Shown here in pieces: positions 1 to 64,000 of a stretch of DNA of 64,000 bases. Source of the stretch: Elusimicrobium sp. (lineage in GTDB: Bacteria; Elusimicrobiota; Elusimicrobia; Elusimicrobiales; Elusimicrobiaceae); contig SUVG01000001.1 in assembly GCA_015062115.1 (NCBI GenBank), forward strand, positions 1 through 64,000, given 5' to 3'. The notes under the pieces were generated by a model, which searched no databases, had not been told where the DNA came from, and worked only from the letters and a program-made list of their open reading frames with translations. The translations under genes and the position numbers were made by a program. Each line of letters begins with the position of its first letter. Position 1 is the stretch's first letter.

Positions 1-287
1 CCAATTTCTTCTTTGGCCAAAGCCCCGTCCAACATACCGCCGAAAGGGACATCTTCCGTTTTCAAAAAGGCGGCGGCAGGTGTCATTTTGCTGACAATCA
101 ATTTTTTAGTGATGCAGTAGGCTTTTTTGGGAGTAATCAAAAAGACCGCTTCCCCGGCGGAAAGTTCAATGCCGGACAAATAACGCTGTTCCAAAGGGGA
201 CAGGGTAATATATCCGTCCAGCCCGGCCTGTTTAAGCACCCGGCGGAAATCTGCCATTCTTTTAGAGGATAAATCTTGCCTTGCCAT
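1..287 (-). CDS. Aminopeptidase P-type (M24) protein, N-terminal part, cut by window edge
   Basis: Only the first 95 codons are visible; the gene runs off the left edge. The ATG lies 3 bases after the stop of the next upstream gene, so the two are probably co-transcribed. The translation (MARQDLSSKRMADFRRVLKQ...) resembles the creatinase N-terminal domain seen in Xaa-Pro peptidases: a helix rich in basic residues, then GLDGYITLSPLEQRYLSGI and a strand carrying the metabolite-style EAVFLITPKKA. The same pattern occurs in the adjacent complete M24 gene, so this is most likely a tandem paralogue. The catalytic half lies outside the window, so activity cannot be judged. Confidence 0.7.
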   Translation of the reverse strand, partial: MARQDLSSKRMADFRRVLKQAGLDGYITLSPLEQRYLSGIELSAGEAVFLITPKKAYCITKKLIVSKMTPAAAFLKTEDVPFGGMLDGALAKEEI

Positions 288-290
288 ACT

Positions 291-1349
291 TTATTTCTTC
301 GTTAAAATTTTAGCACCGGTTTTGGTAACGGCCATGGTATCTTCCAAGCGCACACCATATTTACCGGGAAGATAAATACCCGGTTCTACCGTTACAATAT
401 TCCCTTCCGCCAAAATAGCGGAGGAGGTTTGGTTGTTGTAAGGATCCTCGTGAACTTCTATCCCCACACCATGCCCGGTACCATGCGTAAAATAATCTCC
501 GTAACCGGCGGCATTGATGATACCGCGGGAAGTGGCATCCACTTGTTTAGCAGGCACCCCGATACCCACGGCTTTGATGCCGGCTTTGCGGGCTTTATCT
601 ACGATTTTCCAAATTTTGGTATATTCGGCGGGCTCTTTTTTACCGTGCCACCAACTGCGGGTAATATCGGAACAGTACCCTTTATACACGCAGCCGAAAT
701 CCATTAACACCGCATCTTCGGCTTTAAGTTTGCGGGCGCTTGTTTCGTGATGAGGATTGGCGGCGTTTTCGCCAAACGCCACCATGGTGTAAAAGGAAGT
801 AGTGGTGGCTCCGTGAGCGCGCATAAAGCGTTCCATTTCGGATGCCACTTCAAATTCGGTCATGCCCGTTTTGATGCGGGGTTTGATATATTCGTAAGTT
901 AAATAGGCAATTCTGTTAGATTCGCGCAATACTTTCAACTCATTGGCATCTTTGTTTTCGCGCAAAGTGGTAATGAAACTGCCGGCTTCCACAAATCCGC
1001 TTGCACGCAACAATCCGCCGGAAACATACGATTCTTTGGCGGCGTCAAAACCGGGACGGGCCAAGCCCAACTTGCGGGCTTTTTCGATAGCGGAAACCAC
1101 ACGGTTATCGCTGGCAACCACTTCCAAGGAAGGCGCATATTTACCAAACGGCTCTACATACAATTCACGCGTATAGCAGGTAACGCCTTTTTTGTGAACT
1201 AAAAAGACGGCTTCGTTCGGATAAAAAAAGAAATTGGTTAAATAAAATTGATCCAAGTTGTTGGTTACGATAAAACCGTCCAATTTATTTTTGCGTAAAA
1301 TTTTACGCAAGGCGGCAAAGCGTTCATTCATAAAACTTTTTTCTGCCAT
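291..1349 (-). CDS. pepP/pepQ-like: Xaa-Pro aminopeptidase (M24 family)
   Basis: A 352-aa cytosolic metallopeptidase expected to remove N-terminal residues before proline or to split Xaa-Pro dipeptides. Residues about 10-130 form the creatinase-type N domain; the rest is the pita-bread fold. The five metal ligands can be read: Asp in VLMDFGCV, Asp in GYCSDITRSW, His in HGTGHGVGIEVHEDP, Glu in TVEPGIYLPG and Glu in GVRLEDT. The start has a good ribosome site (AGAGGTG, 5 bases before ATG), and a TTGAGA-N17-TATGAT promoter lies upstream. A second M24 gene follows 3 bases downstream. The exact subfamily (PepP or PepQ) is not resolved. Confidence 0.9.
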   Translation of the reverse strand: MAEKSFMNERFAALRKILRKNKLDGFIVTNNLDQFYLTNFFFYPNEAVFLVHKKGVTCYTRELYVEPFGKYAPSLEVVASDNRVVSAIEKARKLGLARPGFDAAKESYVSGGLLRASGFVEAGSFITTLRENKDANELKVLRESNRIAYLTYEYIKPRIKTGMTEFEVASEMERFMRAHGATTTSFYTMVAFGENAANPHHETSARKLKAEDAVLMDFGCVYKGYCSDITRSWWHGKKEPAEYTKIWKIVDKARKAGIKAVGIGVPAKQVDATSRGIINAAGYGDYFTHGTGHGVGIEVHEDPYNNQTSSAILAEGNIVTVEPGIYLPGKYGVRLEDTMAVTKTGAKILTKK

Positions 1350-1388
1350 AATTTCACCTCTGCAAATAGCAAATATATATACAACTAT

Positions 1389-1417
1389 ATCATAACAATT
1401 TTAGGGTTAAGTCTCAA
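1389..1417 (-). promoter_or_regulatory. Sigma70-type promoter of the M24 gene pair
   Basis: Read on the minus strand: TTGAGA (1417-1412), 17-base spacer, TATGAT (1394-1389). Transcription would start near 1382, giving a leader of about 33 bases before the ATG at 1349. Confidence 0.6.
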
Positions 1418-1480
1418 CGACAATTACATGGTTTTCGCGCGCGTAGCAAGACCAGTCGTTAAAATCGGCCCAGAATTTAC

Positions 1481-1495
1481 TATAATAATGCTATA
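1481..1495 (+). promoter_or_regulatory. -10 box of a probable leaderless promoter
   Basis: TATAAT at 1481-1486 is followed by ATG at 1495, leaving no room for a ribosome site. The flanking string ATTTACTATAAT is shared with the promoter at 8805-8816. No convincing -35 box is seen. Confidence 0.5.
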
Positions 1496-3105
1496 TGGCA
1501 CATTATCTTTTGCGCAACATAACGCTGTTTGTTTTGGGTTTACTGATGCTGGCCCCGGGAGCAGGGTTCGCGGCCGGTTTTTCGTCTCAAGACGGCGCAT
1601 TTACCATGGATATGCCCGCCGGGTGGAAACAAGCTAAAACCACCCCGCAAGGCAGTGTACTTTCCATTGAAAAAAATTCTTCCCGCATTGATATTAAAAC
1701 CATTTCCTGCACCACCGAAACCTGCATTGAGAAAAAAATCAGTGAAGATTTGGCCGATGTCAAACGCAAAAAAATGCAGGTGGTGGGCAACTCTTACACC
1801 GGAGAAGAAATCAAACGCATTGAATTTTCTACCGGGGAGCCTTTCTTCTACATCAATTTTTTTACCCCTAAAAATGATTTCGGTGCCGGCTATTTTTTGA
1901 TTAACTCCAAAGCCTATTCCATTTTGGCCAAAGACTTAACCTATGCGGAAACCGATTTGATTTTTTCGTTCATTTCTCCGGTTCAAAAAGAAAAACCCGC
2001 CGAACAAGCGCCCGAATTGCCGATTATGGAAATGGATCTCAAATCGCCCAAGGCTTACGATATCGCCGCCTTACCCGATGTGCAGGAAGAAACCCTTTCC
2101 GCACAAGCCCCCGAAGAAAAAGAATCCGTAAAAGCCGAAGCGCCCCAAAAACCTTCCGCTTTTAGAAAGAATTTATCCAAATTAAAAGTCAAAACGCTTT
2201 TATCCAAAAATATGCCGCCCTATGTGCGCCAGTTGGGCCGCGGATTTGATATTTTTGTTTTCCTGTTGATGTTGTTTGGAGTTCTCTTGGCCGGGGCACT
2301 CATCGTCCGTTTCTTTATCCCCACCCGCCAAGATAACACACCCGCCAACCCCAACTCTCTGTTCCCGATTCGTTTCCGTCGGTTGTACGGTACCCCGTCG
2401 CTTATTTTCCGCGCGCGGGATAATCAGGGAAATGTGCTTATTTCTCTTTCTTCCCGTTGGGATAGTTTATTTCTCTTTACGGGGTCTTTTTTAATCGTGC
2501 TTACGTTCCTTATTTTGGCCGTTACCGGTTTAGGGGAAAACAGCGGGCTCTTGCCGCTTTCCGCTTTTGCATACAACACTATTTACTCGGCCTGTTCACT
2601 CTTAATTCCGCTGGGGCTTACCATTTTCTTCTGCGGGGTGGTATGGTCGCAATTGGTATTAAGGGAAATTACCCTCTTTGACCGCAAAGGCAAAAAAGCC
2701 GCCATTGTGTTACAAAAAGGATTCGGCTTTACTCAAGAACGCTATGAAATTTATTTTGCCCGTTCCAAAGATGTCTTGGTTGTTACACGCAAACGCTTTT
2801 CCTTTTGCCGTCAATGGCAGATGTTTAACCGGGAAGGCAACCTGCAAGCCAGCCTAACGGAATCTTCCGCTTGGCGCGCGTTGGCCCGCAAAGCCTGCGG
2901 ACATTTATGGGGTATGTTACGGGCAGATTATAAAATCCAGGGCCAAATGGATAGCACGGGCACTATTGAAAATGCCTGCGGGGCATTTGACCGTTTTACT
3001 TGTTACTTGGATAAACCCCAAGCCCTTAACGCGCGCGACTTATTGGCCGTTGCGTTGTTAATCAATATCCGGGACCGTGATAAATGGTATCCGTGGTTTA
3101 ACTAA
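1495..3105 (+). CDS. Membrane protein of unknown function with signal peptide
   Basis: 536 aa, family not recognised. An N-terminal signal peptide (about 1-26, ending GAGFAAG) is followed by a soluble domain (about 28-160) that starts GAFTMDMPAGWK, a pattern seen in many exported beta-rich domains. A charged Glu/Pro/Lys-rich linker follows, then three predicted membrane segments near 251-273, 324-346 and 362-386, and a cytosolic C-terminal region rich in aromatic and basic residues. No ribosome site precedes the ATG. A TATAAT box ends 8 bases upstream (1481-1486), so the message is probably leaderless. A terminator hairpin follows the stop. Confidence 0.75.
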   Translation: MAHYLLRNITLFVLGLLMLAPGAGFAAGFSSQDGAFTMDMPAGWKQAKTTPQGSVLSIEKNSSRIDIKTISCTTETCIEKKISEDLADVKRKKMQVVGNSYTGEEIKRIEFSTGEPFFYINFFTPKNDFGAGYFLINSKAYSILAKDLTYAETDLIFSFISPVQKEKPAEQAPELPIMEMDLKSPKAYDIAALPDVQEETLSAQAPEEKESVKAEAPQKPSAFRKNLSKLKVKTLLSKNMPPYVRQLGRGFDIFVFLLMLFGVLLAGALIVRFFIPTRQDNTPANPNSLFPIRFRRLYGTPSLIFRARDNQGNVLISLSSRWDSLFLFTGSFLIVLTFLILAVTGLGENSGLLPLSAFAYNTIYSACSLLIPLGLTIFFCGVVWSQLVLREITLFDRKGKKAAIVLQKGFGFTQERYEIYFARSKDVLVVTRKRFSFCRQWQMFNREGNLQASLTESSAWRALARKACGHLWGMLRADYKIQGQMDSTGTIENACGAFDRFTCYLDKPQALNARDLLAVALLINIRDRDKWYPWFN

Positions 3106-3114
3106 TCTGCTTAT

Positions 3115-3147
3115 ATCACACCCCGCCACTCGCGGGGTGATTTTTCC
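3115..3147 (+). terminator. Hairpin and T-run after the unknown membrane protein gene
   Basis: ATCA-CA-CCCCGC pairs with GCGGGG-TGAT around a short loop and is followed by TTTTT. It sits between the stop at 3105 and the dacB start at 3151, so dacB either reads through or has its own signals. Confidence 0.65.
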
Positions 3148-3150
3148 ATT

Positions 3151-4614
3151 ATGAAAAAAACCTTATTTTTCCTTTTTCTCTTTTCCCCCCTGTTTTTACA
3201 GGCAACGGATACTGCTTCTTATGTGGAAAACCGTTTGAAACATCCCGTACTCAACGGAGCCTTATGGGGTGGTTTGGCCGCGTATGCAGACAATACGCAA
3301 GAACCGATTTTTTCCGTTCTGGCCGATACACGCTTGACCCCGGCCTCCACGCTTAAACTTATCACCACCGCCGCCGCGCTGGAAACATGGGGCCCGCACC
3401 ACCGTTTTGAAACCAACCTGTATGCCACCGCATTGCCCGATTCCAAAGGAACTTTGCACGGAAACTTATATATACAAGGCGGAGGCGACCCCACTCTAGG
3501 TTCCACGCGCGCTGTAGGGGGTGAAAAGTGGGAAATTGTTGCCAAAAAGTGGGCACAAGCCGTCAAAAAGGCCGGTATTACCCGCGTAGAGGGAGATTTG
3601 GTGGCGGATATTTCGTTATTTGAAGGCCCGTCCGTCAGCCCGAAGGTAAATTGGGAGAATATGGGTAACTACTATGCCGCGCCGGCCAGCCCGCTTTGCT
3701 TTAACGATAACTCTTTTCAAATTCATTTCAAACCCCAACCGTTTGCGAATAAACCTGCCGAAGTGTCGGGCACGGAACCGGAAATTCCGGGCCTTACGCT
3801 TACCAGTTTTGTAACTACCGACGGAAAATCTAAAAAAGATAATGCCTATGCCTACGGGGCTCCGGGTCAATATGAAATTAAAATTTTCGGCACGATTCCC
3901 ACCAATCTTTTCGGCTTTTCCATTAAAGGAGCCTTGCCGGACGCGGCATTATTTACCCTGCAAGCCTTGCGCGAAGCCTTACGCGCGGAAGGGATTGCCG
4001 TAGGCGGAAAATCGCTCTCCACCCAAACGGCCCCCGATTATACAGTTTTACACCGTTTGCATACCTATTATTCGCCCGAACTGAAAGACATTGTATGGGT
4101 AGTGAACAGACGCAGTTTCAACCTGTATGCCGATATGTTACTAAGGAATTTAGCCGTTTATGCGGGCAAAAAAGGAAGCCTTCAAAACGGATTAAACGAA
4201 CTTAATAAATTCATTGAAAAAAATAAATTAGCAGGCAAAAACGACACCGTGCTTTATGACGGAAGCGGCCTGGCGCGTGACAATTTGTTAACCCCCCGCA
4301 CTCTTTTAAATACATTGATATTCATGACGAAAAGCCCGCACTTTTCCTATTATTACGATTCTTTAGCCACCCCCAACGACCGCGGAGATTTACTTTTGTT
4401 GCGCCGCTTCTTAAAACCGCTTAAAAAGGTGGAAACCGTGCGCGTAAAAGGCGGAACCATTGACAGCGTAAAAGCGGCAGCAGGTTATGTGAAAGATAAA
4501 AACGGAAATTTAGTTGCTTTTGTATTTATAGCTAACAATTTGGCCAGCAAGAACGAGGCTCTCTTGCGCATCCATGAAGACATTATTAAACAATTATTAC
4601 TTTTGGAAAAATAA
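3151..4614 (+). CDS. dacB: D-alanyl-D-alanine carboxypeptidase/endopeptidase, S13 (DacB/PBP4) family
   Basis: 487 aa with a signal peptide (1-18, ending LFLQA), so it acts in the periplasm on peptidoglycan stem peptides or cross-links. All three penicillin-binding motifs are visible: S-x-x-K as ASTLK (Ser about 66), S-x-N as SFN (about 322) and K-G-G-T (about 432) in place of the usual KTG, as is common in this family. The long stretch between the first two motifs fits the class C insertion domains of PBP4. Length matches the family. The gene is followed by a strong terminator shared with convergent rex. Confidence 0.9.
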   Translation: MKKTLFFLFLFSPLFLQATDTASYVENRLKHPVLNGALWGGLAAYADNTQEPIFSVLADTRLTPASTLKLITTAAALETWGPHHRFETNLYATALPDSKGTLHGNLYIQGGGDPTLGSTRAVGGEKWEIVAKKWAQAVKKAGITRVEGDLVADISLFEGPSVSPKVNWENMGNYYAAPASPLCFNDNSFQIHFKPQPFANKPAEVSGTEPEIPGLTLTSFVTTDGKSKKDNAYAYGAPGQYEIKIFGTIPTNLFGFSIKGALPDAALFTLQALREALRAEGIAVGGKSLSTQTAPDYTVLHRLHTYYSPELKDIVWVVNRRSFNLYADMLLRNLAVYAGKKGSLQNGLNELNKFIEKNKLAGKNDTVLYDGSGLARDNLLTPRTLLNTLIFMTKSPHFSYYYDSLATPNDRGDLLLLRRFLKPLKKVETVRVKGGTIDSVKAAAGYVKDKNGNLVAFVFIANNLASKNEALLRIHEDIIKQLLLLEK

Positions 4615-4618
4615 CCCA

Positions 4619-4652
4619 ATAAAAAACCCGCTGAAAAGCGGGTTTTTTATTA
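4619..4652. terminator. Bidirectional terminator between dacB and rex
   Basis: CCCGC-tgaaaa-GCGGG with an A-run on the left and a T-run on the right can end transcription from dacB (plus) and rex (minus). Confidence 0.85.
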
Positions 4653-4670
4653 AGGAAAAATAATCAAAAA

Positions 4671-5309
4671 TTATTTGCTTTTTAACTTGGCACATAACTC
4701 GGCAAGTCCCGAAGAAATATCTTCTTTCTGCACCACCACATCAGCAGGAACGGCCAAATTAACGGGAGCAAAATTCCAAATGGCTTTGATACCCGCCTTA
4801 ATCAGTGTATCCGTAATCCCTTGAGCCGAAGTGGCCGGCACCGTTAAAACGGCTATTTTCAGGTTTTTCTCTTCAATTACCCCCGCCAGTTGCGCCGTAT
4901 GATATACGGGAATTCCATGCACTTTGTTTCCTACTTTTTCCGGGTGGGTGTCAAACGCGGCCACAATCTCCAGGCCGTGATTCTTAAATCCGTCAAACCC
5001 CAGCAAAGCCGCCCCCAAATGACCTACCCCTACGAGAAATGCTTTATTCAGGTTGTTCCAACCTAAAAATTCTTCTATTACCTCAATGGCTCCCGCCACT
5101 TTGAACCCGGCACGCAGTTTACTGGGAACACCTACCGCTTGCAAGTCCTTTTTTATTACAATGGGGAGAAGGTGGGTTTCTTCCGCCAAAGTGGTGGAGG
5201 ACACCAATTCCCGCCCGTAAGCGTGCAGATTGTAGAAAATACGCAAATACTGCGGCAGACGGCGAATTGTTTGCGTGCTGATTTCTTTACGACGGGAAGA
5301 CAAGCCCAT
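4671..5309 (-). CDS. rex: Redox-sensing transcriptional repressor Rex
   Basis: 212 aa. An N-terminal winged-helix domain (about 5-70, with TIRRLPQYLRIF and the SSTTLAE helix) is followed by a Rossmann domain holding VGVGHLGAALLGF, the NAD(H)-binding glycine motif, and a C-terminal swapped helix. Rex leaves its operators when the NADH/NAD+ ratio rises. The start at 5309 is chosen because AAGGAGG lies 4 bases upstream; a further in-frame ATG at 5354 would fall inside the -10 box. It is divergent to adhE, a classic Rex target, so it very probably controls that gene and itself. Confidence 0.93.
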   Translation of the reverse strand: MGLSSRRKEISTQTIRRLPQYLRIFYNLHAYGRELVSSTTLAEETHLLPIVIKKDLQAVGVPSKLRAGFKVAGAIEVIEEFLGWNNLNKAFLVGVGHLGAALLGFDGFKNHGLEIVAAFDTHPEKVGNKVHGIPVYHTAQLAGVIEEKNLKIAVLTVPATSAQGITDTLIKAGIKAIWNFAPVNLAVPADVVVQKEDISSGLAELCAKLKSK

Positions 5310-5352
5310 GGGGCCTCCTTTTAGCAGTAAACTTGTGGATATTCCAATATCC

Positions 5353-5381
5353 ATAATAACTTTTTATAAAAAATATGTCAA
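5353..5381 (-). promoter_or_regulatory. rex promoter
   Basis: On the minus strand TTGACA (5381-5376), 17-base spacer, TATTAT (5358-5353). The start point would be near 5346, about 37 bases before the rex ATG. Confidence 0.7.
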
Positions 5382-5420
5382 CTTATTTCACAAACCGCTT
5401 TACGAGATAAATGTTGACAT
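5375..5420. promoter_or_regulatory. Inverted repeat across the rex/adhE control region; candidate Rex site
   Basis: ATGTCAAC (5375-5382) and GTTGACAT (5413-5420) are perfect inverse copies and include the -35 boxes of the two divergent promoters. Between them lies TTCACAA (5387-5393), one half of the usual Rex operator TTGTGAA-N4-TTCACAA; the other half is poor (ATGTCAA with a 5-base gap). A Rex role is inferred from the genes. Confidence 0.45.
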
Positions 5421-5442
5421 CAAAAACGCGAAAATATAAAAT
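5414..5442 (+). promoter_or_regulatory. adhE promoter
   Basis: TTGACA (5414-5419), 17-base spacer, TAAAAT (5437-5442). The start point would be near 5449, inside the palindrome at 5440-5465. Confidence 0.75.
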
Positions 5443-5465
5443 ATAGATATCAAAATATCTATATT
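5440..5465. repeat. Perfect 11-bp inverted repeat at the adhE start point
   Basis: AATATAGATAT and ATATCTATATT pair around a CAAA loop. It overlaps the end of the -10 box and the predicted start of transcription, so it could be an operator or a 5'-end stem of the message. Confidence 0.6.
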
Positions 5466-5498
5466 AGTTATTTTGCACTTACAAAGGAGAATAAAATT

Positions 5499-8144
5499 AT
5501 GGCGGAAAAAAAGAAAGTAACCGCGCCGGCCGACACGACCAAAGAAGATATGTCCATGTTGGATAAAATCGTCGATACCGTAAAAGCCGCGCAACGCATT
5601 TATGCAACCTATACGCAAGAACAAGTAGATAAAATTTTCCGCGCTGCCGCTATTGCCGCCGCGCAGAATCGTATTCCGTTATCCAAAATGGCCGTAGAAG
5701 AAAGCGGCATGGGTGTAATGGAAGATAAGGTAATCAAAAACCAATTTGCCTCCGAATATATTTACAACCAATACAAAGACACCAAAACCTGCGGTGTTCT
5801 TTCCGATGATGACGCCTTCGGTTACCGCCGCGTTGCCGAACCCATTGGCGTAATTGCCGGGGTAATTCCCACCACCAACCCGACCTCTACGGCTATTTTC
5901 AAAAGTTTGCTCGCTTTGAAAACCCGTAACGGTATCGTATTTTCTCCGCACCCGCGTGCTAAAAAATGCACCATCGAAGCGGCCAAAATCGTACTTAAAG
6001 CCGCGGTGGAAGCCGGCGCTCCGGAAGGCATCATCGGTTGGATTGAAGAACCTACCATGGCTCTTTCCAACGCCTTGATGCACCACCCCCAAATTAACCT
6101 TATTTTAGCCACCGGCGGCCCCGGCATGGTAAAAGCCGCTTACTCCTCCGGTAAACCGGCTCTCGGCGTAGGCGCGGGGAACACCCCGGCCGTTATTGAT
6201 GCTACCGCCGATATTAAAATGGCTGTCAGCTCCATCATCATCAGCAAAACGTTTGATAACGGTATGATTTGCGCTTCCGAACAATCCGTTGTGGTTGAAG
6301 ATGAAGTTTACGATGAAGTAAAAGCCGAATTTATCGCCCGCGGTTGCCACTTTGTAACCGGTAAAGACCGCAAAAAATTGGCGGAAACCATTGTAGTAAA
6401 CGGCAAACTCAATGCCAACATCGTAGGCCAAAGCGCGATGAAAATCGCCGAAATGGCCGGCATCAAAGTTCCCGCCGGGACCAAAATTTTAATCGCGGAA
6501 GCCGAAAAAGTCTGCACGGAAGAAGTATTCGCTTGGGAAAAACTTTCCCCGGTGTTGGGTTTCTACCGTGCCAAAGATTTCGCCCACGCTGTAGAATTGG
6601 CCCGTTCTCTTATCTTGTTTGGCGGCGCCGGTCACACCTCTGTGCTCTACACCAACGAATCTAACGAAGAACACATCACGGCTTTCCAAGATATGCCCAC
6701 CGCCCGCACCTTGATCAACATTCCTTCTTCTCAAGGCGCCATCGGCGATGTGTACAACTTCAAACTCGCCCCCTCCCTCACCTTAGGTTGCGGTTCTTGG
6801 GGCGGTAACTCGGTCAGCGAAAACATCGGAGTAAAACACCTTATGAACGTGAAATCCGTCGCGGAACGCCGCGAAAATATGTACTGGTACAAAGTACCGT
6901 CCAAAATCTACTTCAAACGCGGTGCCTTGTCTCAAGCTTTAGCGGAACTCAAAGGCAAACAACGCGCTTACATCATCACGGATAAAACCATGGAACAATT
7001 GGGCCATGTACGCACCGTAGCTGATGTACTTGAAAGCTTGGATATCAAATACCGCATTTTCTCCAACGTTCTTCCCGATCCGAACATCACGAACGTAAAC
7101 GAAGCCTTGGCTATTGCCAATTCCTGGCAACCGGATATGATTATCGCCCTCGGCGGTGGTTCCGCTATGGACGAAGCCAAAATGGTATGGCTTATGTACG
7201 AAAACCCGGAAACCAGCTTTGAAGATATCGCCATGCGCTTTATGGATATCCGCAAACGCATTTACGCCGCTCCGGACTTGGGCCGCAAAGCCACCATGGT
7301 TGCTATCCCGACCACTTCCGGTACCGGTTCCGAAGTAACGCCGTTCACCATCATCACTGACGAAAAAACCGACACTAAATACGCCATTACGGACTACGCT
7401 TTAACCCCCGACATGGCTATTATCGACCCGGAATTTGTACTCGGTATGCCTAAATCTTTAACGGCCTTCTCCGGTTTGGACGTATTGACCCACGCCATTG
7501 AAGCCTACACTTCCGTGTTCTCTACCAACTTTACGGAAGGTCAAGCCTTGGAAGCTATCCGCTTGGTGTTCAAATACTTAAAGAACTCCTACGATAAAGG
7601 TGCCCAAGACATCAACGCCCGCGAAAAAATGCACTATGCCGCCACCATCGCCGGTATGGCCTTCGCCAACGCGTTCTTGGGTCTTTCCCACTCCATGGCG
7701 CACAAATTGGGTGCTATGTACCACATTCCGCACGGTTTGGCCAATGCGTTGCTCCTTTCTTACGTAATTGAATTTAACGCGACCGACAAACCCACCAAAC
7801 AAGGTTTGTTCCCGCAATACAAATATCCGTTCGTGAAAGGACGCTATGCCAAAATCGTGGACTTTATCCGCCCCAACAACAAATTGGGTGACGATAAAGA
7901 TGCCAAAGTGCAAGAACTCATTGATATGGTGGAACAGTTGAAAGCAGACCTCAACATCCCCAAATCTATCAAAGAATACGGTATCCCGGAAAAAGAATTC
8001 TTGGCCAACTTGGACAAACTTTCCGAACTCGCTTTTGACGACCAATGCACCGGCGGTAACGCCCGCTATCCGCTCATCAGCGAAATTAAGGACTTGTACC
8101 TGAAAGCCTACTACGGCGAACCCGTAAAGCACTCCGGTAAATAA
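5499..8144 (+). CDS. adhE: Bifunctional acetaldehyde-CoA/alcohol dehydrogenase
   Basis: 881 aa, the usual AdhE length. The N-terminal half (about 15-450) is a CoA-acylating aldehyde dehydrogenase, with the catalytic Cys in NGMICASEQ (about 258) and a GVGAGNTPAVID cofactor region. The C-terminal half is an iron-dependent alcohol dehydrogenase, with GGGSAMDEAK, TSGTGSEVTPF and metal ligands in DVLTHAIEAY and GLSHSMAHKLG. It turns acetyl-CoA into ethanol in two NADH-consuming steps, a redox outlet in fermentation. AAGGAG precedes the ATG by 9 bases. The gene is divergent to rex and closes with a strong terminator. Confidence 0.97.
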   Translation: MAEKKKVTAPADTTKEDMSMLDKIVDTVKAAQRIYATYTQEQVDKIFRAAAIAAAQNRIPLSKMAVEESGMGVMEDKVIKNQFASEYIYNQYKDTKTCGVLSDDDAFGYRRVAEPIGVIAGVIPTTNPTSTAIFKSLLALKTRNGIVFSPHPRAKKCTIEAAKIVLKAAVEAGAPEGIIGWIEEPTMALSNALMHHPQINLILATGGPGMVKAAYSSGKPALGVGAGNTPAVIDATADIKMAVSSIIISKTFDNGMICASEQSVVVEDEVYDEVKAEFIARGCHFVTGKDRKKLAETIVVNGKLNANIVGQSAMKIAEMAGIKVPAGTKILIAEAEKVCTEEVFAWEKLSPVLGFYRAKDFAHAVELARSLILFGGAGHTSVLYTNESNEEHITAFQDMPTARTLINIPSSQGAIGDVYNFKLAPSLTLGCGSWGGNSVSENIGVKHLMNVKSVAERRENMYWYKVPSKIYFKRGALSQALAELKGKQRAYIITDKTMEQLGHVRTVADVLESLDIKYRIFSNVLPDPNITNVNEALAIANSWQPDMIIALGGGSAMDEAKMVWLMYENPETSFEDIAMRFMDIRKRIYAAPDLGRKATMVAIPTTSGTGSEVTPFTIITDEKTDTKYAITDYALTPDMAIIDPEFVLGMPKSLTAFSGLDVLTHAIEAYTSVFSTNFTEGQALEAIRLVFKYLKNSYDKGAQDINAREKMHYAATIAGMAFANAFLGLSHSMAHKLGAMYHIPHGLANALLLSYVIEFNATDKPTKQGLFPQYKYPFVKGRYAKIVDFIRPNNKLGDDKDAKVQELIDMVEQLKADLNIPKSIKEYGIPEKEFLANLDKLSELAFDDQCTGGNARYPLISEIKDLYLKAYYGEPVKHSGK

Positions 8145-8159
8145 GTTGCTTTAACACAC

Positions 8160-8190
8160 CCCCCCCGCTCACAAGAGCGGGGGTTTTTTA
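8160..8190 (+). terminator. adhE terminator
   Basis: CCCCCGCTC (8162-8170) pairs with GAGCGGGGG (8175-8183) around ACAA and is followed by six Ts. Confidence 0.9.
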
Positions 8191-8204
8191 ATGCTTAACT
8201 CTTT

Positions 8205-8657
8205 TTAGTTTATCAGGTAATAGCCTATTGTTGTTGAGCTCCAGTCCAAAGGACCAAAGGTTTTACAAAAAGCATGATTTTCAGCAGAGGAAGCCAAACA
8301 CCAATGTTTCCCGCGGTAAGTAAGATTGCCATCGGCGTTTTTTAAATAAAACTCAAAGGTAGCATTTCCATGTTGTCCGTGGGCAAAACAAGAACGATGG
8401 CTCTCAGGACAGGCAAAATTATAATCGTCTGTCTGTTCGGGCACATCAATACTCAGATCCTCCAACACCGTAGTATATTCTCCATTTTCCATATAGTAGA
8501 TTTCCTGCGCGTCCGTCAAAGACTTTAGTATAGTAATGGCTTCCACAGCTCTGGCTTTTTGAACGGCTTTGGTGTACTGCGGCAAAGCCACCGCAGATAA
8601 GATACCAATGATTAACACTACGACCAAAAGTTCTATCAAAGTAAAACCCTTTTTCAT
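8205..8657 (-). CDS. PilE-like type IV prepilin / pseudopilin
   Basis: 150 aa with a short basic leader and class III cleavage site, MKKG|FTLIELLVVVLIIGIL, including Glu+5, followed by the long hydrophobic helix and a small globular head with four to six cysteines. Such proteins are cut by a prepilin peptidase and built into pili or type II-like machines. The start at 8657 is set by the leader and by AGAGG 6 bases upstream; longer in-frame starts would bury the signal. No assembly genes lie next to it. Single unlinked prepilin genes are known to be common in Elusimicrobium, which supports the lineage guess. Confidence 0.9.
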   Translation of the reverse strand: MKKGFTLIELLVVVLIIGILSAVALPQYTKAVQKARAVEAITILKSLTDAQEIYYMENGEYTTVLEDLSIDVPEQTDDYNFACPESHRSCFAHGQHGNATFEFYLKNADGNLTYRGKHWCLASSAENHAFCKTFGPLDWSSTTIGYYLIN

Positions 8658-8730
8658 ACAAAACCTCTTATAAATAAGTTTTTCGGCAAGCAAACAACAT
8701 TTTAATTCTTTCTGTCTGCCGATTAGGTAC

Positions 8731-8758
8731 ATTGTAAGAAAAAAAAAAAACGGGTCAA
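8731..8758 (-). promoter_or_regulatory. Promoter of the PilE-like gene
   Basis: Minus strand: TTGACC (8758-8753), 16-base spacer that is almost all T, TACAAT (8736-8731). The leader would be about 67 bases. Confidence 0.65.
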
Positions 8759-8810
8759 GCCCTCGACGACAAACCCCTTCTTTTACGGCCCCAAAAAGAA
8801 ACAAATTTAC

Positions 8811-8823
8811 TATAATAGATTTA
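8811..8823 (+). promoter_or_regulatory. -10 box of a leaderless promoter for the MerR-like gene
   Basis: TATAAT (8811-8816), six bases, then ATG (8823). There is no ribosome site. The upstream ATTTAC is identical to that before the 1495 gene. Confidence 0.55.
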
Positions 8824-9161
8824 TGGGACTAGAAGAAATTGAACAACAAGATTATTTTTCTATCGGCGATGTAAAACGCATTACCGGGGTGCCGGAATAT
8901 TCCGTGCGCTACTGGGAAGCCGAGTTTAATTTAATTCGCCCTATTCGCCTGGAAAGCGGACACCGCCGCTACACCAAACAAGATGTTTATACGATTCTTA
9001 AAATTAAAGATTTAATTTATAAACATAAACTTACATTGGAAGGCGCGAAAAAGCAATTAAACAAATATCAATTACCGAGTTCTTCCGACGAGAAAAAACC
9101 CCGCACCGATATTAAACTTTTAACCGAAATAAAAGAAACACTGGAAGAGTTGCTAAAATAA
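8823..9161 (+). CDS. MerR-family helix-turn-helix regulator, short form
   Basis: 112 aa. The first 75 residues are a MerR DNA-binding domain: DYFSIGDVKRITGVPEYSVRYW is the helix-turn-helix and SGHRRYTKQDVYTILKIKDL the wing and following helix. A short helical tail ends the protein, and there is no effector domain, so it belongs to the small HspR/CarA-like or YhdM-like forms rather than metal sensors. It sits just before two tRNA genes with no clear link. Target unknown. Confidence 0.85.
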   Translation: MGLEEIEQQDYFSIGDVKRITGVPEYSVRYWEAEFNLIRPIRLESGHRRYTKQDVYTILKIKDLIYKHKLTLEGAKKQLNKYQLPSSSDEKKPRTDIKLLTEIKETLEELLK

Positions 9162-9201
9162 TGATAAAATATATGGGTAGTCGATTTTGACTGCTCTTTT
9201 T

Positions 9202-9276
9202 CGGGGAGTGGCTCAGAGGTAGAGCGCTCGCTTGGGGTGCGAGAGATCGCGGGTTCGATTCCCGCCTTCCCGACCA
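9202..9276 (+). tRNA. tRNA-Pro (GGG anticodon)
   Basis: 75 nt including an encoded CCA (9274-9276). The acceptor stem CGGGGAG/CTTCCCG starts with the C1-G72 pair typical of bacterial tRNA-Pro. The D arm is GCTCAGAGGTAGAGC, the anticodon stem CTCGC/GCGAG has the loop TTGGGGT, and the T arm is GCGGGTTCGATTCCCGC. It reads CCC and CCU. Confidence 0.97.
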
Positions 9277-9291
9277 TTTGAAAATTATTTA

Positions 9292-9367
9292 CGGGGCGTA
9301 GCGCAGATGGTAGCGCGCACGGTTCGGGACCGTGAGGTCGCTGGTTCGAATCCAGTCGCCCCGACCA
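9292..9367 (+). tRNA. tRNA-Pro (CGG anticodon)
   Basis: 76 nt with encoded CCA. The acceptor stem CGGGGCG/CGCCCCG again begins with C1-G72; the anticodon stem CACGG/CCGTG encloses TTCGGGA, and the T loop is GGTTCGAATCC. It reads CCG. It lies 15 bases after the first tRNA-Pro, so the two are one transcript closed by the terminator that follows. Confidence 0.97.
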
Positions 9368-9370
9368 TTT

Positions 9371-9403
9371 GAAAAGGCACTTCTTACGAAGTGCCTTTTT
9401 TTA
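9371..9403 (+). terminator. Terminator of the tRNA-Pro pair
   Basis: GGCACTTC-TTAC-GAAGTGCC (9376-9395) with seven Ts. Nearly the same 20-base stem (one loop base differs) is used again at 18535-18554. Confidence 0.9.
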
Positions 9404-9429
9404 ACGATATCAAACCGTTCCAATACGAA

Positions 9430-9621
9430 CTAGCCCAAAAAGGTCTTTATATCTGTCCACATTCTGTGAAATCGATATGAATAAAATGCAAATTGATATA
9501 TCATTTGGATTCCAAAACTAACCCAAAAAGCCCACACTACTGCAACCTGACGTTTACGCAACGTATATGTCAATATCAGGCCAACAAATACAAACAATAA
9601 TATAAGTAATATATATTCCAT
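9430..9621 (-). CDS. Small two-helix membrane protein, unknown
   Basis: 63 aa. Two hydrophobic segments (about 3-20 and 27-47) are joined by a short basic turn (TLRKRQ), and the tail is aromatic and basic. No family recognised. AGGAG sits 5 bases before the ATG, which argues that the frame is real. It lies downstream of the WYL gene on the same strand, 61 bases away, so it could be the last gene of the rtcB-wyl transcript or stand alone. Confidence 0.55.
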   Translation of the reverse strand: MEYILLILLFVFVGLILTYTLRKRQVAVVWAFWVSFGIQMIYQFAFYSYRFHRMWTDIKTFLG

Positions 9622-9682
9622 TTTTACTCCTGTGATTAAACTAGCAAAAACCTATTCAAAATAAAATAGGAAAACGGGGGCT

Positions 9683-10603
9683 CTACTTTATTTTCCCGTT
9701 GTATGCCGCTATCTTCCCGGCTACTAAATCTTTTAGTTCTTTCGGCTCTTGTACTGTAATATGCGGTATCCAGGCCAAAATAGTGGGTAAGATCTCTTCA
9801 TATTTACCCGCAAAACACTCCAAAACCAGTCCGTCTTTGCCGGACTTTTTAAGCACTTTCTGTCGGGGGAAATACTCCTTCTTTTCAAAATAAGAGGCCA
9901 CTTCCGGTGCAACCGCCAACTCCACCCGTTTATCACGGTTATCTTCAAACCATACAGAAGCACTTTCTTCTAAAATCTTTTCTACTTTTTTAGGCCGCTT
10001 GAATAAAATACCTGTTGGGGTAAGGTTTTTAATTTTATCCAAACGAAGTTTTAAGATTTTCTCATCTTTCCCTAAAGCTAGCAAGTACCAAAAACCGTCG
10101 AACCAAGCAATTTTAAGCGGGGATATATCTTTTCCCGACAGTTTAGACTTATCATACACAATCGTCAGTTTTTCCGATTTTTTAATAGCTTTTTCTATTA
10201 ACTTGCTATGGCTATCGTCCAAAAAGGCCTGTCCTTTGGGGAGTTTAATATAAAACGGGTTTGTTTTATCGTTCTCCAAAATGCGGTTTCTAAGGCTTAC
10301 ATAGGTTTCTTGGAAGGCTCCCCCTAAACTCCCCGCAATGCTGGATAAAAGAGCCAACATAGCGGCTTCTTTGGCGCTTAATTGCAGTTTTTGCAGAGAA
10401 TACCCCTCTACAAAAGAGTACTCCCCTTTACTCGGGTTGGCGATTGGGAAACCCGCACTCTCCAAAATCTTAATATCACGCTGAATCGTACGGACATTTA
10501 CCATTAGCTCTTCGGCGATATCTGCCAAATATACTTCACCCTTATCAAACTCACCTAAAATATACATGAGACGGCTGATTTTATTTAATGTATCCCCTAG
10601 CAT
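9683..10603 (-). CDS. WYL-domain transcriptional regulator of the RNA-repair island
   Basis: 306 aa. Residues about 1-60 form an HTH_11-type winged helix (DIAEELMVNVRTIQRDIKIL). A linker follows, then the WYL domain (about 155-220), which keeps the name-giving W-Y-L in FWYLLAL, and a C-terminal WCX-type extension. WYL domains are thought to sense nucleic-acid ligands, and the PafBC pair of actinobacteria is a WYL activator. The gene lies 34 bases after rtcB with a GGGGG ribosome site, so the two form an operon. The three promoter elements at 12047-12792 match PafBC-type promoters and are its likely targets, including its own operon. Confidence 0.88.
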   Translation of the reverse strand: MLGDTLNKISRLMYILGEFDKGEVYLADIAEELMVNVRTIQRDIKILESAGFPIANPSKGEYSFVEGYSLQKLQLSAKEAAMLALLSSIAGSLGGAFQETYVSLRNRILENDKTNPFYIKLPKGQAFLDDSHSKLIEKAIKKSEKLTIVYDKSKLSGKDISPLKIAWFDGFWYLLALGKDEKILKLRLDKIKNLTPTGILFKRPKKVEKILEESASVWFEDNRDKRVELAVAPEVASYFEKKEYFPRQKVLKKSGKDGLVLECFAGKYEEILPTILAWIPHITVQEPKELKDLVAGKIAAYNGKIK

Positions 10604-10637
10604 AAAGCCCCCTTGGTATGTTTTGTATATTAAAGCA

Positions 10638-11837
10638 TTATTTATCCTTCTTTGCTTTCTTTTGCCAAGGTTTGGGCTCGTTGGAGGCCTTCACTACCCC
10701 CAACGGACTTAGTTTTACCAAGATTTTAACCAAGTCTTTCTGGTTTTCCATTACTTCATCAATGTTCTTATACGCGCTGGGGGCTTCGTCCAACAAAGCC
10801 TGCTCGTTCATGCGATGCACAATGCCTTGACGGTTGAGAATCTCCTGTTCCGCTTCCAATCTTAAATCCTGAATAGCTTTTTTGCGAGACATACACCGCC
10901 CGGCCCCGTGGGAACAAGATTGCAAAGAACTCTCGTTTCCTAAGCCCTGTACAATGTAGGAGCTCGTTCCCTGAGAGCCCGGTATAATACCGGTCGTATT
11001 CGCAGTTGCTAAAGTCGCACCTTTGCGGTGTACCCATACTTTGCGGTTATAGTGTTCTTCTACGGCGGCGTAGTTATGGTGGATATTGATTTCCTGCACA
11101 AATTCTACCTGAGGAAATTCTTCTGCAAACACCTTTTTGATAGATGCCGCAATCATTTTGCGGTTCTCAAAGGCAAAATCTAAACAGAGTTTCATTTCGT
11201 TAATATAATCGCCCGCCTCACGGGTACCAATGGGCAAAAATGCCAAATCTTGCTTAGCAAGGGCCTCCTGCTTAAATAGGGTGCAGAGTTTAACGGCTTT
11301 GTCGTTATAATACTCGGCCACCTGTTTCCCAAGGTTACGGCTACCGCTGTGAATCATAAACCAAATATGACCGTCACTTCCGCGCTGAACTTCTATAAAG
11401 TGGTTTCCCCCTCCCAAAGTGCCAATCTGCTTTTGGGCGGAGAAAAACTCCCGCTTACACACTTCCGTCTTATTCCAACGGGCTAAATCTTGAAAAAGCG
11501 GATTTTCCTGGGCTTCTTTGTGATGCTCAAAACCGACAGGCACGCGCTCGTAGATTTTATCTACAATGGCCTGCACTTTGTCGCGCGTAATATCCGTAAG
11601 ACTTGTCTGTACGGCCAACATTCCGCACCCGATATCCACACCAACCATATTCGGGGAAATCGCATTGTCCAAAGCCACGACTCCGCCGATAGGCATACCA
11701 TAACCACAATGGGCATCCGGCATCAAGCACACATTGCCCACCAAACAAGGGTGTTTAGATAAGTTTTGTACCTGTTGCATAGCCGCAGGCTCTAAATTTT
11801 TGCACCAAGATAAAATATTTTCTGCTAAATGTTCCAT
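10638..11837 (-). CDS. rtcB: RNA-splicing ligase RtcB
   Basis: 399 aa. RtcB joins RNA 2',3'-cyclic or 3'-phosphate ends to 5'-OH ends using GTP and manganese. The family motifs are visible: GVDIGCGMLAV (metal-binding Asp and Cys), LGGGNHFIEV, MIHSGSRNLG and SCSHGAGRCMSR, whose His (about 310) takes the GMP. The start at 11837 is preferred because AGAGGA lies just upstream and the protein then begins at the conserved N terminus; an in-frame upstream start (11918) would add 27 unrelated residues from a structured leader. It is transcribed away from the other repair genes and followed by the WYL regulator. Confidence 0.95.
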   Translation of the reverse strand: MEHLAENILSWCKNLEPAAMQQVQNLSKHPCLVGNVCLMPDAHCGYGMPIGGVVALDNAISPNMVGVDIGCGMLAVQTSLTDITRDKVQAIVDKIYERVPVGFEHHKEAQENPLFQDLARWNKTEVCKREFFSAQKQIGTLGGGNHFIEVQRGSDGHIWFMIHSGSRNLGKQVAEYYNDKAVKLCTLFKQEALAKQDLAFLPIGTREAGDYINEMKLCLDFAFENRKMIAASIKKVFAEEFPQVEFVQEINIHHNYAAVEEHYNRKVWVHRKGATLATANTTGIIPGSQGTSSYIVQGLGNESSLQSCSHGAGRCMSRKKAIQDLRLEAEQEILNRQGIVHRMNEQALLDEAPSAYKNIDEVMENQKDLVKILVKLSPLGVVKASNEPKPWQKKAKKDK

Positions 11838-11873
11838 AATTTTTCCTCTTTTAATGAAAATAATAAATTTGTG

Positions 11874-11879
11874 ATTATA
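11874..11879 (-). promoter_or_regulatory. Possible second -10 box close to rtcB
   Basis: TATAAT on the minus strand (11879-11874), 36 bases before the rtcB ATG. No convincing -35 partner is seen, so a basal promoter here is only possible. Confidence 0.3.
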
Positions 11880-12040
11880 TATGGCCAATATTTTGGGAGG
11901 GCGCCACTCTGGGGACAAAACCCAGCATCCTCCATTCCTTAGCAGCTAGGGCGGCTTTCTGCTGTCAAAATATCAGCCAAGGGCAGAGACACGGGTGTTC
12001 AAGACTGCCAATGGCAGCATCCGTTAATTCATACCCTGAT
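11880..12040 (-). ncRNA. Structured leader RNA upstream of rtcB (unknown family)
   Basis: The stretch between rtcB and its promoter at 12047-12080 folds into a compact multi-branch structure. In plus-strand coordinates: TGGC (11882-11885) with GCCA (11976-11979) and, after a CA/CA internal loop, ATATTTTG (11888-11895) with CAAAATAT (11966-11973), enclosing GGAGG (11896-11900)/CCTCC (11929-11933) capped by CTGGG/CCCAG (11909-11913/11921-11925), and AGCAG/CTGCT (11941-11945/11959-11963). A second unit has GGGT (11993-11996)/ACCC (12033-12036) around CTGCC-AAT-GGCAG. The strand is inferred from the promoter. It could be a cis-control element, a separate RNA, or an RNA substrate. No known family was recognised. 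Confidence 0.5.
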
Positions 12041-12046
12041 AGCAAT

Positions 12047-12080
12047 AGGATAGCACACTTACGCGACAACCTATGGTCGC
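12047..12080 (-). promoter_or_regulatory. WYL/PafBC-type promoter, copy 1, facing rtcB-wyl
   Basis: Read on the minus strand: GCGACCATAGGTTGTCGC (12080-12063), 10 bases, then TATCCT (12052-12047). The TTGTCG half is 11 bases from the TANNNT box, as in PafBC promoters. The start point would be near 12040, at the beginning of the structured leader. Confidence 0.65.
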
Positions 12081-12107
12081 ATTAAAAAATAATTTTTAAA
12101 ATTCTTT

Positions 12108-12146
12108 ACGACCTACTGTTGTCGCAACGATTTGCTAGGCTATAAT
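12108..12146 (+). promoter_or_regulatory. WYL/PafBC-type promoter, copy 2, facing the 204-aa ORF
   Basis: ACGACCTACTGTTGTCGC (12108-12125) differs from copy 3 only in its first base. Ten bases later stands TAGGCT (12136-12141), keeping the TTGTCG-N11-TANNNT spacing; TATAAT at 12141-12146 is 16 bases from TTGTCG and is an alternative -10. It is back to back with copy 1. Confidence 0.6.
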
Positions 12147-12168
12147 AATTTACTTGAAGAGAACATTT

Positions 12169-12783
12169 ATGAGAGAACTGACAATTATAAGCAATGGTTT
12201 CGTAGGGGCCAATATCAGTAACCACAAAAATTATAAAAAAAGGATATTAAAAAATATACCCAAAAAAATATCCCAATTTACAATTTCCCCCTGCCACTTT
12301 ACCGACAGTATTATACTCAACTTGCATGCGGACAAAAAAATCTGTGGATTTGAAGTAATGCTATCAGAAAATCAAACCAATGACACACTGTTTTGGTTGG
12401 AAAGCATTTGCTTAAATTGCAAAGAATCTATTTTACTTATAGACCCGGAAGGCCCCAACCAAATGCTGCGTTTTTATTCTCAATGGGAAACAGATAACGA
12501 GGGGCGTTTTAGTATGCTCACGACATACGAGTATTACTATGATAAAGAAAAAAACAAATGGATAGATAACCCCAAAACCTATGAAACTTATAAAAAAACA
12601 GGAGAAACTCCCATTGTGTGCGATATTTTAATTTCCAAAAAAGAATTGGTAAGCCAATTCTATCAAGCCATATTGTCGGGTTTGGAAAGGGCAGAAAAAG
12701 AGGGCAGTATGGATAACACGATAGTAAGGCGTTCTAAAATCATAGAAGATTTTTTATTGCGACCTACTGTTGTCGCGTACTAA
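12169..12783 (+). CDS. Unknown protein of the RNA-repair island
   Basis: 204 aa, no family recognised. It begins MRELTIISNGFVGANISNHK, is lysine-rich early on, has strands alternating with aromatic stretches (FWLESICLNCKESILLID; RFYSQWETDNEGRFSMLTTYEYYYD), and ends in a helical part. No membrane segment or signal peptide. ATG 12169 has AAGAG 8 bases upstream; a TTG at 12154 would add five residues. The last 25 bases overlap promoter copy 3, which encodes the tail RPTVVAY. It is the first plus-strand gene of the island and is controlled by copy 2, so a part in RNA repair, sensing or protection is plausible but not shown. Confidence 0.7.
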   Translation: MRELTIISNGFVGANISNHKNYKKRILKNIPKKISQFTISPCHFTDSIILNLHADKKICGFEVMLSENQTNDTLFWLESICLNCKESILLIDPEGPNQMLRFYSQWETDNEGRFSMLTTYEYYYDKEKNKWIDNPKTYETYKKTGETPIVCDILISKKELVSQFYQAILSGLERAEKEGSMDNTIVRRSKIIEDFLLRPTVVAY

Positions 12784-12792
12784 TGTTATGAT
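12759..12792 (+). promoter_or_regulatory. WYL/PafBC-type promoter, copy 3, facing the structured RNA
   Basis: GCGACCTACTGTTGTCGC (12759-12776), 10 bases, TATGAT (12787-12792); transcription should begin about 12799-12801, exactly where the first RNA stem starts. No sigma70 -35 box stands 17 bases before the -10. It overlaps the 3' end of the 204-aa gene. Confidence 0.65.
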
Positions 12793-12799
12793 AGATATA

Positions 12800-13111
12800 T
12801 GAGTAGCAAAGCGTGGAGATAAAACCTACAGTACGAAACGCTTTCTACCCAAAAGGTAAAAAACCTGCGATGCCGGTCTGTACAGCCGGCTCCGGTTTAG
12901 TAAAGGCGAGCTAGACTTGCCGACAGACACGGCTTGGATAAGCGTGTGAGGCATTTTTAGTTCACCTTTAACCTAAGGGGTGTTAGGTATTGGCAGTTCT
13001 GCCTGACGGCATATCGGGTACTTGCCCGAACCCGAGCCATGGGGAACAGCACTCCTATAAGTGCTCGGGTTTGGCCCAAAGGCAGGCTGAGTTACTACTT
13101 AACACCCCTTT
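12800..13111 (+). ncRNA. Highly structured RNA of unknown family in the RNA-repair island
   Basis: About 310 nt without a credible reading frame, starting just after promoter copy 3. Stems: GTAG-c-AAAGCGT (12803-12814)/ACGCTTT-CTAC (12838-12848); AAACC (12861-12865)/GGTTT (12894-12898) holding GCCGG/CCGGC (12872-12876/12886-12890); GGCGAG/CTTGCC (12905-12910/12916-12921); ACAC-g-GCTT/AAGC-GTGT (12927-12935/12940-12947); and an 11-bp closing stem AAGGGGTGTTA/TAACACCCCTT (12975-12985/13100-13110) around GCCTG/CAGGC, TCGGG/CCCGA (13014-13018/13025-13029) and the 9-bp AACCCGAGC/GCTCGGGTT (13029-13037/13063-13071). It ends 27 bases before the kinase ATG. It may be a free RNA or the operon leader. 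Confidence 0.65.
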
Positions 13112-13137
13112 CTAAAAATAAAAAGTACACTATATAT

Positions 13138-13599
13138 ATGTTTAGCAAGAGCCGCAAAACCCTTTTTATCTTAATGGGCATACAGGCAAGCGGAAAAAGC
13201 ACCTTTGCGCACACGGTTTTGACAAATTGTGTTTACATTAGTTTAGATCAACTAAACACACGCAACAAAGAACGAATTGCCTTGCAAAATACCCTTCAAA
13301 CGGGGCGCAACTGCGTAATAGACAACACCAACCCTACACAAAAGGAACGCCAAAAATATATAGATTTGGCCCAAAAAAGCGGATATAAAACTGTAGGCAT
13401 ATACTTCCGCTCCGCAGTGGCCGAGTGCAGTGTCCGCAATGATAAACGCCTTGGCAAAGCCCATGTGCCGCTGAAGGGCTTATTAGCCACCGCCAAGCGC
13501 CTTGAACAACCGACATCAACAGAAGGTTTTGATGCGTTGTATTATGTAAAAATTGAAAACAATGAATTTATAATCAGTAACTGGGACGAAACTTTATGA
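13138..13599 (+). CDS. Polynucleotide 5'-kinase, T4 Pnkp-type kinase domain
   Basis: 153 aa, one P-loop domain. Walker A is GIQASGKST (residues 14-22). CVIDNTNPT is the strand/lid region like SDTNLNP in T4 Pnkp, and VRNDKR..KAHVP matches the RNSKRGTKAVP lid of T4 Pnkp. It should phosphorylate 5'-OH RNA (or DNA) ends with ATP. The start at 13138 (MFSKSRKTLF) is chosen because the earlier in-frame ATG at 13039 lies in the loop of the structured RNA and would add 33 residues encoded by stem sequence. It overlaps the next gene by 4 bases (ATGA). The partner phosphatase domain is a separate gene at 15843. Confidence 0.85.
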   Translation: MFSKSRKTLFILMGIQASGKSTFAHTVLTNCVYISLDQLNTRNKERIALQNTLQTGRNCVIDNTNPTQKERQKYIDLAQKSGYKTVGIYFRSAVAECSVRNDKRLGKAHVPLKGLLATAKRLEQPTSTEGFDALYYVKIENNEFIISNWDETL

Positions 13600-14351
13600 A
13601 ATTTGACGAATTTGATAAAAAAATGAGGAAATTTGAGCAATCTTTAGATCAGGTTATCCCTGCTGATTCTTTTATGGTAGCCCGATTAGACGGCAAAGGA
13701 TTTACGAAATTAACCAAAAAAGACATGGTTTTGGATAAGCCCTTTGATATTCGTTTTAGAGACGCCGTCATTAACACCATAAAATATCTCATGAACGGAT
13801 ACTTTCAAATATCCTACGCTTATAATGAAAGTGACGAAATTTCGCTTTTGTTCCAAACCCATGCGGATAAATTTGGCCGTAAGGTGCGGAAGTACAATTC
13901 TATATTGGCCGCCGAAACGAGTGTGCATTTTTCCCGTCAAATCGGTCAAACCGCTATTTTTGATTGCCGCATGATTGCCTTGCCCGATTTGGACGCCGTA
14001 CAAGATTATTTTGCATGGCGGCAGGCGGACTCCGGCAGAAATTCCGTTCTTGCTCACTGTTACTATAAGTTGGTGGCCTCGGGTAAAACCCCGCAAGAAG
14101 CCGCCGACTACTTACGCAATTTGCCCTTTCGAGACAAAGTACATTTACTTACTCACTTTGGCATGGAGTTAAAAGATATCCCCAAATGGCAATTGTACGG
14201 AAGCGCCGTGTACTGGAAAGAAACCGCCAAAGAAGGTTTTAACCCTGCTACAAATACTTTGCAGCAAAGCAAACGCAAGCAGTTGGTGGAAAATTACGAT
14301 TTGCCCGTTGGAGAAGAATACCGAAAGTTCGTTATCAAACAACTTACTTAA
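13596..14351 (+). CDS. Thg1-like protein (3'-5' RNA polymerase / tRNA-His guanylyltransferase family)
   Basis: 251 aa. The catalytic metal residues of the family are present: Asp32 in RLDGKGF and Asp80-Glu81 in NESDEISLLF, spaced as in yeast Thg1 (D29, D76/E77). SILAAETSVHFS, FDCRMIALP and DYFAWRQADS follow the family pattern, but the HINNLYN segment tied to the tRNA-His-specific eukaryotic enzyme is replaced by GRNSVLAHCYY. Bacterial and archaeal relatives (TLPs) rebuild the 5' end of truncated tRNAs by templated 3'-5' addition, which needs a 5'-phosphate that the co-translated upstream kinase could supply. Confidence 0.9.
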   Translation: MKFDEFDKKMRKFEQSLDQVIPADSFMVARLDGKGFTKLTKKDMVLDKPFDIRFRDAVINTIKYLMNGYFQISYAYNESDEISLLFQTHADKFGRKVRKYNSILAAETSVHFSRQIGQTAIFDCRMIALPDLDAVQDYFAWRQADSGRNSVLAHCYYKLVASGKTPQEAADYLRNLPFRDKVHLLTHFGMELKDIPKWQLYGSAVYWKETAKEGFNPATNTLQQSKRKQLVENYDLPVGEEYRKFVIKQLT

Positions 14352-14400
14352 AGCATTTTTTCTACCAAATAATACGATATAAAACCTTGATAATAAAACC

Positions 14401-15162
14401 ATGAAAAAAAGCATCATTAAAAAATTAGAAGAACTGGAAAAAGAGCACCATATCAAAATCTTTCACGCGGTGGAATCGGGAAGCCGTGCGTGGGGGTTCG
14501 CATCGCAAGACAGCGATTATGATGTCCGCTTTTTGTATTATCACCGCCCCGAGTGGTATTTTTCAGTTTCAAAACAAGCAGATAATATCGTGAAAATGGA
14601 AGAACATAATTTGTTAGATTTTGCCGGGTGGGAACTGAAAAAGACTTTGCTTTTGCTTATCAAGGGGAATATGTCCTTATATGAGTGGATACAAAGCCCT
14701 ATTGTCTATAAACAAAGCAAAGAATTTGAAACGCTCAAAGCACTTGCCCAAGAGTTCTACAATCCGAAAGCACTGCTATTTTCGTATGTGGGACTGGCTG
14801 AAAATAATTACAAAGCCTATGCCGACAGGGAAAAACCCAAACTCAAAAAGTATTTGTATATTTTGCGCACCTTGGCAGCTTGCCGTTGGATAGAACAACA
14901 GCAAACCCCGCCTCCCATAGAAATGGATAACCTAAAGGAAGTGTTCCGCAAAGATTCCCTTATATGGGACTTCTTAAACCACTTGATTGAGGATAAAAAG
15001 AAAGGAACAGAACTGGGGGTTATAGACTCCCCCGCACTTATCAACCGGTGGATAGAAGAACAACTAGCCTACTATACCAATTTCGCCAACAGTTTACCGG
15101 ACTTGGTAAAAGATACTGTGCCTTTATCAAACTTCTTTTATAAAACGGTCATGGGACAATAA
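14401..15162 (+). CDS. RlaP-type RNA-repair nucleotidyltransferase (pol-beta fold)
   Basis: 253 aa. The nucleotidyltransferase signature is intact: ESGSRAWGFASQDSDYD gives G27-S28 and the metal pair Asp39/Asp41. A helical C-terminal domain follows (from about 110), with a conserved-looking KKYLYILRTLAACRWIEQ helix. This fits the RlaP group (COG3541), a polymerase-beta-type family noted by comparative genomics as a partner in RNA-repair operons. Likely role: adding nucleotides to, or capping, the 3' end of a broken RNA. It stands 49 bases after the Thg1-like gene and 1 base before the next gene. Confidence 0.8.
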   Translation: MKKSIIKKLEELEKEHHIKIFHAVESGSRAWGFASQDSDYDVRFLYYHRPEWYFSVSKQADNIVKMEEHNLLDFAGWELKKTLLLLIKGNMSLYEWIQSPIVYKQSKEFETLKALAQEFYNPKALLFSYVGLAENNYKAYADREKPKLKKYLYILRTLAACRWIEQQQTPPPIEMDNLKEVFRKDSLIWDFLNHLIEDKKKGTELGVIDSPALINRWIEEQLAYYTNFANSLPDLVKDTVPLSNFFYKTVMGQ

Positions 15163-15163
15163 A

Positions 15164-15832
15164 ATGACACATTATAATATTCTTTTATGGAAACAAGAGT
15201 CTACCCGTCTTTCTACGGAGAAACAAATAAAAGACTTTTTTTCAAAACTAAATATTATTGGGAAAAAGATAAAAAGCATTAAAATTTTAGGACGGGACTA
15301 TGACCATGACAGAGAAGGAGTAGAGGAATTAGCTTTTCTTCAATTAGAGAAAGTTCTTTCGGAAAAACAAGCCAAAGAAAAAGCCGAATTCTCAAACATT
15401 CCAAAAGATCTTATGTTCTATCGTATAGCGGAAGTGGATGAGCCTATTGTAATAGAACTAAATGACGGAAGACGGTTGGAAATTTTGATTTTGGAACTAG
15501 ACAACACCGTTTACGCAGATGTAAATAAAATATCCCCGGATGCCACTTGGGATATCAATTCTGCCAATGTGAACGGAAATGTGATTTTTTCCCCTTGTAC
15601 AGGCAAAACTATTAAAGCGGTGGAGTTTCCAGTGCACAAGCACTCTTTCGGACAGGAAGAAGAATATCAACAAATACCTGATGTACTCATCAGATTAGAG
15701 GACGGAACGGGACTAAAAATAGAGGGTTGGTTGGATTTCTGTGATATTGAATGTGTTGACAGCAAAAACCAACCTCTTAAAATTTCCTTTAAAGATCTTA
15801 AAAAAGGACTTCACAATAAAGAAGATGAATAA
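15164..15832 (+). CDS. Unknown protein of the RNA-repair operon
   Basis: 222 aa, not recognised. The N-terminal third is helical and charged (KQIKDFFSKLNIIGKKIKSIKILGRDYDHDREGVEELAF). The remainder looks beta-rich, with two copies of the pattern I-x-L-x-D-G-x-x-L-x-I: IVIELNDGRRLEILILEL and VLIRLEDGTGLKIEGWLD. It has no signal peptide or membrane helix. It begins 1 base after the RlaP stop and is followed at once by the HAD phosphatase, so it is translated as part of the repair operon. It may be a binding or regulatory subunit; no catalytic motif is evident. Confidence 0.7.
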   Translation: MTHYNILLWKQESTRLSTEKQIKDFFSKLNIIGKKIKSIKILGRDYDHDREGVEELAFLQLEKVLSEKQAKEKAEFSNIPKDLMFYRIAEVDEPIVIELNDGRRLEILILELDNTVYADVNKISPDATWDINSANVNGNVIFSPCTGKTIKAVEFPVHKHSFGQEEEYQQIPDVLIRLEDGTGLKIEGWLDFCDIECVDSKNQPLKISFKDLKKGLHNKEDE

Positions 15833-15842
15833 AATTAATATT

Positions 15843-16283
15843 ATGAAAACAATTTTATTTGATATAGACGGTACTCTAGCCAACTTGAACGGACGGGAAG
15901 ATTTCCTTAAACAAGAAATCCCTGATTGGAAGAATTTTAACGCAAAAATGGAAGAAGATTTGCCCAACTTGCCTGTTGTTGCGCTCTACCGCGCCCTATA
16001 TGAGAGCGGAAAGTTTGAAATTATCTTGGTATCAGGCCGGCAGGAAAGATTTCGCAAAGTAACGGAAACTTGGCTTGCTTGGCACGAAATTCCTTTTGGC
16101 CCCCTCCTCATGCGTGCTGATAATGACCAACGCCCGGACTGCGATGTAAAACAAGATATACTAAATTCTCTAAAAGCACAGGGCAAACAAATCCTTTTTA
16201 CCGTAGATGACCGCCAAAGTGTTGTAGATATGTGGCGAGCAAACGGTATTACCTGCCTGCAATGCCAAAAAGGGAATTATTAA
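15843..16283 (+). CDS. HAD-type polynucleotide 3'-phosphatase, T4 Pnkp-type phosphatase domain
   Basis: 146 aa. HAD motifs: FDIDGTLAN (nucleophile Asp7, Asp9), SGR (65-67), Lys103 in DVKQDIL and DDR (122-124). The end DDRQSVVDMWRANGITCLQC parallels [20 protein letters not shown] of T4 polynucleotide kinase-phosphatase closely, which separates it from general sugar phosphatases. It should remove 3'-phosphate or 2',3'-cyclic phosphate to leave 3'-OH. An in-frame ATG at 15825, overlapping the stop of the upstream gene and preceded by AAAGAAG, would add six residues; 15843 is chosen because HAD domains begin right at MKTILFD. Confidence 0.87.
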   Translation: MKTILFDIDGTLANLNGREDFLKQEIPDWKNFNAKMEEDLPNLPVVALYRALYESGKFEIILVSGRQERFRKVTETWLAWHEIPFGPLLMRADNDQRPDCDVKQDILNSLKAQGKQILFTVDDRQSVVDMWRANGITCLQCQKGNY

Positions 16284-16304
16284 ATTTTTTGGTTTGCTTC
16301 TGTC

Positions 16305-16364
16305 TTCGTCATATTTTTCCCGTGGGGGCCCAAGGGGCCCTAGGTCTAATGGCCTATTGACGAA
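16305..16364. other. Stem-loop after the RNA-repair operon
   Basis: TTCGTCA (16305-16311) pairs perfectly with TGACGAA (16358-16364), enclosing a GC-rich hairpin GGGCCC-AAG-GGGCCC (16326-16340). There is no T-run directly after, so it is not a standard terminator; it may stabilise the 3' end of the operon transcript or be a control element of the next gene, whose -35 box it contains. Confidence 0.45.
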
Positions 16365-16385
16365 AAACACTATTTTTAAGATACT
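16357..16385 (+). promoter_or_regulatory. Promoter of the lipoprotein gene
   Basis: TTGACG (16357-16362), 17-base spacer, GATACT (16380-16385). It overlaps the right arm of the stem-loop at 16305-16364. Confidence 0.5.
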
Positions 16386-16437
16386 ACTAGAAAGGCCTAT
16401 TTTGTACTTTTAGGTTACCACGACAAAGGAGAACTGC

Positions 16438-17115
16438 ATGAAAAAACTGGTTGTATTATTCGTGGCTATGTTCGGGATATTGACCATCTCGGGTTGTGCC
16501 ATGGACGGAACATTAGACCTTCCTATCTCCGAAGAGATTGAAGAAGAGTTAATTGCCACTCAAGAATGGGAAAGTGCCACTTTCAAAACCCTTACGGGAA
16601 GTGAAGATTTAATGATAGAACGCGACTCCCAAAACAAAAATGCCCTGTCTATTCTTAACCCGGCCTATGACCAAGAATATTTGGCAGTAGTATTGCTTAA
16701 AAGTGATTGTGAAAAATCAAAAACCATGGTGCCCTACCTTGATAATTTGGCTGCCAGAATCAACCGTTTTCATAGCATCAGTTATATCCCCGTTATGTTG
16801 GATATTTACGAAGATTCCACAAACACCAATATCGAGTGGGTCAACAATCTGTCCAACTTGGAAGTTTTCATGAACGCAGCCACGGCTTGCTCGGGTAATG
16901 CCTGCCAAGAAGTTTTCCTTCCCAAATTTGCGGAGGCTTTCTCGGGAAGCATTTATTTTGTACATAAAAACGATATTACCAAAACCAAAAAAGGTTTTTC
17001 TTGGGACGAGAACAAAGATCCTGAAGAACAAGCTAACACCATGGAACAGGCTTTTGTAAAGTTCCTTGATTTAGACGAAATTTACTTGGATCCCTCTGTG
17101 AAACCTTGGAACTAA
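16438..17115 (+). CDS. Lipoprotein, possibly thioredoxin-like
   Basis: 225 aa. A signal peptide with a lipobox (TISGC, Cys20) predicts lipid anchoring. The mature part holds YLAVVLLKSDCEKSKTMVPYLDNL, a strand plus helix start placed like a thioredoxin active site but with one cysteine (DCEKS), and later IPVMLDIYED and GSIYFVHKND, like later strands of that fold. This is only a resemblance. A second pair of cysteines (TACSGNAC) may form a disulfide. AAAGGAG stands 7 bases before ATG. Single-gene transcript with its own terminator. Confidence 0.75.
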   Translation: MKKLVVLFVAMFGILTISGCAMDGTLDLPISEEIEEELIATQEWESATFKTLTGSEDLMIERDSQNKNALSILNPAYDQEYLAVVLLKSDCEKSKTMVPYLDNLAARINRFHSISYIPVMLDIYEDSTNTNIEWVNNLSNLEVFMNAATACSGNACQEVFLPKFAEAFSGSIYFVHKNDITKTKKGFSWDENKDPEEQANTMEQAFVKFLDLDEIYLDPSVKPWN

Positions 17116-17134
17116 TAAGTTGGTAAAATTTCAA

Positions 17135-17171
17135 AATAACCCTGCGCCAAAGCACAGGGTTATTTTTTACT
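17135..17171 (+). terminator. Terminator of the lipoprotein gene
   Basis: AATAACCCTG (17135-17144) pairs with CAGGGTTATT (17155-17164), followed by a T-rich run. Confidence 0.85.
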
Positions 17172-17262
17172 CTCTTTTTATTTTTAGGCCCAAAAAGTTT
17201 ATAGGCCCTTTAATCCTTGTTTTTTCTTATTTTTCTCCTAAAATATGAATAAGGACCCGCTT

Positions 17263-18507
17263 ATGAAAAAACTTTGCTTAATTCTGCTTTTCTTCACGGT
17301 TTTACCTTTACAGGCCCAAACCCCGGTTAAATGGTTAAAAAATATCGGGAAGGGACTCGTTGGCCCCGCGCCCAGCGCAAAAAGCGTAACCCCCGTATTA
17401 AGCAGCCGCGCCAATACGACGGCGAGGGCCGCTTCGCAGGTACGGGAAAATCTGGTTAAGCAAGGATTGCAAGTTCCCGGCATTACACTACCGACAGATA
17501 GAACTTTCCTCCCCGAAGACGAGTTAGCCCAAATTCAAAAAACACACCCTCAGCCCTACTTAAATAAGGGGAAGGAAGCAGTGGTATTAAAAAATAATGA
17601 AGATTTTATCACTGCGGAACATAACCGCAAATATATTCTTTATGCCAACACCATTTTGGCCAGAAACCCCCATGTACCGGAAATTCTTAACAGAGTAAAG
17701 GCCACTGCGGTTTCACCCACGGCCACGGAAACTTCCGCTGAGTGGTTGGCCAAACAAATTCCCGCGTCCACCGATGTATTATGTGTGGGAATGGGTTTTT
17801 ATCACAATCCGTCCACTATAGACGGTTTTTCCGACTTTTTAACAGCCTTACGCCAGCAAATGCCCGAGAGAGAAATCATCTTGCTTTCCTCTTACCTGGA
17901 AGACGGCGTTGTATGGACAACCAAACTCGATGCCTCTATCACCGAAAGCAAGTATTATCGGAAAGGGTATGAACCTCTTTGGCAAAATGCTTATTACCAC
18001 GATATTAGTATTATCGGTATGAAACGATCCGACATTTTTAGTCAATTCACAGGGAATATGCAAGGAAACAACGGAAGTGGAATTCCCTTCAACAGGCCTT
18101 GGGAGTATTCGTTAGAGGCATCGGCCATGGAAGGAAAAATGTTCCAAGAAAAATTACAGGCCGTCAGAGAAAAACACCCCGATGCACTTATCATTCTCCA
18201 CACCGGCTTGGAACAAGGCTCGCTTAACTTTCCGTTCTCTGTGGCCAAGAGATTAGAAGGAGTGGAAAAAAACTTATATGTAGCAAGTATTACTTCCAAA
18301 ACCGTGCTTCAAAACCAATACATTGCCTTTCCCGGGGAAGAACACTTGCAACTCACCACCCGCAGCACCTTGTTTGAGCAAATGTATCCTCAGGCACATC
18401 TGCCCAACGAAGGCGCCGTATCCAGAACTTTAGCCAAAGATGTCGGGGCAGATGCCTGGATAAAAATTGAATTTAACCCGGCAAAGGAAGACAACAGCCA
18501 TTATTAA
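17263..18507 (+). CDS. Secreted protein of unknown function
   Basis: 414 aa with a signal peptide (MKKLCLILLFFTVLPLQAQ). No family recognised. The body looks alpha/beta: TDVLCVGMGFYHN, EIILLSSYLEDG and DALIILHTGLEQGSL read like buried strands followed by turns, as in a Rossmann-like or hydrolase fold. I see no clear catalytic signature. The start at 17263 is chosen because AAGGA lies 8 bases upstream and it gives a proper signal peptide; an in-frame ATG at 17245 would add MNKDPL. The product ends with a short charged tail. A terminator follows. Confidence 0.75.
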   Translation: MKKLCLILLFFTVLPLQAQTPVKWLKNIGKGLVGPAPSAKSVTPVLSSRANTTARAASQVRENLVKQGLQVPGITLPTDRTFLPEDELAQIQKTHPQPYLNKGKEAVVLKNNEDFITAEHNRKYILYANTILARNPHVPEILNRVKATAVSPTATETSAEWLAKQIPASTDVLCVGMGFYHNPSTIDGFSDFLTALRQQMPEREIILLSSYLEDGVVWTTKLDASITESKYYRKGYEPLWQNAYYHDISIIGMKRSDIFSQFTGNMQGNNGSGIPFNRPWEYSLEASAMEGKMFQEKLQAVREKHPDALIILHTGLEQGSLNFPFSVAKRLEGVEKNLYVASITSKTVLQNQYIAFPGEEHLQLTTRSTLFEQMYPQAHLPNEGAVSRTLAKDVGADAWIKIEFNPAKEDNSHY

Positions 18508-18530
18508 CTTTCCTGCTTATAACTCTACAA

Positions 18531-18562
18531 AAAAGGCACTTCTTGCGAAGTGCCTTTTTATA
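18531..18562. terminator. Terminator between the secreted-protein gene and the convergent MATE gene
   Basis: GGCACTTC-TTGC-GAAGTGCC (18535-18554), A-rich before and T-rich after, so it can serve both strands. It is a near copy of the tRNA-Pro terminator. Confidence 0.85.
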
Positions 18563-18573
18563 CTATTTTTAAT

Positions 18574-19941
18574 TTATCCAGCCGTTACCACAATACTTTT
18601 CCATTTACCCCGCAAAAACCGCCACATCATCAGCACCGCCGTGATGCCCGCATAAAAGGTAAGCCAACTCCACACCCAAAAAACGGACAAATGCAACTTG
18701 TACACGATAAACCAAGTACCCGGTACAAGTAGCCCCCACGCACAGAAAAGCATTACGTACATATAGAATTTGGTATCCCCTGCCCCGCGGATTGCTTCGC
18801 CGAAAATCAAGTAAGTAGCATCACAAATTACAAAGAAACTAACCAGTTTCATCAAGGGGTAAGTCTTTTGGGCAATCAAAGCGGCATCGGGGCTGCCCGC
18901 CGGGATAAACAGCCCTACCAAAATCGGCGCACCAAAGAAGAATAATACCCCGACAGATAAAGCATACGCATAACCGATTTTACACGCATTTTTTACCACT
19001 TTTACGCTCAAATCAGGCCGTCTTAATCCCTGGTACTTACTGACCAAAATTTGAATCCCGATTCCCAAACCCAAAATTACCATAAACACCACAGGTTGCA
19101 TGGACATAACGATGTTGCTGGCTTGAAGGGAAAGGGTATCTATGCTCCCCACCATAAATGTAAACAATGTAAAAGACACCACATCCATCAAAAAACCGAA
19201 GCCGTTGGGAAGCCCAAAACGAAGAAGTCGCGAAAAAATAGGCTTATAAAAACCGGCCAGTTTAGCCACTTTGTATTCTTTTCGAAGTTTACCCGAAAAA
19301 ATAAGCGTGGCAAACATAATCGTTGTCATAACCATACTGATTACCGTGGCCCAGGCCGCCCCGGCGATACCCATTTCGGGGAAACCCAGTTTCCCGAAAA
19401 TCATTACATAGTCAAGCCCCATGTTTATCAAATTTCCGAATACAGCGGCCCACATAGGAACTTTCGTTCGTCCCCGCCCGCTGAAAAAGGCTCCCAAAGC
19501 ATTATTTACAACCGCTACCCCGCCAAAGATATTCAAAATGGAAAAGTATTTTATTTCCAACGCTCGGACGGAAGATTCATGCCCGAAAGCACCGATAAGC
19601 GCATTACCCGCCGGGGTTAATACGGCAAGGAGTAGGGCCGATACCCCCGCCAAAAAGACCCCCTGCCATAAGGAAACCGTTACGGAAGCATATTTTTTTT
19701 GTGCATAATACTGGGAAATAAAAACGCTGGTATAACTGGCAAGACCCATAAACATGGAGGCAAAAGTCATGGCGAGCGCTCCTGCCGGTACGCAAGCCGC
19801 CAAAGCCTCGTGCGAATGCCAAGCCAAAAACATTCTATCCACAAATTGCATCACCACTTGGGCACCCATGGTAATAATCAGCGGATAAGATAAAAACCAC
19901 AGTTCACGCAACGAAGCCTGCGGGTATTTTGCTTTCGTCAT
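18574..19941 (-). CDS. MATE-family multidrug/cation antiporter
   Basis: 455 aa, about 12 membrane helices in two similar halves, the usual MATE size. Family hallmarks include SYPLIITMGAQVVMQFVDRMFL near the start, the FASMFMGLASYTSVFISQYYAQK stretch, and in the second half LLRFGLPNGFGFLMDVVSFTLF. It should export drugs or metabolites in exchange for Na+ or H+ across the inner membrane. Start at 19941 has AGGAA 6 bases upstream; an upstream in-frame start would add 12 residues without a ribosome site. Substrate unknown. Confidence 0.92.
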   Translation of the reverse strand: MTKAKYPQASLRELWFLSYPLIITMGAQVVMQFVDRMFLAWHSHEALAACVPAGALAMTFASMFMGLASYTSVFISQYYAQKKYASVTVSLWQGVFLAGVSALLLAVLTPAGNALIGAFGHESSVRALEIKYFSILNIFGGVAVVNNALGAFFSGRGRTKVPMWAAVFGNLINMGLDYVMIFGKLGFPEMGIAGAAWATVISMVMTTIMFATLIFSGKLRKEYKVAKLAGFYKPIFSRLLRFGLPNGFGFLMDVVSFTLFTFMVGSIDTLSLQASNIVMSMQPVVFMVILGLGIGIQILVSKYQGLRRPDLSVKVVKNACKIGYAYALSVGVLFFFGAPILVGLFIPAGSPDAALIAQKTYPLMKLVSFFVICDATYLIFGEAIRGAGDTKFYMYVMLFCAWGLLVPGTWFIVYKLHLSVFWVWSWLTFYAGITAVLMMWRFLRGKWKSIVVTAG

Positions 19942-19959
19942 TTTTATTTCCTGTGCAAA

Positions 19960-19991
19960 CAAAAACCACCGGAGCAAATGCCCCGGTGGTT
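19960..19991 (-). terminator. Terminator of the cold-shock gene
   Basis: On the minus strand ACCACCGG (19990-19983) pairs with CCGGTGGT (19972-19965), then TTTTTG. Confidence 0.85.
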
Positions 19992-20005
19992 AAAAACCCT
20001 AAAAA

Positions 20006-20209
20006 TTAAAGTTTTACTACTTTAACGGCTTTCGGGCCTTTTTCGGATTCTACGACTTCGAATTCCACTTCTTGACCTTCGGCCAAGGTTTTGAAACCGT
20101 CGCCTTGAATTTCTTGATAGTGAACAAAGAGATCTTTAGAACCATCTTCGGGGGTTACGAAACCGTAACCTTTTTGGTCGTTAAACCATTTTACTTTTCC
20201 TTTAGGCAT
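20006..20209 (-). CDS. Cold-shock protein, CspA family
   Basis: 67 aa, the standard length of a single cold-shock domain. It carries the nucleic-acid-binding motifs KGYGFV (RNP1) and LFVHY (RNP2) in [20 protein letters not shown]. It binds single-stranded RNA/DNA and may act as an RNA chaperone. A TATAAT box (20275-20270, minus strand) gives a leader of roughly 54 bases with AAAGGAAG before the start codon; this promoter is divergent to the leaderless one of the next gene. Confidence 0.96.
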
Positions 20210-20341
20210 TTTACAAATACTTCCTTTTTCTAATAATCAGGTGCTTAAACTTAATAAGTACCTATAGTTATTATACAATAAATAACTCCAAATAACACAA
20301 ATGTTTTGAAAAATTTTTACGCTTTTTTTCAGGGAAAAAAC

Positions 20342-20354
20342 TATAATACTTTTA
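20342..20354 (+). promoter_or_regulatory. -10 box of a leaderless promoter for the formiminotransferase gene
   Basis: TATAAT (20342-20347), six bases, ATG (20354): the same geometry as the 8823 and 23779 genes. No ribosome site. Confidence 0.55.
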
Positions 20355-21319
20355 TGCAAATTATCGAGGCTATTGCTAACTTTTCCGAAGGGAAAAATCT
20401 ACCGCTTGTTTCACAAATCGCAAAAGAAGCGGTGGCAGGGTCTCGTGCCCGAATTTTGCATTTGGATTCCAACCCCGATGCCAACCGCACCGTCCTTACT
20501 TTAGCAGGCGAACCCGAAGAAGTAGTTAAAGCCTGTTTGGCTCTTTTTGCTTCTTGCCAAAAACATTTGGATATGCGCACGCAACACGGCGCCCACCCGC
20601 GCCTGGGCTCGGTAGATGTATGCCCGCTTGTTCCCATAACAAATATAACGCTTGAAGAAACGGCCCTTTGGGCAGATATGTTGGCGCGCCAAGTAGGCTC
20701 AAAACTGAATATTCCCGTTTATCTGTACGAAAAAAATGCCTCTTCCCCTTTGCGCAAAAACCTGGCCTTTATCCGCCAAGGCGAATACGAAAGTTTACCT
20801 GCTAAACTCCCGGCCCTTCCCCCCGACTACGGCCCCGCCGTTTATTCCCTGGAAATTTCCCGCACGGGCGCAAGTGTTATCGGGGCGCGTAATTTTTTGA
20901 TTGCGTTTAATATATCCTTAAACACACAAGAAGTATCCCTCGCCAAAGAAATAGCAGCCGTCCTGCGCGAAAAAAACGGAGGCCTGCCTGCCGTAAAAGC
21001 CATCGGCTGGCTAATGCCCGAATACCACGCGGCACAAGTATCTTTTAATTTAACCGATTTTCGAACCACGGGCCTTGCCCAAGTGTGGCAAGCCTGCTCG
21101 TTAGAAGCACGCAAACGCGGGTTGACTGCAACCGCCGGTGAACTGATTGGCCTAGCTCCGCGAGAGGCTTTTTTGCAAGCCGGGAAATTTTACGCCCCGC
21201 AGGAAACCGATTCTTCCCGCCTTATCCGCCTGGCTGTAGAAAAGTTAAGTCTAAATAAAATTCGCCCCTTTGTGGCCGAGGAGCGAATTTTGGAAAATAA
21301 ACTAAGCAAACTTTTATAA
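20354..21319 (+). CDS. Glutamate formimidoyltransferase (FTCD N-terminal type)
   Basis: 321 aa. Family features: IIEAIANFSEGKN at the start, LDSNPDANRTVLTLAG, and HGAHPRLGSVDVCPLVPI, the conserved core of the formiminotransferase N-subdomain with its catalytic His. It transfers the formimino group from formiminoglutamate (histidine breakdown) to tetrahydrofolate; some bacterial relatives may act in folate one-carbon supply. The start at 20354 is set by homology and the nearby -10 box; an in-frame extension upstream would lie before the promoter. No other hut genes are in the window. It overlaps rsmA tail-to-tail by 6 bases. Confidence 0.88.
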   Translation: MQIIEAIANFSEGKNLPLVSQIAKEAVAGSRARILHLDSNPDANRTVLTLAGEPEEVVKACLALFASCQKHLDMRTQHGAHPRLGSVDVCPLVPITNITLEETALWADMLARQVGSKLNIPVYLYEKNASSPLRKNLAFIRQGEYESLPAKLPALPPDYGPAVYSLEISRTGASVIGARNFLIAFNISLNTQEVSLAKEIAAVLREKNGGLPAVKAIGWLMPEYHAAQVSFNLTDFRTTGLAQVWQACSLEARKRGLTATAGELIGLAPREAFLQAGKFYAPQETDSSRLIRLAVEKLSLNKIRPFVAEERILENKLSKLL

Positions 21320-22084
21320 CCGAGAGGCCAAGTCCACATATTTTTCGGCGGGTATTTGTTCCGCACGCACGGTAAGCGGTAAGCGCAGAAATTCCAAAGC
21401 CGCCGTTATTTTTTCTTTTTCATAGCCGCAAAGAGACAAAGAATTAAACACCGTCTTGCGTTTATGTGCGAACGCGGAAAGTACTGCTTTGCGAAAGTTC
21501 TGCCAACTTTGCGTTGTGGGAAACGGCGTTTCTTTTTTCTTTTCAAACGCCAGCACCATACTTTCTACTTTCGGCGGAGGATTAAAGCAACCTTTTCCCA
21601 CTTTGCAAATAGGATTCACCCAGGCGCGCAGTTGGCTGAAAATACTTAACGGGCCGTAAAATTCTTCTCCCGCCTTGGCGCGTATGCGTTGGGCTTGTTC
21701 TTTTTGGAACATAAAAACCGCCGTTTCAAAATAAGGGTAACCAAGCACTTTATCCAAAATATCCGCGGCATCAATATAGGGCAAATTGCTGACAAACTCC
21801 GTCGGCACTTGTGGCAGAGAAGCCAAATCAAACGCTAAAAAGTTCCCTTGCACGATTTTTATTTCCGCGTCCTTCGGCAAATGGTCTTTTAGATAAGCCA
21901 CCATTTCCGGGTCGATTTCTACCAAGGTAAAACCTTTTTGGCCGCGCTCGATAAGGCGCGCGGTTAAAGCCCCCTTTCCCGGGCCGATTTCCACCAAATT
22001 TTGGCGTTTTAGAATCAAGGCCGCATCAATAATTTGAGCAATTACGCTTTCGCTGATTAAAAAATGTTGTCCGTATTTTTGCAT
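21314..22084 (-). CDS. rsmA: 16S rRNA A1518/A1519 dimethyltransferase
   Basis: 256 aa. It begins KYGQHFLISESV, the conserved RsmA/KsgA entry motif, then the SAM-binding VEIGPGKGALT and the catalytic NLPY in SNLPYIDA. It dimethylates two adjacent adenines near the 3' end of 16S rRNA during small-subunit maturation. The start lies 3 bases after the TPR gene stop, suggesting co-transcription. Length is normal. Confidence 0.95.
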   Translation of the reverse strand: MQKYGQHFLISESVIAQIIDAALILKRQNLVEIGPGKGALTARLIERGQKGFTLVEIDPEMVAYLKDHLPKDAEIKIVQGNFLAFDLASLPQVPTEFVSNLPYIDAADILDKVLGYPYFETAVFMFQKEQAQRIRAKAGEEFYGPLSIFSQLRAWVNPICKVGKGCFNPPPKVESMVLAFEKKKETPFPTTQSWQNFRKAVLSAFAHKRKTVFNSLSLCGYEKEKITAALEFLRLPLTVRAEQIPAEKYVDLASRL

Positions 22085-22087
22085 AAG

Positions 22088-23779
22088 TTAATCTTCCAAA
22101 ATTTTTAGATTTCTTTTTGCCGTCTTATTATTCGGGTTAACTGCCAAGGCTTTTTTATAAGATTCCGCCGCCGAAGCATCGTCCCCGTTTACCACAAAAG
22201 CCGTTCCCAAACCCACTAAAGGCAAGGCATCGGCAGGGTAGGAAAGAGAGGCTTTTTCAAAGGCTGCTTGAGCGCCGTATCCGTCTCCGCTCGCCAAAGA
22301 GGCCAAGCCTTCCAAGAGCAGGCATGTGTTCCCTTTTTTGCAAGCGGACAAATTTTCCGCCAATTCTTCTTGTGCTTCTTGTACAAACTTAATCCAAGTC
22401 CGCCCCATCACCCACAAGCCCATATCGTTGCCTACAATGCGCGGGTCGTACACGGCTTTGGGGGCAGTGGTGGTGTGTTGGGTAAGAGCGGACGGAGAGG
22501 CATAATCCGGCGTGCGCCCTTGCATGGATAAATTTACCTGATATTTCCCGGCACTTTGCTGTAATGCTTGGCGGATACCCTGCGCAAAATTTTCCGCTTG
22601 TTCCGCGCGGGTATTTCTATCCCCTGCCGGCAAGGTGAACATACGCTTAAAAGCCATTTTGTTTTCCCCCGTATTATCCAAGGGATCTGCCGCACGCATT
22701 TTTTCGTAGGCTTGTTCAAACCTGCTTTGCGGAGTAGTAGCGTTTTGCGGTTGGGCAACAGGCTCGTATTCCAACGAAACTTCCACCTGAATCGGTTTAG
22801 AAGGAGATACCTTTAGCAAACTTTCCTTAAATTTTTCAATTTGGTTTTCAAAAGCCTGAGCCGTCCGTCCGCTGGCGCGGTACACGGCATTTAAGGCTAG
22901 GCCCTCCTCCTTAAAACGGGAAACGGAAAAGGCTTCCTCTATCACTTCCCGCGCGGTATTTTCCCGGCCGTTACGCACGAGTAAAAAAGCATAGCGCAGG
23001 CGTGCCACATAATCGCCGGGTTTGGTGCGGACGGCTTTTTTGTAGTACTTAAGGGCTTCGTCCGTTTGGCCCATTTTCTCGTACAAAGCACCTAAACTGA
23101 GTTGTGCATCTTCGTATGCGGGAAACAGGCGCAAGGCCTTTCTAAAGGCTTTTTCGGCCTGGGCATCACGCCCCAATGATTCATAGAGCGTACCCAACTG
23201 ATAATGATACAACGGCTCGCGCGGAGCCAGTTCCGTAGCGCGGCGGAAATGTTCCAGGGCCTTTTCGCGGTTGTGTTGAACGGCATAAGTAGAACCTAAA
23301 TTCATTTGGGTATCGGCTTTATTGGGGTCTAAACGGTTAGCCTTCAAAAAGTAGTCCTGCGCCAAGGGGACATCGCCCTTCCAACCGGCGGCAATGCCCA
23401 ACAGTTGGTAAGCCATGGGGTTGTGCGGGTCGTGGCGGAGGGCTTCCTTGTATTCGCTAATAGCATCGTCCACTTTGCCCGCCCAATAAAGAGAGGCCCC
23501 CAAAAGCAAATACCCTAGCGGGTCTTTGGTGTTTTTAACAATGGCCTTGGCAAAACTGTTGGACGCTTCCTGGTAGCGGGCTTGGGACATTTCACCCATA
23601 CCTCGGCGGATATCGGTGCGGGCTTGGTCGCGCATGATTTGGTCCCACACGGTTTGGGAATAGTCGGTTTTAAGTTCTTGTTTACCGAAGGAAAACGGAA
23701 AAAATGCATGTACGCGGCACACTCCCCCCAAAAGGAAAAGCGTTACGAATAAAAGCCTCAAAATGCGCCGTGTTTCCAT
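22088..23779 (-). CDS. Exported TPR-repeat protein
   Basis: 563 aa. A signal peptide (about 1-25, ending CRVHAFF) is followed by a run of at least six TPR units between about 55 and 260, each with the pattern of small and aromatic residues (e.g. PLGYLLLGASLYWAGKVDDA, PMAYQLLGIAAGWKG). A non-TPR region carries SKPIQVEVSLEYEPV, and a final pair of TPRs ends the protein. It probably scaffolds a periplasmic or outer-membrane complex; the partner is unknown. A TTGCGA-N17-TATCAT promoter places the start point almost at the ATG, so the message appears leaderless. Confidence 0.85.
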   Translation of the reverse strand: METRRILRLLFVTLFLLGGVCRVHAFFPFSFGKQELKTDYSQTVWDQIMRDQARTDIRRGMGEMSQARYQEASNSFAKAIVKNTKDPLGYLLLGASLYWAGKVDDAISEYKEALRHDPHNPMAYQLLGIAAGWKGDVPLAQDYFLKANRLDPNKADTQMNLGSTYAVQHNREKALEHFRRATELAPREPLYHYQLGTLYESLGRDAQAEKAFRKALRLFPAYEDAQLSLGALYEKMGQTDEALKYYKKAVRTKPGDYVARLRYAFLLVRNGRENTAREVIEEAFSVSRFKEEGLALNAVYRASGRTAQAFENQIEKFKESLLKVSPSKPIQVEVSLEYEPVAQPQNATTPQSRFEQAYEKMRAADPLDNTGENKMAFKRMFTLPAGDRNTRAEQAENFAQGIRQALQQSAGKYQVNLSMQGRTPDYASPSALTQHTTTAPKAVYDPRIVGNDMGLWVMGRTWIKFVQEAQEELAENLSACKKGNTCLLLEGLASLASGDGYGAQAAFEKASLSYPADALPLVGLGTAFVVNGDDASAAESYKKALAVNPNNKTAKRNLKILED

Positions 23780-23785
23780 AGTTAT

Positions 23786-23814
23786 ATGATAGAAAAAAGC
23801 AACGGCCCTCGCAA
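23786..23814 (-). promoter_or_regulatory. Leaderless promoter of the TPR/rsmA genes
   Basis: Minus strand: TTGCGA (23814-23809), 17-base spacer, TATCAT (23791-23786), six bases, ATG (23779). Confidence 0.6.
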
Positions 23815-23881
23815 ACGGGAAATAAGGTTAGTAGAAAAGCCCGATGCGGGCTAAAGAAAAACACCTTGCAACTTTTACAAA

Positions 23882-23908
23882 CAAAAACCCCCGGGCTTCC
23901 CCGGGGGT
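23882..23908 (-). terminator. Terminator of the 1226-aa gene
   Basis: Minus strand ACCCCCGGG / CCCGGGGGT hairpin (23908-23887) followed by TTTTT. Confidence 0.85.
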
Positions 23909-23924
23909 ATGTTTCAAACATTTG

Positions 23925-26900
23925 TTACGACTTCTGAGGAACTGCATTGTCTCCGCTATTCAATTGCGAAGTACTCGCTTTTTGAGCAGCACCGGATCCG
24001 GCGGCACCATAGGGCTTATAGTCTAACCCGTCTTTACAGGCACCCTGCACGTAATCCAGTACATGTTGTACATTTAAAGATCTACCCGCCAAGTTTTCGC
24101 AATCATCAACTAACAAGGTTTTGCTGAGCGCAGTATACTGTTTTCTGCAAGCACCTTGTCCGCTCTTGCCACTACAATTCTCCGTAATGTCCAGTGCCAA
24201 GGCTTTAAGCGGATATCTTTCCATGGCCGCAGAAAGAGAGTCCTTATATCTCTGGTATGCCAATCCATCAGAACCGTTCCAGAAGTAATTGTTATGATGG
24301 TACTTTCTTTCTCCTCTTAACTGTGGAGTAGCCTGGCAAGAACTTTCCTGAACAGCCATGAAACGCTTATCACATTCGTCCTTACCGTCAATCATTTGAG
24401 CAGGGTACAAGGCCGCTTCCGGTTGGATATAGGCCAAGAAGGCACCCAATTCATTGTGATAAGGTTTTCCGTCGGCACGTTTCACCTCGTTCTTTAAATG
24501 AGGATCCAACGAAGTTAATACCATGGCACGGCCCAAGGCACATACGGCAGCACCGTTCACAGTGCTAACCCCTACGGATTGAGCGATGTTAAGTGCGTCC
24601 ACTAACTCCCCGGAGGTTACTTTTTCTCCAACTTCGGCCAATTGAGGTTTGTTTTCCTGTTGGGCTTTAGCATTATATTTCGTTACGACATCTTTAACGA
24701 AGGCCGTAGCAGAAGGAGAGTCTGCGTATCGCCCACCGGCATCCCCTCCACATTTTTGGGGAACATTTTCCACAACAGTCAACAGTTTGGCACCTTCAAA
24801 GGCATCCGGGGTACCACCATTAGCCGCCGGCTTTCTGCTAAAGGCGTCCTGGGGAACCCAAGAGAAATACTTGGCCAAATACGCCTTTTCAGGAGTCGGC
24901 TCTTTTCCACCGCCACCTTTGTTTTCCGGAACGCATTTTCCGTCTACGTATTTATAGCCGGTAGGGTGTTTCTCTAGACAGCATTCCTCACTGGTATCAG
25001 GGCCATTCGGACATTTGTTTTCCTCTACCGAGTAGGACAACGTAGTATTATCGTTGTACACACAGGTAGCAGTGCTGACCGGAATACCGGGCAAGCTTTG
25101 CCCTTTAGCAGGGGCGGAGGTTGCATTTCCATTGGCGTCATACTTAATATCATAGGAAGTTCCGCTATGGCAACCGCCTTGGTTGACGCTATCGCCGTCC
25201 ACATCTACGCTATTGCACTGACGAATCGTCCAGTTGATAACCAAGCGTTTTCCTTTAATGCTTTCAGGAATTCTATCCGCTATCACTTGGAATCCTGTGG
25301 CATTGCCTGCACTATCAGCGATCCGCTTTCTTTGATTCTTCCCTAATTTTCTATCTGCATACGGTTCATGGTCAAAAGGTCTCACATCATAGTGGCGAAC
25401 CACATACACTTGGCCTTTTTCACCGGTATTCTGGGTGCTGGAGACATTGCTAAAGGCTTCGTCCTCACCCTGTACGCTGTAAGTAATGACAAACTTGCTC
25501 TTCATTTTGTCATATGCTTTTTGGTCTGCCATACCATTAGCAAACAGTACATGCGCATAAGGAATGCCTTTTTCGTCCGTTGCACCGTCTTGCGCACCGA
25601 CATTGGCATAGTAGTCGCACGAAATTCTCGCTAACGGGTAGTTACAACGCGCACCTAAAATCCAGCCTTTTCCTTTTTTGCCTTTCTTGGAAGAGAAGGA
25701 TAACTGCATTTCCTTCGTTTCCGGAGTAGCACCATAGTTTTGGTTATAGTCCGCATAACTATCGGTAATAACAGCTCTGCCTTTTCTCAATTTCTCCAAG
25801 AAAGTACCATAGGTCATGTATTTTGTGCCCTTCTCGGTAGTAGCTAACCAACTGTTGATTTCGGTTTCACTAAAACCGTCATTATCATCAGCTTGAATCG
25901 AGGTATCAACCGTTTCATTGTCGGAGGAATCTTTAACCGTGGCTTGTTGAACCTCAGTCTTTTTAACTTTTCTGGTCTTAATAGCAACACTTTCCACAAA
26001 CAGAGGCACAAAACCCGATCTGTTAACCGCATTAAGGTTCAGTTCTCCGCCTTCCTTAAACAAACCGATAACAAGTTTGTCGCGTTGTTGCTCCGGTTGC
26101 AAGTGTCCGCTATAGTAGGTAGCAATATCCTTGGTAGGCACACCCACCACATAGGTAAAAATGCGGCGTTTTTTGGCTTTACTAGCGCTATAGACCGCTT
26201 TATAATGGCCGTCCATCATTACACGGGCGCAGTCATCTGCTTCCGTAATGCTACCGTTTTCTTTGCCAAACCACTTAGTTGCCAATTTGGCCCCCAAACC
26301 ATTGCTCAAGCAGTCAATGCGTTGGGAAACAAATCCCATATTGGCTCCGGCCACATTACCACCCTCCCACGGGTCTTTAATACCTTCTTCAACTTTATAT
26401 TTGAAGAACGCACGGCAGTCATCTTTGCTAAACGGAACTTCCGGATGCTGAACTTTCCATTTTTCTTTATTTAAGCCGGCACATTCATCTTCATCGCCGG
26501 AACCGGCCACAGCACCAAACATGTTACCCATAGACCAGTCGTCCGTACCCGTCATCAAACAAGAGAGGAACGGATCCAAAAAGTTTTGGGCAAGTTTCAC
26601 GCCGAAATCAATCCAACCCCATTTATGGTTGAATTTTTTCTCCCATTCCATTTGGGAGCGGCGTTTCATCATGTCCCACCACCAGGGTTCTTTGCCGTTG
26701 AAGGCAAAGTTGCGTTCCAAGTTGCCGTTTCCGCCACCGGGGCCGCCTAAATCGCCACCGGCGATGCCGCCGATTTTGCCCGGTTCAATGGGCTTAAATT
26801 GGGCATCGGCCAAGGCTTGCAGGGCATTAGCTTTAGACATGGCATCTTTAGAACGACGCGCTTGTTCCGCGGCATTTTGCCCGAAATACGAGCGGGAAGG

Positions 26901-27605
26901 TTTGCCAGCAGCTGTCAAGGGTTGCAAAGAAACCGGTTTAGGGCTGCTTTTCGGGGTTTCGGCTTTCACGCGTTTGGCCGCAGATTTCAAACCACCGCCC
27001 CACATACCTACACCCAACTTACCGCCGCCACGGCCGGTCAACCCGGCAGAAGAAAGCTTGCCGATTTTGGTTGCCGCACGCTTGAAAGAGGCACGCGTTT
27101 GAGCCGGAGCATTGCGTTTATAGATGTTGGTCGTGTTTCTTTCTTCCGTGGTGTCGGAATAAGAGCGATCTTCCAAACCGCTGCGGTCAAAAGAAGCCAT
27201 GGAATCGTAAGATTCCGGTTCTTCCACCCCGCCGAACCCTTTGATTAAACTCAACGGGTCGCGGCCGGCCAACTGGGCGATTTGCCCTTCCGGATCCCCA
27301 CCTACCGTATCAAAACCGTAGCGTTCGGGGTCGAAAGCGCTATCCTCCACCGAAGGGGCGACAATTTGTTCTTCGCTTACTTGGCCGCTATACTTATACA
27401 AAAACGGCAACAAAAGCAAGGCAATAAGAGCGGCAATGATAAACGGCGCATCGCGTTTGGTTCTTTCGAACAGCGTGCGTTTCGGCTTGCCGTCGCTCCC
27501 TACTTTGGAGGAAATACGATTAGCAAAAGATTTAGAACCGGGTTGTTTACTGTTCTTAATCTTATCGCTAAAGGTAAAACTATCCTTCTTTTTTTCCTCT
27601 GGCAT
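23925..27605 (-). CDS. Large membrane-anchored protein of unknown function
   Basis: 1226 aa. A basic cytosolic N-terminus (about 1-48) precedes one membrane helix (APFIIAALIALLLLPFLYKY), so the bulk should lie outside the inner membrane. Next come a low-complexity Gly/Ser/Arg region to about 270, a conserved-looking segment with LSCLMTG, a Lys-rich mixed region, and a cysteine-rich stretch near 860-910 (ENKCPNGPDTSEECCLEK). The C-terminal part has more cysteine pairs. No family recognised. N-terminal layout and composition resemble the four other large genes of this cluster (27829-34432), so a common cell-surface or secretion role is inferred. It has its own promoter, leader and terminator. 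Confidence 0.8.
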   Translation of the reverse strand: MPEEKKKDSFTFSDKIKNSKQPGSKSFANRISSKVGSDGKPKRTLFERTKRDAPFIIAALIALLLLPFLYKYSGQVSEEQIVAPSVEDSAFDPERYGFDTVGGDPEGQIAQLAGRDPLSLIKGFGGVEEPESYDSMASFDRSGLEDRSYSDTTEERNTTNIYKRNAPAQTRASFKRAATKIGKLSSAGLTGRGGGKLGVGMWGGGLKSAAKRVKAETPKSSPKPVSLQPLTAAGKPSRSYFGQNAAEQARRSKDAMSKANALQALADAQFKPIEPGKIGGIAGGDLGGPGGGNGNLERNFAFNGKEPWWWDMMKRRSQMEWEKKFNHKWGWIDFGVKLAQNFLDPFLSCLMTGTDDWSMGNMFGAVAGSGDEDECAGLNKEKWKVQHPEVPFSKDDCRAFFKYKVEEGIKDPWEGGNVAGANMGFVSQRIDCLSNGLGAKLATKWFGKENGSITEADDCARVMMDGHYKAVYSASKAKKRRIFTYVVGVPTKDIATYYSGHLQPEQQRDKLVIGLFKEGGELNLNAVNRSGFVPLFVESVAIKTRKVKKTEVQQATVKDSSDNETVDTSIQADDNDGFSETEINSWLATTEKGTKYMTYGTFLEKLRKGRAVITDSYADYNQNYGATPETKEMQLSFSSKKGKKGKGWILGARCNYPLARISCDYYANVGAQDGATDEKGIPYAHVLFANGMADQKAYDKMKSKFVITYSVQGEDEAFSNVSSTQNTGEKGQVYVVRHYDVRPFDHEPYADRKLGKNQRKRIADSAGNATGFQVIADRIPESIKGKRLVINWTIRQCNSVDVDGDSVNQGGCHSGTSYDIKYDANGNATSAPAKGQSLPGIPVSTATCVYNDNTTLSYSVEENKCPNGPDTSEECCLEKHPTGYKYVDGKCVPENKGGGGKEPTPEKAYLAKYFSWVPQDAFSRKPAANGGTPDAFEGAKLLTVVENVPQKCGGDAGGRYADSPSATAFVKDVVTKYNAKAQQENKPQLAEVGEKVTSGELVDALNIAQSVGVSTVNGAAVCALGRAMVLTSLDPHLKNEVKRADGKPYHNELGAFLAYIQPEAALYPAQMIDGKDECDKRFMAVQESSCQATPQLRGERKYHHNNYFWNGSDGLAYQRYKDSLSAAMERYPLKALALDITENCSGKSGQGACRKQYTALSKTLLVDDCENLAGRSLNVQHVLDYVQGACKDGLDYKPYGAAGSGAAQKASTSQLNSGDNAVPQKS

Positions 27606-27776
27606 AAGTGCCTCCTATTTAACTTAAAACGACTTGTTTGCGGGGATTTTTCGGGCCCCTGTGGAAATTCCTCTCGTCGAGAAACTTTCCGTTTTTTACT
27701 GCTTTATCATAATAAAGAAACCGTTGTTCGAAGATGGTCCCCCACTTCGTGACAACTTTCTTTACAATACGTCCTT
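27606..27776 (-). other. Long leader of the 1226-aa gene
   Basis: About 170 bases between the promoter and the ATG. It includes GGAAA...TTTCC arms around TCTC-GAC-GAGA (near 27660-27695), so a folded leader is likely. AGGAGG stands 7 bases before the ATG. No riboswitch class recognised. Confidence 0.4.
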
Positions 27777-27782
27777 ACATTT

Positions 27783-27810
27783 ATTATAGCATTAAATATG
27801 AATTTTTCAA
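27783..27810 (-). promoter_or_regulatory. Promoter of the 1226-aa gene
   Basis: Minus strand: TTGAAA (27810-27805), 16-base spacer, TATAAT (27788-27783); start near 27776. Confidence 0.65.
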
Positions 27811-27828
27811 GGGGTATTTTGAAAAATT

Positions 27829-29325
27829 TTACAGCAAAAAGATATTGGAGTTTGCCCAGTCTTCCTCCGGGAAGAATCCGCTACCTTTTTCAAAACTGTT
27901 TTCCACCAAATCTTTAATGTTTTTCCCATATTCGTCGGTTACATGCTGGTCACCCGTTTTGCGCTCTGCCATACACTTATCCATTGCCGCCGGATCTTCT
28001 ATAGAGGAGCACTCTTTGGCGGCGTCTAAGCAATAGGACGAATAAGTATCGTACGCATCGGTTAGTTTAACAGTTGTACAGGCTTCGCCCTGTTGTTTTA
28101 TTTTTACTCCGCAGTAAGTATCCAGTTGGCCGTAATCTTCTACAATCAACTTACATTGTTCTTGGATATTGCCCAAAGAATTGGTAAAACTACTGCCCGA
28201 CACTTCATCACAGTTTTTCGGGAAAGAGCCCGGCAAGTTGTTGATATTGGTACGGGCGGCTTTTAATGTATCATCGATACGGGCCCCGGAAGTTTTGGTG
28301 GCATCTTCGCATAATTTCTCGTTTTCAATACGGAGTTTAACATTTTCTATATCCGAAACGACGGCATCTTTATCAATCCCCACCCCCGAAAAGCCGGAAG
28401 AATCAAATACGGACTTAGGCATTTCCGCCCCGCTAAATCCGGCGGACGCCAATGTTTTCTTTAACGGAATGATATTTGTACGCCGCGCGGCATTACCCAT
28501 AAAATAGGCATAGTACATATCTTTGTAAGCCCGAGATTTACCCACTTCCATCGAATCGGGCAAGCGCGCCAAGGTGGTGCCCATATCCAAATTTTTGGTA
28601 AGAGATTCCACATCTACATCTTTGCGTTTGGCTTTTTCCACCATTTTCATAAACCAATCGTCTTCCCCCGCGCCTGCAATGTTGGTATTGGCAATTTTTT
28701 TAAGAGTAGCAGAGCTGTTGAATCCGTCTTTGGGGTCGCGCGTCACCGCAGAGGCATCTTCCCCGAAAAATACTTCGCTCGGGCGTGTATCGTTTGCCTC
28801 GGTACCCGCGGAAACATTACTTTTAGTGATATTTACTTTGGAAGATTGAAGGCCGTCTTCATCACCCGGTACATAATGCACCCCGGTCACTTTGTCCACG
28901 CGTTTGCCGCGGCGGGCGAGGGAAGAATTAACGGCTTGAATATTGATTAAACGGTTTTCCGGCCCTCCTACGCGCGCGCCATTTTGGGCAGCAGCCCCGG
29001 AACTGAAAACGGATACTTCGTCCGGGTCGATAGCATCCGGGGTAACTTGTTTGGAATGATCATGCCAAGAAAGAAGCGCCCGCAACAAAGACATTTCCTT
29101 GGCCTCATCGGGAGAGTACCCCATAGCATAAGCCAAGTTTCGTAAAAGCGGAATAGAACCCACCGGGATAACTGCTCCCGTCAAAAAAAGGAGTAAACAA
29201 AGCACCAGCACAATCCACCCCTTTTTAGAACGGAAAGGGGCTCTTAATTGTTCCCAAACACTCGGCTCTGCCACAGGGGCAGGCTGGGGTTGGGAAGTGG
29301 GAGTAATGGGTAATTTATCGGGCAT
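27829..29325 (-). CDS. Membrane-anchored protein of unknown function
   Basis: 498 aa. A Pro-rich cytosolic start (ITPTSQPQPAPVAEP) leads to one membrane helix (GWIVLVLCLLLFLTGAVIPV, about 35-55), and a long, mostly helical extracytoplasmic part. Residues around MYYAYFMGNAARRTNIIPLKK form a short conserved-looking segment; paired cysteines occur in the last 180 residues (e.g. FPKNCDE, DTYCGVKIK, EACTTVK). Not recognised. The -10 box TACAAT ends 8 bases before the ATG and no ribosome site is seen, so it is probably leaderless, separate from its upstream neighbour, which ends in a terminator. Confidence 0.75.
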   Translation of the reverse strand: MPDKLPITPTSQPQPAPVAEPSVWEQLRAPFRSKKGWIVLVLCLLLFLTGAVIPVGSIPLLRNLAYAMGYSPDEAKEMSLLRALLSWHDHSKQVTPDAIDPDEVSVFSSGAAAQNGARVGGPENRLINIQAVNSSLARRGKRVDKVTGVHYVPGDEDGLQSSKVNITKSNVSAGTEANDTRPSEVFFGEDASAVTRDPKDGFNSSATLKKIANTNIAGAGEDDWFMKMVEKAKRKDVDVESLTKNLDMGTTLARLPDSMEVGKSRAYKDMYYAYFMGNAARRTNIIPLKKTLASAGFSGAEMPKSVFDSSGFSGVGIDKDAVVSDIENVKLRIENEKLCEDATKTSGARIDDTLKAARTNINNLPGSFPKNCDEVSGSSFTNSLGNIQEQCKLIVEDYGQLDTYCGVKIKQQGEACTTVKLTDAYDTYSSYCLDAAKECSSIEDPAAMDKCMAERKTGDQHVTDEYGKNIKDLVENSFEKGSGFFPEEDWANSNIFLL

Positions 29326-29333
29326 ATAAGGTT

Positions 29334-29339
29334 ATTGTA
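29334..29339 (-). promoter_or_regulatory. -10 box of a probable leaderless promoter
   Basis: TACAAT on the minus strand (29339-29334), eight bases before the ATG at 29325. The -35 is not clear. Confidence 0.4.
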
Positions 29340-29380
29340 GCACAACTAAAGACGGAAAACACAAAGGTTTTAGATTTTAG

Positions 29381-29409
29381 AAAAAAGGGGTGCCTTGTAC
29401 AGGCACCCC
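29381..29409 (-). terminator. Terminator closing the 34432-29430 gene run
   Basis: Minus strand GGGGTGCCT (29409-29401)/AGGCACCCC (29395-29387) with a loop of five bases, followed by six Ts. Confidence 0.9.
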
Positions 29410-29429
29410 GATTAAACTGTTTTTATCAG

Positions 29430-30944
29430 TTATTTCTTAGCGGCGCTTTCTTCGCCGGCACCGGACATGCCTTTCGTCACTTCATTGGTAAGAATAGTTC
29501 CGCCTGCCATCATACCAACTTTCTTTGCACCTCCGGCAGCCAGTTTGAAGAAGCCGTCCAAGGCAATCTTTCCGTCTTTCCCAGGCATCGCACAAGTAAA
29601 GGCTTTTGCCAAAGTGTAAGCCATAGCTGCATATGCTGCCCCAGACACTACATATGAGGCCACCGTTATGAAAGTAGATTGATATTCTTTCGTGTAGTTA
29701 GCGGCTTTGGCAATCAACAAACTAGCCAAAACAACTACACCCGCCACTAATAAACAACCGGCAATAATCATGGCTATGCCACCGAAACCCATTATTCTGC
29801 GTCCGTTAGCAATAAGCAAGAAGGCACTGGGAATTACCGCCAAAGTAGCCGCGATCAACCCCAAGAACATCCAAGTTAAGGTTTTGCGATCTTTGGCTTG
29901 TTTTTTAGCCTTTTCATCTTGTTTTTGGGCCCAATCGCCAACGGCTTTCAATTTGCGTTTATTGTCGTTAGCCAAATCGGAAGAAGAAGGCGTTTCCATT
30001 TCGCTTGCTTCTTCTACGTCAATCCCAGCGGATTTCGTATAACTGGCCAAAAGTGCACGGGAGCCTTCGTTGGCGGAGCGATGTGCATTGCTTGCGGCAT
30101 CCGCAGAGCGTTTGGCAATATCTTTGAGTTCGTTTTTTTCTCTATTAGAACGAGTACCGTTTCCCACCGTTCCGTTACGGCTACCCGCAATGAAGGTAGA
30201 ACCGGAAGAGGAAGAAGAACCTCCTAACCCCATAGCGGAAGAGCCGGACGGCATGGCCCCGGAAAATTGATATCCGCTACCACCGGAACTTCTGGTAGGA
30301 GAAGGAGTACCCGCCCCCCCGGAACGAGAGCCGGAAGCATTGGAAGCCGTATTGAACACATTGCCGGAAGTTCCGCCCGAGGCATTACTGCGAGCCATAG
30401 GAGCAGCAGCCAGTTGCGGGCGATCGGCCGCTTCGGAGGGAGCCGAAGCAGGAGCAGGAGCAGGAGCCGCCGCTGTGTAAACACCGCCTGCATTATTTCC
30501 GTTTCCGCCGGAAGCCCCGGAAGCGCGAGTACCGGAAAAGGACACATCCACATCTTTATCCTGCCCGAAACCCTCGGTGGAGTTAAATTGTGCCGCATTT
30601 CCAATGGAATAAGCCAAATTGGCTTCCGCATCGTCCGCGGTGGAAGCACCAAAGTCGGCATAACCTTCGCGGGCGGCAATTTCTTCGGCCGTGGCTAAAT
30701 TTTCCCCACCGCCTACATTGATAGAAGTTAGCATACCGCCGCGTTGTTGTAACCCGTCATACTGATACTGGCTGGAAATGCCGGAAAGGGAACGGGCGGC
30801 CAACCGCTCTTCTGCCATTTTAGATGCGGTGTTGTGCATAAGGGTAGTAGCCCCGATGCCCACTACGGCGGAAACAACCATCAATTGGCCGGAGCCCATG
30901 ACGATCTTTCCCGCTTTACTGGTTAGCAAATTAAACCATTTCAT
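29430..30944 (-). CDS. Membrane protein with low-complexity Ser/Gly region, paralogue of the gene at 31235
   Basis: 504 aa. A hydrophobic N-terminal segment (MVVSAVVGIGATTLM) is followed by a Ser/Gly/Ala-rich stretch (about 130-255), then the helical motif KRSADAASNAHRSANEGSRA and three to four C-terminal membrane helices (WMFLGLIAATLAVIPSAFLL onwards). The RSADAA..HRSANEG motif and the same order of elements occur in the protein at 31235, so the two arose by duplication. Family unknown. GGGAG precedes the start. It is the last gene of the run that starts at 34432. Confidence 0.75.
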   Translation of the reverse strand: MKWFNLLTSKAGKIVMGSGQLMVVSAVVGIGATTLMHNTASKMAEERLAARSLSGISSQYQYDGLQQRGGMLTSINVGGGENLATAEEIAAREGYADFGASTADDAEANLAYSIGNAAQFNSTEGFGQDKDVDVSFSGTRASGASGGNGNNAGGVYTAAAPAPAPASAPSEAADRPQLAAAPMARSNASGGTSGNVFNTASNASGSRSGGAGTPSPTRSSGGSGYQFSGAMPSGSSAMGLGGSSSSSGSTFIAGSRNGTVGNGTRSNREKNELKDIAKRSADAASNAHRSANEGSRALLASYTKSAGIDVEEASEMETPSSSDLANDNKRKLKAVGDWAQKQDEKAKKQAKDRKTLTWMFLGLIAATLAVIPSAFLLIANGRRIMGFGGIAMIIAGCLLVAGVVVLASLLIAKAANYTKEYQSTFITVASYVVSGAAYAAMAYTLAKAFTCAMPGKDGKIALDGFFKLAAGGAKKVGMMAGGTILTNEVTKGMSGAGEESAAKK

Positions 30945-30958
30945 ATTTTTTCTCCCAT

Positions 30959-31225
30959 TTATTGAAACGCATCTACCGCGTTTTGTGTACGATGTTGCTG
31001 TTTGGCTTGTTCCTGCGCATACTGATACGCGGCTTGCCGACGGGCACGCTCTTCTTTTTGCATTTGTTCTTGTTGAACGGCTTGCAAGCGTTGGTTAATT
31101 ACTTCTCCTTCGTGGAAAATGGTTATTCCCCACGCTACCCACGCCAAGAACAGCCCTATCGCAATTATTCTGGGTATCGCATTTCTACGATTCCAAGGAT
31201 AAATAATTAAGTTTCCGATTTGCAT
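30959..31225 (-). CDS. Small single-helix membrane protein, unknown
   Basis: 88 aa. One membrane helix (IIAIGLFLAWVAWGITIF, about 18-36) is followed by a Gln/Glu/Arg-rich coiled-coil tail (QRLQAVQQEQMQKEERARRQ), a shape seen in small assembly or anchoring subunits. AAGGAT lies 6 bases before the ATG. It sits between the two paralogous genes, 14 and 9 bases from its neighbours, so it belongs to the same operon. Confidence 0.65.
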   Translation of the reverse strand: MQIGNLIIYPWNRRNAIPRIIAIGLFLAWVAWGITIFHEGEVINQRLQAVQQEQMQKEERARRQAAYQYAQEQAKQQHRTQNAVDAFQ

Positions 31226-31234
31226 AGATTATCC

Positions 31235-32818
31235 TTAGTCGATAGCTCCGCCTACTCCACCGACTACGGCACCGGTACCGGCACCGGCCGCCGTAGCAGC
31301 AAGTGCCGCCGATTTTGCAGCTGCCGCACCAGCGGCAGCGGCTTCCGCAGTTGCACCTGTCGCCGCACCTTTCGCAAAAATTGTTGTTTTTTCACCAAGA
31401 CCAAGAATCTTATCCATCTGCTTGATAATCCAATCAGAAACCTTTTTGATAAAAGATATTCCTACCCCGGCAGCCAAAATAGGCAATAAAATGGTAATCG
31501 CCGCAGGCCAACCCTTGAAACCATAATCGTCGAATTCCTTAAAGAATTTCATACACTTCACAAAACCAACTACGATTACGGCCAAGGCGGCAACAGCCAT
31601 AGCAGCAGCGGCAATCCAACCCCAAGGAGCAGGGAGTCTCTTTAAATACGGAATGGCAATCATAGCCGCAATGGCAATGGCCACCGCACCCCAGAACCAA
31701 CCTTTCAACTCATTTAATTTCTGTTGACGTTTTTCTTCATACGCATCGCGTGCATCGGCCCAGTCTTTAATACCACGCAGATTGGTTTCATATTCGTTAT
31801 TAACATCGGTAGAGCCTTGCCCTTGGCCGGTGGTCACATTTTCGCCGGTAATACGCATACCGCCGGAAATTTTGGTACTTGCCAAGAAAGCGCGCGCTCC
31901 TTCGTTCGCCGAGCGGTGTTTGTTAGCGGCCGCATCGGCAGAGCGTTTGCGAATAAACTTCAGTTCGTTTGCTTCTTTAGAGGTACGAGCATTGGCTACG
32001 GAAGCGTCCCAAGAGCCGGAGAACCCTTCCGTGTTACCGAAATTAGACTGCGAACGCATACGCATACCGTCGTGGATAGAAGCCATTTGGCCTTGAAATT
32101 GCTTCATCACATCAGCCGCCTGACCGGGAGTAACATTGGAAGCTTTGTCAGAGCCGGACTTGCCGCTATCCTGCACTACAAAAGAGGAATTAAACGAATT
32201 TCCGCCACCGTTACCACCCGTGGCCGCTCCTTTGCTCCAATTCTTTTGCGCAGAAGCCAAAGCAGGCGCCCCTGCGGGTGCCCCTTGCTGTGCTGGGGCT
32301 GCACCTGCCGCCGCCCCTTGAACACCTTGGGTAATGTTAGAAATGTTAGACATCATATCCCCCATCATGCCCATGGGGTTATTCTGCAGTTCGGCTTCGT
32401 TCCCGGCGTTGGCGTTCATACCCAACCCTTCCGATGCACCCATTTGATAGGCGCGAGGGTCACTGGGAGCGACAATATCCTCCGCCACCTCACCTTCCGG
32501 AGCGGTTTGGGTTAAACGATCCAAGCGGTTGATTTGCGCGGAAGAAATACGCATGGAAGACGCAACCTCTCCGCTACCATACCCATCCATAGAGTACCCG
32601 CCGGAGCCGTAAGAACCGGCACTGCCACCGGCAACATACACCACTTCGCCGGGGTCGTACTCACCCGCCGGATTAAACGAAGTGTTATCCGCGGGAGAGT
32701 CCAAAAACTGCAGGGCAGCAACCCCTGCCACACCGACAACCGTGGTCATCCCCACCGCTTTTAGTACGGTGGAGGTGGCCATTCCGGCCCGGCTGGTTAT
32801 CCACTTAAAGATATTCAT
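31235..32818 (-). CDS. Membrane protein with low-complexity region, paralogue of the gene at 29430
   Basis: 527 aa. N-terminal hydrophobic segment (about 15-42), Gly/Ser/Tyr-rich part, Gln/Ala-rich region (GAAAGAAPAQQGAPAG), the motif KRSADAAANKHRSANEGARA near 300, several C-terminal membrane helices (WFWGAVAIAIAAMIAIPYL; AAAAMAVAALAVIVVGFV; PAAITILLPILAAGVGISFI) and a final Ala/Gly-rich hydrophobic tail. It shares motif and layout with the 29430 protein. GGAGGG lies 5 bases before ATG. Function unknown; the helix-rich C-terminus could form or gate a membrane complex. Confidence 0.75.
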   Translation of the reverse strand: MNIFKWITSRAGMATSTVLKAVGMTTVVGVAGVAALQFLDSPADNTSFNPAGEYDPGEVVYVAGGSAGSYGSGGYSMDGYGSGEVASSMRISSAQINRLDRLTQTAPEGEVAEDIVAPSDPRAYQMGASEGLGMNANAGNEAELQNNPMGMMGDMMSNISNITQGVQGAAAGAAPAQQGAPAGAPALASAQKNWSKGAATGGNGGGNSFNSSFVVQDSGKSGSDKASNVTPGQAADVMKQFQGQMASIHDGMRMRSQSNFGNTEGFSGSWDASVANARTSKEANELKFIRKRSADAAANKHRSANEGARAFLASTKISGGMRITGENVTTGQGQGSTDVNNEYETNLRGIKDWADARDAYEEKRQQKLNELKGWFWGAVAIAIAAMIAIPYLKRLPAPWGWIAAAAMAVAALAVIVVGFVKCMKFFKEFDDYGFKGWPAAITILLPILAAGVGISFIKKVSDWIIKQMDKILGLGEKTTIFAKGAATGATAEAAAAGAAAAKSAALAATAAGAGTGAVVGGVGGAID

Positions 32819-32836
32819 AAATTCCCTCCTAAAAAA

Positions 32837-34432
32837 TTAAAGTTTAGCTCGATTCAAACAAGCCTGTCTTTGGTTATTATTGTAGACATAACATCCTCTA
32901 ACTGCTTCTTGATCATATTGATTGGTTTTATACTTTGGATCTAGCGAATTATAAAATTCATTTTTTCTTTCTTCCATCCATTGGTCTGTTTCAGGATCAG
33001 TAGAATTGTAACTACTGCGAAAGCCACCATATGAAGCACGTGCGGCGTCACCTGCTGCAAACATTTCCTGAGATTGTGGCAAATTCGTATTAGTCTTCAA
33101 GTGATCTCTATATCCAGAACGGAAGGCCTTTTGTTGCCTTCGCAAATCTCTTTGAGAAGGTTGCGCCGGTTGTTCCGAGGCCGGGGCTTCCGCTGAGGTA
33201 GTGGCCGGGGTAGCACCGCCATTATTGCCTCCTGCATCACCCGTTTGCACAGAAGGGGTGCTCGTACTTCCGGGATTAGAAGAAGTACCCATTTTCTTAT
33301 TAGTAAAAACTGTACCGACAGATTGACCGCCTGCCAAATCAGCTTCCCCAATCCCTAAATTACTAAGATAAGACTGTTGATCGGGCGTTAGTTTGCTCCA
33401 ATCCGTTGCGCCCCATAACTCGTCGGCGAATTGATTGGCTTGTTGTTTCATGGCAGAATTGGCAGCGATTGCACCTTTCGCGGCATCTATACCGGTGTTT
33501 ATTAAGTTACCAAGGGCGTTCATACCCAAGTTAATAAGACCACTTAAAAGTTGTTGCAACAAGGGATCCATGGCTTCTTCCTTAAACTCGTCTTTAGCAT
33601 CTTTAGCGGCATTAGCAGCATCTTTCACAGCATCAGCAATTCCTTTAAAATCGGAGGAAAAATCGCCGTTCGGGTCGATGGCTAACCCTTGTGCTTTGCT
33701 TAAATCAATGCCGTTATCCGTAAACGCTTCGCTCCCTTCAATATGCCCCCCCATAAGCGCGCGTTTGGCATTGGCGGCCTTGCCGTCCCGCAAGCCTGCG
33801 GCCGCACGGCTGGTTTGGGCAAATTGAGCCAAAGCACGGCGGGCATCTTTGTTTTTCAGTTGAGCCATGGGCGTTTCGGTACCTTTGTCTTGGCTTTTGA
33901 AGGTGGAAAAGTCCCCGCGAGGGGCACCCCAAGTGGCATTTACACCACCGCCGCCCGCACGGCCCATACTGGCCGAACCTAATTGACCGATTTCGGTAGG
34001 AGCCCCGCTCCCGCCGCCACGGCCGCTATAACCGCCACCCGAATAACCGCCGCGGGAATATCCCCCGTCAGAGGAATAACTTTCCTCACTTTGGCCGGAA
34101 GATTCCGTTTCTGCTTTGGCGGCATCTTCTTCCTGGCGGGCTTCTTTTTCCGCCGCGGAGTAGAGCAGGGTGGAGTTATTGTCCTTCATATCCGGGTATT
34201 TGGAAGCAAGCAGATATTCTTCCGCTTCGTCGTTCAAAAACGGCATTTGCGCCAAATCGTACCCGCGCGTGTTGAAATCTTCAAAAGAGGCTTCATCAGC
34301 TTTGCCCATAAAGGAAGCCAGCGTGATAAGCGCAATAAAACAAACCAACACAATGGCACCCCAGGTGTAGGCTTGCTTTTTATCCATTTTGTTCAGTTTT
34401 TGGAATACATTTCCCGGTTTCAATTTGAACAT
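32837..34432 (-). CDS. Membrane-anchored protein with Gly-rich region, unknown
   Basis: 531 aa. The start at 34432 (MFKLKPGNVFQKL) is chosen over an in-frame ATG at 34495 because GAGG lies upstream of it and the longer form has no support. One membrane helix (TWGAIVLVCFIALITLASFM, about 23-43) is followed by an acidic part, a Tyr/Gly-rich repeat region (GGYSRGGYSGGGYSGRGGG) and an Ala-rich helical segment. The C-terminus has two cysteines. It heads the operon ending at 29430 and has its own strong promoter. Not recognised; likely envelope or surface component. Confidence 0.78.
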   Translation of the reverse strand: MFKLKPGNVFQKLNKMDKKQAYTWGAIVLVCFIALITLASFMGKADEASFEDFNTRGYDLAQMPFLNDEAEEYLLASKYPDMKDNNSTLLYSAAEKEARQEEDAAKAETESSGQSEESYSSDGGYSRGGYSGGGYSGRGGGSGAPTEIGQLGSASMGRAGGGGVNATWGAPRGDFSTFKSQDKGTETPMAQLKNKDARRALAQFAQTSRAAAGLRDGKAANAKRALMGGHIEGSEAFTDNGIDLSKAQGLAIDPNGDFSSDFKGIADAVKDAANAAKDAKDEFKEEAMDPLLQQLLSGLINLGMNALGNLINTGIDAAKGAIAANSAMKQQANQFADELWGATDWSKLTPDQQSYLSNLGIGEADLAGGQSVGTVFTNKKMGTSSNPGSTSTPSVQTGDAGGNNGGATPATTSAEAPASEQPAQPSQRDLRRQQKAFRSGYRDHLKTNTNLPQSQEMFAAGDAARASYGGFRSSYNSTDPETDQWMEERKNEFYNSLDPKYKTNQYDQEAVRGCYVYNNNQRQACLNRAKL

Positions 34433-34522
34433 AAAAACCTCGTTTACATAATAATAAAAACTACCCTTGTTGACCGTACCCGGGGGGTACCTCAAACACA
34501 GAGTTTAGTTGCTTTCTATTTT

Positions 34523-34551
34523 AGTATAGGCAGAAAAAAGGATTTTGTCAA
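34523..34551 (-). promoter_or_regulatory. Promoter of the unknown surface-protein operon
   Basis: Minus strand TTGACA (34551-34546), 17-base spacer, TATACT (34528-34523). The roughly 84-base leader contains the small hairpin GTACCC-CCC-GGGTAC. Confidence 0.8.
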
Positions 34552-34570
34552 GGGAAAACAGAAAAAAGAT

Positions 34571-34600
34571 GAAAAAAGACCACCGCTGGGCGGTGGTCTT
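34571..34600 (-). terminator. Terminator at the end of the Tad locus
   Basis: Minus strand AAGACCACCG (34600-34591)/CGGTGGTCTT (34585-34576), followed by a T-run. Confidence 0.9.
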
Positions 34601-34613
34601 ATAAAGAGCCTTT

Positions 34614-35171
34614 TTATTTGCCTTCGGGGCGTTGATAAGGTGCCGGGCGCTCGTTTTTACCTATATAGCGGGTCAGTGTAATTTCTTCCCCCGACTCGCA
34701 CAAGAAATTGTACCCTTTCAAGCATTTTTCATCGCGTTCGCAAACGCGGTCTTTATTATAATTACACAAAAAACGAATACGTGGCGCCTTTGTGCGGGCC
34801 GTAAGCACCATTTTCGTCCAGGTACCGGAGCGGTTAATATCCAGCTTAATTTCGCGCAAACTTAAAAATTTGCGCATACCTTCGTTATTAAAACCCAAAT
34901 AATCTTCCACTTTTTTCTTGATGTCTTTTTCCAAAAAACGCCTGTCCCAGGTATCGGCGTAATAGTCGGTTTCGTGCGATTGCAATTGAAAACGACGCGC
35001 CGCATAGAACATGGCTACTTCCAATTTTTGATCCAACACCAAAAGCCCGAAAATTTTGATAATAAACAAAATGAAAATAAGAAAAACCGGAAACAAGAGC
35101 ACCACTTCGGTAGTGGCTTGCCCTTTGCAACAACGGATAAAAGAAAAAAAGTTTGCTATTTTGTTCATCAT
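34614..35171 (-). CDS. TadE/TadF-like minor pseudopilin
   Basis: 185 aa. A class III-like signal, CKGQATTEVVLLFPVFLIFI, has Gly before the cut, Glu at +5 and a long hydrophobic helix, as in TadE-family pseudopilins. The rest is a periplasmic domain with Arg/Lys-rich and cysteine-bearing parts (FLCNYNKDRVCERDEKC). It overlaps the upstream TadG-like gene by 4 bases. It should be cut by the TadV peptidase and help start or anchor Flp pili. Two adjacent ATG codons are possible starts. Confidence 0.82.
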   Translation of the reverse strand: MMNKIANFFSFIRCCKGQATTEVVLLFPVFLIFILFIIKIFGLLVLDQKLEVAMFYAARRFQLQSHETDYYADTWDRRFLEKDIKKKVEDYLGFNNEGMRKFLSLREIKLDINRSGTWTKMVLTARTKAPRIRFLCNYNKDRVCERDEKCLKGYNFLCESGEEITLTRYIGKNERPAPYQRPEGK

Positions 35172-36304
35172 GGATTTAAGGTTACGCTGTATTTAGGCAA
35201 CGGATTAGGCCACACGCAGTTATTATTGTTGCGTGGGCAGGATAAAACAACCTCGTTACGGACATACGGCTTATATTTTTGTTCCAAATTAATATTAAAG
35301 TGGTTAGCCGGCAATTTATAATTTTGCTTCAGCATAATCCCGCGCGAAAGCGTGCGGAGTTTTGTGCGGGAAGACGGCGCAACATAAGCAAATTGGAAAA
35401 GCGGTTTTCCATTCCAGTCTTTGGATTCCAAAGGTAAAGAAAGCGCACCACCGTGCGCGCTGTTCGGACCGTTAGAGTCGGAAATATACACCATTATCTT
35501 GTTGAGTTCCACGGGAACCGTTTGTAAATTGATAAATTGTCTTATTTTAGAAGCACTTTGGCGTGCGCAATCAGCCCGTTTACAGTTACGCACATTTAGG
35601 TAGTACGCTTCGCGGTACATAATGGCGTTCTTACTGACTTGTTCAAACGAATAACGCTGTGCCCCGTAAATATCTCCTACCGTCAAGTAAGTTTGTAAGT
35701 AGTCTGCAATAGCCCCTGTAGCAAATTCCCCCAGGTGAGTAAAATAATAGTTTTTTACCAACTCTTCGCTGATAATCGGCAAAGGGTCGTCCCCGGAGAT
35801 ATTTATGTTAGGTTGCTCTTTTTGCCAATCTTTGCGGCTGGCATTTGCGTTTAGCATCGGGCCTTCATAATACTGAACGCCCCAATCGTTTGACTCCGGC
35901 GCGGGCGGAGGGTTTAGTCCGCTTTCATAATCCGGGCCGATAGCGGGCACACCGCCCCCCTTATAAAAAATATCAAACACCGATATTTGCGGAGGCATAC
36001 CGTTTTCTATAGCTGTGTTTGTTGCAGTTATTTTTCTGTTCTCATAGAACTTCATTACGCGGTACGGGAGCGGCCCGTTGGTCATTGCCACGGCGTTCAA
36101 ATAGGTGCTGGCGGCTGACATTTGGGAGTAGGCCGCATTATCAAGCGCAAACTGTTCACGAATTTTGGTAACGGATACTTTTACCATTTCGAACAACAAA
36201 TAAATAACCAAAATAAAAATGGGCGCCAACAAAACCGAAGGCAACAAAATTTGCGCCTTGCGGTCTTTCAGTTTCCATACGGTTTTGGCTATAAAGTTGT
36301 TCAT
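35168..36304 (-). CDS. TadG-like pilus-associated protein
   Basis: 378 aa. The N-terminus has a basic segment then a membrane helix (ILLPSVLLAPIFILVIYLLF) and a periplasmic domain, the layout of TadG/TadE-type proteins. Unlike true TadE, the conserved Glu at +5 is missing (RKAQILLP), so it may be anchored without cleavage. The start at 36304 is chosen because it lies 1 base after the stop of the small Flp-like gene (TGATATG), giving translational coupling; an in-frame ATG at 36331 would overlap that gene. No recognised enzyme motif. Confidence 0.7.
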   Translation of the reverse strand: MNNFIAKTVWKLKDRKAQILLPSVLLAPIFILVIYLLFEMVKVSVTKIREQFALDNAAYSQMSAASTYLNAVAMTNGPLPYRVMKFYENRKITATNTAIENGMPPQISVFDIFYKGGGVPAIGPDYESGLNPPPAPESNDWGVQYYEGPMLNANASRKDWQKEQPNINISGDDPLPIISEELVKNYYFTHLGEFATGAIADYLQTYLTVGDIYGAQRYSFEQVSKNAIMYREAYYLNVRNCKRADCARQSASKIRQFINLQTVPVELNKIMVYISDSNGPNSAHGGALSLPLESKDWNGKPLFQFAYVAPSSRTKLRTLSRGIMLKQNYKLPANHFNINLEQKYKPYVRNEVVLSCPRNNNNCVWPNPLPKYSVTLNP

Positions 36305-36305
36305 A

Positions 36306-36482
36306 TCACTGAGTAAGCAACATTCCGACAAAAGTAAAGAAGAAACGCACGATATGCGTGTGAAACGCCGTTAAAAAGGCCGACAAAATAACCACAATAG
36401 TGGCAAGCATCAACACATATTCGATGGTCGCCTGCCCCCGTTGCGCGCGCAAGAAACGCATTGCCAGCCTTTTTAAGCGCAT
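36306..36482 (-). CDS. Flp-type pilin, small
   Basis: 58 aa. MRLKRLAMRFLRAQRGQATI continues EYVLMLATIVVILSAF, giving the Flp prepilin signature: G|QATIEY with Glu+5-Tyr+6 and a hydrophobic helix. It starts 4 bases after the stop of the response-regulator gene, with GGAGA as ribosome site, and ends 1 base before the TadG-like ATG, so it is tightly coupled with both. Compared with the main Flp gene (51092), it lacks the long N-terminal leader and has a basic, Phe-rich tail. Probably a minor pilin. Confidence 0.85.
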   Translation of the reverse strand: MRLKRLAMRFLRAQRGQATIEYVLMLATIVVILSAFLTAFHTHIVRFFFTFVGMLLTQ

Positions 36483-36486
36483 AAAG

Positions 36487-37176
36487 TTATTCTCCGTCTT
36501 CGTCCGGGATAACGGTTCCTTCCGAAGAGATAAGCCCTTTTTCGATGGCTTTTACAACCGCTTCCGTGCGGCTGCTTACACCCAGTTTATGGAAGGCACT
36601 GTTCAAGTGATTTTTAATGGTTTTTACGCTGCAATTCAGTTCTTTGGCCAGTTCTTTATTGCTAAGCCCTTTACCCAAATAATCCATCACTTTGATTTCC
36701 GTTTTGGTAAGGGTAGCTTGAGAAGGCATACCGCCATCGCCCATTTTGCGCAAACCATGCAACAATTTACCCATCAGTTGTTGCGGAATCATGAGGCCTT
36801 CCGTAGTAAAAGTTTTAATGGAGTTAACCAGTTCCGCCGCCGGTAACATTTTGGACAAATAACCGTTAGCCCCGGCTTGGATAGCATCAAGAACATGGGC
36901 TTCGTCTTCGAAACTGGAAAGCATCAGCACATTTACTTCCGGGCAAGACTGACGAATCTGCCGGGTGGCGTTAATACCGTCTATTTTCGGCAATTTAATA
37001 TCCATCAACACCACATCGGGTTTCAACTTTTTGGCTTTGGCAACGGCTTCCAAGCCATCGGCGGCTTCGCCCACGACTTCCACCCATTTTTCGCCGTTTA
37101 AGATATCGCGGATACCTTCTCTAAACAGGGTTTGGTCATCGGCAATAAGTACTGTTACTTTTTTCTTTTTATTCAT
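36487..37176 (-). CDS. NarL/LuxR-type response regulator
   Basis: 229 aa. The receiver domain (about 7-125) has ADDQTLF with the acidic pocket, the phospho-acceptor Asp in VVLMDIKLP (about 58) and the later conserved Ser and Lys in VLMLSSF and GYLSKMLP. The output domain (about 150-215) is a LuxR-type helix-turn-helix, LTKTEIKVMDYLGKGLSNKE. It is followed 4 bases later by a Flp-type pilin gene and preceded by two sensor kinases, so it probably controls the Tad locus. Confidence 0.92.
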   Translation of the reverse strand: MNKKKKVTVLIADDQTLFREGIRDILNGEKWVEVVGEAADGLEAVAKAKKLKPDVVLMDIKLPKIDGINATRQIRQSCPEVNVLMLSSFEDEAHVLDAIQAGANGYLSKMLPAAELVNSIKTFTTEGLMIPQQLMGKLLHGLRKMGDGGMPSQATLTKTEIKVMDYLGKGLSNKELAKELNCSVKTIKNHLNSAFHKLGVSSRTEAVVKAIEKGLISSEGTVIPDEDGE

Positions 37177-37204
37177 GGCAATACTCCCCTAGCGTTGTTA
37201 AATG

Positions 37205-38326
37205 TTAAGAATTGGCAACGGGCAATGTGAAATTGAACGAGGCGCCTTTTCCAAGGCCGTCGCTCTGTGCCCAAATCCGCCCGCCGTGATTGATAATAAT
37301 ATCTTTGGCAATGGACAACCCAAGCCCCAAGCGCCCCACGCGATCCATCGCGCCTACCTGCGTAAAGCTGGTAAACAATTGGGGTGCTTGCTCGGGGTCG
37401 ATACCGTCACCGGAATCCACTACCGACACTTTAGCATTTTTCTCATCTATTTTGCTAACAACAATTTCAATCGTTCCGTTATCGGGTGTGTGGCGCACGG
37501 CGTTTTCCAAAATATTGGAAATTACCTGCCGGATACGCTTTTCATCCGCCACCACCGGCAAAGCCCCGCAACTTTCAAAGGTTACGCGGATATTGCGCTT
37601 GGCGGCTTTGGCACGGAAAATTTCCGCAGTTTTCTTCAAACTTTCGGTTAATTCAAAACGGACTTTTTCAATACGAAGTTTTCCTTTTTCGATAGCAGCC
37701 CAATCTACCAAATCTTTAATCAAATGCTCAATTTGACTGACGGACTCGTCCATAAACATCATTTTCTTTTTCTGGTCGTCGTCCGGCGTGAGTTTCTTTT
37801 TAAGCATATCAAAACTCATTTTAAGCGTCATAAGCGAATTGGACAAGTCATGCGAAACAATAGAGAAGAATTTGGATTTCATGTTATTTAAGCGGTCCAA
37901 ATCTTCGTTGCGCGTTTTTAACTGGGCAACCAACTCTTTGTTGTCCTGTTCCAGGAAATACTTGTCCAACGCACGGTTAATGGTGCGTTTTAAGTAATCA
38001 AAATCTACCGGCTTAATCAAGAAATCATACACAGATTCCTGCATAGCTTCCATAATAGCGTTTAAGGAAGCATAGGCCGTAATCATGATAATTTGCGTAT
38101 CTTGGTTAAAGGAACGAATTTTGCGAATCAGTTCCAAGCCCGTTTCGTCCGGCAAGTTATAATCCATCAGGATAATGCTGAAAAATTCGCTGGCGCAAAT
38201 TTCCAAACATTCCGCGGCAGACCCGGCCTGATATACCCGGTAGCCTTCGATTTCCAACAAATCTACCAAAGTTTCTCGCAGGTTGTTATCGTCGTCAACC
38301 ACTAAAATTTTAACTTGCTTCTCCAT
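37205..38326 (-). CDS. Hybrid response regulator-histidine kinase (REC-HisKA-HATPase)
   Basis: 373 aa, cytosolic. The N-terminal receiver (about 5-120) has VVDDDNN and the acceptor Asp in IILMDYNLP (about 54). The middle is a dimerisation domain with the phospho-His in SIVSHDLSNSL (about 160), and the C-terminal ATPase has NILENAVRHTPDNG (N box), VVDSGDGIDPE (G1) and GLGLSIAKDII (G2). Receivers fused in front of a kinase usually let one kinase feed another. Its start overlaps the end of the upstream sensor kinase gene by 17 bases, so the two act together. Confidence 0.92.
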   Translation of the reverse strand: MEKQVKILVVDDDNNLRETLVDLLEIEGYRVYQAGSAAECLEICASEFFSIILMDYNLPDETGLELIRKIRSFNQDTQIIMITAYASLNAIMEAMQESVYDFLIKPVDFDYLKRTINRALDKYFLEQDNKELVAQLKTRNEDLDRLNNMKSKFFSIVSHDLSNSLMTLKMSFDMLKKKLTPDDDQKKKMMFMDESVSQIEHLIKDLVDWAAIEKGKLRIEKVRFELTESLKKTAEIFRAKAAKRNIRVTFESCGALPVVADEKRIRQVISNILENAVRHTPDNGTIEIVVSKIDEKNAKVSVVDSGDGIDPEQAPQLFTSFTQVGAMDRVGRLGLGLSIAKDIIINHGGRIWAQSDGLGKGASFNFTLPVANS

Positions 38327-40205
38327 AGTTCGTGTCTCCGGTTTTCTTATAAATTTTTAGATAAATTTGAAAGCAGGTACCTTTTCCGAGTTCGCTTTTA
38401 ATAAACAGTTTTCCTTTGTGGCGGGCAATGGCTTTCCCCACAACCGCCAAGCCCAACCCCGTACCGCGGGCCTTGGTGGTAAAGAACGGGGCGAACATTT
38501 TGCGGCGGACTTCTTCACTAAGCCCCGGGCCGGTATCCTGCACAAAAATGCAGACGGCTCTGCGTCCCACACGGGTTCCTACCGTTAAGGTTCCGCCGTT
38601 GGCCATCGCTTCCACGGCATTGGAAATTACATTTCTTAAAGCCTGTTTGATTTCTTCGGCATCGATTTTAATGCGCACCGTTTCCGATTCCAAATCCATT
38701 TTCAGGGTAATTTGACGGGAAATAGGATAGGAATTTAAGATATCACGCAAATAACTGTTTACATCAATCGTGGACAAAATAAGTTCGCGCGAACGGGCAT
38801 AACCCAATACTTCGCTGATAATGCTGTTAGCCTGTTTAATCTCGGCTTCGATAATACCGAATTGCTTGGCCAATTTCGGATCCGGCGAAGTAACCAGCAT
38901 TTTAATTAAGCGTGTAGCATTACTGATTACCGCCAACGGATTGCGAATTTCGTGGCTGATAATAGAGGCCATTTGCCCGATAGCCGCCAGCCGTTCGGCC
39001 TTTACCAGTTCCCCGGTGGCTTGCTTTAATTCGCGGGTGCGTTCTTCCACTCTTTTTTCCAAGCGTTGATTGACTTGCGCCAGTTGGCGTTGGGCCGACA
39101 GTACTTCCTGGCGACGCACATGCAAAGCCTCTACCGTTTCCAAAAACACGGTGGCCAAATCCCCGATTTCGTTGTTGGGAATTTCTAAATCGTTTTTCGT
39201 AAACACCACATCGGCATTTTCTCTTAAGGCCAAAGCGGCGCGGCGCAAGCGTTCCAAGGGGCGCGTAATGGGCACGATTACCCAATAACTTACCCCCACT
39301 ACAAAAGCCGCCATACCGATAATAATAAACAACAAATCCCACAAAGAGTGTAACGTGCTTTCCACAAAAAGTTTAGTTGCCAAATTAGCCGGCTGATCCA
39401 CATACACGCGCCAACCGGGCATAGGCAAATTAGCGGTAGCAACCAAAATTTTTTCGCCGTTCTGCAGGGTGACTTCTCCGCTTAAACGGTCGCCTAATTG
39501 TTCATTTACAGCCTTTACTTTAGCGGAAAGTTCCGGTTGTTCGGAAAGGGCTAACCCGCCGGGAGCCCCGTTATAGGAAATCACTTCTCCGGTAGAAGAA
39601 GACACCACTGCGTTCATATCAAGCGGATAAGCACGGGAAAGAGATTTCCCCATTTCCGCCAAATCCATTTCCACCACCAAAACGCCTTCGATACGGGTAT
39701 CTCCCAAATGTTGGCGCACCGGGAAAGCCATTAACGCAAACAGCCCCTTTTTCATGCGGTATACACGCCCCACATAATCTTTCCCTTGGAGGTAGCAGGT
39801 TTTCAAAATAGCGGGAAGATTTTCTTGATAAGTAGCTTTGCTGTCTGCCGGGGAGCCGGACGAAAAAAGTTCTTCCCCCTGCGGGTTCAAAACGGATAAA
39901 TAAAAAATGGAAGAATTACGCGCACGGAGATAATCTAAATCGGTTTTATTCAAAAATTGGTGGCCGCCCAAATCGGTATGTAAATCGGTAAAAACAGAAA
40001 ACAACTGGGCCATGCGGGTAATGTGTTGCTGGGCTACGGCAGACAAACGGCCGGCAACGCTCTGTTCGCGTTGCAGGATTTCGTTTTGCAAAATGCGGCT
40101 ATTGGCACTCATCACATGATAGCCGACGATAAGCACCGGCACAATAGAAATGAGGCTCAACACGAAAACCGCTTTGAAAAATAAACCGCTGAATTTCTTT
40201 TTCAT
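38310..40205 (-). CDS. Membrane sensor histidine kinase with extracellular Cache-like domain
   Basis: 631 aa. Membrane helix about 8-30, an extracytoplasmic sensing domain of roughly 270 residues (dCache-like: IFYLSVLNPQGEELFSSG), second helix (about 275-300), HAMP (ITRPLERLRRAALALREN), a coiled coil, HisKA with SHEIRNPLAVIS, and an ATPase with NVISNAVEAM, VQDTGPGL and GTGLGLAVV. The ligand is unknown. The start at 40205 gives a normal signal anchor; an in-frame ATG at 40238 is also possible, and neither has a clear ribosome site. A terminator lies before it. Confidence 0.9.
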   Translation of the reverse strand: MKKKFSGLFFKAVFVLSLISIVPVLIVGYHVMSANSRILQNEILQREQSVAGRLSAVAQQHITRMAQLFSVFTDLHTDLGGHQFLNKTDLDYLRARNSSIFYLSVLNPQGEELFSSGSPADSKATYQENLPAILKTCYLQGKDYVGRVYRMKKGLFALMAFPVRQHLGDTRIEGVLVVEMDLAEMGKSLSRAYPLDMNAVVSSSTGEVISYNGAPGGLALSEQPELSAKVKAVNEQLGDRLSGEVTLQNGEKILVATANLPMPGWRVYVDQPANLATKLFVESTLHSLWDLLFIIIGMAAFVVGVSYWVIVPITRPLERLRRAALALRENADVVFTKNDLEIPNNEIGDLATVFLETVEALHVRRQEVLSAQRQLAQVNQRLEKRVEERTRELKQATGELVKAERLAAIGQMASIISHEIRNPLAVISNATRLIKMLVTSPDPKLAKQFGIIEAEIKQANSIISEVLGYARSRELILSTIDVNSYLRDILNSYPISRQITLKMDLESETVRIKIDAEEIKQALRNVISNAVEAMANGGTLTVGTRVGRRAVCIFVQDTGPGLSEEVRRKMFAPFFTTKARGTGLGLAVVGKAIARHKGKLFIKSELGKGTCFQIYLKIYKKTGDTNYGEAS

Positions 40206-40287
40206 ATTTTGCAAATGCCCTCTTAAAGAAGGGGCCATTTCAAAGTTTTTTTGATTTCAAAACTCCGCCGGAAAGCGAAATTTTGAA

Positions 40288-40319
40288 AATGGGGGCCGGG
40301 ATACCTTCCCAGCCCCCGA
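40288..40319 (-). terminator. Terminator after the thioredoxin-like gene, splitting the Tad locus
   Basis: Minus strand GGGGGCTGGG and CCCGGCCCCC form a hairpin with a 7-base loop, followed by an A/T-rich stretch. It separates the pilus-assembly genes from the regulatory part. Confidence 0.7.
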
Positions 40320-40340
40320 AAATATCAATCTGCCGGAAGG

Positions 40341-41288
40341 TTAGCAACTGCCGGCCGGAACAGGGGCCGCACCTTCTTCGGTAGCATTGGGGTTTAAGAA
40401 TCCAAACCCGTCAATTTCGGAAGCGGTGCCGAAGTTAAGCAACACTTTCCCTTCCCACAAGAAAGACGGGGAAGCATTGATGGAATAAGCTTTCGTATAT
40501 TCCGCTTCTTTTTTCAAAAGTTCAATGCCTTCGGTATCAAATTTCTTCATGATTTTTTTGGCATTGATACCGGCTTCTTCCAGGGCTTTATCCCAACGGC
40601 TGGATTGGTAATCTTTGTTGCGGATTTCCAAGTACTTCCAGTATTTGTTCGGGTAATATTTAGCCACTAAAAGTTGGCGGATATTTTCTTCCCACTCGGC
40701 AGAACCGTGCAAACTGGAGAAACCTCTTTCGGCGGAATAGTCCACGATATAGCGAATTTTGATTTCTTTATCTTTCGGCAATTTGCCGTCTTTTTGGGCT
40801 TTAAGAACTAAATTTTCGGCCATTACCCCGTACGGGCATTGGGACATAACAAAAATTTCCATCACGCCGGGTTTGGCTTCTTTGCCGTTGTGAACCCCTT
40901 GGCGGGTTTGACGGGGAAGCGCAATAAAATCGGCGCTTTCGATAGCATAACCGGCTTGGATATGTCTTTCCAATCTGGTGCGGATATCGTCCGTCTTTTT
41001 AACCAAATAAAGAGGCAGAAAACTGTAATCCATATTGGCCAATTTCGGGTCGGCCAACGCTTCTTTGTAAGATACCTTGGTAACAGACGGTTCCCCACCC
41101 AAAAAACCGGCAATACCGGCAGTCAATTGGACATCTTCTTTACCGGCTTCGTATTCGTCCGATTCCACAATTACGAATTCCACTTTAGCCGGAGTTTGGG
41201 CTTTGGCTTTCGTGGTTTTTTTGGCAGGCGCCGCAAAAGCAGAACCCGCGAGCACACACGACACAAAAAGTGCAAGAATCTTTCTCAT
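40341..41288 (-). CDS. Exported thioredoxin-fold protein with a single-cysteine CPYG site
   Basis: 315 aa. Signal peptide about 1-19 (VLAGSAFAAPA). An N-terminal half (about 25-145) precedes a thioredoxin-like domain with VMSQCPYGVMAEN at the active-site position and NASPSFLWEG carrying the cis-Pro loop. The second active-site cysteine is Gly (CPYG), so it is unlikely to be a standard disulfide oxidase; a monothiol reductase/isomerase or a binding role is more likely. A lone Cys ends the protein (PAGSC). GGAGAT precedes the start. It is the last gene of the assembly run, and pilus proteins here carry cysteines that might be its clients. Confidence 0.75.
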   Translation of the reverse strand: MRKILALFVSCVLAGSAFAAPAKKTTKAKAQTPAKVEFVIVESDEYEAGKEDVQLTAGIAGFLGGEPSVTKVSYKEALADPKLANMDYSFLPLYLVKKTDDIRTRLERHIQAGYAIESADFIALPRQTRQGVHNGKEAKPGVMEIFVMSQCPYGVMAENLVLKAQKDGKLPKDKEIKIRYIVDYSAERGFSSLHGSAEWEENIRQLLVAKYYPNKYWKYLEIRNKDYQSSRWDKALEEAGINAKKIMKKFDTEGIELLKKEAEYTKAYSINASPSFLWEGKVLLNFGTASEIDGFGFLNPNATEEGAAPVPAGSC

Positions 41289-41301
41289 TAAAAATATCTC
41301 C

Positions 41302-41571
41302 TTATTTATCTTCCAAATCGACACGAACGCCGCGGATACCGAGGGCACAAAAAGCGTTGTAGGCCAACACAAAAAATACCGCAGACACCAAGGCAATCAA
41401 AGTGCCTTGAATAGCACGCATAATAAGCCCCATAATATAAGCGAAGGAAATGGCGGCTTCGGGGTTAAAAATTTCCACACATGCACTCAACAGCATTACC
41501 ACGAATACTGCCAGCGGAAAGACAGAAAACAAGACCGTCGAAAGGTTAATTTTTTTGATTTCTATTTTCAT
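41302..41571 (-). CDS. Small membrane protein, unknown
   Basis: 89 aa with two hydrophobic helices (about 14-32 and 41-78; the second may be a long helix or two). It begins with basic MKIEIKKINLS and ends with acidic VDLEDK. The layout resembles DUF3566-type small membrane proteins, though I cannot confirm this. AGGAG stands 6 bases before ATG. It lies between the thioredoxin-like and HAMP genes, 13 and 28 bases from them. Confidence 0.65.
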   Translation of the reverse strand: MKIEIKKINLSTVLFSVFPLAVFVVMLLSACVEIFNPEAAISFAYIMGLIMRAIQGTLIALVSAVFFVLAYNAFCALGIRGVRVDLEDK

Positions 41572-41599
41572 ATTTTCTCCTAAATCTCCTCAAACTCTT

Positions 41600-42709
41600 T
41601 TATTTTTCAGGTTCCAACACCAAAACAATACGGTTTTTACCGGCATCGTCCGGCAATTGAACGGCTTTTACCAGACATTTTACATCTTTATTCAGCACGC
41701 TTCCACGCAACACTTTGGTCGGGTTTTCCAGCGCTTCCCCTACTACTTGAATAATTTCCTGTTGCCGTCCGTCAAAAATATCCAATAGGTGGACTTTTTC
41801 TTTGCCCGGCATTTTTAACTCAAAATTGGTGTAAAGGATATTGTTGTTTTCGTCGATAACAAGCGCACGGGAGCCTTTCGGCACCGTAACGGCCAAAATG
41901 GTTTTCCACCATTTTTGTTCTTTTTCCAAGGACATGATTTCTACATTTTCCAAACTCTTAATATCCTCGCGAATCTTACCGAGTAACCCGGTAACGGCCC
42001 CCGCCACTTCACCGATTTCGTCCCGACGTTCCGGGAACGCTAAAACCAGGTTGTTAAGTGACACGGCTTCTATACTATCCTTCAAACTGCCCAGCGGACG
42101 AATAATTTTAAGCAACAAGAACAGATACAACACGCCGCCGATTAACAAAATCATAATAAACGCCCCGAAGGCATAGCGAATCATGGAGGAGTGAATCAGT
42201 TTACGGGCACTTTCACGGGAAACAGTCAGGTTTATCATACCCGCAATCACATTATCCTTCGCCAAAAGCGGAATAGCCATATCGTAGTGGTTACCGTCCC
42301 CGAAGAGCAAGGCTCTGGGCAAACGATCCTGATAGGCTTGGGAAACGGCATTGGTATCAAAACCGACGGTATTGTTATAATCTTTGGCGGTCATGCCCAA
42401 AAACTTGGTGTTTTCGTGCCAACGAACGGTAGTGTTTGCGTTCAGATAAATCAAACTTTTCACACGGTCGTCGTTACGCATAAGGCTCTTCATAATTTCC
42501 GCTTCGCGGAAAGTGGCTTCCCCGGTGGGGCGAGAGGCTAACCATTGCACCAAAGCCGGCGCACGGAAACGAACCATTTCCACCATTTCGTTTTGGAGTT
42601 TTTTATCAAAAACAAATTTGAACAGGTTGTAATAGAACAGTCCGCCAATGATAGAGGCGTACACCGTTACCAATACGAACCATAAAAACCATTTGGAAGT
42701 TAATTTCAT
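41600..42709 (-). CDS. Membrane sensor protein with HAMP and PAS-like domain, no output domain
   Basis: 369 aa. Two membrane helices (about 8-27 and 180-200) frame an extracytoplasmic domain (including VRWHENTKFLGMT and DMAIPLLAKDNVIAGMINLTV, double-Cache-like). A HAMP segment (IIRPLGSLKDSIEAV) and a short PAS-like domain (RALVIDENNNILYTNFELK) follow. There is no kinase, cyclase or methyl-accepting domain, so it may act by contact with a partner such as the TPR protein next to it or the kinases further down. Start at 42709 has GAGGGG 8 bases upstream. Confidence 0.78.
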   Translation of the reverse strand: MKLTSKWFLWFVLVTVYASIIGGLFYYNLFKFVFDKKLQNEMVEMVRFRAPALVQWLASRPTGEATFREAEIMKSLMRNDDRVKSLIYLNANTTVRWHENTKFLGMTAKDYNNTVGFDTNAVSQAYQDRLPRALLFGDGNHYDMAIPLLAKDNVIAGMINLTVSRESARKLIHSSMIRYAFGAFIMILLIGGVLYLFLLLKIIRPLGSLKDSIEAVSLNNLVLAFPERRDEIGEVAGAVTGLLGKIREDIKSLENVEIMSLEKEQKWWKTILAVTVPKGSRALVIDENNNILYTNFELKMPGKEKVHLLDIFDGRQQEIIQVVGEALENPTKVLRGSVLNKDVKCLVKAVQLPDDAGKNRIVLVLEPEK

Positions 42710-42722
42710 ACTGTTTCCCCTC

Positions 42723-44162
42723 TTATTTCATTAACTCTTCCACTTTGCGAAGACCCAAGTCGGCATCGGTATTACCCGGGTCCAATTGTTTGGCTACAAT
42801 CCAGGCTTGGCGGGCACGTTCGTAATCGTCCTGGTTAAAAGCGTCTAATCCTTCAATGTATTTAGCGCGGGAAGCCGCACTGGCTTCGGCGGAAACACGG
42901 GTCATCGTGCCACCCAAAGTGGGTAAAGTTTCGTTCGTTTCCAAACCGCCTGCTACTGTTCCTGTTGTGGAACCGGGGATTGCGCCGGGGATAACCGTGC
43001 TCCCCACCATACCGGGAACATTTCCTTCTACAGTAAGAGTTTCGATCGGTTCCAATTCAGCCTCTTCGGCGGCTTTTTCGGCAGCGGCTTCGGCTTCTTT
43101 GGCTTTTTCTTCGGCTTGTTTAGCGGCTTCTTGCGCACGCTCGGCTTCTTCTTTTTTCACGCGCAAGCGATTTTCTTTGGCATTGCGGGCACGCTTGATA
43201 AGGCCGTCCATGCTGGAAGAATCAGCCCCCCATTTCTTGGCGTTAGTCCAATAAGAAATGGCTTGGTCAAAACGATTGGCATTGTAAGAGCGATTACCGG
43301 CATTATAGTAACCGGCGGCAATTTCATTTTTCAATTGCGACATATACTTCTGCACGCGCGCATCGCCGGGTTGAATTTTGGTAATTCGTTCAAATACGGC
43401 ATAGGCTTCCACATATTGACCTTTATTGTAAAATTCCAAGGCTTGTTTCATGGAAGATTCTACTTCTTGTTTGCGTAATTTGTTTTCCGTTTCGGAAATT
43501 TTGGCTACCAAATCGGGGTCGTCTTTGCGCATCAAAAGTGCATTGTACCAAGCGTCCAACGCTTTTTGATAATCGCCGTCCTTGTAGGCTACTTCCCCGC
43601 GGCGGGAATATTCTTTGGCAATATCGTAATCGATTTTGCGTTTCCAGGCCTGGGCCTTGGAATTGCCGGGTTGAATCGTTAAAATTTCATTTAATTTATC
43701 GTTGGCTTCTACCAAGCGGCCGCTATCATACAGGCGAATTGTTTCTTGGAATTTGGCTTCCACTACCTGCGATTCCGAAATCGTGCCGTAAGTACCCATG
43801 TGTTGGGCCTGTTGGGCAAGCGTTTGCGCTTGTTTGAAGTTAGGATCGATGCTTAAAATGGTTTGGGCCATTTCTTGCGCGCGTTGATAATCGCCCAATT
43901 TATACAGTTGGTAGGCGTTTTCGTATACCATACGCAAGGTATAGTTTTGTATGCGTTGTTTTTCCAATTGAACGGTAGAAAGATACTGTTTCTTTTCTTC
44001 CACATCGTTCAGTGTCCCCATGGAAATTTTGCCCAAATCAAGGAGCATTCCTTCCATTTTTCCATGCTGACGAACCGGTACTTCCTTGCGGAAAGTAGCC
44101 GCCGCGCGCACCGACACGGCTGCGAGCATACAAACTAATACTAAAGTAAAATATCTTTTCAT
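42723..44162 (-). CDS. Exported TPR protein of the Tad locus (TadD-like position)
   Basis: 479 aa. Signal peptide about 1-20. Repeated TPR-like units (NAYQLYKLGDYQRAQEMAQ; GEVAYKDGDYQKALDAWYNA; FYNKGQYVEAYAVFERI; DAFNQDDYERARQAWIVA) alternate with a Lys/Glu/Ala coiled region (about 335-365) and a Thr/Gly-rich linker. In Tad loci TadD is a TPR lipoprotein; here the protein is longer and lacks a lipobox, so the match is by position and fold only. It sits 10 bases after tadC. Confidence 0.8.
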   Translation of the reverse strand: MKRYFTLVLVCMLAAVSVRAAATFRKEVPVRQHGKMEGMLLDLGKISMGTLNDVEEKKQYLSTVQLEKQRIQNYTLRMVYENAYQLYKLGDYQRAQEMAQTILSIDPNFKQAQTLAQQAQHMGTYGTISESQVVEAKFQETIRLYDSGRLVEANDKLNEILTIQPGNSKAQAWKRKIDYDIAKEYSRRGEVAYKDGDYQKALDAWYNALLMRKDDPDLVAKISETENKLRKQEVESSMKQALEFYNKGQYVEAYAVFERITKIQPGDARVQKYMSQLKNEIAAGYYNAGNRSYNANRFDQAISYWTNAKKWGADSSSMDGLIKRARNAKENRLRVKKEEAERAQEAAKQAEEKAKEAEAAAEKAAEEAELEPIETLTVEGNVPGMVGSTVIPGAIPGSTTGTVAGGLETNETLPTLGGTMTRVSAEASAASRAKYIEGLDAFNQDDYERARQAWIVAKQLDPGNTDADLGLRKVEELMK

Positions 44163-44172
44163 AATTTATCCT

Positions 44173-45063
44173 CTAAAAGCCCATACCGCCACTGACAAGG
44201 CCCATAATCATTGGCGCTAAAATTAAAATAAAAATCGTCGGGAAGATGAACATAAACATCGGGAACAACATCTTCGTAGAGGCTTGCGCGGCCAACTTTT
44301 CGGCACGGCTTAAACGGCGGGAGCGCAAGTCCGACGAGAAGTTGCGGAGCAAATCTACCAAACTGGTACCAAGTTCATCGGACTGAATAATAAGACCGAC
44401 CAAAGAACGAACTTCCTGCACCCCGGTACGAGCCGAGAAACGTTCCAACGCTTCGCGACGCGAATACCCCAGTTTGATTTCATTGATTGTTTTTTCCAAT
44501 TCTTCTTCCAAAATTGTTTTTTCTTTGGCAATTTTAATAATTCTTTCAAAAGCGGTTAAATAGTCCAAACCGGATTCGATAATAAGCGCGGCTAAGTCCA
44601 CCGTGGTAGAAAAGTTACCCAAAATTTCCGCTTGGCGTTGCTGAATTTTGCTTTTCAAGAGAACATCGGGCACATTAAAGCACAACGGCACCAACAAAAC
44701 CGGCCAAATAGACTGAAACAGAAGCATAATTGCCGCCGGAATAGCCAAGGAAGCGATAATTTTAGTGTATAAGATATCCACCGGCTGAGGATTATCCGGG
44801 CTTCCCAACTGCATATGGATTTCTTCCAAACTTTTTTCCAAATGGAAGTTCTGCAAACAGAAAACGGCCAAACGGTCCATAATCTTTTCTTCCGGTTTTA
44901 AGCGAGCAAAACTGGAAGTAGATTTGAAACGGCGAACGGCCACGTCCACAATCTCTTCTTTTTTATCTTTGGGGGCCAACAAACCGAATACGGCAACAAA
45001 TACGGCAAAAATACCGATTGATAACAACAGGTTAAGCCCTAAAGTAAATGCTAAACTGTTCAT
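44173..45063 (-). CDS. tadC: Tad inner-membrane platform protein TadC (type II secretion F domain)
   Basis: 296 aa with the T2SSF domain (about 130-255: ILGNFSTTVDLAALIIESGLDY, SDELGTSLVDLLRNFSSDLR) and four membrane helices, two at the N-terminus and two at the end. With TadB it forms the inner-membrane platform on which the TadA ATPase acts. It starts 3 bases after tadB ends. Confidence 0.9.
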   Translation of the reverse strand: MNSLAFTLGLNLLLSIGIFAVFVAVFGLLAPKDKKEEIVDVAVRRFKSTSSFARLKPEEKIMDRLAVFCLQNFHLEKSLEEIHMQLGSPDNPQPVDILYTKIIASLAIPAAIMLLFQSIWPVLLVPLCFNVPDVLLKSKIQQRQAEILGNFSTTVDLAALIIESGLDYLTAFERIIKIAKEKTILEEELEKTINEIKLGYSRREALERFSARTGVQEVRSLVGLIIQSDELGTSLVDLLRNFSSDLRSRRLSRAEKLAAQASTKMLFPMFMFIFPTIFILILAPMIMGLVSGGMGF

Positions 45064-45066
45064 ACG

Positions 45067-46686
45067 CTATACCCGCACCTCACCCATTTTCTTCAGCACT
45101 TTCATACCGATAGCAATCCAAATGATACAGAACATAAACACAAATATCCCGATCGGGCTGGTATAGAAACCAATCATTTGGCTGGGGTTGAAGATAAACA
45201 TAACAATCATCATTACAAACGGCATGATACTGACCACGATAGACTGGATTTTCTGTTGAGCCGTCATGGCTTGCAATTTTTCTTCCAGTTTACTTTCTTC
45301 GCGGATATTTTCCACCAAGCGGGAGAAAATGACGGTTAAGTTACCCCCCACCTGACGCTGAATAATAATAGCCTTGATAATATAAGCAAGCATGCGGCTG
45401 TCCACACGCTCGGAAAGGCCGTCCAATGCTTTTTCAAAAGGAGTACCCAATTGATAGTTTTTAACCACCAAACCAAATTCGTCGGAAATAGGCGGTAACA
45501 TATCTCTAGAAACCATTTCAAACCCTTGCACAATATCCATACCGGAGCGCAACGAGTTGGAAAGCAAAATCAGTGAATCCATCAGTTGGGCATTGATTTT
45601 TTTACCGCGGCTCTTTTTTAAGGTATCCAGCACGGCAGCAGGCATACGGATACTGAGCACCGCCCCGCCAAATACAACCAACAAAAATACCAGCACACCG
45701 CCAAATCCGCCGGTCATCACCCCCAGGGCTAACCCCAACAGGGAAAACACGCCTATCGTACCGAATACAATATACTTTACATCAATGGTAACGAACTGGC
45801 GGTTGAAGTCTTCCGCCCAAGCCATGCTTTTTTGTTTATAGTCAGCCGTCAAACGCAAAATATCTTCGCGTTTGTTATCCAATAACGAATAGACGGCAAA
45901 CCCGGCCAAAGCGGAGCCAAGGAGCGTTAAAAATAAACTAAAAGCGCGATCGGCCGGCGTGGTTTTGTAGATTTCCGGTTTGGGCGGATAAACGGGAATC
46001 GGGCTCGTTCTAAATTGAGAGAACAAGTGGTTCGCCAGCGTTACCACCGCCATAACGGACTGACGGTATTTGTTGTCTCTTACGGCCTGCGGGCTGGAAA
46101 AAGATTCAATCGTACTGAAAAATTCGTTGTTCATCATTTCCATGGTAGCCAACATACCGCGCGCACGACCGCCCAGGCTGTCTTTCATAATAACCATCTT
46201 GTTTCCGCGGGACAAGTCTTTATTCAAGCGGTCTAAAGTGGCCATCAAGTTAATGCGGTTCCCTACATATCCGCGGGAAAGTTGTTCAAGCACTACAGGT
46301 TGGTTGGGGTCTAACGACTTATCGGCACGATCCAAATACAGATAAATGTTGGAAAAGGCCTGGCGCCACAAATCAGCCTCGCTGTAGGTTCCTTCATTGG
46401 GCACATACACTACTTTGTTGGCTTCCAACTTGGGCAATTCTTCCCCAAACCACTCCGGCATGCGGATTTCTTTTTTGGAAGGGCCGCATACATTGGGCAA
46501 CTGATACACTTTTTTATCTGCAGGCAACTGGACATCAAAAAATTCAGCCAAAATACGCATTTTATCCTGCGCGCATTGAATACGACGGCGGTCGTTGGAA
46601 TTTAACGCACGCGCGTCCAATGTGGCAGGCACAAAAATGCCCAACATCATAAGTACCAGTACAATCAGTTGAATTTTTTTCGTCAT
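45067..46686 (-). CDS. tadB: Tad inner-membrane platform protein TadB with extra exported N-terminal domain
   Basis: 539 aa, against about 300 for usual TadB. The C-terminal half has the T2SSF domain (LMDSLILLSNSLRSGMDIVQ; QRQVGGNLTVIFSRLVENIR) and membrane helices. Before it stand a signal-peptide-like segment (about 1-25) and some 215 residues of a mostly helical domain with two cysteines (RIQCAQDKM; LPNVCGPSK) that should lie in the periplasm. The extra part is contiguous with no frame break. AAACC-style start site is weak, but the gene follows the fused tadZ-tadA gene by 17 bases. Confidence 0.88.
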   Translation of the reverse strand: MTKKIQLIVLVLMMLGIFVPATLDARALNSNDRRRIQCAQDKMRILAEFFDVQLPADKKVYQLPNVCGPSKKEIRMPEWFGEELPKLEANKVVYVPNEGTYSEADLWRQAFSNIYLYLDRADKSLDPNQPVVLEQLSRGYVGNRINLMATLDRLNKDLSRGNKMVIMKDSLGGRARGMLATMEMMNNEFFSTIESFSSPQAVRDNKYRQSVMAVVTLANHLFSQFRTSPIPVYPPKPEIYKTTPADRAFSLFLTLLGSALAGFAVYSLLDNKREDILRLTADYKQKSMAWAEDFNRQFVTIDVKYIVFGTIGVFSLLGLALGVMTGGFGGVLVFLLVVFGGAVLSIRMPAAVLDTLKKSRGKKINAQLMDSLILLSNSLRSGMDIVQGFEMVSRDMLPPISDEFGLVVKNYQLGTPFEKALDGLSERVDSRMLAYIIKAIIIQRQVGGNLTVIFSRLVENIREESKLEEKLQAMTAQQKIQSIVVSIMPFVMMIVMFIFNPSQMIGFYTSPIGIFVFMFCIIWIAIGMKVLKKMGEVRV

Positions 46687-46703
46687 GTAAAATCCCGTAA
46701 AAA

Positions 46704-49028
46704 TTAAGCCTTCGGTGCAGCAGGCGGAGCCGGCGGTGTTTGCGGCGCGGCGGCAGCCTCCTGTTGGGCCGCCTTCATGCGTTTAACCGCGTTCAAATCC
46801 GGTTCGCCGTTTTCATCAAGCGGCACCGCCCCTTTGGTAAATACTTCTTCGGGTACAGGTTGGCCCTTGGCGGCGAAATCTTCAAAGAAAGTCGGCAAAT
46901 TACCCGTTGGAGCAAATACCCCTTGTACTTTGCCGTTTTCATCTACACCCGTTTGTACATAACGGAATAAATCGGTAGATTGAATTTCGTTATTTTTTTG
47001 CCCGTGCATTTCGGTAATATAGGTTACCTTACGGGAACCGTCCGAGAAACGGGACAACTGCACAATCATGTTAACGGCGGAAGAAATCATTTCGCGAATA
47101 GCAAAAATCGGCAAATCGGCCCCGGTTTGCATGCACATGGCTTCCAAGCGGGACAGACCGTCACGCGGCGTGTTGGCGTGAATAGTGGTCAACGAACCCT
47201 CGTGACCGGTGTTCATGGCTTGCAACATGTCCAAGGCTTCTCCGCCGCGGCACTCCCCTACTACAATGCGGTCAGGACGCATACGCAAACAGTTTTTTAC
47301 CAAATCCTGAATCGTAATGGCCCCTTTGCCTTCCACGTTCGGCGGACGGCTTTCCAAAGAAACCCAGTGCGGTTGTTGCAAACGAAGTTCCGCGGTATCT
47401 TCTACCGTGATGATACGTTCGTTATTGGAAATATAACCGGAAATAGCGTTTAAGAAAGTGGTTTTACCGGTACCGGTACCACCGCAAACAATGATGTTTT
47501 TGCGAATCTTAACGCATTTTTTGATAAATTCCATACATTCCGGGCTGATGGTACCGAAACGGTAGTAATCTTCGGGCCCGAAAGGTTTGGAGGAGAAACG
47601 ACGAATCGTCAGTGTCGGGCCGGATACAGCAAGCGGCGCGATAATGGCGTTTACACGGGAACCGTCTTTCAAACGGGCGTCCACGAGCGGTACAGATTCG
47701 TCAATACGGCGGCCGAGCGGGGCCACAATACGCTTAATTACCTGTACCACTTGTTCGTTATTTCTAAATTTGTATTTGGTTAAGGTCAACTTACCTTTTT
47801 GTTCGATAAAAATTTTGTCAAAGGCGTTGACCATAATTTCGGTTACGGCCGGGTCGCGCATTAAGACTTCCAGCGGCCCTAACCCTAAAATTTCGTCCAA
47901 CAATTCCGAAGTAAAGCGGGCGCGTTGGTCACGCGAAAACTGCAGGTTGGGTTGTTTTTGCAAAATATCGTCCACAATGGCGGCCACCCGTTTGCGGGTT
48001 TGTTCGCTGGCGGAACTTTCGTCGCTGATGACGATATGTTCGATTTCCAGGGTATGAACCACTTCTTTGTGGATTTTTTGTTTCAAATCGTCCCAGAAAG
48101 ACATTTTGGTCTTTCCGGCTTCTTCTTCCGGCGCGCCGATATGGTCGTTGGCGGCCCCGGTCTTACCATCGTCAAACAGAACAGGGCTCCACACATCTTT
48201 GGCCGCTTGCGTAAACTCTTCGTCCGTTACGGAAGCCGTCCAATCTTTGGGAGCGGGTTTCAAATCGCGTATTTTGGCTAACACCAAGCGTAACCCTTTC
48301 ACCCACTCGGATTGAGGATTAACGATAATTTCCACTTCCTTGCGATTGGAAGTGGCCATTACATTTTCGTCCCACGGCAAGAATACATCTACTTCGCGCC
48401 CTAACGAGGAATAAAAGCGTTCTACTTCTTCGTAAGGAATAGAGCCGGGCATATCATACGAGTTACAAATGACACTCACCCGATCCATGGGATAAAGTTT
48501 TTCTTTATAGTCGTTAAAAAGTTGTACGGTAGAATTTAGATGTGTACGAGTAGCGTTGGACACCCAAAACACTTTATCGGCCAAGTCAAACGCGAACGAT
48601 TGCATGGCAAAAGAAGAATCGACATCCAAAAAGATATCAAAAGTTTGCGACAGACGCGACAAAATAGGAATTAAAATTTTGGGACTCAAAGAAGAAATCT
48701 GCGTATGAGTTCTTCCCAAAGGCAAAATCCCCACGCCCCATTGGGACATGGAAATTTTACCGCGGAGAAGTCCCCCCACTACGGCGATGTTGGTATTACC
48801 CAAGGTTTGCAAAATATCCACCACCGTTACGGGTTTTTTAATATCCAAATAGAAATTATGTTCTTCGCGCGCAAGCGGATCCAACGGCACGATGAGTACC
48901 GGTCTTTTTTGAATCCCGGCCCAACCGAGGGCCAAATTCAGCACAAGCGTCGTTTTTCCGGCGCCTTCCTTCGGGCCGAAAAACGCGATAATTTTTGAAT
49001 CTGGTTTTTGGAGTTCGTTTTCTGCCAT
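46704..49028 (-). CDS. tadZA: Fused TadZ-TadA: MinD/CpaE-type ATPase joined to pilus-assembly ATPase CpaF
   Basis: 774 aa. Residues about 10-260 are a MinD/ParA-like domain: deviant Walker [12 protein letters not shown] near 18, then [16 protein letters not shown] linker of about 60 residues follows, then the CpaF/TadA secretion ATPase (about 340-740) with [13 protein letters not shown] (Walker A, near 519), [13 protein letters not shown] (Walker B region) and [14 protein letters not shown]. TadZ normally locates the machine at the cell pole and TadA drives pilin assembly; they are usually separate. A Pro/Ala-rich tail ends the protein. Confidence 0.92.
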
Positions 49029-49036
49029 AATGTAAA

Positions 49037-49780
49037 CTATTCTACGATTTCAACCGTGATGAACAGGAAGAGCGAGCGTTGTTCTTCCGTAACGTCTTTG
49101 TTTTTGAACAACAGACCGATAAGCGGAATGCGGCCTAAGAAGGGTACGCGGTCTTCGGATACGTTGCGGGCACTGCTCTTGAGCCCGCCGATTACCAACG
49201 TTTCTCCGCTGTTAAGTTCCACATGGGTTTCCAAATCGCGGTTGGTAAACGAAGGGGCCGTAGCCGTACCGATTACAACCGTTCTGGAATAGTCCACGGT
49301 GGAGACGGACAACTGTACTTGCAAATCGATAATGTTGTTGCGTTCCGGGATAATAGTGGGAAGAACGTTAAGCAAAATACCGTATTCTTCCAATTGGGAA
49401 CCGACCCCCTGATTGTTTACAATTGGTATCGGGATTTTACCGCCGACCGTAATTTTAGCACTGTTACCCGAAGCGGTAACGATTTTAGGGTTGGAAAGTA
49501 CTTGGGCGCGGCCTTCGGTTTCCATCAAACGAAGACGGGTCGTAACCGCGGTTTTGCGTTCAAATTCACCCAAGGATAAAATACCTTCGATGGTGGCTTC
49601 TTCGAAATCGAACAATTGGTTCCACGAGAAACCCTTTACGCTCTGCATGGTTCCGCTGATTTCCACCACATCGGCGCTGACCGCCACCAAACGCGTTTTT
49701 TTGGCCCACGCGCCGGACGGCAACAGCACGCTTAAAAGAAGTACCGCTAAAGAAACTTTTGTAATCAACTTTATGTTCAT
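49037..49780 (-). CDS. Short secretin of the Tad locus (RcpA/CpaC-type)
   Basis: 247 aa with a signal peptide (about 1-26). It keeps the secretin core: VTTRLRLMETEGRAQVLSNP, ITVGGKIPIP, EYGILLNVLPTI and the C-terminal signature VIGGLKSSARNVSEDRVPFLGRIPLIG LLF (broken here only by space). The usual N-terminal BON/N domains, about 150-200 residues in CpaC/RcpA, are absent; only a short LVAVSADVVEISG strand remains. It should form the outer-membrane ring for the pilus. Start codon is 17 bases after cpaB. Confidence 0.88.
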   Translation of the reverse strand: MNIKLITKVSLAVLLLSVLLPSGAWAKKTRLVAVSADVVEISGTMQSVKGFSWNQLFDFEEATIEGILSLGEFERKTAVTTRLRLMETEGRAQVLSNPKIVTASGNSAKITVGGKIPIPIVNNQGVGSQLEEYGILLNVLPTIIPERNNIIDLQVQLSVSTVDYSRTVVIGTATAPSFTNRDLETHVELNSGETLVIGGLKSSARNVSEDRVPFLGRIPLIGLLFKNKDVTEEQRSLFLFITVEIVE

Positions 49781-49797
49781 GGTTATTCCTGTGCTAA

Positions 49798-50553
49798 TTA
49801 TTGAAATAATTTTTCAAAAGTGGCAATTTCCATCAAGTAGTTGGTCACATCGCCGTGAGAACGCAAGATGACCGAAATGTCCCCTTCCGCTTGGGCAAGC
49901 GCCAAATACTGCGCATCACGCGGGGAAAGAGCCAACGACAAGGCAGAACTATCGGAATAGGCGGCAGCATCTTCCTCTTTGTTCTTCATGGCATTGGCAG
50001 TTTTGGCATCTAAGCCTTGGCCCAAATCGGAACCGACGCCCAACACTTTTACATTTTGCAGGAGGGTTACCGTCACTTTTTGGCGGGTACCGCTCTTCAT
50101 TTGGGCTTCGAAGGTAAGCAGGACGTCGATGTTATCGTCCGGCTTAATCATACCGGCTGTTTCCACGGGAACTTTAATAAGAAAGCCCCTCATCTGCACC
50201 GGAATTTTGCTGGAAAGCCCCGCCTCGGGAGACAACGAGGTGATGGCATATTTAGAAATTTGGTTTCCTTTGGGGATTTGAATACGCGCTACCGCGTTTT
50301 CAATGGCACGGAAGTCCGCATCGGTGGTGTAAGTAAACGCATCTTTTTGCAAATACGCGGCCGGTACGGGCACGGGTTTTACAAAGTCGCGCTTGATGAC
50401 TTCGCGTTCTTTAATATCGCGAATAGGTACAAACACCTGTTTGATGTTTTTGGACGCGTTCAATTTCTTTTCCGCGCTGCTGACAATCATTGCGTACACA
50501 ACAGCAGCCGCAATGGCTACTAGTAACGGCAGTAAAACTCCTCTGTTCTTCAT
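49798..50553 (-). CDS. cpaB: Flp pilus assembly protein CpaB/RcpC
   Basis: 251 aa. An N-terminal membrane anchor (VLLPLLVAIAAAVVYAMIV) is followed by the SAF domain (VFVPIRDIKEREVIKRDFVK; PKGNQISKYAITSL) and a beta-clip region (GFLIKVPVETAGMIKPDDNID). CpaB is a periplasmic partner of the secretin in Tad systems. Between tadE-like and secretin genes, in the standard order. Confidence 0.92.
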   Translation of the reverse strand: MKNRGVLLPLLVAIAAAVVYAMIVSSAEKKLNASKNIKQVFVPIRDIKEREVIKRDFVKPVPVPAAYLQKDAFTYTTDADFRAIENAVARIQIPKGNQISKYAITSLSPEAGLSSKIPVQMRGFLIKVPVETAGMIKPDDNIDVLLTFEAQMKSGTRQKVTVTLLQNVKVLGVGSDLGQGLDAKTANAMKNKEEDAAAYSDSSALSLALSPRDAQYLALAQAEGDISVILRSHGDVTNYLMEIATFEKLFQ

Positions 50554-50594
50554 TTTGTCTCCTTAAGTACTACCTGCAAATTTATAATTCAAAT

Positions 50595-51080
50595 CTATTT
50601 CGTATCGGAACTCAAATACGCTTTTTCAATCGGCATACGCGCGCTGGTTTTTACGCGTCTTATACCTTCCCGGCGGGGCTCGCTGGCCAAAATATAACTG
50701 GTACCGGGGAACATCAGTCGTACGGGATAAGTAACCGTAACGATTACATCTTCATGGCGGTGTCTTTTGTACATCGGGTCTGTTCCGGTGGTTTCCACTT
50801 TTATGCTTACCCCGATGCTTCCCGCCCGGCTGCCAAACACTTTTTGCTTGGCTTGATTTATTTTTTGACTAATTACATTTCTATCCGGTCGGCCACTGGG
50901 TTTTTTAACGGCTACCAGCGAACCGATTCGGGCGAACTCGTAAGAAGCGTGGGTAGCAATAATGGAGTGATAGGCGATATTGCCGTATTCAAGGACGAAA
51001 AAAATCATCAACATGAATACCGGTAATATGAGCATCAACTCGGCAGTAACCTGCCCGCCACGCTTCTTACAAAAGTTCAT
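50595..51080 (-). CDS. tadE: TadE-like minor pseudopilin
   Basis: 161 aa. KKRGGQVTAELMLILPVFML has the class III cleavage signature (G|QVTAEL, Glu+5) and hydrophobic helix; the remainder is a small periplasmic domain with SYILASEPRREGIRRVKTSA. It follows the main Flp gene by 11 bases, as expected for a minor pilin made with the major one. Confidence 0.87.
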   Translation of the reverse strand: MNFCKKRGGQVTAELMLILPVFMLMIFFVLEYGNIAYHSIIATHASYEFARIGSLVAVKKPSGRPDRNVISQKINQAKQKVFGSRAGSIGVSIKVETTGTDPMYKRHRHEDVIVTVTYPVRLMFPGTSYILASEPRREGIRRVKTSARMPIEKAYLSSDTK

Positions 51081-51091
51081 AAGGCCTCAAA

Positions 51092-51313
51092 TTACATTTC
51101 GTTCATGCTACCGGTGATTTTGGCTTTGACTTGTTCAAACAAATCCGGCATGAATTTTTTAATAAGCACACCAGCCAAGCCGGCCACACCCACGACTACT
51201 ACGAGCATAAGCACGTATTCAATCGTGTTTTGGCCTTCTTTTCTTTTCAGGCAGTTCAAAGCTTGCGCTTTTACGCTGTCCATTTTGTTTTGCAAAGCAA
51301 CGATAAACTTCAT
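51092..51313 (-). CDS. flp: Flp-type major pilin
   Basis: 73 aa. A leader of 28 residues rich in Lys and Gln ends at Gly; then QNTIEYVLMLVVVVGVAGLAG, with Glu+5 and Tyr+6, the Flp signature, and a short amphipathic tail. AGGAGG lies 8 bases before the ATG, the best ribosome site of the locus, which fits a highly made structural subunit. Confidence 0.93.
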   Translation of the reverse strand: MKFIVALQNKMDSVKAQALNCLKRKEGQNTIEYVLMLVVVVGVAGLAGVLIKKFMPDLFEQVKAKITGSMNEM

Positions 51314-51339
51314 AATGAGTCCTCCTAATTTTTTTAAAA

Positions 51340-51519
51340 CTATCTACTACCATCGTATTCCATCAAAATTACTTTGGCCCCTTGGTCGAACTGTTGGGGC
51401 ACTAAATGCGAATACAGCACATAAAAGGAAATAATGGCCGAAAAAAGCCCCGCCGCCACAACAATATACTCTACTGCGGTTTGACCTTTTTTATTAAGCG
51501 ACCATATCCTTTTTTTCAT
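51340..51519 (-). CDS. Second Flp-type pilin, small
   Basis: 59 aa. MKKRIWSLNKKGQTAVEYIV carries the signature G|QTAVEY followed by a hydrophobic helix (VVAAGLFSAIISFYVLY) and a polar tail. It starts 3 bases after the stop of the PorV-like gene and has no ribosome site of its own, so it is translated by coupling. It lies 26 bases before the main flp gene and may be a minor pilin or a pseudopilin. Confidence 0.85.
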   Translation of the reverse strand: MKKRIWSLNKKGQTAVEYIVVAAGLFSAIISFYVLYSHLVPQQFDQGAKVILMEYDGSR

Positions 51520-51522
51520 ACA

Positions 51523-52506
51523 TTAGAACTGAATCGCAAGAGAAATTTGTTGCGAAGTTCCCAAAGCACCGAACGGGGTGACGGCATAGTCAATAGAAGC
51601 GCCGTAACCGAACAGTTCGGAACTGTAAATACCAAAACCGAAAGAGACTTTAGAGGTTTCGGACAAACCGACCGAATCAACCCAAGAGTCTTCGGTGTTG
51701 ATACCCGTATCTTCGCGGCTATAATAACCTACGCGCAAGTCAAAGCGGGCCACTTGGAGCATATCTTCGGGGATATGCACTTCCAACCCTACCCCATAAC
51801 GGGCTTTATCGTCGCGGTATTTCATGTATTCGCCGGAAATCGTCCAAAAGCGGGTGTTGATATCGGCACCTAAGCGAAGGCCGCGCGGCATTTCGCCCTT
51901 ATCGCCGATGTTTACCAAAGCACCGCCCAAACCGAGCCAATTGACGAGGCGCAATTTCGCCCCCACATCAAAGCCGACATTGTCGTAATTGTTATAGTCG
52001 GTACCGTTGTACAAGCGTTCCGTAATATATTTAGCCGTACCGCCGATTTGGAGTTTTTGGCCAAAAAAACCGCGGGCTAAAGAAACTGTCCCGACAAAGT
52101 TGCGCACGGGAGTGCCCGATTCGCTTTGGAGTTGGCCGTAATCATCGCGGAAATCGAAACCGTCCATATCCATATAGTTTACGGTTACCCCGATAATAGT
52201 TTTACCAATGGGTTGCAAGTAAGCCAAGGTGCGGGCTTTATAACCTTGCAAATAATCCAAGTAAGAAAATTGGAGTTCGCGCGTAGTGGCGGAAGCCGCC
52301 CCGGCCGGGTTCCAGAACAAAGCTTCCGGGCCGTCCGCGATAGACACATAGGCATTACCTAAGGCCTGGGCTCTGGGGGAGCCGGCATCAATCTTTAAGA
52401 AGGCCGCCGCATTAGTACCGGCATCGGAATCAATCCCGGCGTAAGCATTGGCACCCAAAAGACCGACCATTAAACAAGCGGTTAAAACTTTTAATTTTAT
52501 ATTCAT
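51523..52506 (-). CDS. PorV/PorQ-like outer-membrane beta-barrel protein
   Basis: 327 aa. Signal peptide 1-23 (ANAYAG). The mature start, GTNAAAFLKIDAGSPRAQALGNAYVSIADGPEALFWNPAGAA, is the hallmark of the PorV/PorQ (UPF0164) family: a Gly-rich segment then NPAG. The rest alternates short beta strands and the C-terminus ends in Phe (ISLAIQF), as for many outer-membrane barrels. PorV helps release type IX cargo in Bacteroidetes; in other phyla the role is unknown. Next to it lies a giant secreted protein with a C-terminal Ig-like fold, a possible client. Confidence 0.85.
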   Translation of the reverse strand: MNIKLKVLTACLMVGLLGANAYAGIDSDAGTNAAAFLKIDAGSPRAQALGNAYVSIADGPEALFWNPAGAASATTRELQFSYLDYLQGYKARTLAYLQPIGKTIIGVTVNYMDMDGFDFRDDYGQLQSESGTPVRNFVGTVSLARGFFGQKLQIGGTAKYITERLYNGTDYNNYDNVGFDVGAKLRLVNWLGLGGALVNIGDKGEMPRGLRLGADINTRFWTISGEYMKYRDDKARYGVGLEVHIPEDMLQVARFDLRVGYYSREDTGINTEDSWVDSVGLSETSKVSFGFGIYSSELFGYGASIDYAVTPFGALGTSQQISLAIQF

Positions 52507-52539
52507 AAATAGATTTCTCTGTTTTTTACGGCTTTACCC

Positions 52540-52585
52540 GCAAATGCGGGGAACAAACCGGGGGGAGGGTTTCTCCCCCCTTTTT
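52540..52585. other. Two hairpins between the giant gene and the PorV-like gene
   Basis: GGGGGGAG...CTCCCCCC (with T-run on the plus side) and a smaller CCCGC-AAAT-GCGGG stand in tandem. On the minus strand, where the flanking genes lie, the T-run is missing, so they may slow decay or partly terminate rather than end transcription. Confidence 0.55.
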
Positions 52586-52586
52586 A

Positions 52587-55500
52587 TTACGGTACTAAAA
52601 TCTTCACTACTTTTTGACAATGTTCGCGACCGTTGGAGGCTTTGAAGTCCACTAAGCCGAAGTACACACCGCGGGCCACTCTTTTGCCGTGTTGGTTGGT
52701 TCTATCCCAGCGGCAACGCAAGGCAGCATTACGCACGTTGGGGAAGGCCGCCAACTGAGCAGCCGTCATCTGTGTAGAACCGACGGGGTTGTTATCCGGG
52801 TTAAAGGTTAAGCTGTCCCCCATGGAGATTTGGTAGTTGTTGGCATCTACACAGGTGTAGCCGCCGTCGCGCACCAAGTCGCCCGCCAAGTTGAAGAACT
52901 TAATAGACACTGTACCCGGCACCGGCATTTTGGTAATTTCCAAAGTACCTTTGCTGGCATCTTTGAGCGGGTTGGGATAGAAGAATACCGTCTTTTCCCA
53001 ATCTTCGCAGACAAATCTGCCGTCGCCGATGGCGATGGTGGCTTTGTGCAAGTTTTGATACTCGTACGTATCGGCCACTTTATTGATTTTCCAATCGGCT
53101 TGGGTGGCACTACCATCAGTAGAGAGATAATCCCCGATGATTTCACCCGTTACGCTGTCGATATCGGCCGAGTCTAAAGCCGTTACGAAGCGGAAGGGAT
53201 AAGTGCCGTCCGGTACTTCTTGTTGGGCATAATCGCGGCCGTCCCACAGTTCTTCGATAAGCGTGGTGGCCGGGCGGATACCCACAATCGCGCGTACCAG
53301 TACTTCGCGGATATCTTGTACTTCCGTACCCGTGGTGGGGTTACGCAAGGTACCTTTTTGATAATTGTAAATGGTGGTACCCGGTTTGAAAATTTGCAGA
53401 GCCACTTTCATCGGTACGGAGATTTGATAACCAATCTTCATATCCGTATTGCGTTGAGAAATGGCATACCCGTCGGCTTCCAAGAGGTCAAACACTTTTA
53501 AGAGGTCGGCATTAACGGTAATGCTCTTGACCGTTTCTTGGTACAAGGTATTATCGGGGTAGTTTTTGGCGGTTAAACGCACTTCATAAACACCGGGTTT
53601 TACATACATACCGTTGTTATCGGTACCGTCCCAATACACTTTGCGTGCAATGTTGGGGTCGAAATTGCTGGTATTGATGAAGGTTACCGGATCAATGTGT
53701 TTGCAGACCGCACCGGCCGCCGCATTGCGGGCCGTCAATGTACCTACTTGATCGTAGCACATATCGCCCTCAAGCGCGATAATATCCACCGCTACCGTAG
53801 AAGCACGGGAAACGGAGAAGTTGATTTCGTACGGCGGGATAAACACCGGGCCGGACGAAGCATTAAACAACTGCGGCGCATTGGGGTACACTACCACAGA
53901 GCCGTCCAAGAAGTACACCGGGCCGCGCGTTACGTTAATTTTACCTGTCGGTTTTTCCGTTGCATACAGGCCGTTTTGCTGTTTAATTTCACTGGGAGTT
54001 TTGAACGGCGCCCCTTGCAGATAACTCCCCTCCCCGAGATTGGCATAATAGCGGTTGAAAGGCTCTTCGGACTGGGCCGAAATGTAGAACGGATATTGAC
54101 CGTCCGGCACCATTTCGTACGGGCAGGTGGTAATATCGGTTGCGGTGGTACAAGTACCTTTAGTGGAAGTGGGGTTGTTAAAGTACAGGGCGTCCCATTC
54201 TTCCGTCACCGGGATACCGTCTCCCACGCGCAAGGCGGAGCGTTCAAAGGTTTTAATCGGCTGCAGGCGCGCATTTATCGGGTCGGTGGCGGTACCAGGA
54301 TAGTTTGTAAAAGTAGTATCGTTTACATAGATACAAGCACCACCGTTCGCAGCCCACTTGGCAGGGTCCACTGCACCGCTAGTAGCAAAAACATTATGAT
54401 CCGTAGTGTTACACACGACCGGAGGCCAAGAGGCGGGCTTGCCTACTAAATCGTTATAGTTGGGAATGACCACATCTTTATTATAGATGTTCACTTGCAC
54501 GTTCATCGCTTTGGAAAGCGAATAGGTGATAGTGGCTTTGGCTTCGCTATCGCCATACACATCCGTAGTGCTGACATCTACCACGCGGTACATATCCACC
54601 GGGAAAACAGCCGAGGCAGTATTGGTAATAGCCGGGAACATGGCATCTTTGGTATCTACTCTAAACATGTAGGTACCGGGAGCGACCATGCGGCCTTGGT
54701 CATCGCGGCCGTCCCAAGACAAAGTGTTCATTTGTTGCGCTACTTGTGTGATACCAACTTCGGGGGTTAAGTGTTTTACAGGCACCCCGGCGGAGTTGGT
54801 CACTTTGGCTACCACGGTGGCATCACGCACAATAGAGTATTTGAAGATGAACGGATCCAACCCATAGGCCGTGGGGCTGGAGCCTACCGTAGAGTAACTG
54901 ACCGGTTGAATGGTAATATCTACCGCTCCGCGTTCAATGGCAATTTGGCCTACTTCGTAATTTAAGGTTTTTACACCGGTAAAGCATTTGGCGTTTTGCC
55001 CGGTAGCACAAGTGCCGCCGGGAGTATAAGCGGGATAAGATCCACCATTACCGGCACGATTTTTGTAAGAACCATTGTACGGAATTTCCGCCCACAAGGC
55101 ATACACATAGTTGCCGTCCGGTAAGGGGGCACCATAAGCAAAGCTTTCTGTACAGGTAGCAGCGGTACAAGCCGTTCCGTCGGATAATTTTTCACCTTTG
55201 GCATAGGTGCGGGTACAACCGGTTTGGATACCGCATAAACCGTCCCAACGATTGGTAAAGTTCATGCGGGCCGTGCGATCTTCCACTTGGCTATATACCA
55301 AGGCACCACCCGTAGGAGTCGGGGCCGTACCCGTTTGGGTGGAAGAATCGGTTAAGGTGTCATTAAAGGTAGTACCGGGAGTATAAATATTCCAATACAC
55401 TTTGGCGGCTTCGGTCGGCACATAGGCAATAGATGCATACGCCGTGGATTTTTTGTTAAGCCCGGTGGCTACTACGTCCGTCAATTTAAGGGGGTCTAAA

Positions 55501-56954
55501 GAAAGTTGGCGCGTAACGGCGCGAGAGAAATCTACCCCATTCCATTCGTCTTGCGTTTTGGCTTGAATGGTTACCACATAGTTGCCGGCCGGCAAGAATA
55601 ATCCGTCATCGTTGCGGCCGTCCCAAGAGTCAAATTCCGTAATTTGGACATCTTTTTCCTGCCCTTTCATGCCTTCGCCCAAGCGCGGTTGCCAATCTAC
55701 CAAAGTGCGCACAATAGCCTCATTATCCCCGGTGGGGTTAGAGGTACTGGCAGAACCATACGCTAAATTGTCGCCCGTAGATGCATCAAAAACGGCGATA
55801 CGCACATCGGCATCTTTACTGAGGCGATAGGCGTACGTATAAGGTTGGGCGGAAACGGCGGTGATGTTCCCCACCACCGTAGGGGTACTGCGCACCGTGT
55901 GCACATTGGTTACATCTACCTGCATGGGAATTTGGTTTTCGCCGGGGTAAGCAATAATGGAGTTAAATTCAATTTTATCGGTAATAATATTATCCCCGGG
56001 GAAATCGGTGGCTACGGATGCGCGGAAACCGAATTGTCCGTTAGATTTCCCAAATTCACCGGCAATTTCGTAAGAACCGTCCCACGCGGCACAGAACGGG
56101 ATATTAACACCGGATTCCGTCCCGTTCTGATCAAAAACCATGCAGTGTTCGCCATATTCACCGCAAAGAGTAGTAGAAGGAGCACCCAAACTTGTTTTGT
56201 TGGTATCTCCTACTTTCCAACATTTTTTGCTGCTCATGCCCTTATAAGTTTTATCGTCACTATCAAGTTTACAGGAAGCATCATCATCTTTTTTTGCGGT
56301 ACATACAGAACCCTCGGAACATTCATACATAGCCCCGGAGCAAGGATTTCCGGAGCCGGAACCGATACAGTGGTAAGAACCGCATTTAGCAGAAGAAGAT
56401 TCAGTATCGGGGTACAAGTCAATCGTACGCACCGCGGGAGATTCTTCCGGGTTGGCAATGTTTTTGTTGTTGTAGTATTTCACCACATCAAACTTGATTT
56501 GTTGGAGCGGGAAGGAAATGGAATAGGTACTTTGGGACATGGGTCTATTCGTACAGACCACATTCATACATAACGCCAAACAATGGTTGGGATAGTTGTT
56601 CACAGCAGTTGGCGACGGGTAGGGTTGGTCGTATTCAATCAACGCGGAACTGGCCCACGGATCATTTTTATTTCCGTTGTTAGAGGGTTGCACTGTATCC
56701 ACATAAAAACTACGGTTTCCAACGGCATCCTTACTAGGCGTAAAGATATACGGCTTGGCACCAGAAGGGTCTGTATAATCACAATAAACCCCTTTTATAT
56801 CCGTTTGGCTATCTGCATAAAACACACCCGCGTAGCGCACTTCGGCCGTTTGGGCAAAAAGCGGCAACGAGGCCGCCACAAACAACAAGGCTAAAACGGC
56901 ACGAACGACCGCTTTACCCGGTAAAACCCGTAGTAAACTTTTAAGTTTGTTCAT
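52587..56954 (-). CDS. Giant secreted protein with repeated FlgD-type Ig-like domains
   Basis: 1455 aa from the ATG at 56954 (signal peptide MNKLKSLLRVLPGKAVVRAV...AQ); an in-frame ATG five codons earlier is also possible. After a cysteine-rich N-terminal part (about 185-300) come at least four copies of the FlgD-Ig pattern D-G-R/T-N/D-x-x-G-x-x-V-x-x-G-x-Y: DGRNDDGLFLPAGNYVV, DGRDDQGRMVAPGTYMF, DGTDNNGMYVKPGVYEV and DGRDYAQQEVPDGTYPF. The C-terminus, VARGVYFGLVDFKASNGREH, has the same form as type IX-type C-terminal signal domains. Likely a surface protein of the cell; partner or substrate unknown. Confidence 0.85.
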   Translation of the reverse strand: MNKLKSLLRVLPGKAVVRAVLALLFVAASLPLFAQTAEVRYAGVFYADSQTDIKGVYCDYTDPSGAKPYIFTPSKDAVGNRSFYVDTVQPSNNGNKNDPWASSALIEYDQPYPSPTAVNNYPNHCLALCMNVVCTNRPMSQSTYSISFPLQQIKFDVVKYYNNKNIANPEESPAVRTIDLYPDTESSSAKCGSYHCIGSGSGNPCSGAMYECSEGSVCTAKKDDDASCKLDSDDKTYKGMSSKKCWKVGDTNKTSLGAPSTTLCGEYGEHCMVFDQNGTESGVNIPFCAAWDGSYEIAGEFGKSNGQFGFRASVATDFPGDNIITDKIEFNSIIAYPGENQIPMQVDVTNVHTVRSTPTVVGNITAVSAQPYTYAYRLSKDADVRIAVFDASTGDNLAYGSASTSNPTGDNEAIVRTLVDWQPRLGEGMKGQEKDVQITEFDSWDGRNDDGLFLPAGNYVVTIQAKTQDEWNGVDFSRAVTRQLSLDPLKLTDVVATGLNKKSTAYASIAYVPTEAAKVYWNIYTPGTTFNDTLTDSSTQTGTAPTPTGGALVYSQVEDRTARMNFTNRWDGLCGIQTGCTRTYAKGEKLSDGTACTAATCTESFAYGAPLPDGNYVYALWAEIPYNGSYKNRAGNGGSYPAYTPGGTCATGQNAKCFTGVKTLNYEVGQIAIERGAVDITIQPVSYSTVGSSPTAYGLDPFIFKYSIVRDATVVAKVTNSAGVPVKHLTPEVGITQVAQQMNTLSWDGRDDQGRMVAPGTYMFRVDTKDAMFPAITNTASAVFPVDMYRVVDVSTTDVYGDSEAKATITYSLSKAMNVQVNIYNKDVVIPNYNDLVGKPASWPPVVCNTTDHNVFATSGAVDPAKWAANGGACIYVNDTTFTNYPGTATDPINARLQPIKTFERSALRVGDGIPVTEEWDALYFNNPTSTKGTCTTATDITTCPYEMVPDGQYPFYISAQSEEPFNRYYANLGEGSYLQGAPFKTPSEIKQQNGLYATEKPTGKINVTRGPVYFLDGSVVVYPNAPQLFNASSGPVFIPPYEINFSVSRASTVAVDIIALEGDMCYDQVGTLTARNAAAGAVCKHIDPVTFINTSNFDPNIARKVYWDGTDNNGMYVKPGVYEVRLTAKNYPDNTLYQETVKSITVNADLLKVFDLLEADGYAISQRNTDMKIGYQISVPMKVALQIFKPGTTIYNYQKGTLRNPTTGTEVQDIREVLVRAIVGIRPATTLIEELWDGRDYAQQEVPDGTYPFRFVTALDSADIDSVTGEIIGDYLSTDGSATQADWKINKVADTYEYQNLHKATIAIGDGRFVCEDWEKTVFFYPNPLKDASKGTLEITKMPVPGTVSIKFFNLAGDLVRDGGYTCVDANNYQISMGDSLTFNPDNNPVGSTQMTAAQLAAFPNVRNAALRCRWDRTNQHGKRVARGVYFGLVDFKASNGREHCQKVVKILVP

Positions 56955-57019
56955 TGTGTAAGTATCCATTTTGGGGAAATTTCCCGTCTTAAAATTATTT
57001 TTTTACAAATCGTCTGCCC

Positions 57020-57119
57020 GTATAAAAAAATACGCGCAAAGCGGCGCGCTACTTGATGTTTTGAAATAGTCGCCGATACAGTACTCTTAAATTTTTGCAA
57101 CTTTTGGGGCAAATGTCAA
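57020..57119 (-). promoter_or_regulatory. Possible promoter with leader terminator before the giant gene
   Basis: Minus strand TTGACA (57119-57114) has no strong -10 at 17-18 bases, but it is followed by a transcribed-looking stretch that ends in CGCGC-CGCTTT-GCGCG with seven Ts (57047-57023). This could be an attenuator for the giant gene, a small RNA, or a spare terminator. Confidence 0.35.
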
Positions 57120-57193
57120 CTGTTTTTTTCGTCTTAACAAACGGGATAGAAATTGAAGGCTTTGAAAAAGATGAGAAGAAACAGAAAAAACAA

Positions 57194-57219
57194 AGCCCCG
57201 GGCTTATATACCCGGGGGT
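57194..57219 (-). terminator. Terminator of the ftsX-to-GGDEF operon
   Basis: Minus strand CCCCCGGG-TATATAAG-CCCGGGG, followed by CTTTGTTTTTT. Confidence 0.85.
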
Positions 57220-57229
57220 TCGTTTCCTC

Positions 57230-58783
57230 TTATAAAGTATTTTCGTTTTTCTTAGCTTCTTCGGCCAAGCGCTCGGCTTCTTCGGCGGCTTGCACTTGGT
57301 CGGCCACTTCGCGATACACCGCAAAATGCCCGCGGCCGTTTTGCTTAACAATGTAAAGTGCTTTGTCGGCCTTTTCCAGGAGTTCGTCCGGGGTGGAGCC
57401 GTCCAACGGGAAGGAAGCTATCCCTTGGCTGATGCTCAGGTGGACTTCCTTTCCTTCCGTGTAGCGACTGGGTAAGGTGATAGCCCCGATGCGATCCTTT
57501 AGGCGTTTGGCAATAATTTTGGCCTCTTCCCCCGTGGTGCGCGGAAGCATGATGACCATTTCGTCCCCCCCAAAGCGGCAGGGAACGTCCGTCTGGCGCA
57601 AACTGGTGCGAATTACTTTGCTGACTTCTTTTAAGGCCCAGTCGCCGATTTGGTGGCCGTAACCGTCGTTGATTTGTTTGAACCAGTCAATGTCCATAAT
57701 CATCAACGATAAGGTTAAATCAAACCGTTTGGAACGGTAAATTTCTTCGGCAAATTTTTCGTTAAAATAACGGCGAACGGGAAGTTTGGTCAGTTCGTCG
57801 TAGTTGGAAAGTTCCTGCACGCGTTCGAACAGGCGGGCATTGTCAATAGCCAAAGCCATTTGCGAGGCAAATTGTTGCAGGGAAATAAAATCTAAATACC
57901 CGATTTTGCGGCGGGATAAAATATTGTCAAAGGTCAAAAACCCCACTTTGTTGCGCTGTACTTTTAAGGGAATATAGATAACACTGCGTATGGCGCGGTA
58001 GGTGGCGGCGGAATCAAACACTTCTTTTAGCAGTTGGTCTTCATCTTCCTTTAGGGAAGAACCGTCCTGGTGGGTTACTTTACCCGATACATCTACCCCA
58101 AGCACCGATTTGATTTTGCTGCCTTCCGCATCGGTTAAATACAGGCGGACTCTGTCAAAACGGAAATACTTTTGTACTCCTTTTAAGATAAGTTCCAACC
58201 CGTCGTTCAGGCGAAGGGAAGAAGCAAAAATGGTGGATAAATCGTTAAGGGCAGTGGAAACGCTTAAGCGTTGGTTTTTGGCTTGGTCAATTTCCGTATT
58301 GCGCAGGTTGTGGGAAATTTCGAGCCCCAAATCTTTAATCAAACCTTTTTCCTCTTCCGTAAACACACGGTTTTTGCGGAAGCGTTCCAAACGCAGCACC
58401 CCTACTTTTTCCTGCATGTAGTTATGCACCTCCCCCGCTTTTAATTCCACCCCGGGGCGTTGCCATTTAAGCAAAACATAAATGGCGGGGTAACTTAAAT
58501 CGGTCGTTTCGGCAATACCGGTTTGCAACAACTGGCGGAGAAAAGCAGGCTCGTGCAAGACGGAAATATCTTCCTGCATATCCATGCAGTATTCCTTTTT
58601 GCACATCATTTTAAGCGACAGCAGTGCGCGTTCCTGTTGCCAATCGAAAAAGTAAACGCGATCCAACTTAAACAAATTGCGAAGTGTGGAAAGAGCACAC
58701 TCCAAAAGAGAGCGTTTGTTTTGGAAAGATTGGTTTAACTGTTTATGAAATTTATAAAGCGTATAAGATTTTTTATCTAACAT
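57230..58783 (-). CDS. GAF-GAF-GGDEF diguanylate cyclase-type protein
   Basis: 517 aa, cytosolic. Two GAF-like domains (about 20-160 and 185-320) are followed by a GGDEF domain (about 345-490). The active-site loop reads GGDEM instead of GGDEF; Met at the last place is tolerated in some cyclases. The inhibitory RxxD site is present five residues before it (RQTDVPCRFGGDE). It should make cyclic-di-GMP unless the Met change lowers activity. GAGGGG lies 5 bases before the ATG, and the gene starts 2 bases after the solute-binding-like gene ends. Confidence 0.9.
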   Translation of the reverse strand: MLDKKSYTLYKFHKQLNQSFQNKRSLLECALSTLRNLFKLDRVYFFDWQQERALLSLKMMCKKEYCMDMQEDISVLHEPAFLRQLLQTGIAETTDLSYPAIYVLLKWQRPGVELKAGEVHNYMQEKVGVLRLERFRKNRVFTEEEKGLIKDLGLEISHNLRNTEIDQAKNQRLSVSTALNDLSTIFASSLRLNDGLELILKGVQKYFRFDRVRLYLTDAEGSKIKSVLGVDVSGKVTHQDGSSLKEDEDQLLKEVFDSAATYRAIRSVIYIPLKVQRNKVGFLTFDNILSRRKIGYLDFISLQQFASQMALAIDNARLFERVQELSNYDELTKLPVRRYFNEKFAEEIYRSKRFDLTLSLMIMDIDWFKQINDGYGHQIGDWALKEVSKVIRTSLRQTDVPCRFGGDEMVIMLPRTTGEEAKIIAKRLKDRIGAITLPSRYTEGKEVHLSISQGIASFPLDGSTPDELLEKADKALYIVKQNGRGHFAVYREVADQVQAAEEAERLAEEAKKNENTL

Positions 58784-58785
58784 AA

Positions 58786-59991
58786 TTACCCCTCATACAC
58801 GGACAGCAAATACTCTATTTCTTTGGCGGTAAGATCCAGTTCTCTATCCAGGGAGGCCTGCGTAAAGCGTTCTTCCACGATTTGGGTAGCACACACGGCA
58901 AGCACACGCTTTAGAATTTCCATAATCGTACCCATGATAATTACATTGGGCAAAGTGCGTGCGGAAGATAAAATGGTGCTGTAGGTTTGCAGGCGTTGGG
59001 AAGAAGTGAAAATAAACTTTTCGAAAGATTCTTCAAAAGCGGGGAAGGCATCTATCATGCCGGCATATTTTACTTGAATATCCGGGCGGGCGCAGAATTT
59101 AATAAATTTAAGCGCATCTTTTTTGTGCTGGGAAAGTTTGTTAACAAACAGGTTCATGCCCGCCAAATAAGAAACGGAAGATTCCCCCGTGGCGGGAATC
59201 GGCAAGGTGCGTACCTTAAGGCCTTTACGCAAATTGAAAGTGCCGATACCCTGTTTGCGGGAAATCATCATACTGGCTTTGCCGGAAACCATGGTTCCCA
59301 GCGAGCCTCTCTCACGCAAAATAGGCATATAGTTGTTTAGTGCCAAATTGACATAATCGCGGATACCTTCCTTAAACGGCTTGGTGCCTACCAAAGTAGT
59401 GCCGCGGTCAGCCGACAACAAATCACTCCCGCGCCCCCAAATACACGGCAAGGCATTGCGCATGGAAAGAGAACCGCGCCAGTCGCTATTTTGCATGGGG
59501 TAGTAACCGGGAACATCTTTGAATTTCTCGCGCAGGGCTTCGCAGGTATCCAACAGCCCCTTCCAGGTGGAGAGGGCTTCTTCGGGCTTGGCGGTAACCA
59601 ACTTAAGATGATCGGCCCGATAGTGAAGCGCACTTAAATCAAACCACCACGGATAGGAATAAATATCCTTGGTGCCGGGTTGGTAACAATGTTTTTTTAA
59701 GGGAACTAAACAGTTGGAAAGGGAAAGCCCCGGATCCAACTGGGAGAGATTTTCGGCTACATCTTCCTTCACCAACAGAGCCGTCCAATAATGGGGAACT
59801 TGAATCAAATCCGGAATTTCTTCTTCGTGGGTGGGGTGCTTGATAGTAAACATGCGCCGCCAAAGCACGTTACGCGTAAATACGCGCACCGTTACATCAA
59901 CGGACGGATTTTCCTGCTTGAAAAGAGATACTAAAGTTGCGTAATCTTCCTTCGTTCTGGCACCCGAATCGGGCATTACCCACAAAATCAT
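58786..59991 (-). CDS. Solute-binding-protein-like protein without signal peptide
   Basis: 401 aa. The fold signature of family 1 extracellular solute-binding proteins is visible: an early strand ILWVMPDSGAR, EDYATLVSLFKQENPSVDVTV, IYSYPWWFDLSALHYRAD (hinge with aromatic ligand residues) and FIKFCARPDIQVKYAG. Yet the first residue sits where mature proteins begin, and AGGAG precedes the ATG by 5 bases, so no signal peptide is missing. No permease or ATPase genes are near. It may bind a ligand in the cytosol and inform the GGDEF protein made next to it. Confidence 0.8.
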   Translation of the reverse strand: MILWVMPDSGARTKEDYATLVSLFKQENPSVDVTVRVFTRNVLWRRMFTIKHPTHEEEIPDLIQVPHYWTALLVKEDVAENLSQLDPGLSLSNCLVPLKKHCYQPGTKDIYSYPWWFDLSALHYRADHLKLVTAKPEEALSTWKGLLDTCEALREKFKDVPGYYPMQNSDWRGSLSMRNALPCIWGRGSDLLSADRGTTLVGTKPFKEGIRDYVNLALNNYMPILRERGSLGTMVSGKASMMISRKQGIGTFNLRKGLKVRTLPIPATGESSVSYLAGMNLFVNKLSQHKKDALKFIKFCARPDIQVKYAGMIDAFPAFEESFEKFIFTSSQRLQTYSTILSSARTLPNVIIMGTIMEILKRVLAVCATQIVEERFTQASLDRELDLTAKEIEYLLSVYEG

Positions 59992-59999
59992 GAAAACTC

Positions 60000-61022
60000 C
60001 TATTTATCCCAATTGCGAACCTTCATATTGGGGTCAACATTGATATTCTTTTTTACCGGACGACCGGTTTTTTGCGCGTGTTCTAATTTTTTATAAGCAG
60101 CCAAGGCAATCATCGCGGCGTTATCCGAAGATAATTTACGGTCTACAAAATGAGCCGTTACCCCCAACTTGCCTGCCTCTTTTTCCATACGCTCGCGCAA
60201 GAGCGCATTGGCCGCCACTCCGCCGCCGACGGCAATATGTTTTACCTTATATTTTTTGGCGGCCCACAGGGTTTTGGTTACCAAAGTGTCCACCATGGCT
60301 TCTTCAAAACTGGCGCACACATCGGGAATACTGAAATTTTGGTGATCGCGCAGATAATAACTGACAGAAGTTTTTATCCCGCTAAACGAAAATTCCCACG
60401 TGCCGGGCAACAGCGGACGCGGAAAATGGATAGCATCGCGCTTACCCGACAAAGCCTGCTTGGATACCTGCGGCCCGCCCGGATAGGCAAGCCCCAACAA
60501 TTTGGCTACCTTATCGAAAGCTTCGCCGGCGGCATCGTCCCGCGTGCGGCCCAAAATTTTATAGTCTCCGTAATTCTTCACATACCACAGTTCCGTATGT
60601 CCGCCGGAAACGACCAAAGCCACCAGAGGAAATTGCAGGCGCTCTTTAACCTGGGAACCTTCAAATTCGCAGGCAAAGATATGCCCCTCTAGGTGGTTCA
60701 CTCCTATTATAGGCACTTTTTTGAAATTTGCAAGGGTTTCCGCCGCCACACGCCCCACCATAAGTCCGCCGGGCAACCCGGGGCCGCTGGCAAAGGCCAC
60801 ATAATCAAGCGGGTGTTTGCCCAAGGCTTCGTTAATTACGGTAGCGATTTTGGCCGCATGGGCGCGGCTGGCCAACTCGGGCACGACTCCGTGATATTTT
60901 TTATGTTCTTCAATTTGGGAATAAATTACATTGGTAACGATCTCCTTTCCGCCTTTAAGCAAAGAAGCGGAAGTTTCGTCGCAGGTTGATTCTATACCCA
61001 AAATGGTAAAATCTTTTTTCAT
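60000..61022 (-). CDS. tsaD: tRNA N6-threonylcarbamoyladenosine synthase subunit TsaD
   Basis: 340 aa. TsaD completes t6A at position 37 of ANN-decoding tRNAs. Signature parts: GIESTCDETSASLL at the start, metal-binding NHLEGHI (about 108-114), GGHTELWYV, VAKLLGLAYPGGPQ and GGGVAANALLRERM near 270. It starts 3 bases after the stop of the S41 protease gene, and is followed 8 bases later by the solute-binding-like gene. Confidence 0.97.
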   Translation of the reverse strand: MKKDFTILGIESTCDETSASLLKGGKEIVTNVIYSQIEEHKKYHGVVPELASRAHAAKIATVINEALGKHPLDYVAFASGPGLPGGLMVGRVAAETLANFKKVPIIGVNHLEGHIFACEFEGSQVKERLQFPLVALVVSGGHTELWYVKNYGDYKILGRTRDDAAGEAFDKVAKLLGLAYPGGPQVSKQALSGKRDAIHFPRPLLPGTWEFSFSGIKTSVSYYLRDHQNFSIPDVCASFEEAMVDTLVTKTLWAAKKYKVKHIAVGGGVAANALLRERMEKEAGKLGVTAHFVDRKLSSDNAAMIALAAYKKLEHAQKTGRPVKKNINVDPNMKVRNWDK

Positions 61023-61025
61023 ATA

Positions 61026-62405
61026 CTATTTTTCTTCTGTTTTTTCTGGGGCTTGTTGGGTGGTATCTTTCCCAGGATTTTGTTCTTTTACTTTCCGTTC
61101 CATCGATTCTTTGTCCGCTTGTTTTTTAGCCTCTTCCAAAGAAACTTTGCCCGTCAAAAGTTCCAGGGCACGGTCGAGCACCGGGTCTTTTTCGTTAAAT
61201 TCCATTTTCGGTTCTTCTTTCCCGGGAGTATAGACGATATCATTATATTGGTGGAAAATCTTTATCTCTTCATCTGCGTCCATGAATACTTCCACATCGG
61301 GGATAATACCGCCTTCTTCCGCTTTGGTTTTATCGCGGTAATCGCGTTGAATCAAACGGCCCGAAGGAGTGTAATATTTGGCAATTGTTAAGCGAAGGCC
61401 CGCTCCTCCCGCCAAAGGAAGCACTTGTTGCACGCTGGCTTTCCCGAAGGTGCGTTGACCCATTACCACCGCACGTTCGTTATCTTGCAAGGCCCCGGCC
61501 ACAATCTCGCTGGCACTGGCAGAAGCCCCATTTACCAAAAGAACCATCGGGATAGAAGGATATTCCCCTTGGGAAGAAGTTTTGAACTCTTGGTAATAGT
61601 CTTGTTTGCGGCCCTGGGTGTACACAATCATTTGATTTTCACCCAAAAACAATTTGGCAATATCCACCGCGCCTGTTAACAATCCGCCGGGGTTGAAGCG
61701 CAAATCTACTACCAAAGAAGTCATGCCTTGTTCGGTTAAATCGGTCATGGCTTTTTTGACTTCTTCCGTGCTGTGGCCGGAAAAATCAACTAAATACAAA
61801 TAGCCGACTTTATCCTTTAACATACGGTAATAAACCACTTGCGGAACGATTTGTTCGCGTTTTAATTTGAAATCGGGTAAAGTTACATATTTACCGGTTT
61901 TTTCGTCTTTGCGGCTGGCCGTTAATTTCACTTTGCTTCCTACGGAACCTCGCATAAGTTCCACCGCTTCGTCCAAATTCATACCGGCCAAGTCTTTATC
62001 GTCTACAAACAAAATACGGTCTCCCGGCATGATTCCGGCTTTGTAAGCGGGGGTGCCCGGCATAGGCGTAACCACGGTTACGAAATTATCTATTTTTTGA
62101 AGACGCATGCCGACCCCGCCGAAATCCCCCCGGGTATCGTTTTTAAGGGACTTATAGTCCTTCGGTTCCAAGTATTGGGAGAAGTCGTCCAATTCGCCGA
62201 TGACACCTTTGATAGCACCTTTAATCAACACATCGGTATCGGTTTTTTCTACATAGTTTTCTTTTACAAATTCAAGCACATCTACAAAAGTACGCAACTG
62301 TTTCAAACTGTTATCCGCCGCCGCATAAGCATACGGAAAAAGCGTGCCGACAAAAAACAACACCGCGGCAACAATAACAAAACGATTTAATTTTTCTGTT
62401 TTCAT
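61026..62405 (-). CDS. C-terminal processing peptidase, S41 family
   Basis: 459 aa with a signal peptide (VIVAAVLFFVGTLFPYAYA). A PDZ domain (about 85-165: GVGMRLQKIDNFVTVVTPM) is followed by the protease core, with the catalytic Ser in NGASASASEIV (about 298) and Lys in RTFGKASVQ (about 321). The C-terminal tail is charged (KQADKESMERKVKEQN). It trims periplasmic proteins; in gene order it follows envC by 17 bases, so it may process envelope proteins during division. Confidence 0.94.
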   Translation of the reverse strand: MKTEKLNRFVIVAAVLFFVGTLFPYAYAAADNSLKQLRTFVDVLEFVKENYVEKTDTDVLIKGAIKGVIGELDDFSQYLEPKDYKSLKNDTRGDFGGVGMRLQKIDNFVTVVTPMPGTPAYKAGIMPGDRILFVDDKDLAGMNLDEAVELMRGSVGSKVKLTASRKDEKTGKYVTLPDFKLKREQIVPQVVYYRMLKDKVGYLYLVDFSGHSTEEVKKAMTDLTEQGMTSLVVDLRFNPGGLLTGAVDIAKLFLGENQMIVYTQGRKQDYYQEFKTSSQGEYPSIPMVLLVNGASASASEIVAGALQDNERAVVMGQRTFGKASVQQVLPLAGGAGLRLTIAKYYTPSGRLIQRDYRDKTKAEEGGIIPDVEVFMDADEEIKIFHQYNDIVYTPGKEEPKMEFNEKDPVLDRALELLTGKVSLEEAKKQADKESMERKVKEQNPGKDTTQQAPEKTEEK

Positions 62406-62422
62406 ATTCCTTTCCTATCCCT

Positions 62423-63586
62423 CTATTGTAACCAATTTTGCGGATTAACGGCAGTCGCCCCTTGGCGGATTTCGAAGTAAACCGCACTTTGCCCGGTTCC
62501 GGACGACGATTGCGTATCCTTGCCGGCCAAGCCCAAGGTGCCCTGCACAGGGAGTTTATCCCCCACGGATACTTTTATTTCGCTCAAGAATCCGTAAATA
62601 CTGAAAAATCCTTTGTTGTGGTCCACAATCACCACGTTTCCGTACGAACGGAACGGCCCCGCGTAAATTACGCTTCCCGCCGCCACCGTTTTAACCGGCT
62701 CGCCGTATTTAGCGGCAATTTTAATACCATCACGGAAAATCCAAGTATTCAAATCGGCTCTGTATTCTTTACCGAATTTACTGATTACTTTTCCGTTTAC
62801 GGGCCAAGGCAAACTGTGGGCCGGCACATCAATTTTGGGCCCGTCCGTTTTTTTGCCCGCCGTTTTGGAAGACGAATCTTTTTGGGCGGCGGCCTTTCTT
62901 TTGCGTTCAAACGACGCAAGCAAATTGTTTAATTCCTGGGCCGATTTGTTCAGCTCGTTAATTTCTTTACGAACCGCGGCCACTTTGCGTTTGGTAACAT
63001 CTAAATCTTTTTTCTTTTTATTAAAAGATTGTGAAATAACGGCTTGCTCTTCTTTGATTTTGGAAGTTTGCGCCAAGAGGTTACGGTTGCGTTCTTCAAA
63101 CGAGTGGATACGCTCTTTGGCTTCTTTATTTTCTTTTTTAAGTTTTGCGGCAAAAGCGGCTTTGTGGGTAATCATACGCTCCACAAAAATTTCTTCTTCC
63201 AAACTGTACCCGCCGGGGCAGGCCGGGCAAGCGGGTGTAAAATAATGGGCCAAAAGTTCTTCTTCCACTACCCCTTTCCACATAGGCATACTGCGCTCCA
63301 AAGCGGCGCGTTTTTCTTCTATGGATAAAATGTTTTGTTCCACATAGGAAATGTCGGACTCCAGTTGATTTTTCTTGCGTTGAGCCCGCACGCGTTGGTC
63401 TTCCAAAGCGGTCATTTCCCGCGAAATTTTCTTTTCCTGCTCGCGGTATTTTTTTAGTTCGCTTTCTTTTTGGGCGGCTTGTTTTTTTAAGCGTTCGATT
63501 TCACGCTTACGATCGGCGGCCTCGTCGCAAAAAAGCGGCGAAGCACAAAAAAACAAAGCCAGTAAAACCGTTAGAATTTTTGCCAT
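62423..63586 (-). CDS. envC: EnvC-like murein hydrolase activator (degenerate LytM/M23)
   Basis: 387 aa. Signal peptide (about 1-20), long coiled coil (about 25-230), then an M23/LytM-fold domain (about 265-387). The zinc ligands of active M23 enzymes are missing: the first His-Asp pair is replaced in NTWIFRDGIKI, and HxH is YFEIR. That is what E. coli EnvC shows, which has no enzyme activity but activates amidases at the septum under FtsEX. Its start overlaps the upstream FtsX-like gene by 16 bases, supporting the EnvC assignment. Confidence 0.85.
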   Translation of the reverse strand: MAKILTVLLALFFCASPLFCDEAADRKREIERLKKQAAQKESELKKYREQEKKISREMTALEDQRVRAQRKKNQLESDISYVEQNILSIEEKRAALERSMPMWKGVVEEELLAHYFTPACPACPGGYSLEEEIFVERMITHKAAFAAKLKKENKEAKERIHSFEERNRNLLAQTSKIKEEQAVISQSFNKKKKDLDVTKRKVAAVRKEINELNKSAQELNNLLASFERKRKAAAQKDSSSKTAGKKTDGPKIDVPAHSLPWPVNGKVISKFGKEYRADLNTWIFRDGIKIAAKYGEPVKTVAAGSVIYAGPFRSYGNVVIVDHNKGFFSIYGFLSEIKVSVGDKLPVQGTLGLAGKDTQSSSGTGQSAVYFEIRQGATAVNPQNWLQ

Positions 63587-64000
63587 TTAGATAAAGTCCA
63601 CCCGAAAAGTCCGCAAAAGGCTATCAGTAAGATTTGCAGAAAAGGATTTGTAAACTGGGCAAAGGCTTCCGCCAAAAAACCGGTAGGATACACAAGCCCC
63701 GCAAAAAACAGGCACGCACACAACGCGGCTAATATGCCCGATACGGCGCCCCCCACATAATGCGAACGTTTTTCGCGAGATGGGTAGGCTTCGACCAAAA
63801 ACATAAAAGCCAAAAAGAGCAGTAACGAAAACGATACCGCCAAGCGCAACAGTTTGGCACACAACCCCACATAAAAAATCATATCGGCGTGTTCGACATT
63901 ATAACGGGCCGACAAAAGCGGATATTCCGAAGATAAATTATCCACAAACGGACGAATATTGTTTAACGCACGGAAGTTCACCTTTACTTCAAAATAGGGA
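63571..64000 (-). CDS. ftsX: FtsX-like division protein, C-terminal part, cut by window edge
   Basis: The reading frame is open to the right edge. The visible 142 residues start PYFEVKVNFRALNNIR, a fit to the end of the FtsX extracytoplasmic domain, and go on to three membrane helices (LLRLAVSFSLLLFLAFMFLVE; GAVSGILAALCACLFFAGLV; PFLQILLIAFCGLFGW). FtsX with the ATPase FtsE passes a signal to EnvC outside the membrane. The call rests on this layout and on the adjacent envC gene; the N-terminal part is out of view. Confidence 0.65.
   Translation of the reverse strand, partial: PYFEVKVNFRALNNIRPFVDNLSSEYPLLSARYNVEHADMIFYVGLCAKLLRLAVSFSLLLFLAFMFLVEAYPSREKRSHYVGGAVSGILAALCACLFFAGLVYPTGFLAEAFAQFTNPFLQILLIAFCGLFGWTLSKWQKF

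Follow-up and report, generated by a model that had tools for sequence, protein, structure and literature searches.

A structured RNA with two conserved hairpin modules beside RNA-repair genes in Elusimicrobiaceae

To our knowledge, bacterial RNA repair has been linked to non-coding RNAs chiefly through the Y RNAs associated with Ro60. The bacterial Y RNAs YrlA and YrlB belong to the rsr-yrlBA-rtcBA RNA-repair operons (PMC7790460). The phylum Elusimicrobiota has so far seen very little RNA biology. The locus described here, from a member of that phylum, contains a genuine structured RNA that stands next to RNA-repair genes and belongs to no Rfam family.

The locus and the fold of the RNA

The window, a stretch of 64,000 nucleotides, comes from the 1.44 Mb genome of a gut bacterium of the family Elusimicrobiaceae (G000). 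The neighbourhood of the RNA is an RNA-repair cluster. The minus strand carries genes for a WYL regulator and RtcB, and the plus strand encodes a polynucleotide-kinase-type kinase, a Thg1-like protein, RlaP, a protein without assignment and a PNKP-type phosphatase. The RNA lies at the head of the kinase-Thg1-RlaP operon, where an earlier note on this DNA had placed it. Its other carriers are G043 (buffalo-gut assembly RGIG7511, JAFYXM010000003.1), G001 (Candidatus Avelusimicrobium excrementipullorum, DWVB01000057.1) and G115 (buffalo-gut assembly RGIG8113, JAFZUQ010000006.1). All four carriers are nearly complete metagenome assemblies; three are of one genus, and G115 is of another. The features of the locus are as follows.

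12759–12776, plus strand: operator-like palindrome GCGACCTACTGTTGTCGC (CGAC-N8-GTCG), with 3 matches in the window against 0.11 expected
12787–12792, plus strand: -10-like TATGAT with TG in front, read from the sequence; the consensus promoter scan did not pick this element
12800–12852, plus strand: 5′ hairpin (12803–12814 with 12838–12848), from the fold; 92% identical in G043
12853–12903, plus strand: variable segment, which cannot be aligned well with G043
12908–12963, plus strand: module H1 (helix extends to 12902–12973), from four sequences with covariation; z -5.1
12975–13110, plus strand: outer helix 12975–12989/13096–13110 (15 bp), which encloses H2, from the fold; one-sided compatible changes in G043
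13014–13029, plus strand: small hairpin UCGGGU/GCCCGA inside the outer helix, from the fold; a U-G to C-G change in G043
13027–13073, plus strand: module H2, from four sequences with covariation; 72.4 bits with the R2 covariance model
13138–13599, plus strand: polynucleotide-kinase-like gene, the first after the RNA (AAA_33 and PNKP kinase models)

Further copies of CGAC-N8-GTCG occur at 12063–12080 and 12108–12125, and all three stand at promoters. These palindromes are predicted operators, to which the WYL regulator probably binds. Similar palindromes are found at equivalent places in G001, G043, G025 and G051. The operator and promoter upstream of the RNA are 100% identical between the window and G043, and the position of TATGAT suggests that the RNA would start near 12799. 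The AUG of the kinase gene, placed by alignment with MFTKYTKTLFILIG of G051, is 27 nt beyond the last RNA helix.

Some protein genes of these clusters deserve mention. Two cluster proteins of the window, encoded at 12169–12783 and 15164–15832, have no match in Pfam, PADLOC, NCBIfam or PHROGs; G001 and G025 encode proteins closely related to the second. The WYL regulator and the kinase are separate genes in the window, whereas in G043 (L015:8102-9073) a single protein of the repair cluster combines a WYL domain (residues 85–152) with the AAA_33 kinase (residues 179–277).

The stretch 12800–13111 has a fold energy of -131 kcal/mol (z -7.1), and 0 of 100 shuffled sequences folded as low. When the whole window was scanned in 426 tiled stretches of 312 nt on both strands, the mean z was -0.8 (sd 1.4); the RNA was the most extreme stretch at -7.4, and the lowest value elsewhere was about -4.8. 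This bears out the reading of a highly structured RNA in the earlier note. By domain, z is -5.1 for H1 (12902–12973) and -6.3 for the outer helix with H2 (12974–13111), and only -2.2 for the 5′ hairpin with the variable part. The rtcB leader, on the opposite side, has no significant structure (z -0.8).

The helices that the note had described are also present, namely the first hairpin (GUAG.AAAGCGU/ACGCUUU.CUAC), the 9-bp helix 13029–13037/13063–13071 (AACCCGAGC/GCUCGGGUU), and the 11-bp helix 12975–12985/13100–13110, which turns out to be part of the 15-bp outer helix. The absence of a recognised family holds as well: an Rfam search gave nothing at the gathering score and a best E of 0.28 at a permissive threshold, and ARAGORN found no tRNA or tmRNA in 12800–13111. 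No U-run was found after the last helix in the window, and the 3′ end is less clear than the 5′ end. Cofolding of H1 with H2 gave no gain.

Conservation and spread of H1 and H2

A DNA search with the window RNA found G043, with 79% identity over nearly the full length, and short pieces in G001. By block, the window and G043 are 92% identical in the 5′ hairpin, 94% in H1, 100% in the outer strand and 97% in the H2 core, compared with only 45–68% at the four-fold degenerate codon sites of the neighbouring genes. Strong selection therefore acts on the conserved blocks. Nucleotides 12853–12903 are almost wholly different between the two genomes, with flanks more than 90% identical, and each version can form a hairpin of its own.

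Four gap-free sequences can be aligned for each module. In H1, 92% of the cells of 22 pairs are paired and 7 pairs have changed on both sides; with the partner strand slid by 1–3 columns, 28–46% are paired. In H2, the corresponding numbers are 93% for 15 pairs, 5 pairs changed on both sides, and 22–57% in the slid control. Compensatory changes in homologues, which the earlier note had named as a check, are thus seen in both modules. When the predicted structure is taken in full, the window and G043 differ by two double and at least six one-sided changes that keep pairs outside the variable segment; five pairs are broken outside that segment, and the other eleven broken pairs touch it. The counts for H1 and H2, drawn from four sequences and partly from two lineages, argue strongly that the structure exists and weakly for its details.

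The changes fall almost entirely in the basal stems, and the tips of both modules are nearly invariant. The invariant tip of H1 reads CCRACAGRCACGGCUUGnnnAwGCGUGUGAGG (12920–12951), and the near-invariant core of H2 reads GAGCCAUGGGSAAYARCASYCCUAUAAGYRCUC (13034–13066). Each tip comprises a conserved loop and a conserved asymmetric internal loop. The H2 tip can fold in two ways, as GGGS/SYCC or as AUGGG/CCUAU. The second is the computed optimum in the window; the first is favoured because one pair of the apical stem has changed with compensation from G-C to C-G.

A small peptide, MGN(N/S)(S/T)PIS(A/T)R, can be read from the AUG in the H2 tip. This candidate was rejected, as the frame ends differ and the conservation extends beyond the frame; the paired changes also account for the substitutions.

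H1 and H2 occur in an identical set of 4 of the 341 Elusimicrobiota genomes, in single copy per genome. The H2 covariance model R2 gave only four clear matches in these genomes, at 68–72 bits, the next being at 25 bits, and a pattern search with the H1 tip returned exactly the H2 carriers. A search of about 85,000 genomes with the pattern GCCATGNNNAANANCANNNCTATAAG found the three other carriers, the remaining matches being without stems. A wider family was considered and rejected, since the model matches at or below 25 bits are palindromes or chance; two of them, in G172, sit in protein-coding genes. Phages, plasmids and viral contigs contain no match to the modules.

The patchy spread over so few genomes and the differing positions would suit an element acting at the DNA level. 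A mobile element or recombinase would then recognise the hairpins as single-stranded DNA, and the promoters would be incidental. That explanation is very improbable. Many of the compensated states of H1 and H2 involve G-U pairs, as expected of RNA, a promoter and a U-run frame the hairpin exactly in G115, and the one copy per genome and the lack of a phage, plasmid or viral match speak against it too.

Arrangements of the modules and candidate partners

The modules are arranged differently among the carriers. In the window and G043, H1 and H2 are within one long transcript behind a WYL-type operator and upstream of RNA-repair genes; the RNA stands before the kinase in the window and before RlaP in G043. 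In G001, H1 is directly followed by H2 beside the RNA-repair cluster, past the phosphatase gene and on the opposite strand. This tandem has its own sigma-70-like promoter (TTGATA-17-TATACT), with a hairpin and U-run further on. In G115, H1 and H2 are separate genes on two contigs (C6 and C7). The H2 gene of about 64 nt, found on JAFZUQ010000006.1 by the H2-tip pattern search, consists of TTGACA-17-TATACT, a stem and UUUUUUU; the H1 gene, which is flanked by parB and a peptidase gene and measures about 60 nt, likewise has TTGACA-17-TATACT, a stem and a U-run. The strict promoter form TTGACA/TTGATA-17-TATACT occurs only at these three loci in the DNA examined. No same-strand gene lies nearby downstream of the RNA in either G001 or G115. 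Genes for an EcoRI-type methyltransferase and for a DUF2971 protein (L029:188-2260), matching a PADLOC defence candidate weakly, lie 2–4 kb from the H2 gene of G115.

The arrangement in the window raises the possibility of a cis-acting leader, that is, a 5′ UTR of the repair operon that acts by attenuation, by processing or by feedback binding of repair enzymes. The RNA follows the operator-linked promoter, its last helix lies 27 nt ahead of the kinase AUG, it precedes RlaP in G043 in the same manner, and the outer helix in G043 is followed by UUUUUAUUUU, giving a terminator-like look. The role of operon leader suggested by the earlier note therefore agrees with the position in these two genomes, but not with G001 and G115, where the RNA has its own promoter and no gene of its strand downstream. 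Moreover, the first downstream gene is not the same in the window and G043, and the operon in G025 has a leader of only about 50 nt. We consider this explanation unlikely, and a pure leader function would not account for the G001 and G115 arrangements.

The note had also proposed a guide or substrate of the Thg1-like polymerase and a sensor RNA of the WYL protein. In a search covering genomes other than G115, a Thg1 relative is found in G000, G043, G051, G030 and G076; the RNA is found in G000, G043, G001 and G115. G051, G030 and G076 thus have the Thg1 relative without the RNA, and G001 has the RNA without Thg1, which speaks against the first proposal. A dedicated WYL sensor is unlikely, since the orthologous WYL-RtcB locus lacks the RNA in G025, G051 and G126, and G115 carries the RNA with only a 41%-identical WYL paralogue. 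RlaP is clear in only 5 of the 90 family genomes, and three of the five carry the RNA in the same cluster. This local link to RNA repair is notable, though three related genomes are few. The link is broken in G115, which has the RNA without RlaP and with only that distant WYL paralogue, and several RNA-repair loci are without the RNA. Thg1, RlaP and this WYL regulator are therefore not necessary, because each occurs without the RNA and because of the gene content of G115.

TROVE (PF05731) is absent from all of G000, G043, G001 and G115, and no Y-RNA family model or tRNA-like module was found in the RNA (Rfam 15; ARAGORN). The note had also suggested a Y-RNA-like partner; a Y RNA in the strict sense finds no support here. 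An Hfq-dependent small RNA was rejected as well: PF17209 is absent from the four carriers and was found in 5 control genomes. As far as nearly complete assemblies allow, these gene-content searches exclude Ro60 and Hfq as partners.

G001 encodes a DUF2828-DUF7788 protein (L016:5914-7485) that is distantly Ro60-like, with a weak vWA_Ro60 match below the cut-off. Its gene belongs to the same cluster, follows a WYL-type operator and is absent from the other carriers tested.

Another reading is that of small regulatory RNAs whose conserved loops (AAYARCA and GGCUUG) base-pair with target mRNAs. The short G115 genes with strong promoters and U-run ends have this form, and the loops are invariant. 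However, the internal loops and the flanks on both sides vary as little as these loops do, and Hfq is lacking in the four carriers, although pairing independent of Hfq exists. We regard this reading as quite improbable.

Type II CRISPR loci lie close to some of these clusters. In G043 (L057) and G051 (L022), the WYL-RtcB genes have such a locus, with a Cas9 of about 1200 aa, as their direct neighbour. A tracrRNA or another CRISPR RNA comes into question for this reason, and also because the G001 copy adjoins a CRISPR array and its 5′ end partly matches the repeat. But the repeat-like stretch of G001 makes up one side of the H1 stem, which covaries, and its contig has better anti-repeat matches elsewhere. 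The window genome and G115 have no Cas9 match, and G051, which has a clear anti-repeat between array and cas2, is without H1 and H2. The CRISPR explanation is largely refuted, and we give it almost no weight.

A proposed role and its comparison with known systems

The explanation we favour, with moderate confidence, is a trans-acting non-coding RNA built of two partner hairpins, H1 and H2, which has been recruited into an RNA-repair regulon here. The G115 and G001 loci have their own promoter and terminator, no open reading frame and a covarying structure. Modules that work together are the simplest account of the four arrangements, which are split, tandem, and twice within a WYL-operator transcript. 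Against a trans-acting RNA stand the small number of carriers, four with three of them congeneric, and the lack of a U-run terminator in the window, where transcription could simply continue into the operon.

A tip that stays invariant on a stem that can be exchanged is typical of a recognition element. Acting in trans, the RNA would present its tips as recognition sites for a protein or, less likely, for a shared RNA target. Protein binding appears most likely because the asymmetric internal loops are conserved on both strands, with target base-pairing second. The basal stems would hold the tips up, and in G115 they may also end transcription. Control by the WYL operator would couple production of the window RNA to that of the repair enzymes.

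What the RNA does there can be suggested only tentatively. Behind a WYL operator, as the first element of the kinase-Thg1-RlaP-phosphatase operon, the pair may serve as a scaffold or decoy while RNA is being cut, and such a part could, equally tentatively, be compared with that of the Y RNAs of rtcBA operons, in role and not in descent. It is rather doubtful, if conceivable, that H1 and H2 are obligatory halves of a ribonucleoprotein, separate or fused, that in Avelusimicrobium was drawn into a WYL-controlled repair or defence response. The split state in G115 defines two minimal RNAs of about 60 nt and the exact conserved tips, allowing direct fishing for the partner.

Several known systems share some of these properties. 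Type II tracrRNAs resemble the G001 copy, which is close to a CRISPR array; unlike them, the RNA has no anti-repeat, and Cas9 is absent from two of the four carriers. Structured operon leaders, such as attenuators and protein-binding leaders, have the same position as the RNA in the window and G043, but in two of the four genomes the RNA is not upstream of a gene, and no known leader family matches. The G115 genes are similar to autonomous bacterial small RNAs with terminator hairpins, being likewise 60–70 nt long with a sigma-70-like promoter, a stem and a U-run. They differ in that H1 and H2 are two different, co-occurring hairpins, fused in other genomes, and in that the carriers lack Hfq.

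The likeness to YrlA and YrlB lies in a structured non-coding RNA inside an RtcB RNA-repair cluster with a stress-type regulator (PMC7790460). The carriers of H1 and H2, in contrast, have no Ro60/TROVE, and the RNA has neither a tRNA-like domain nor an Rfam match. On this reading, the RNA would be unrelated to the Ro60-associated Y RNAs and yet stand in an RNA-repair setting, and its H1 and H2, in contrast to YrlA and YrlB, can be two separate genes away from any repair cluster.
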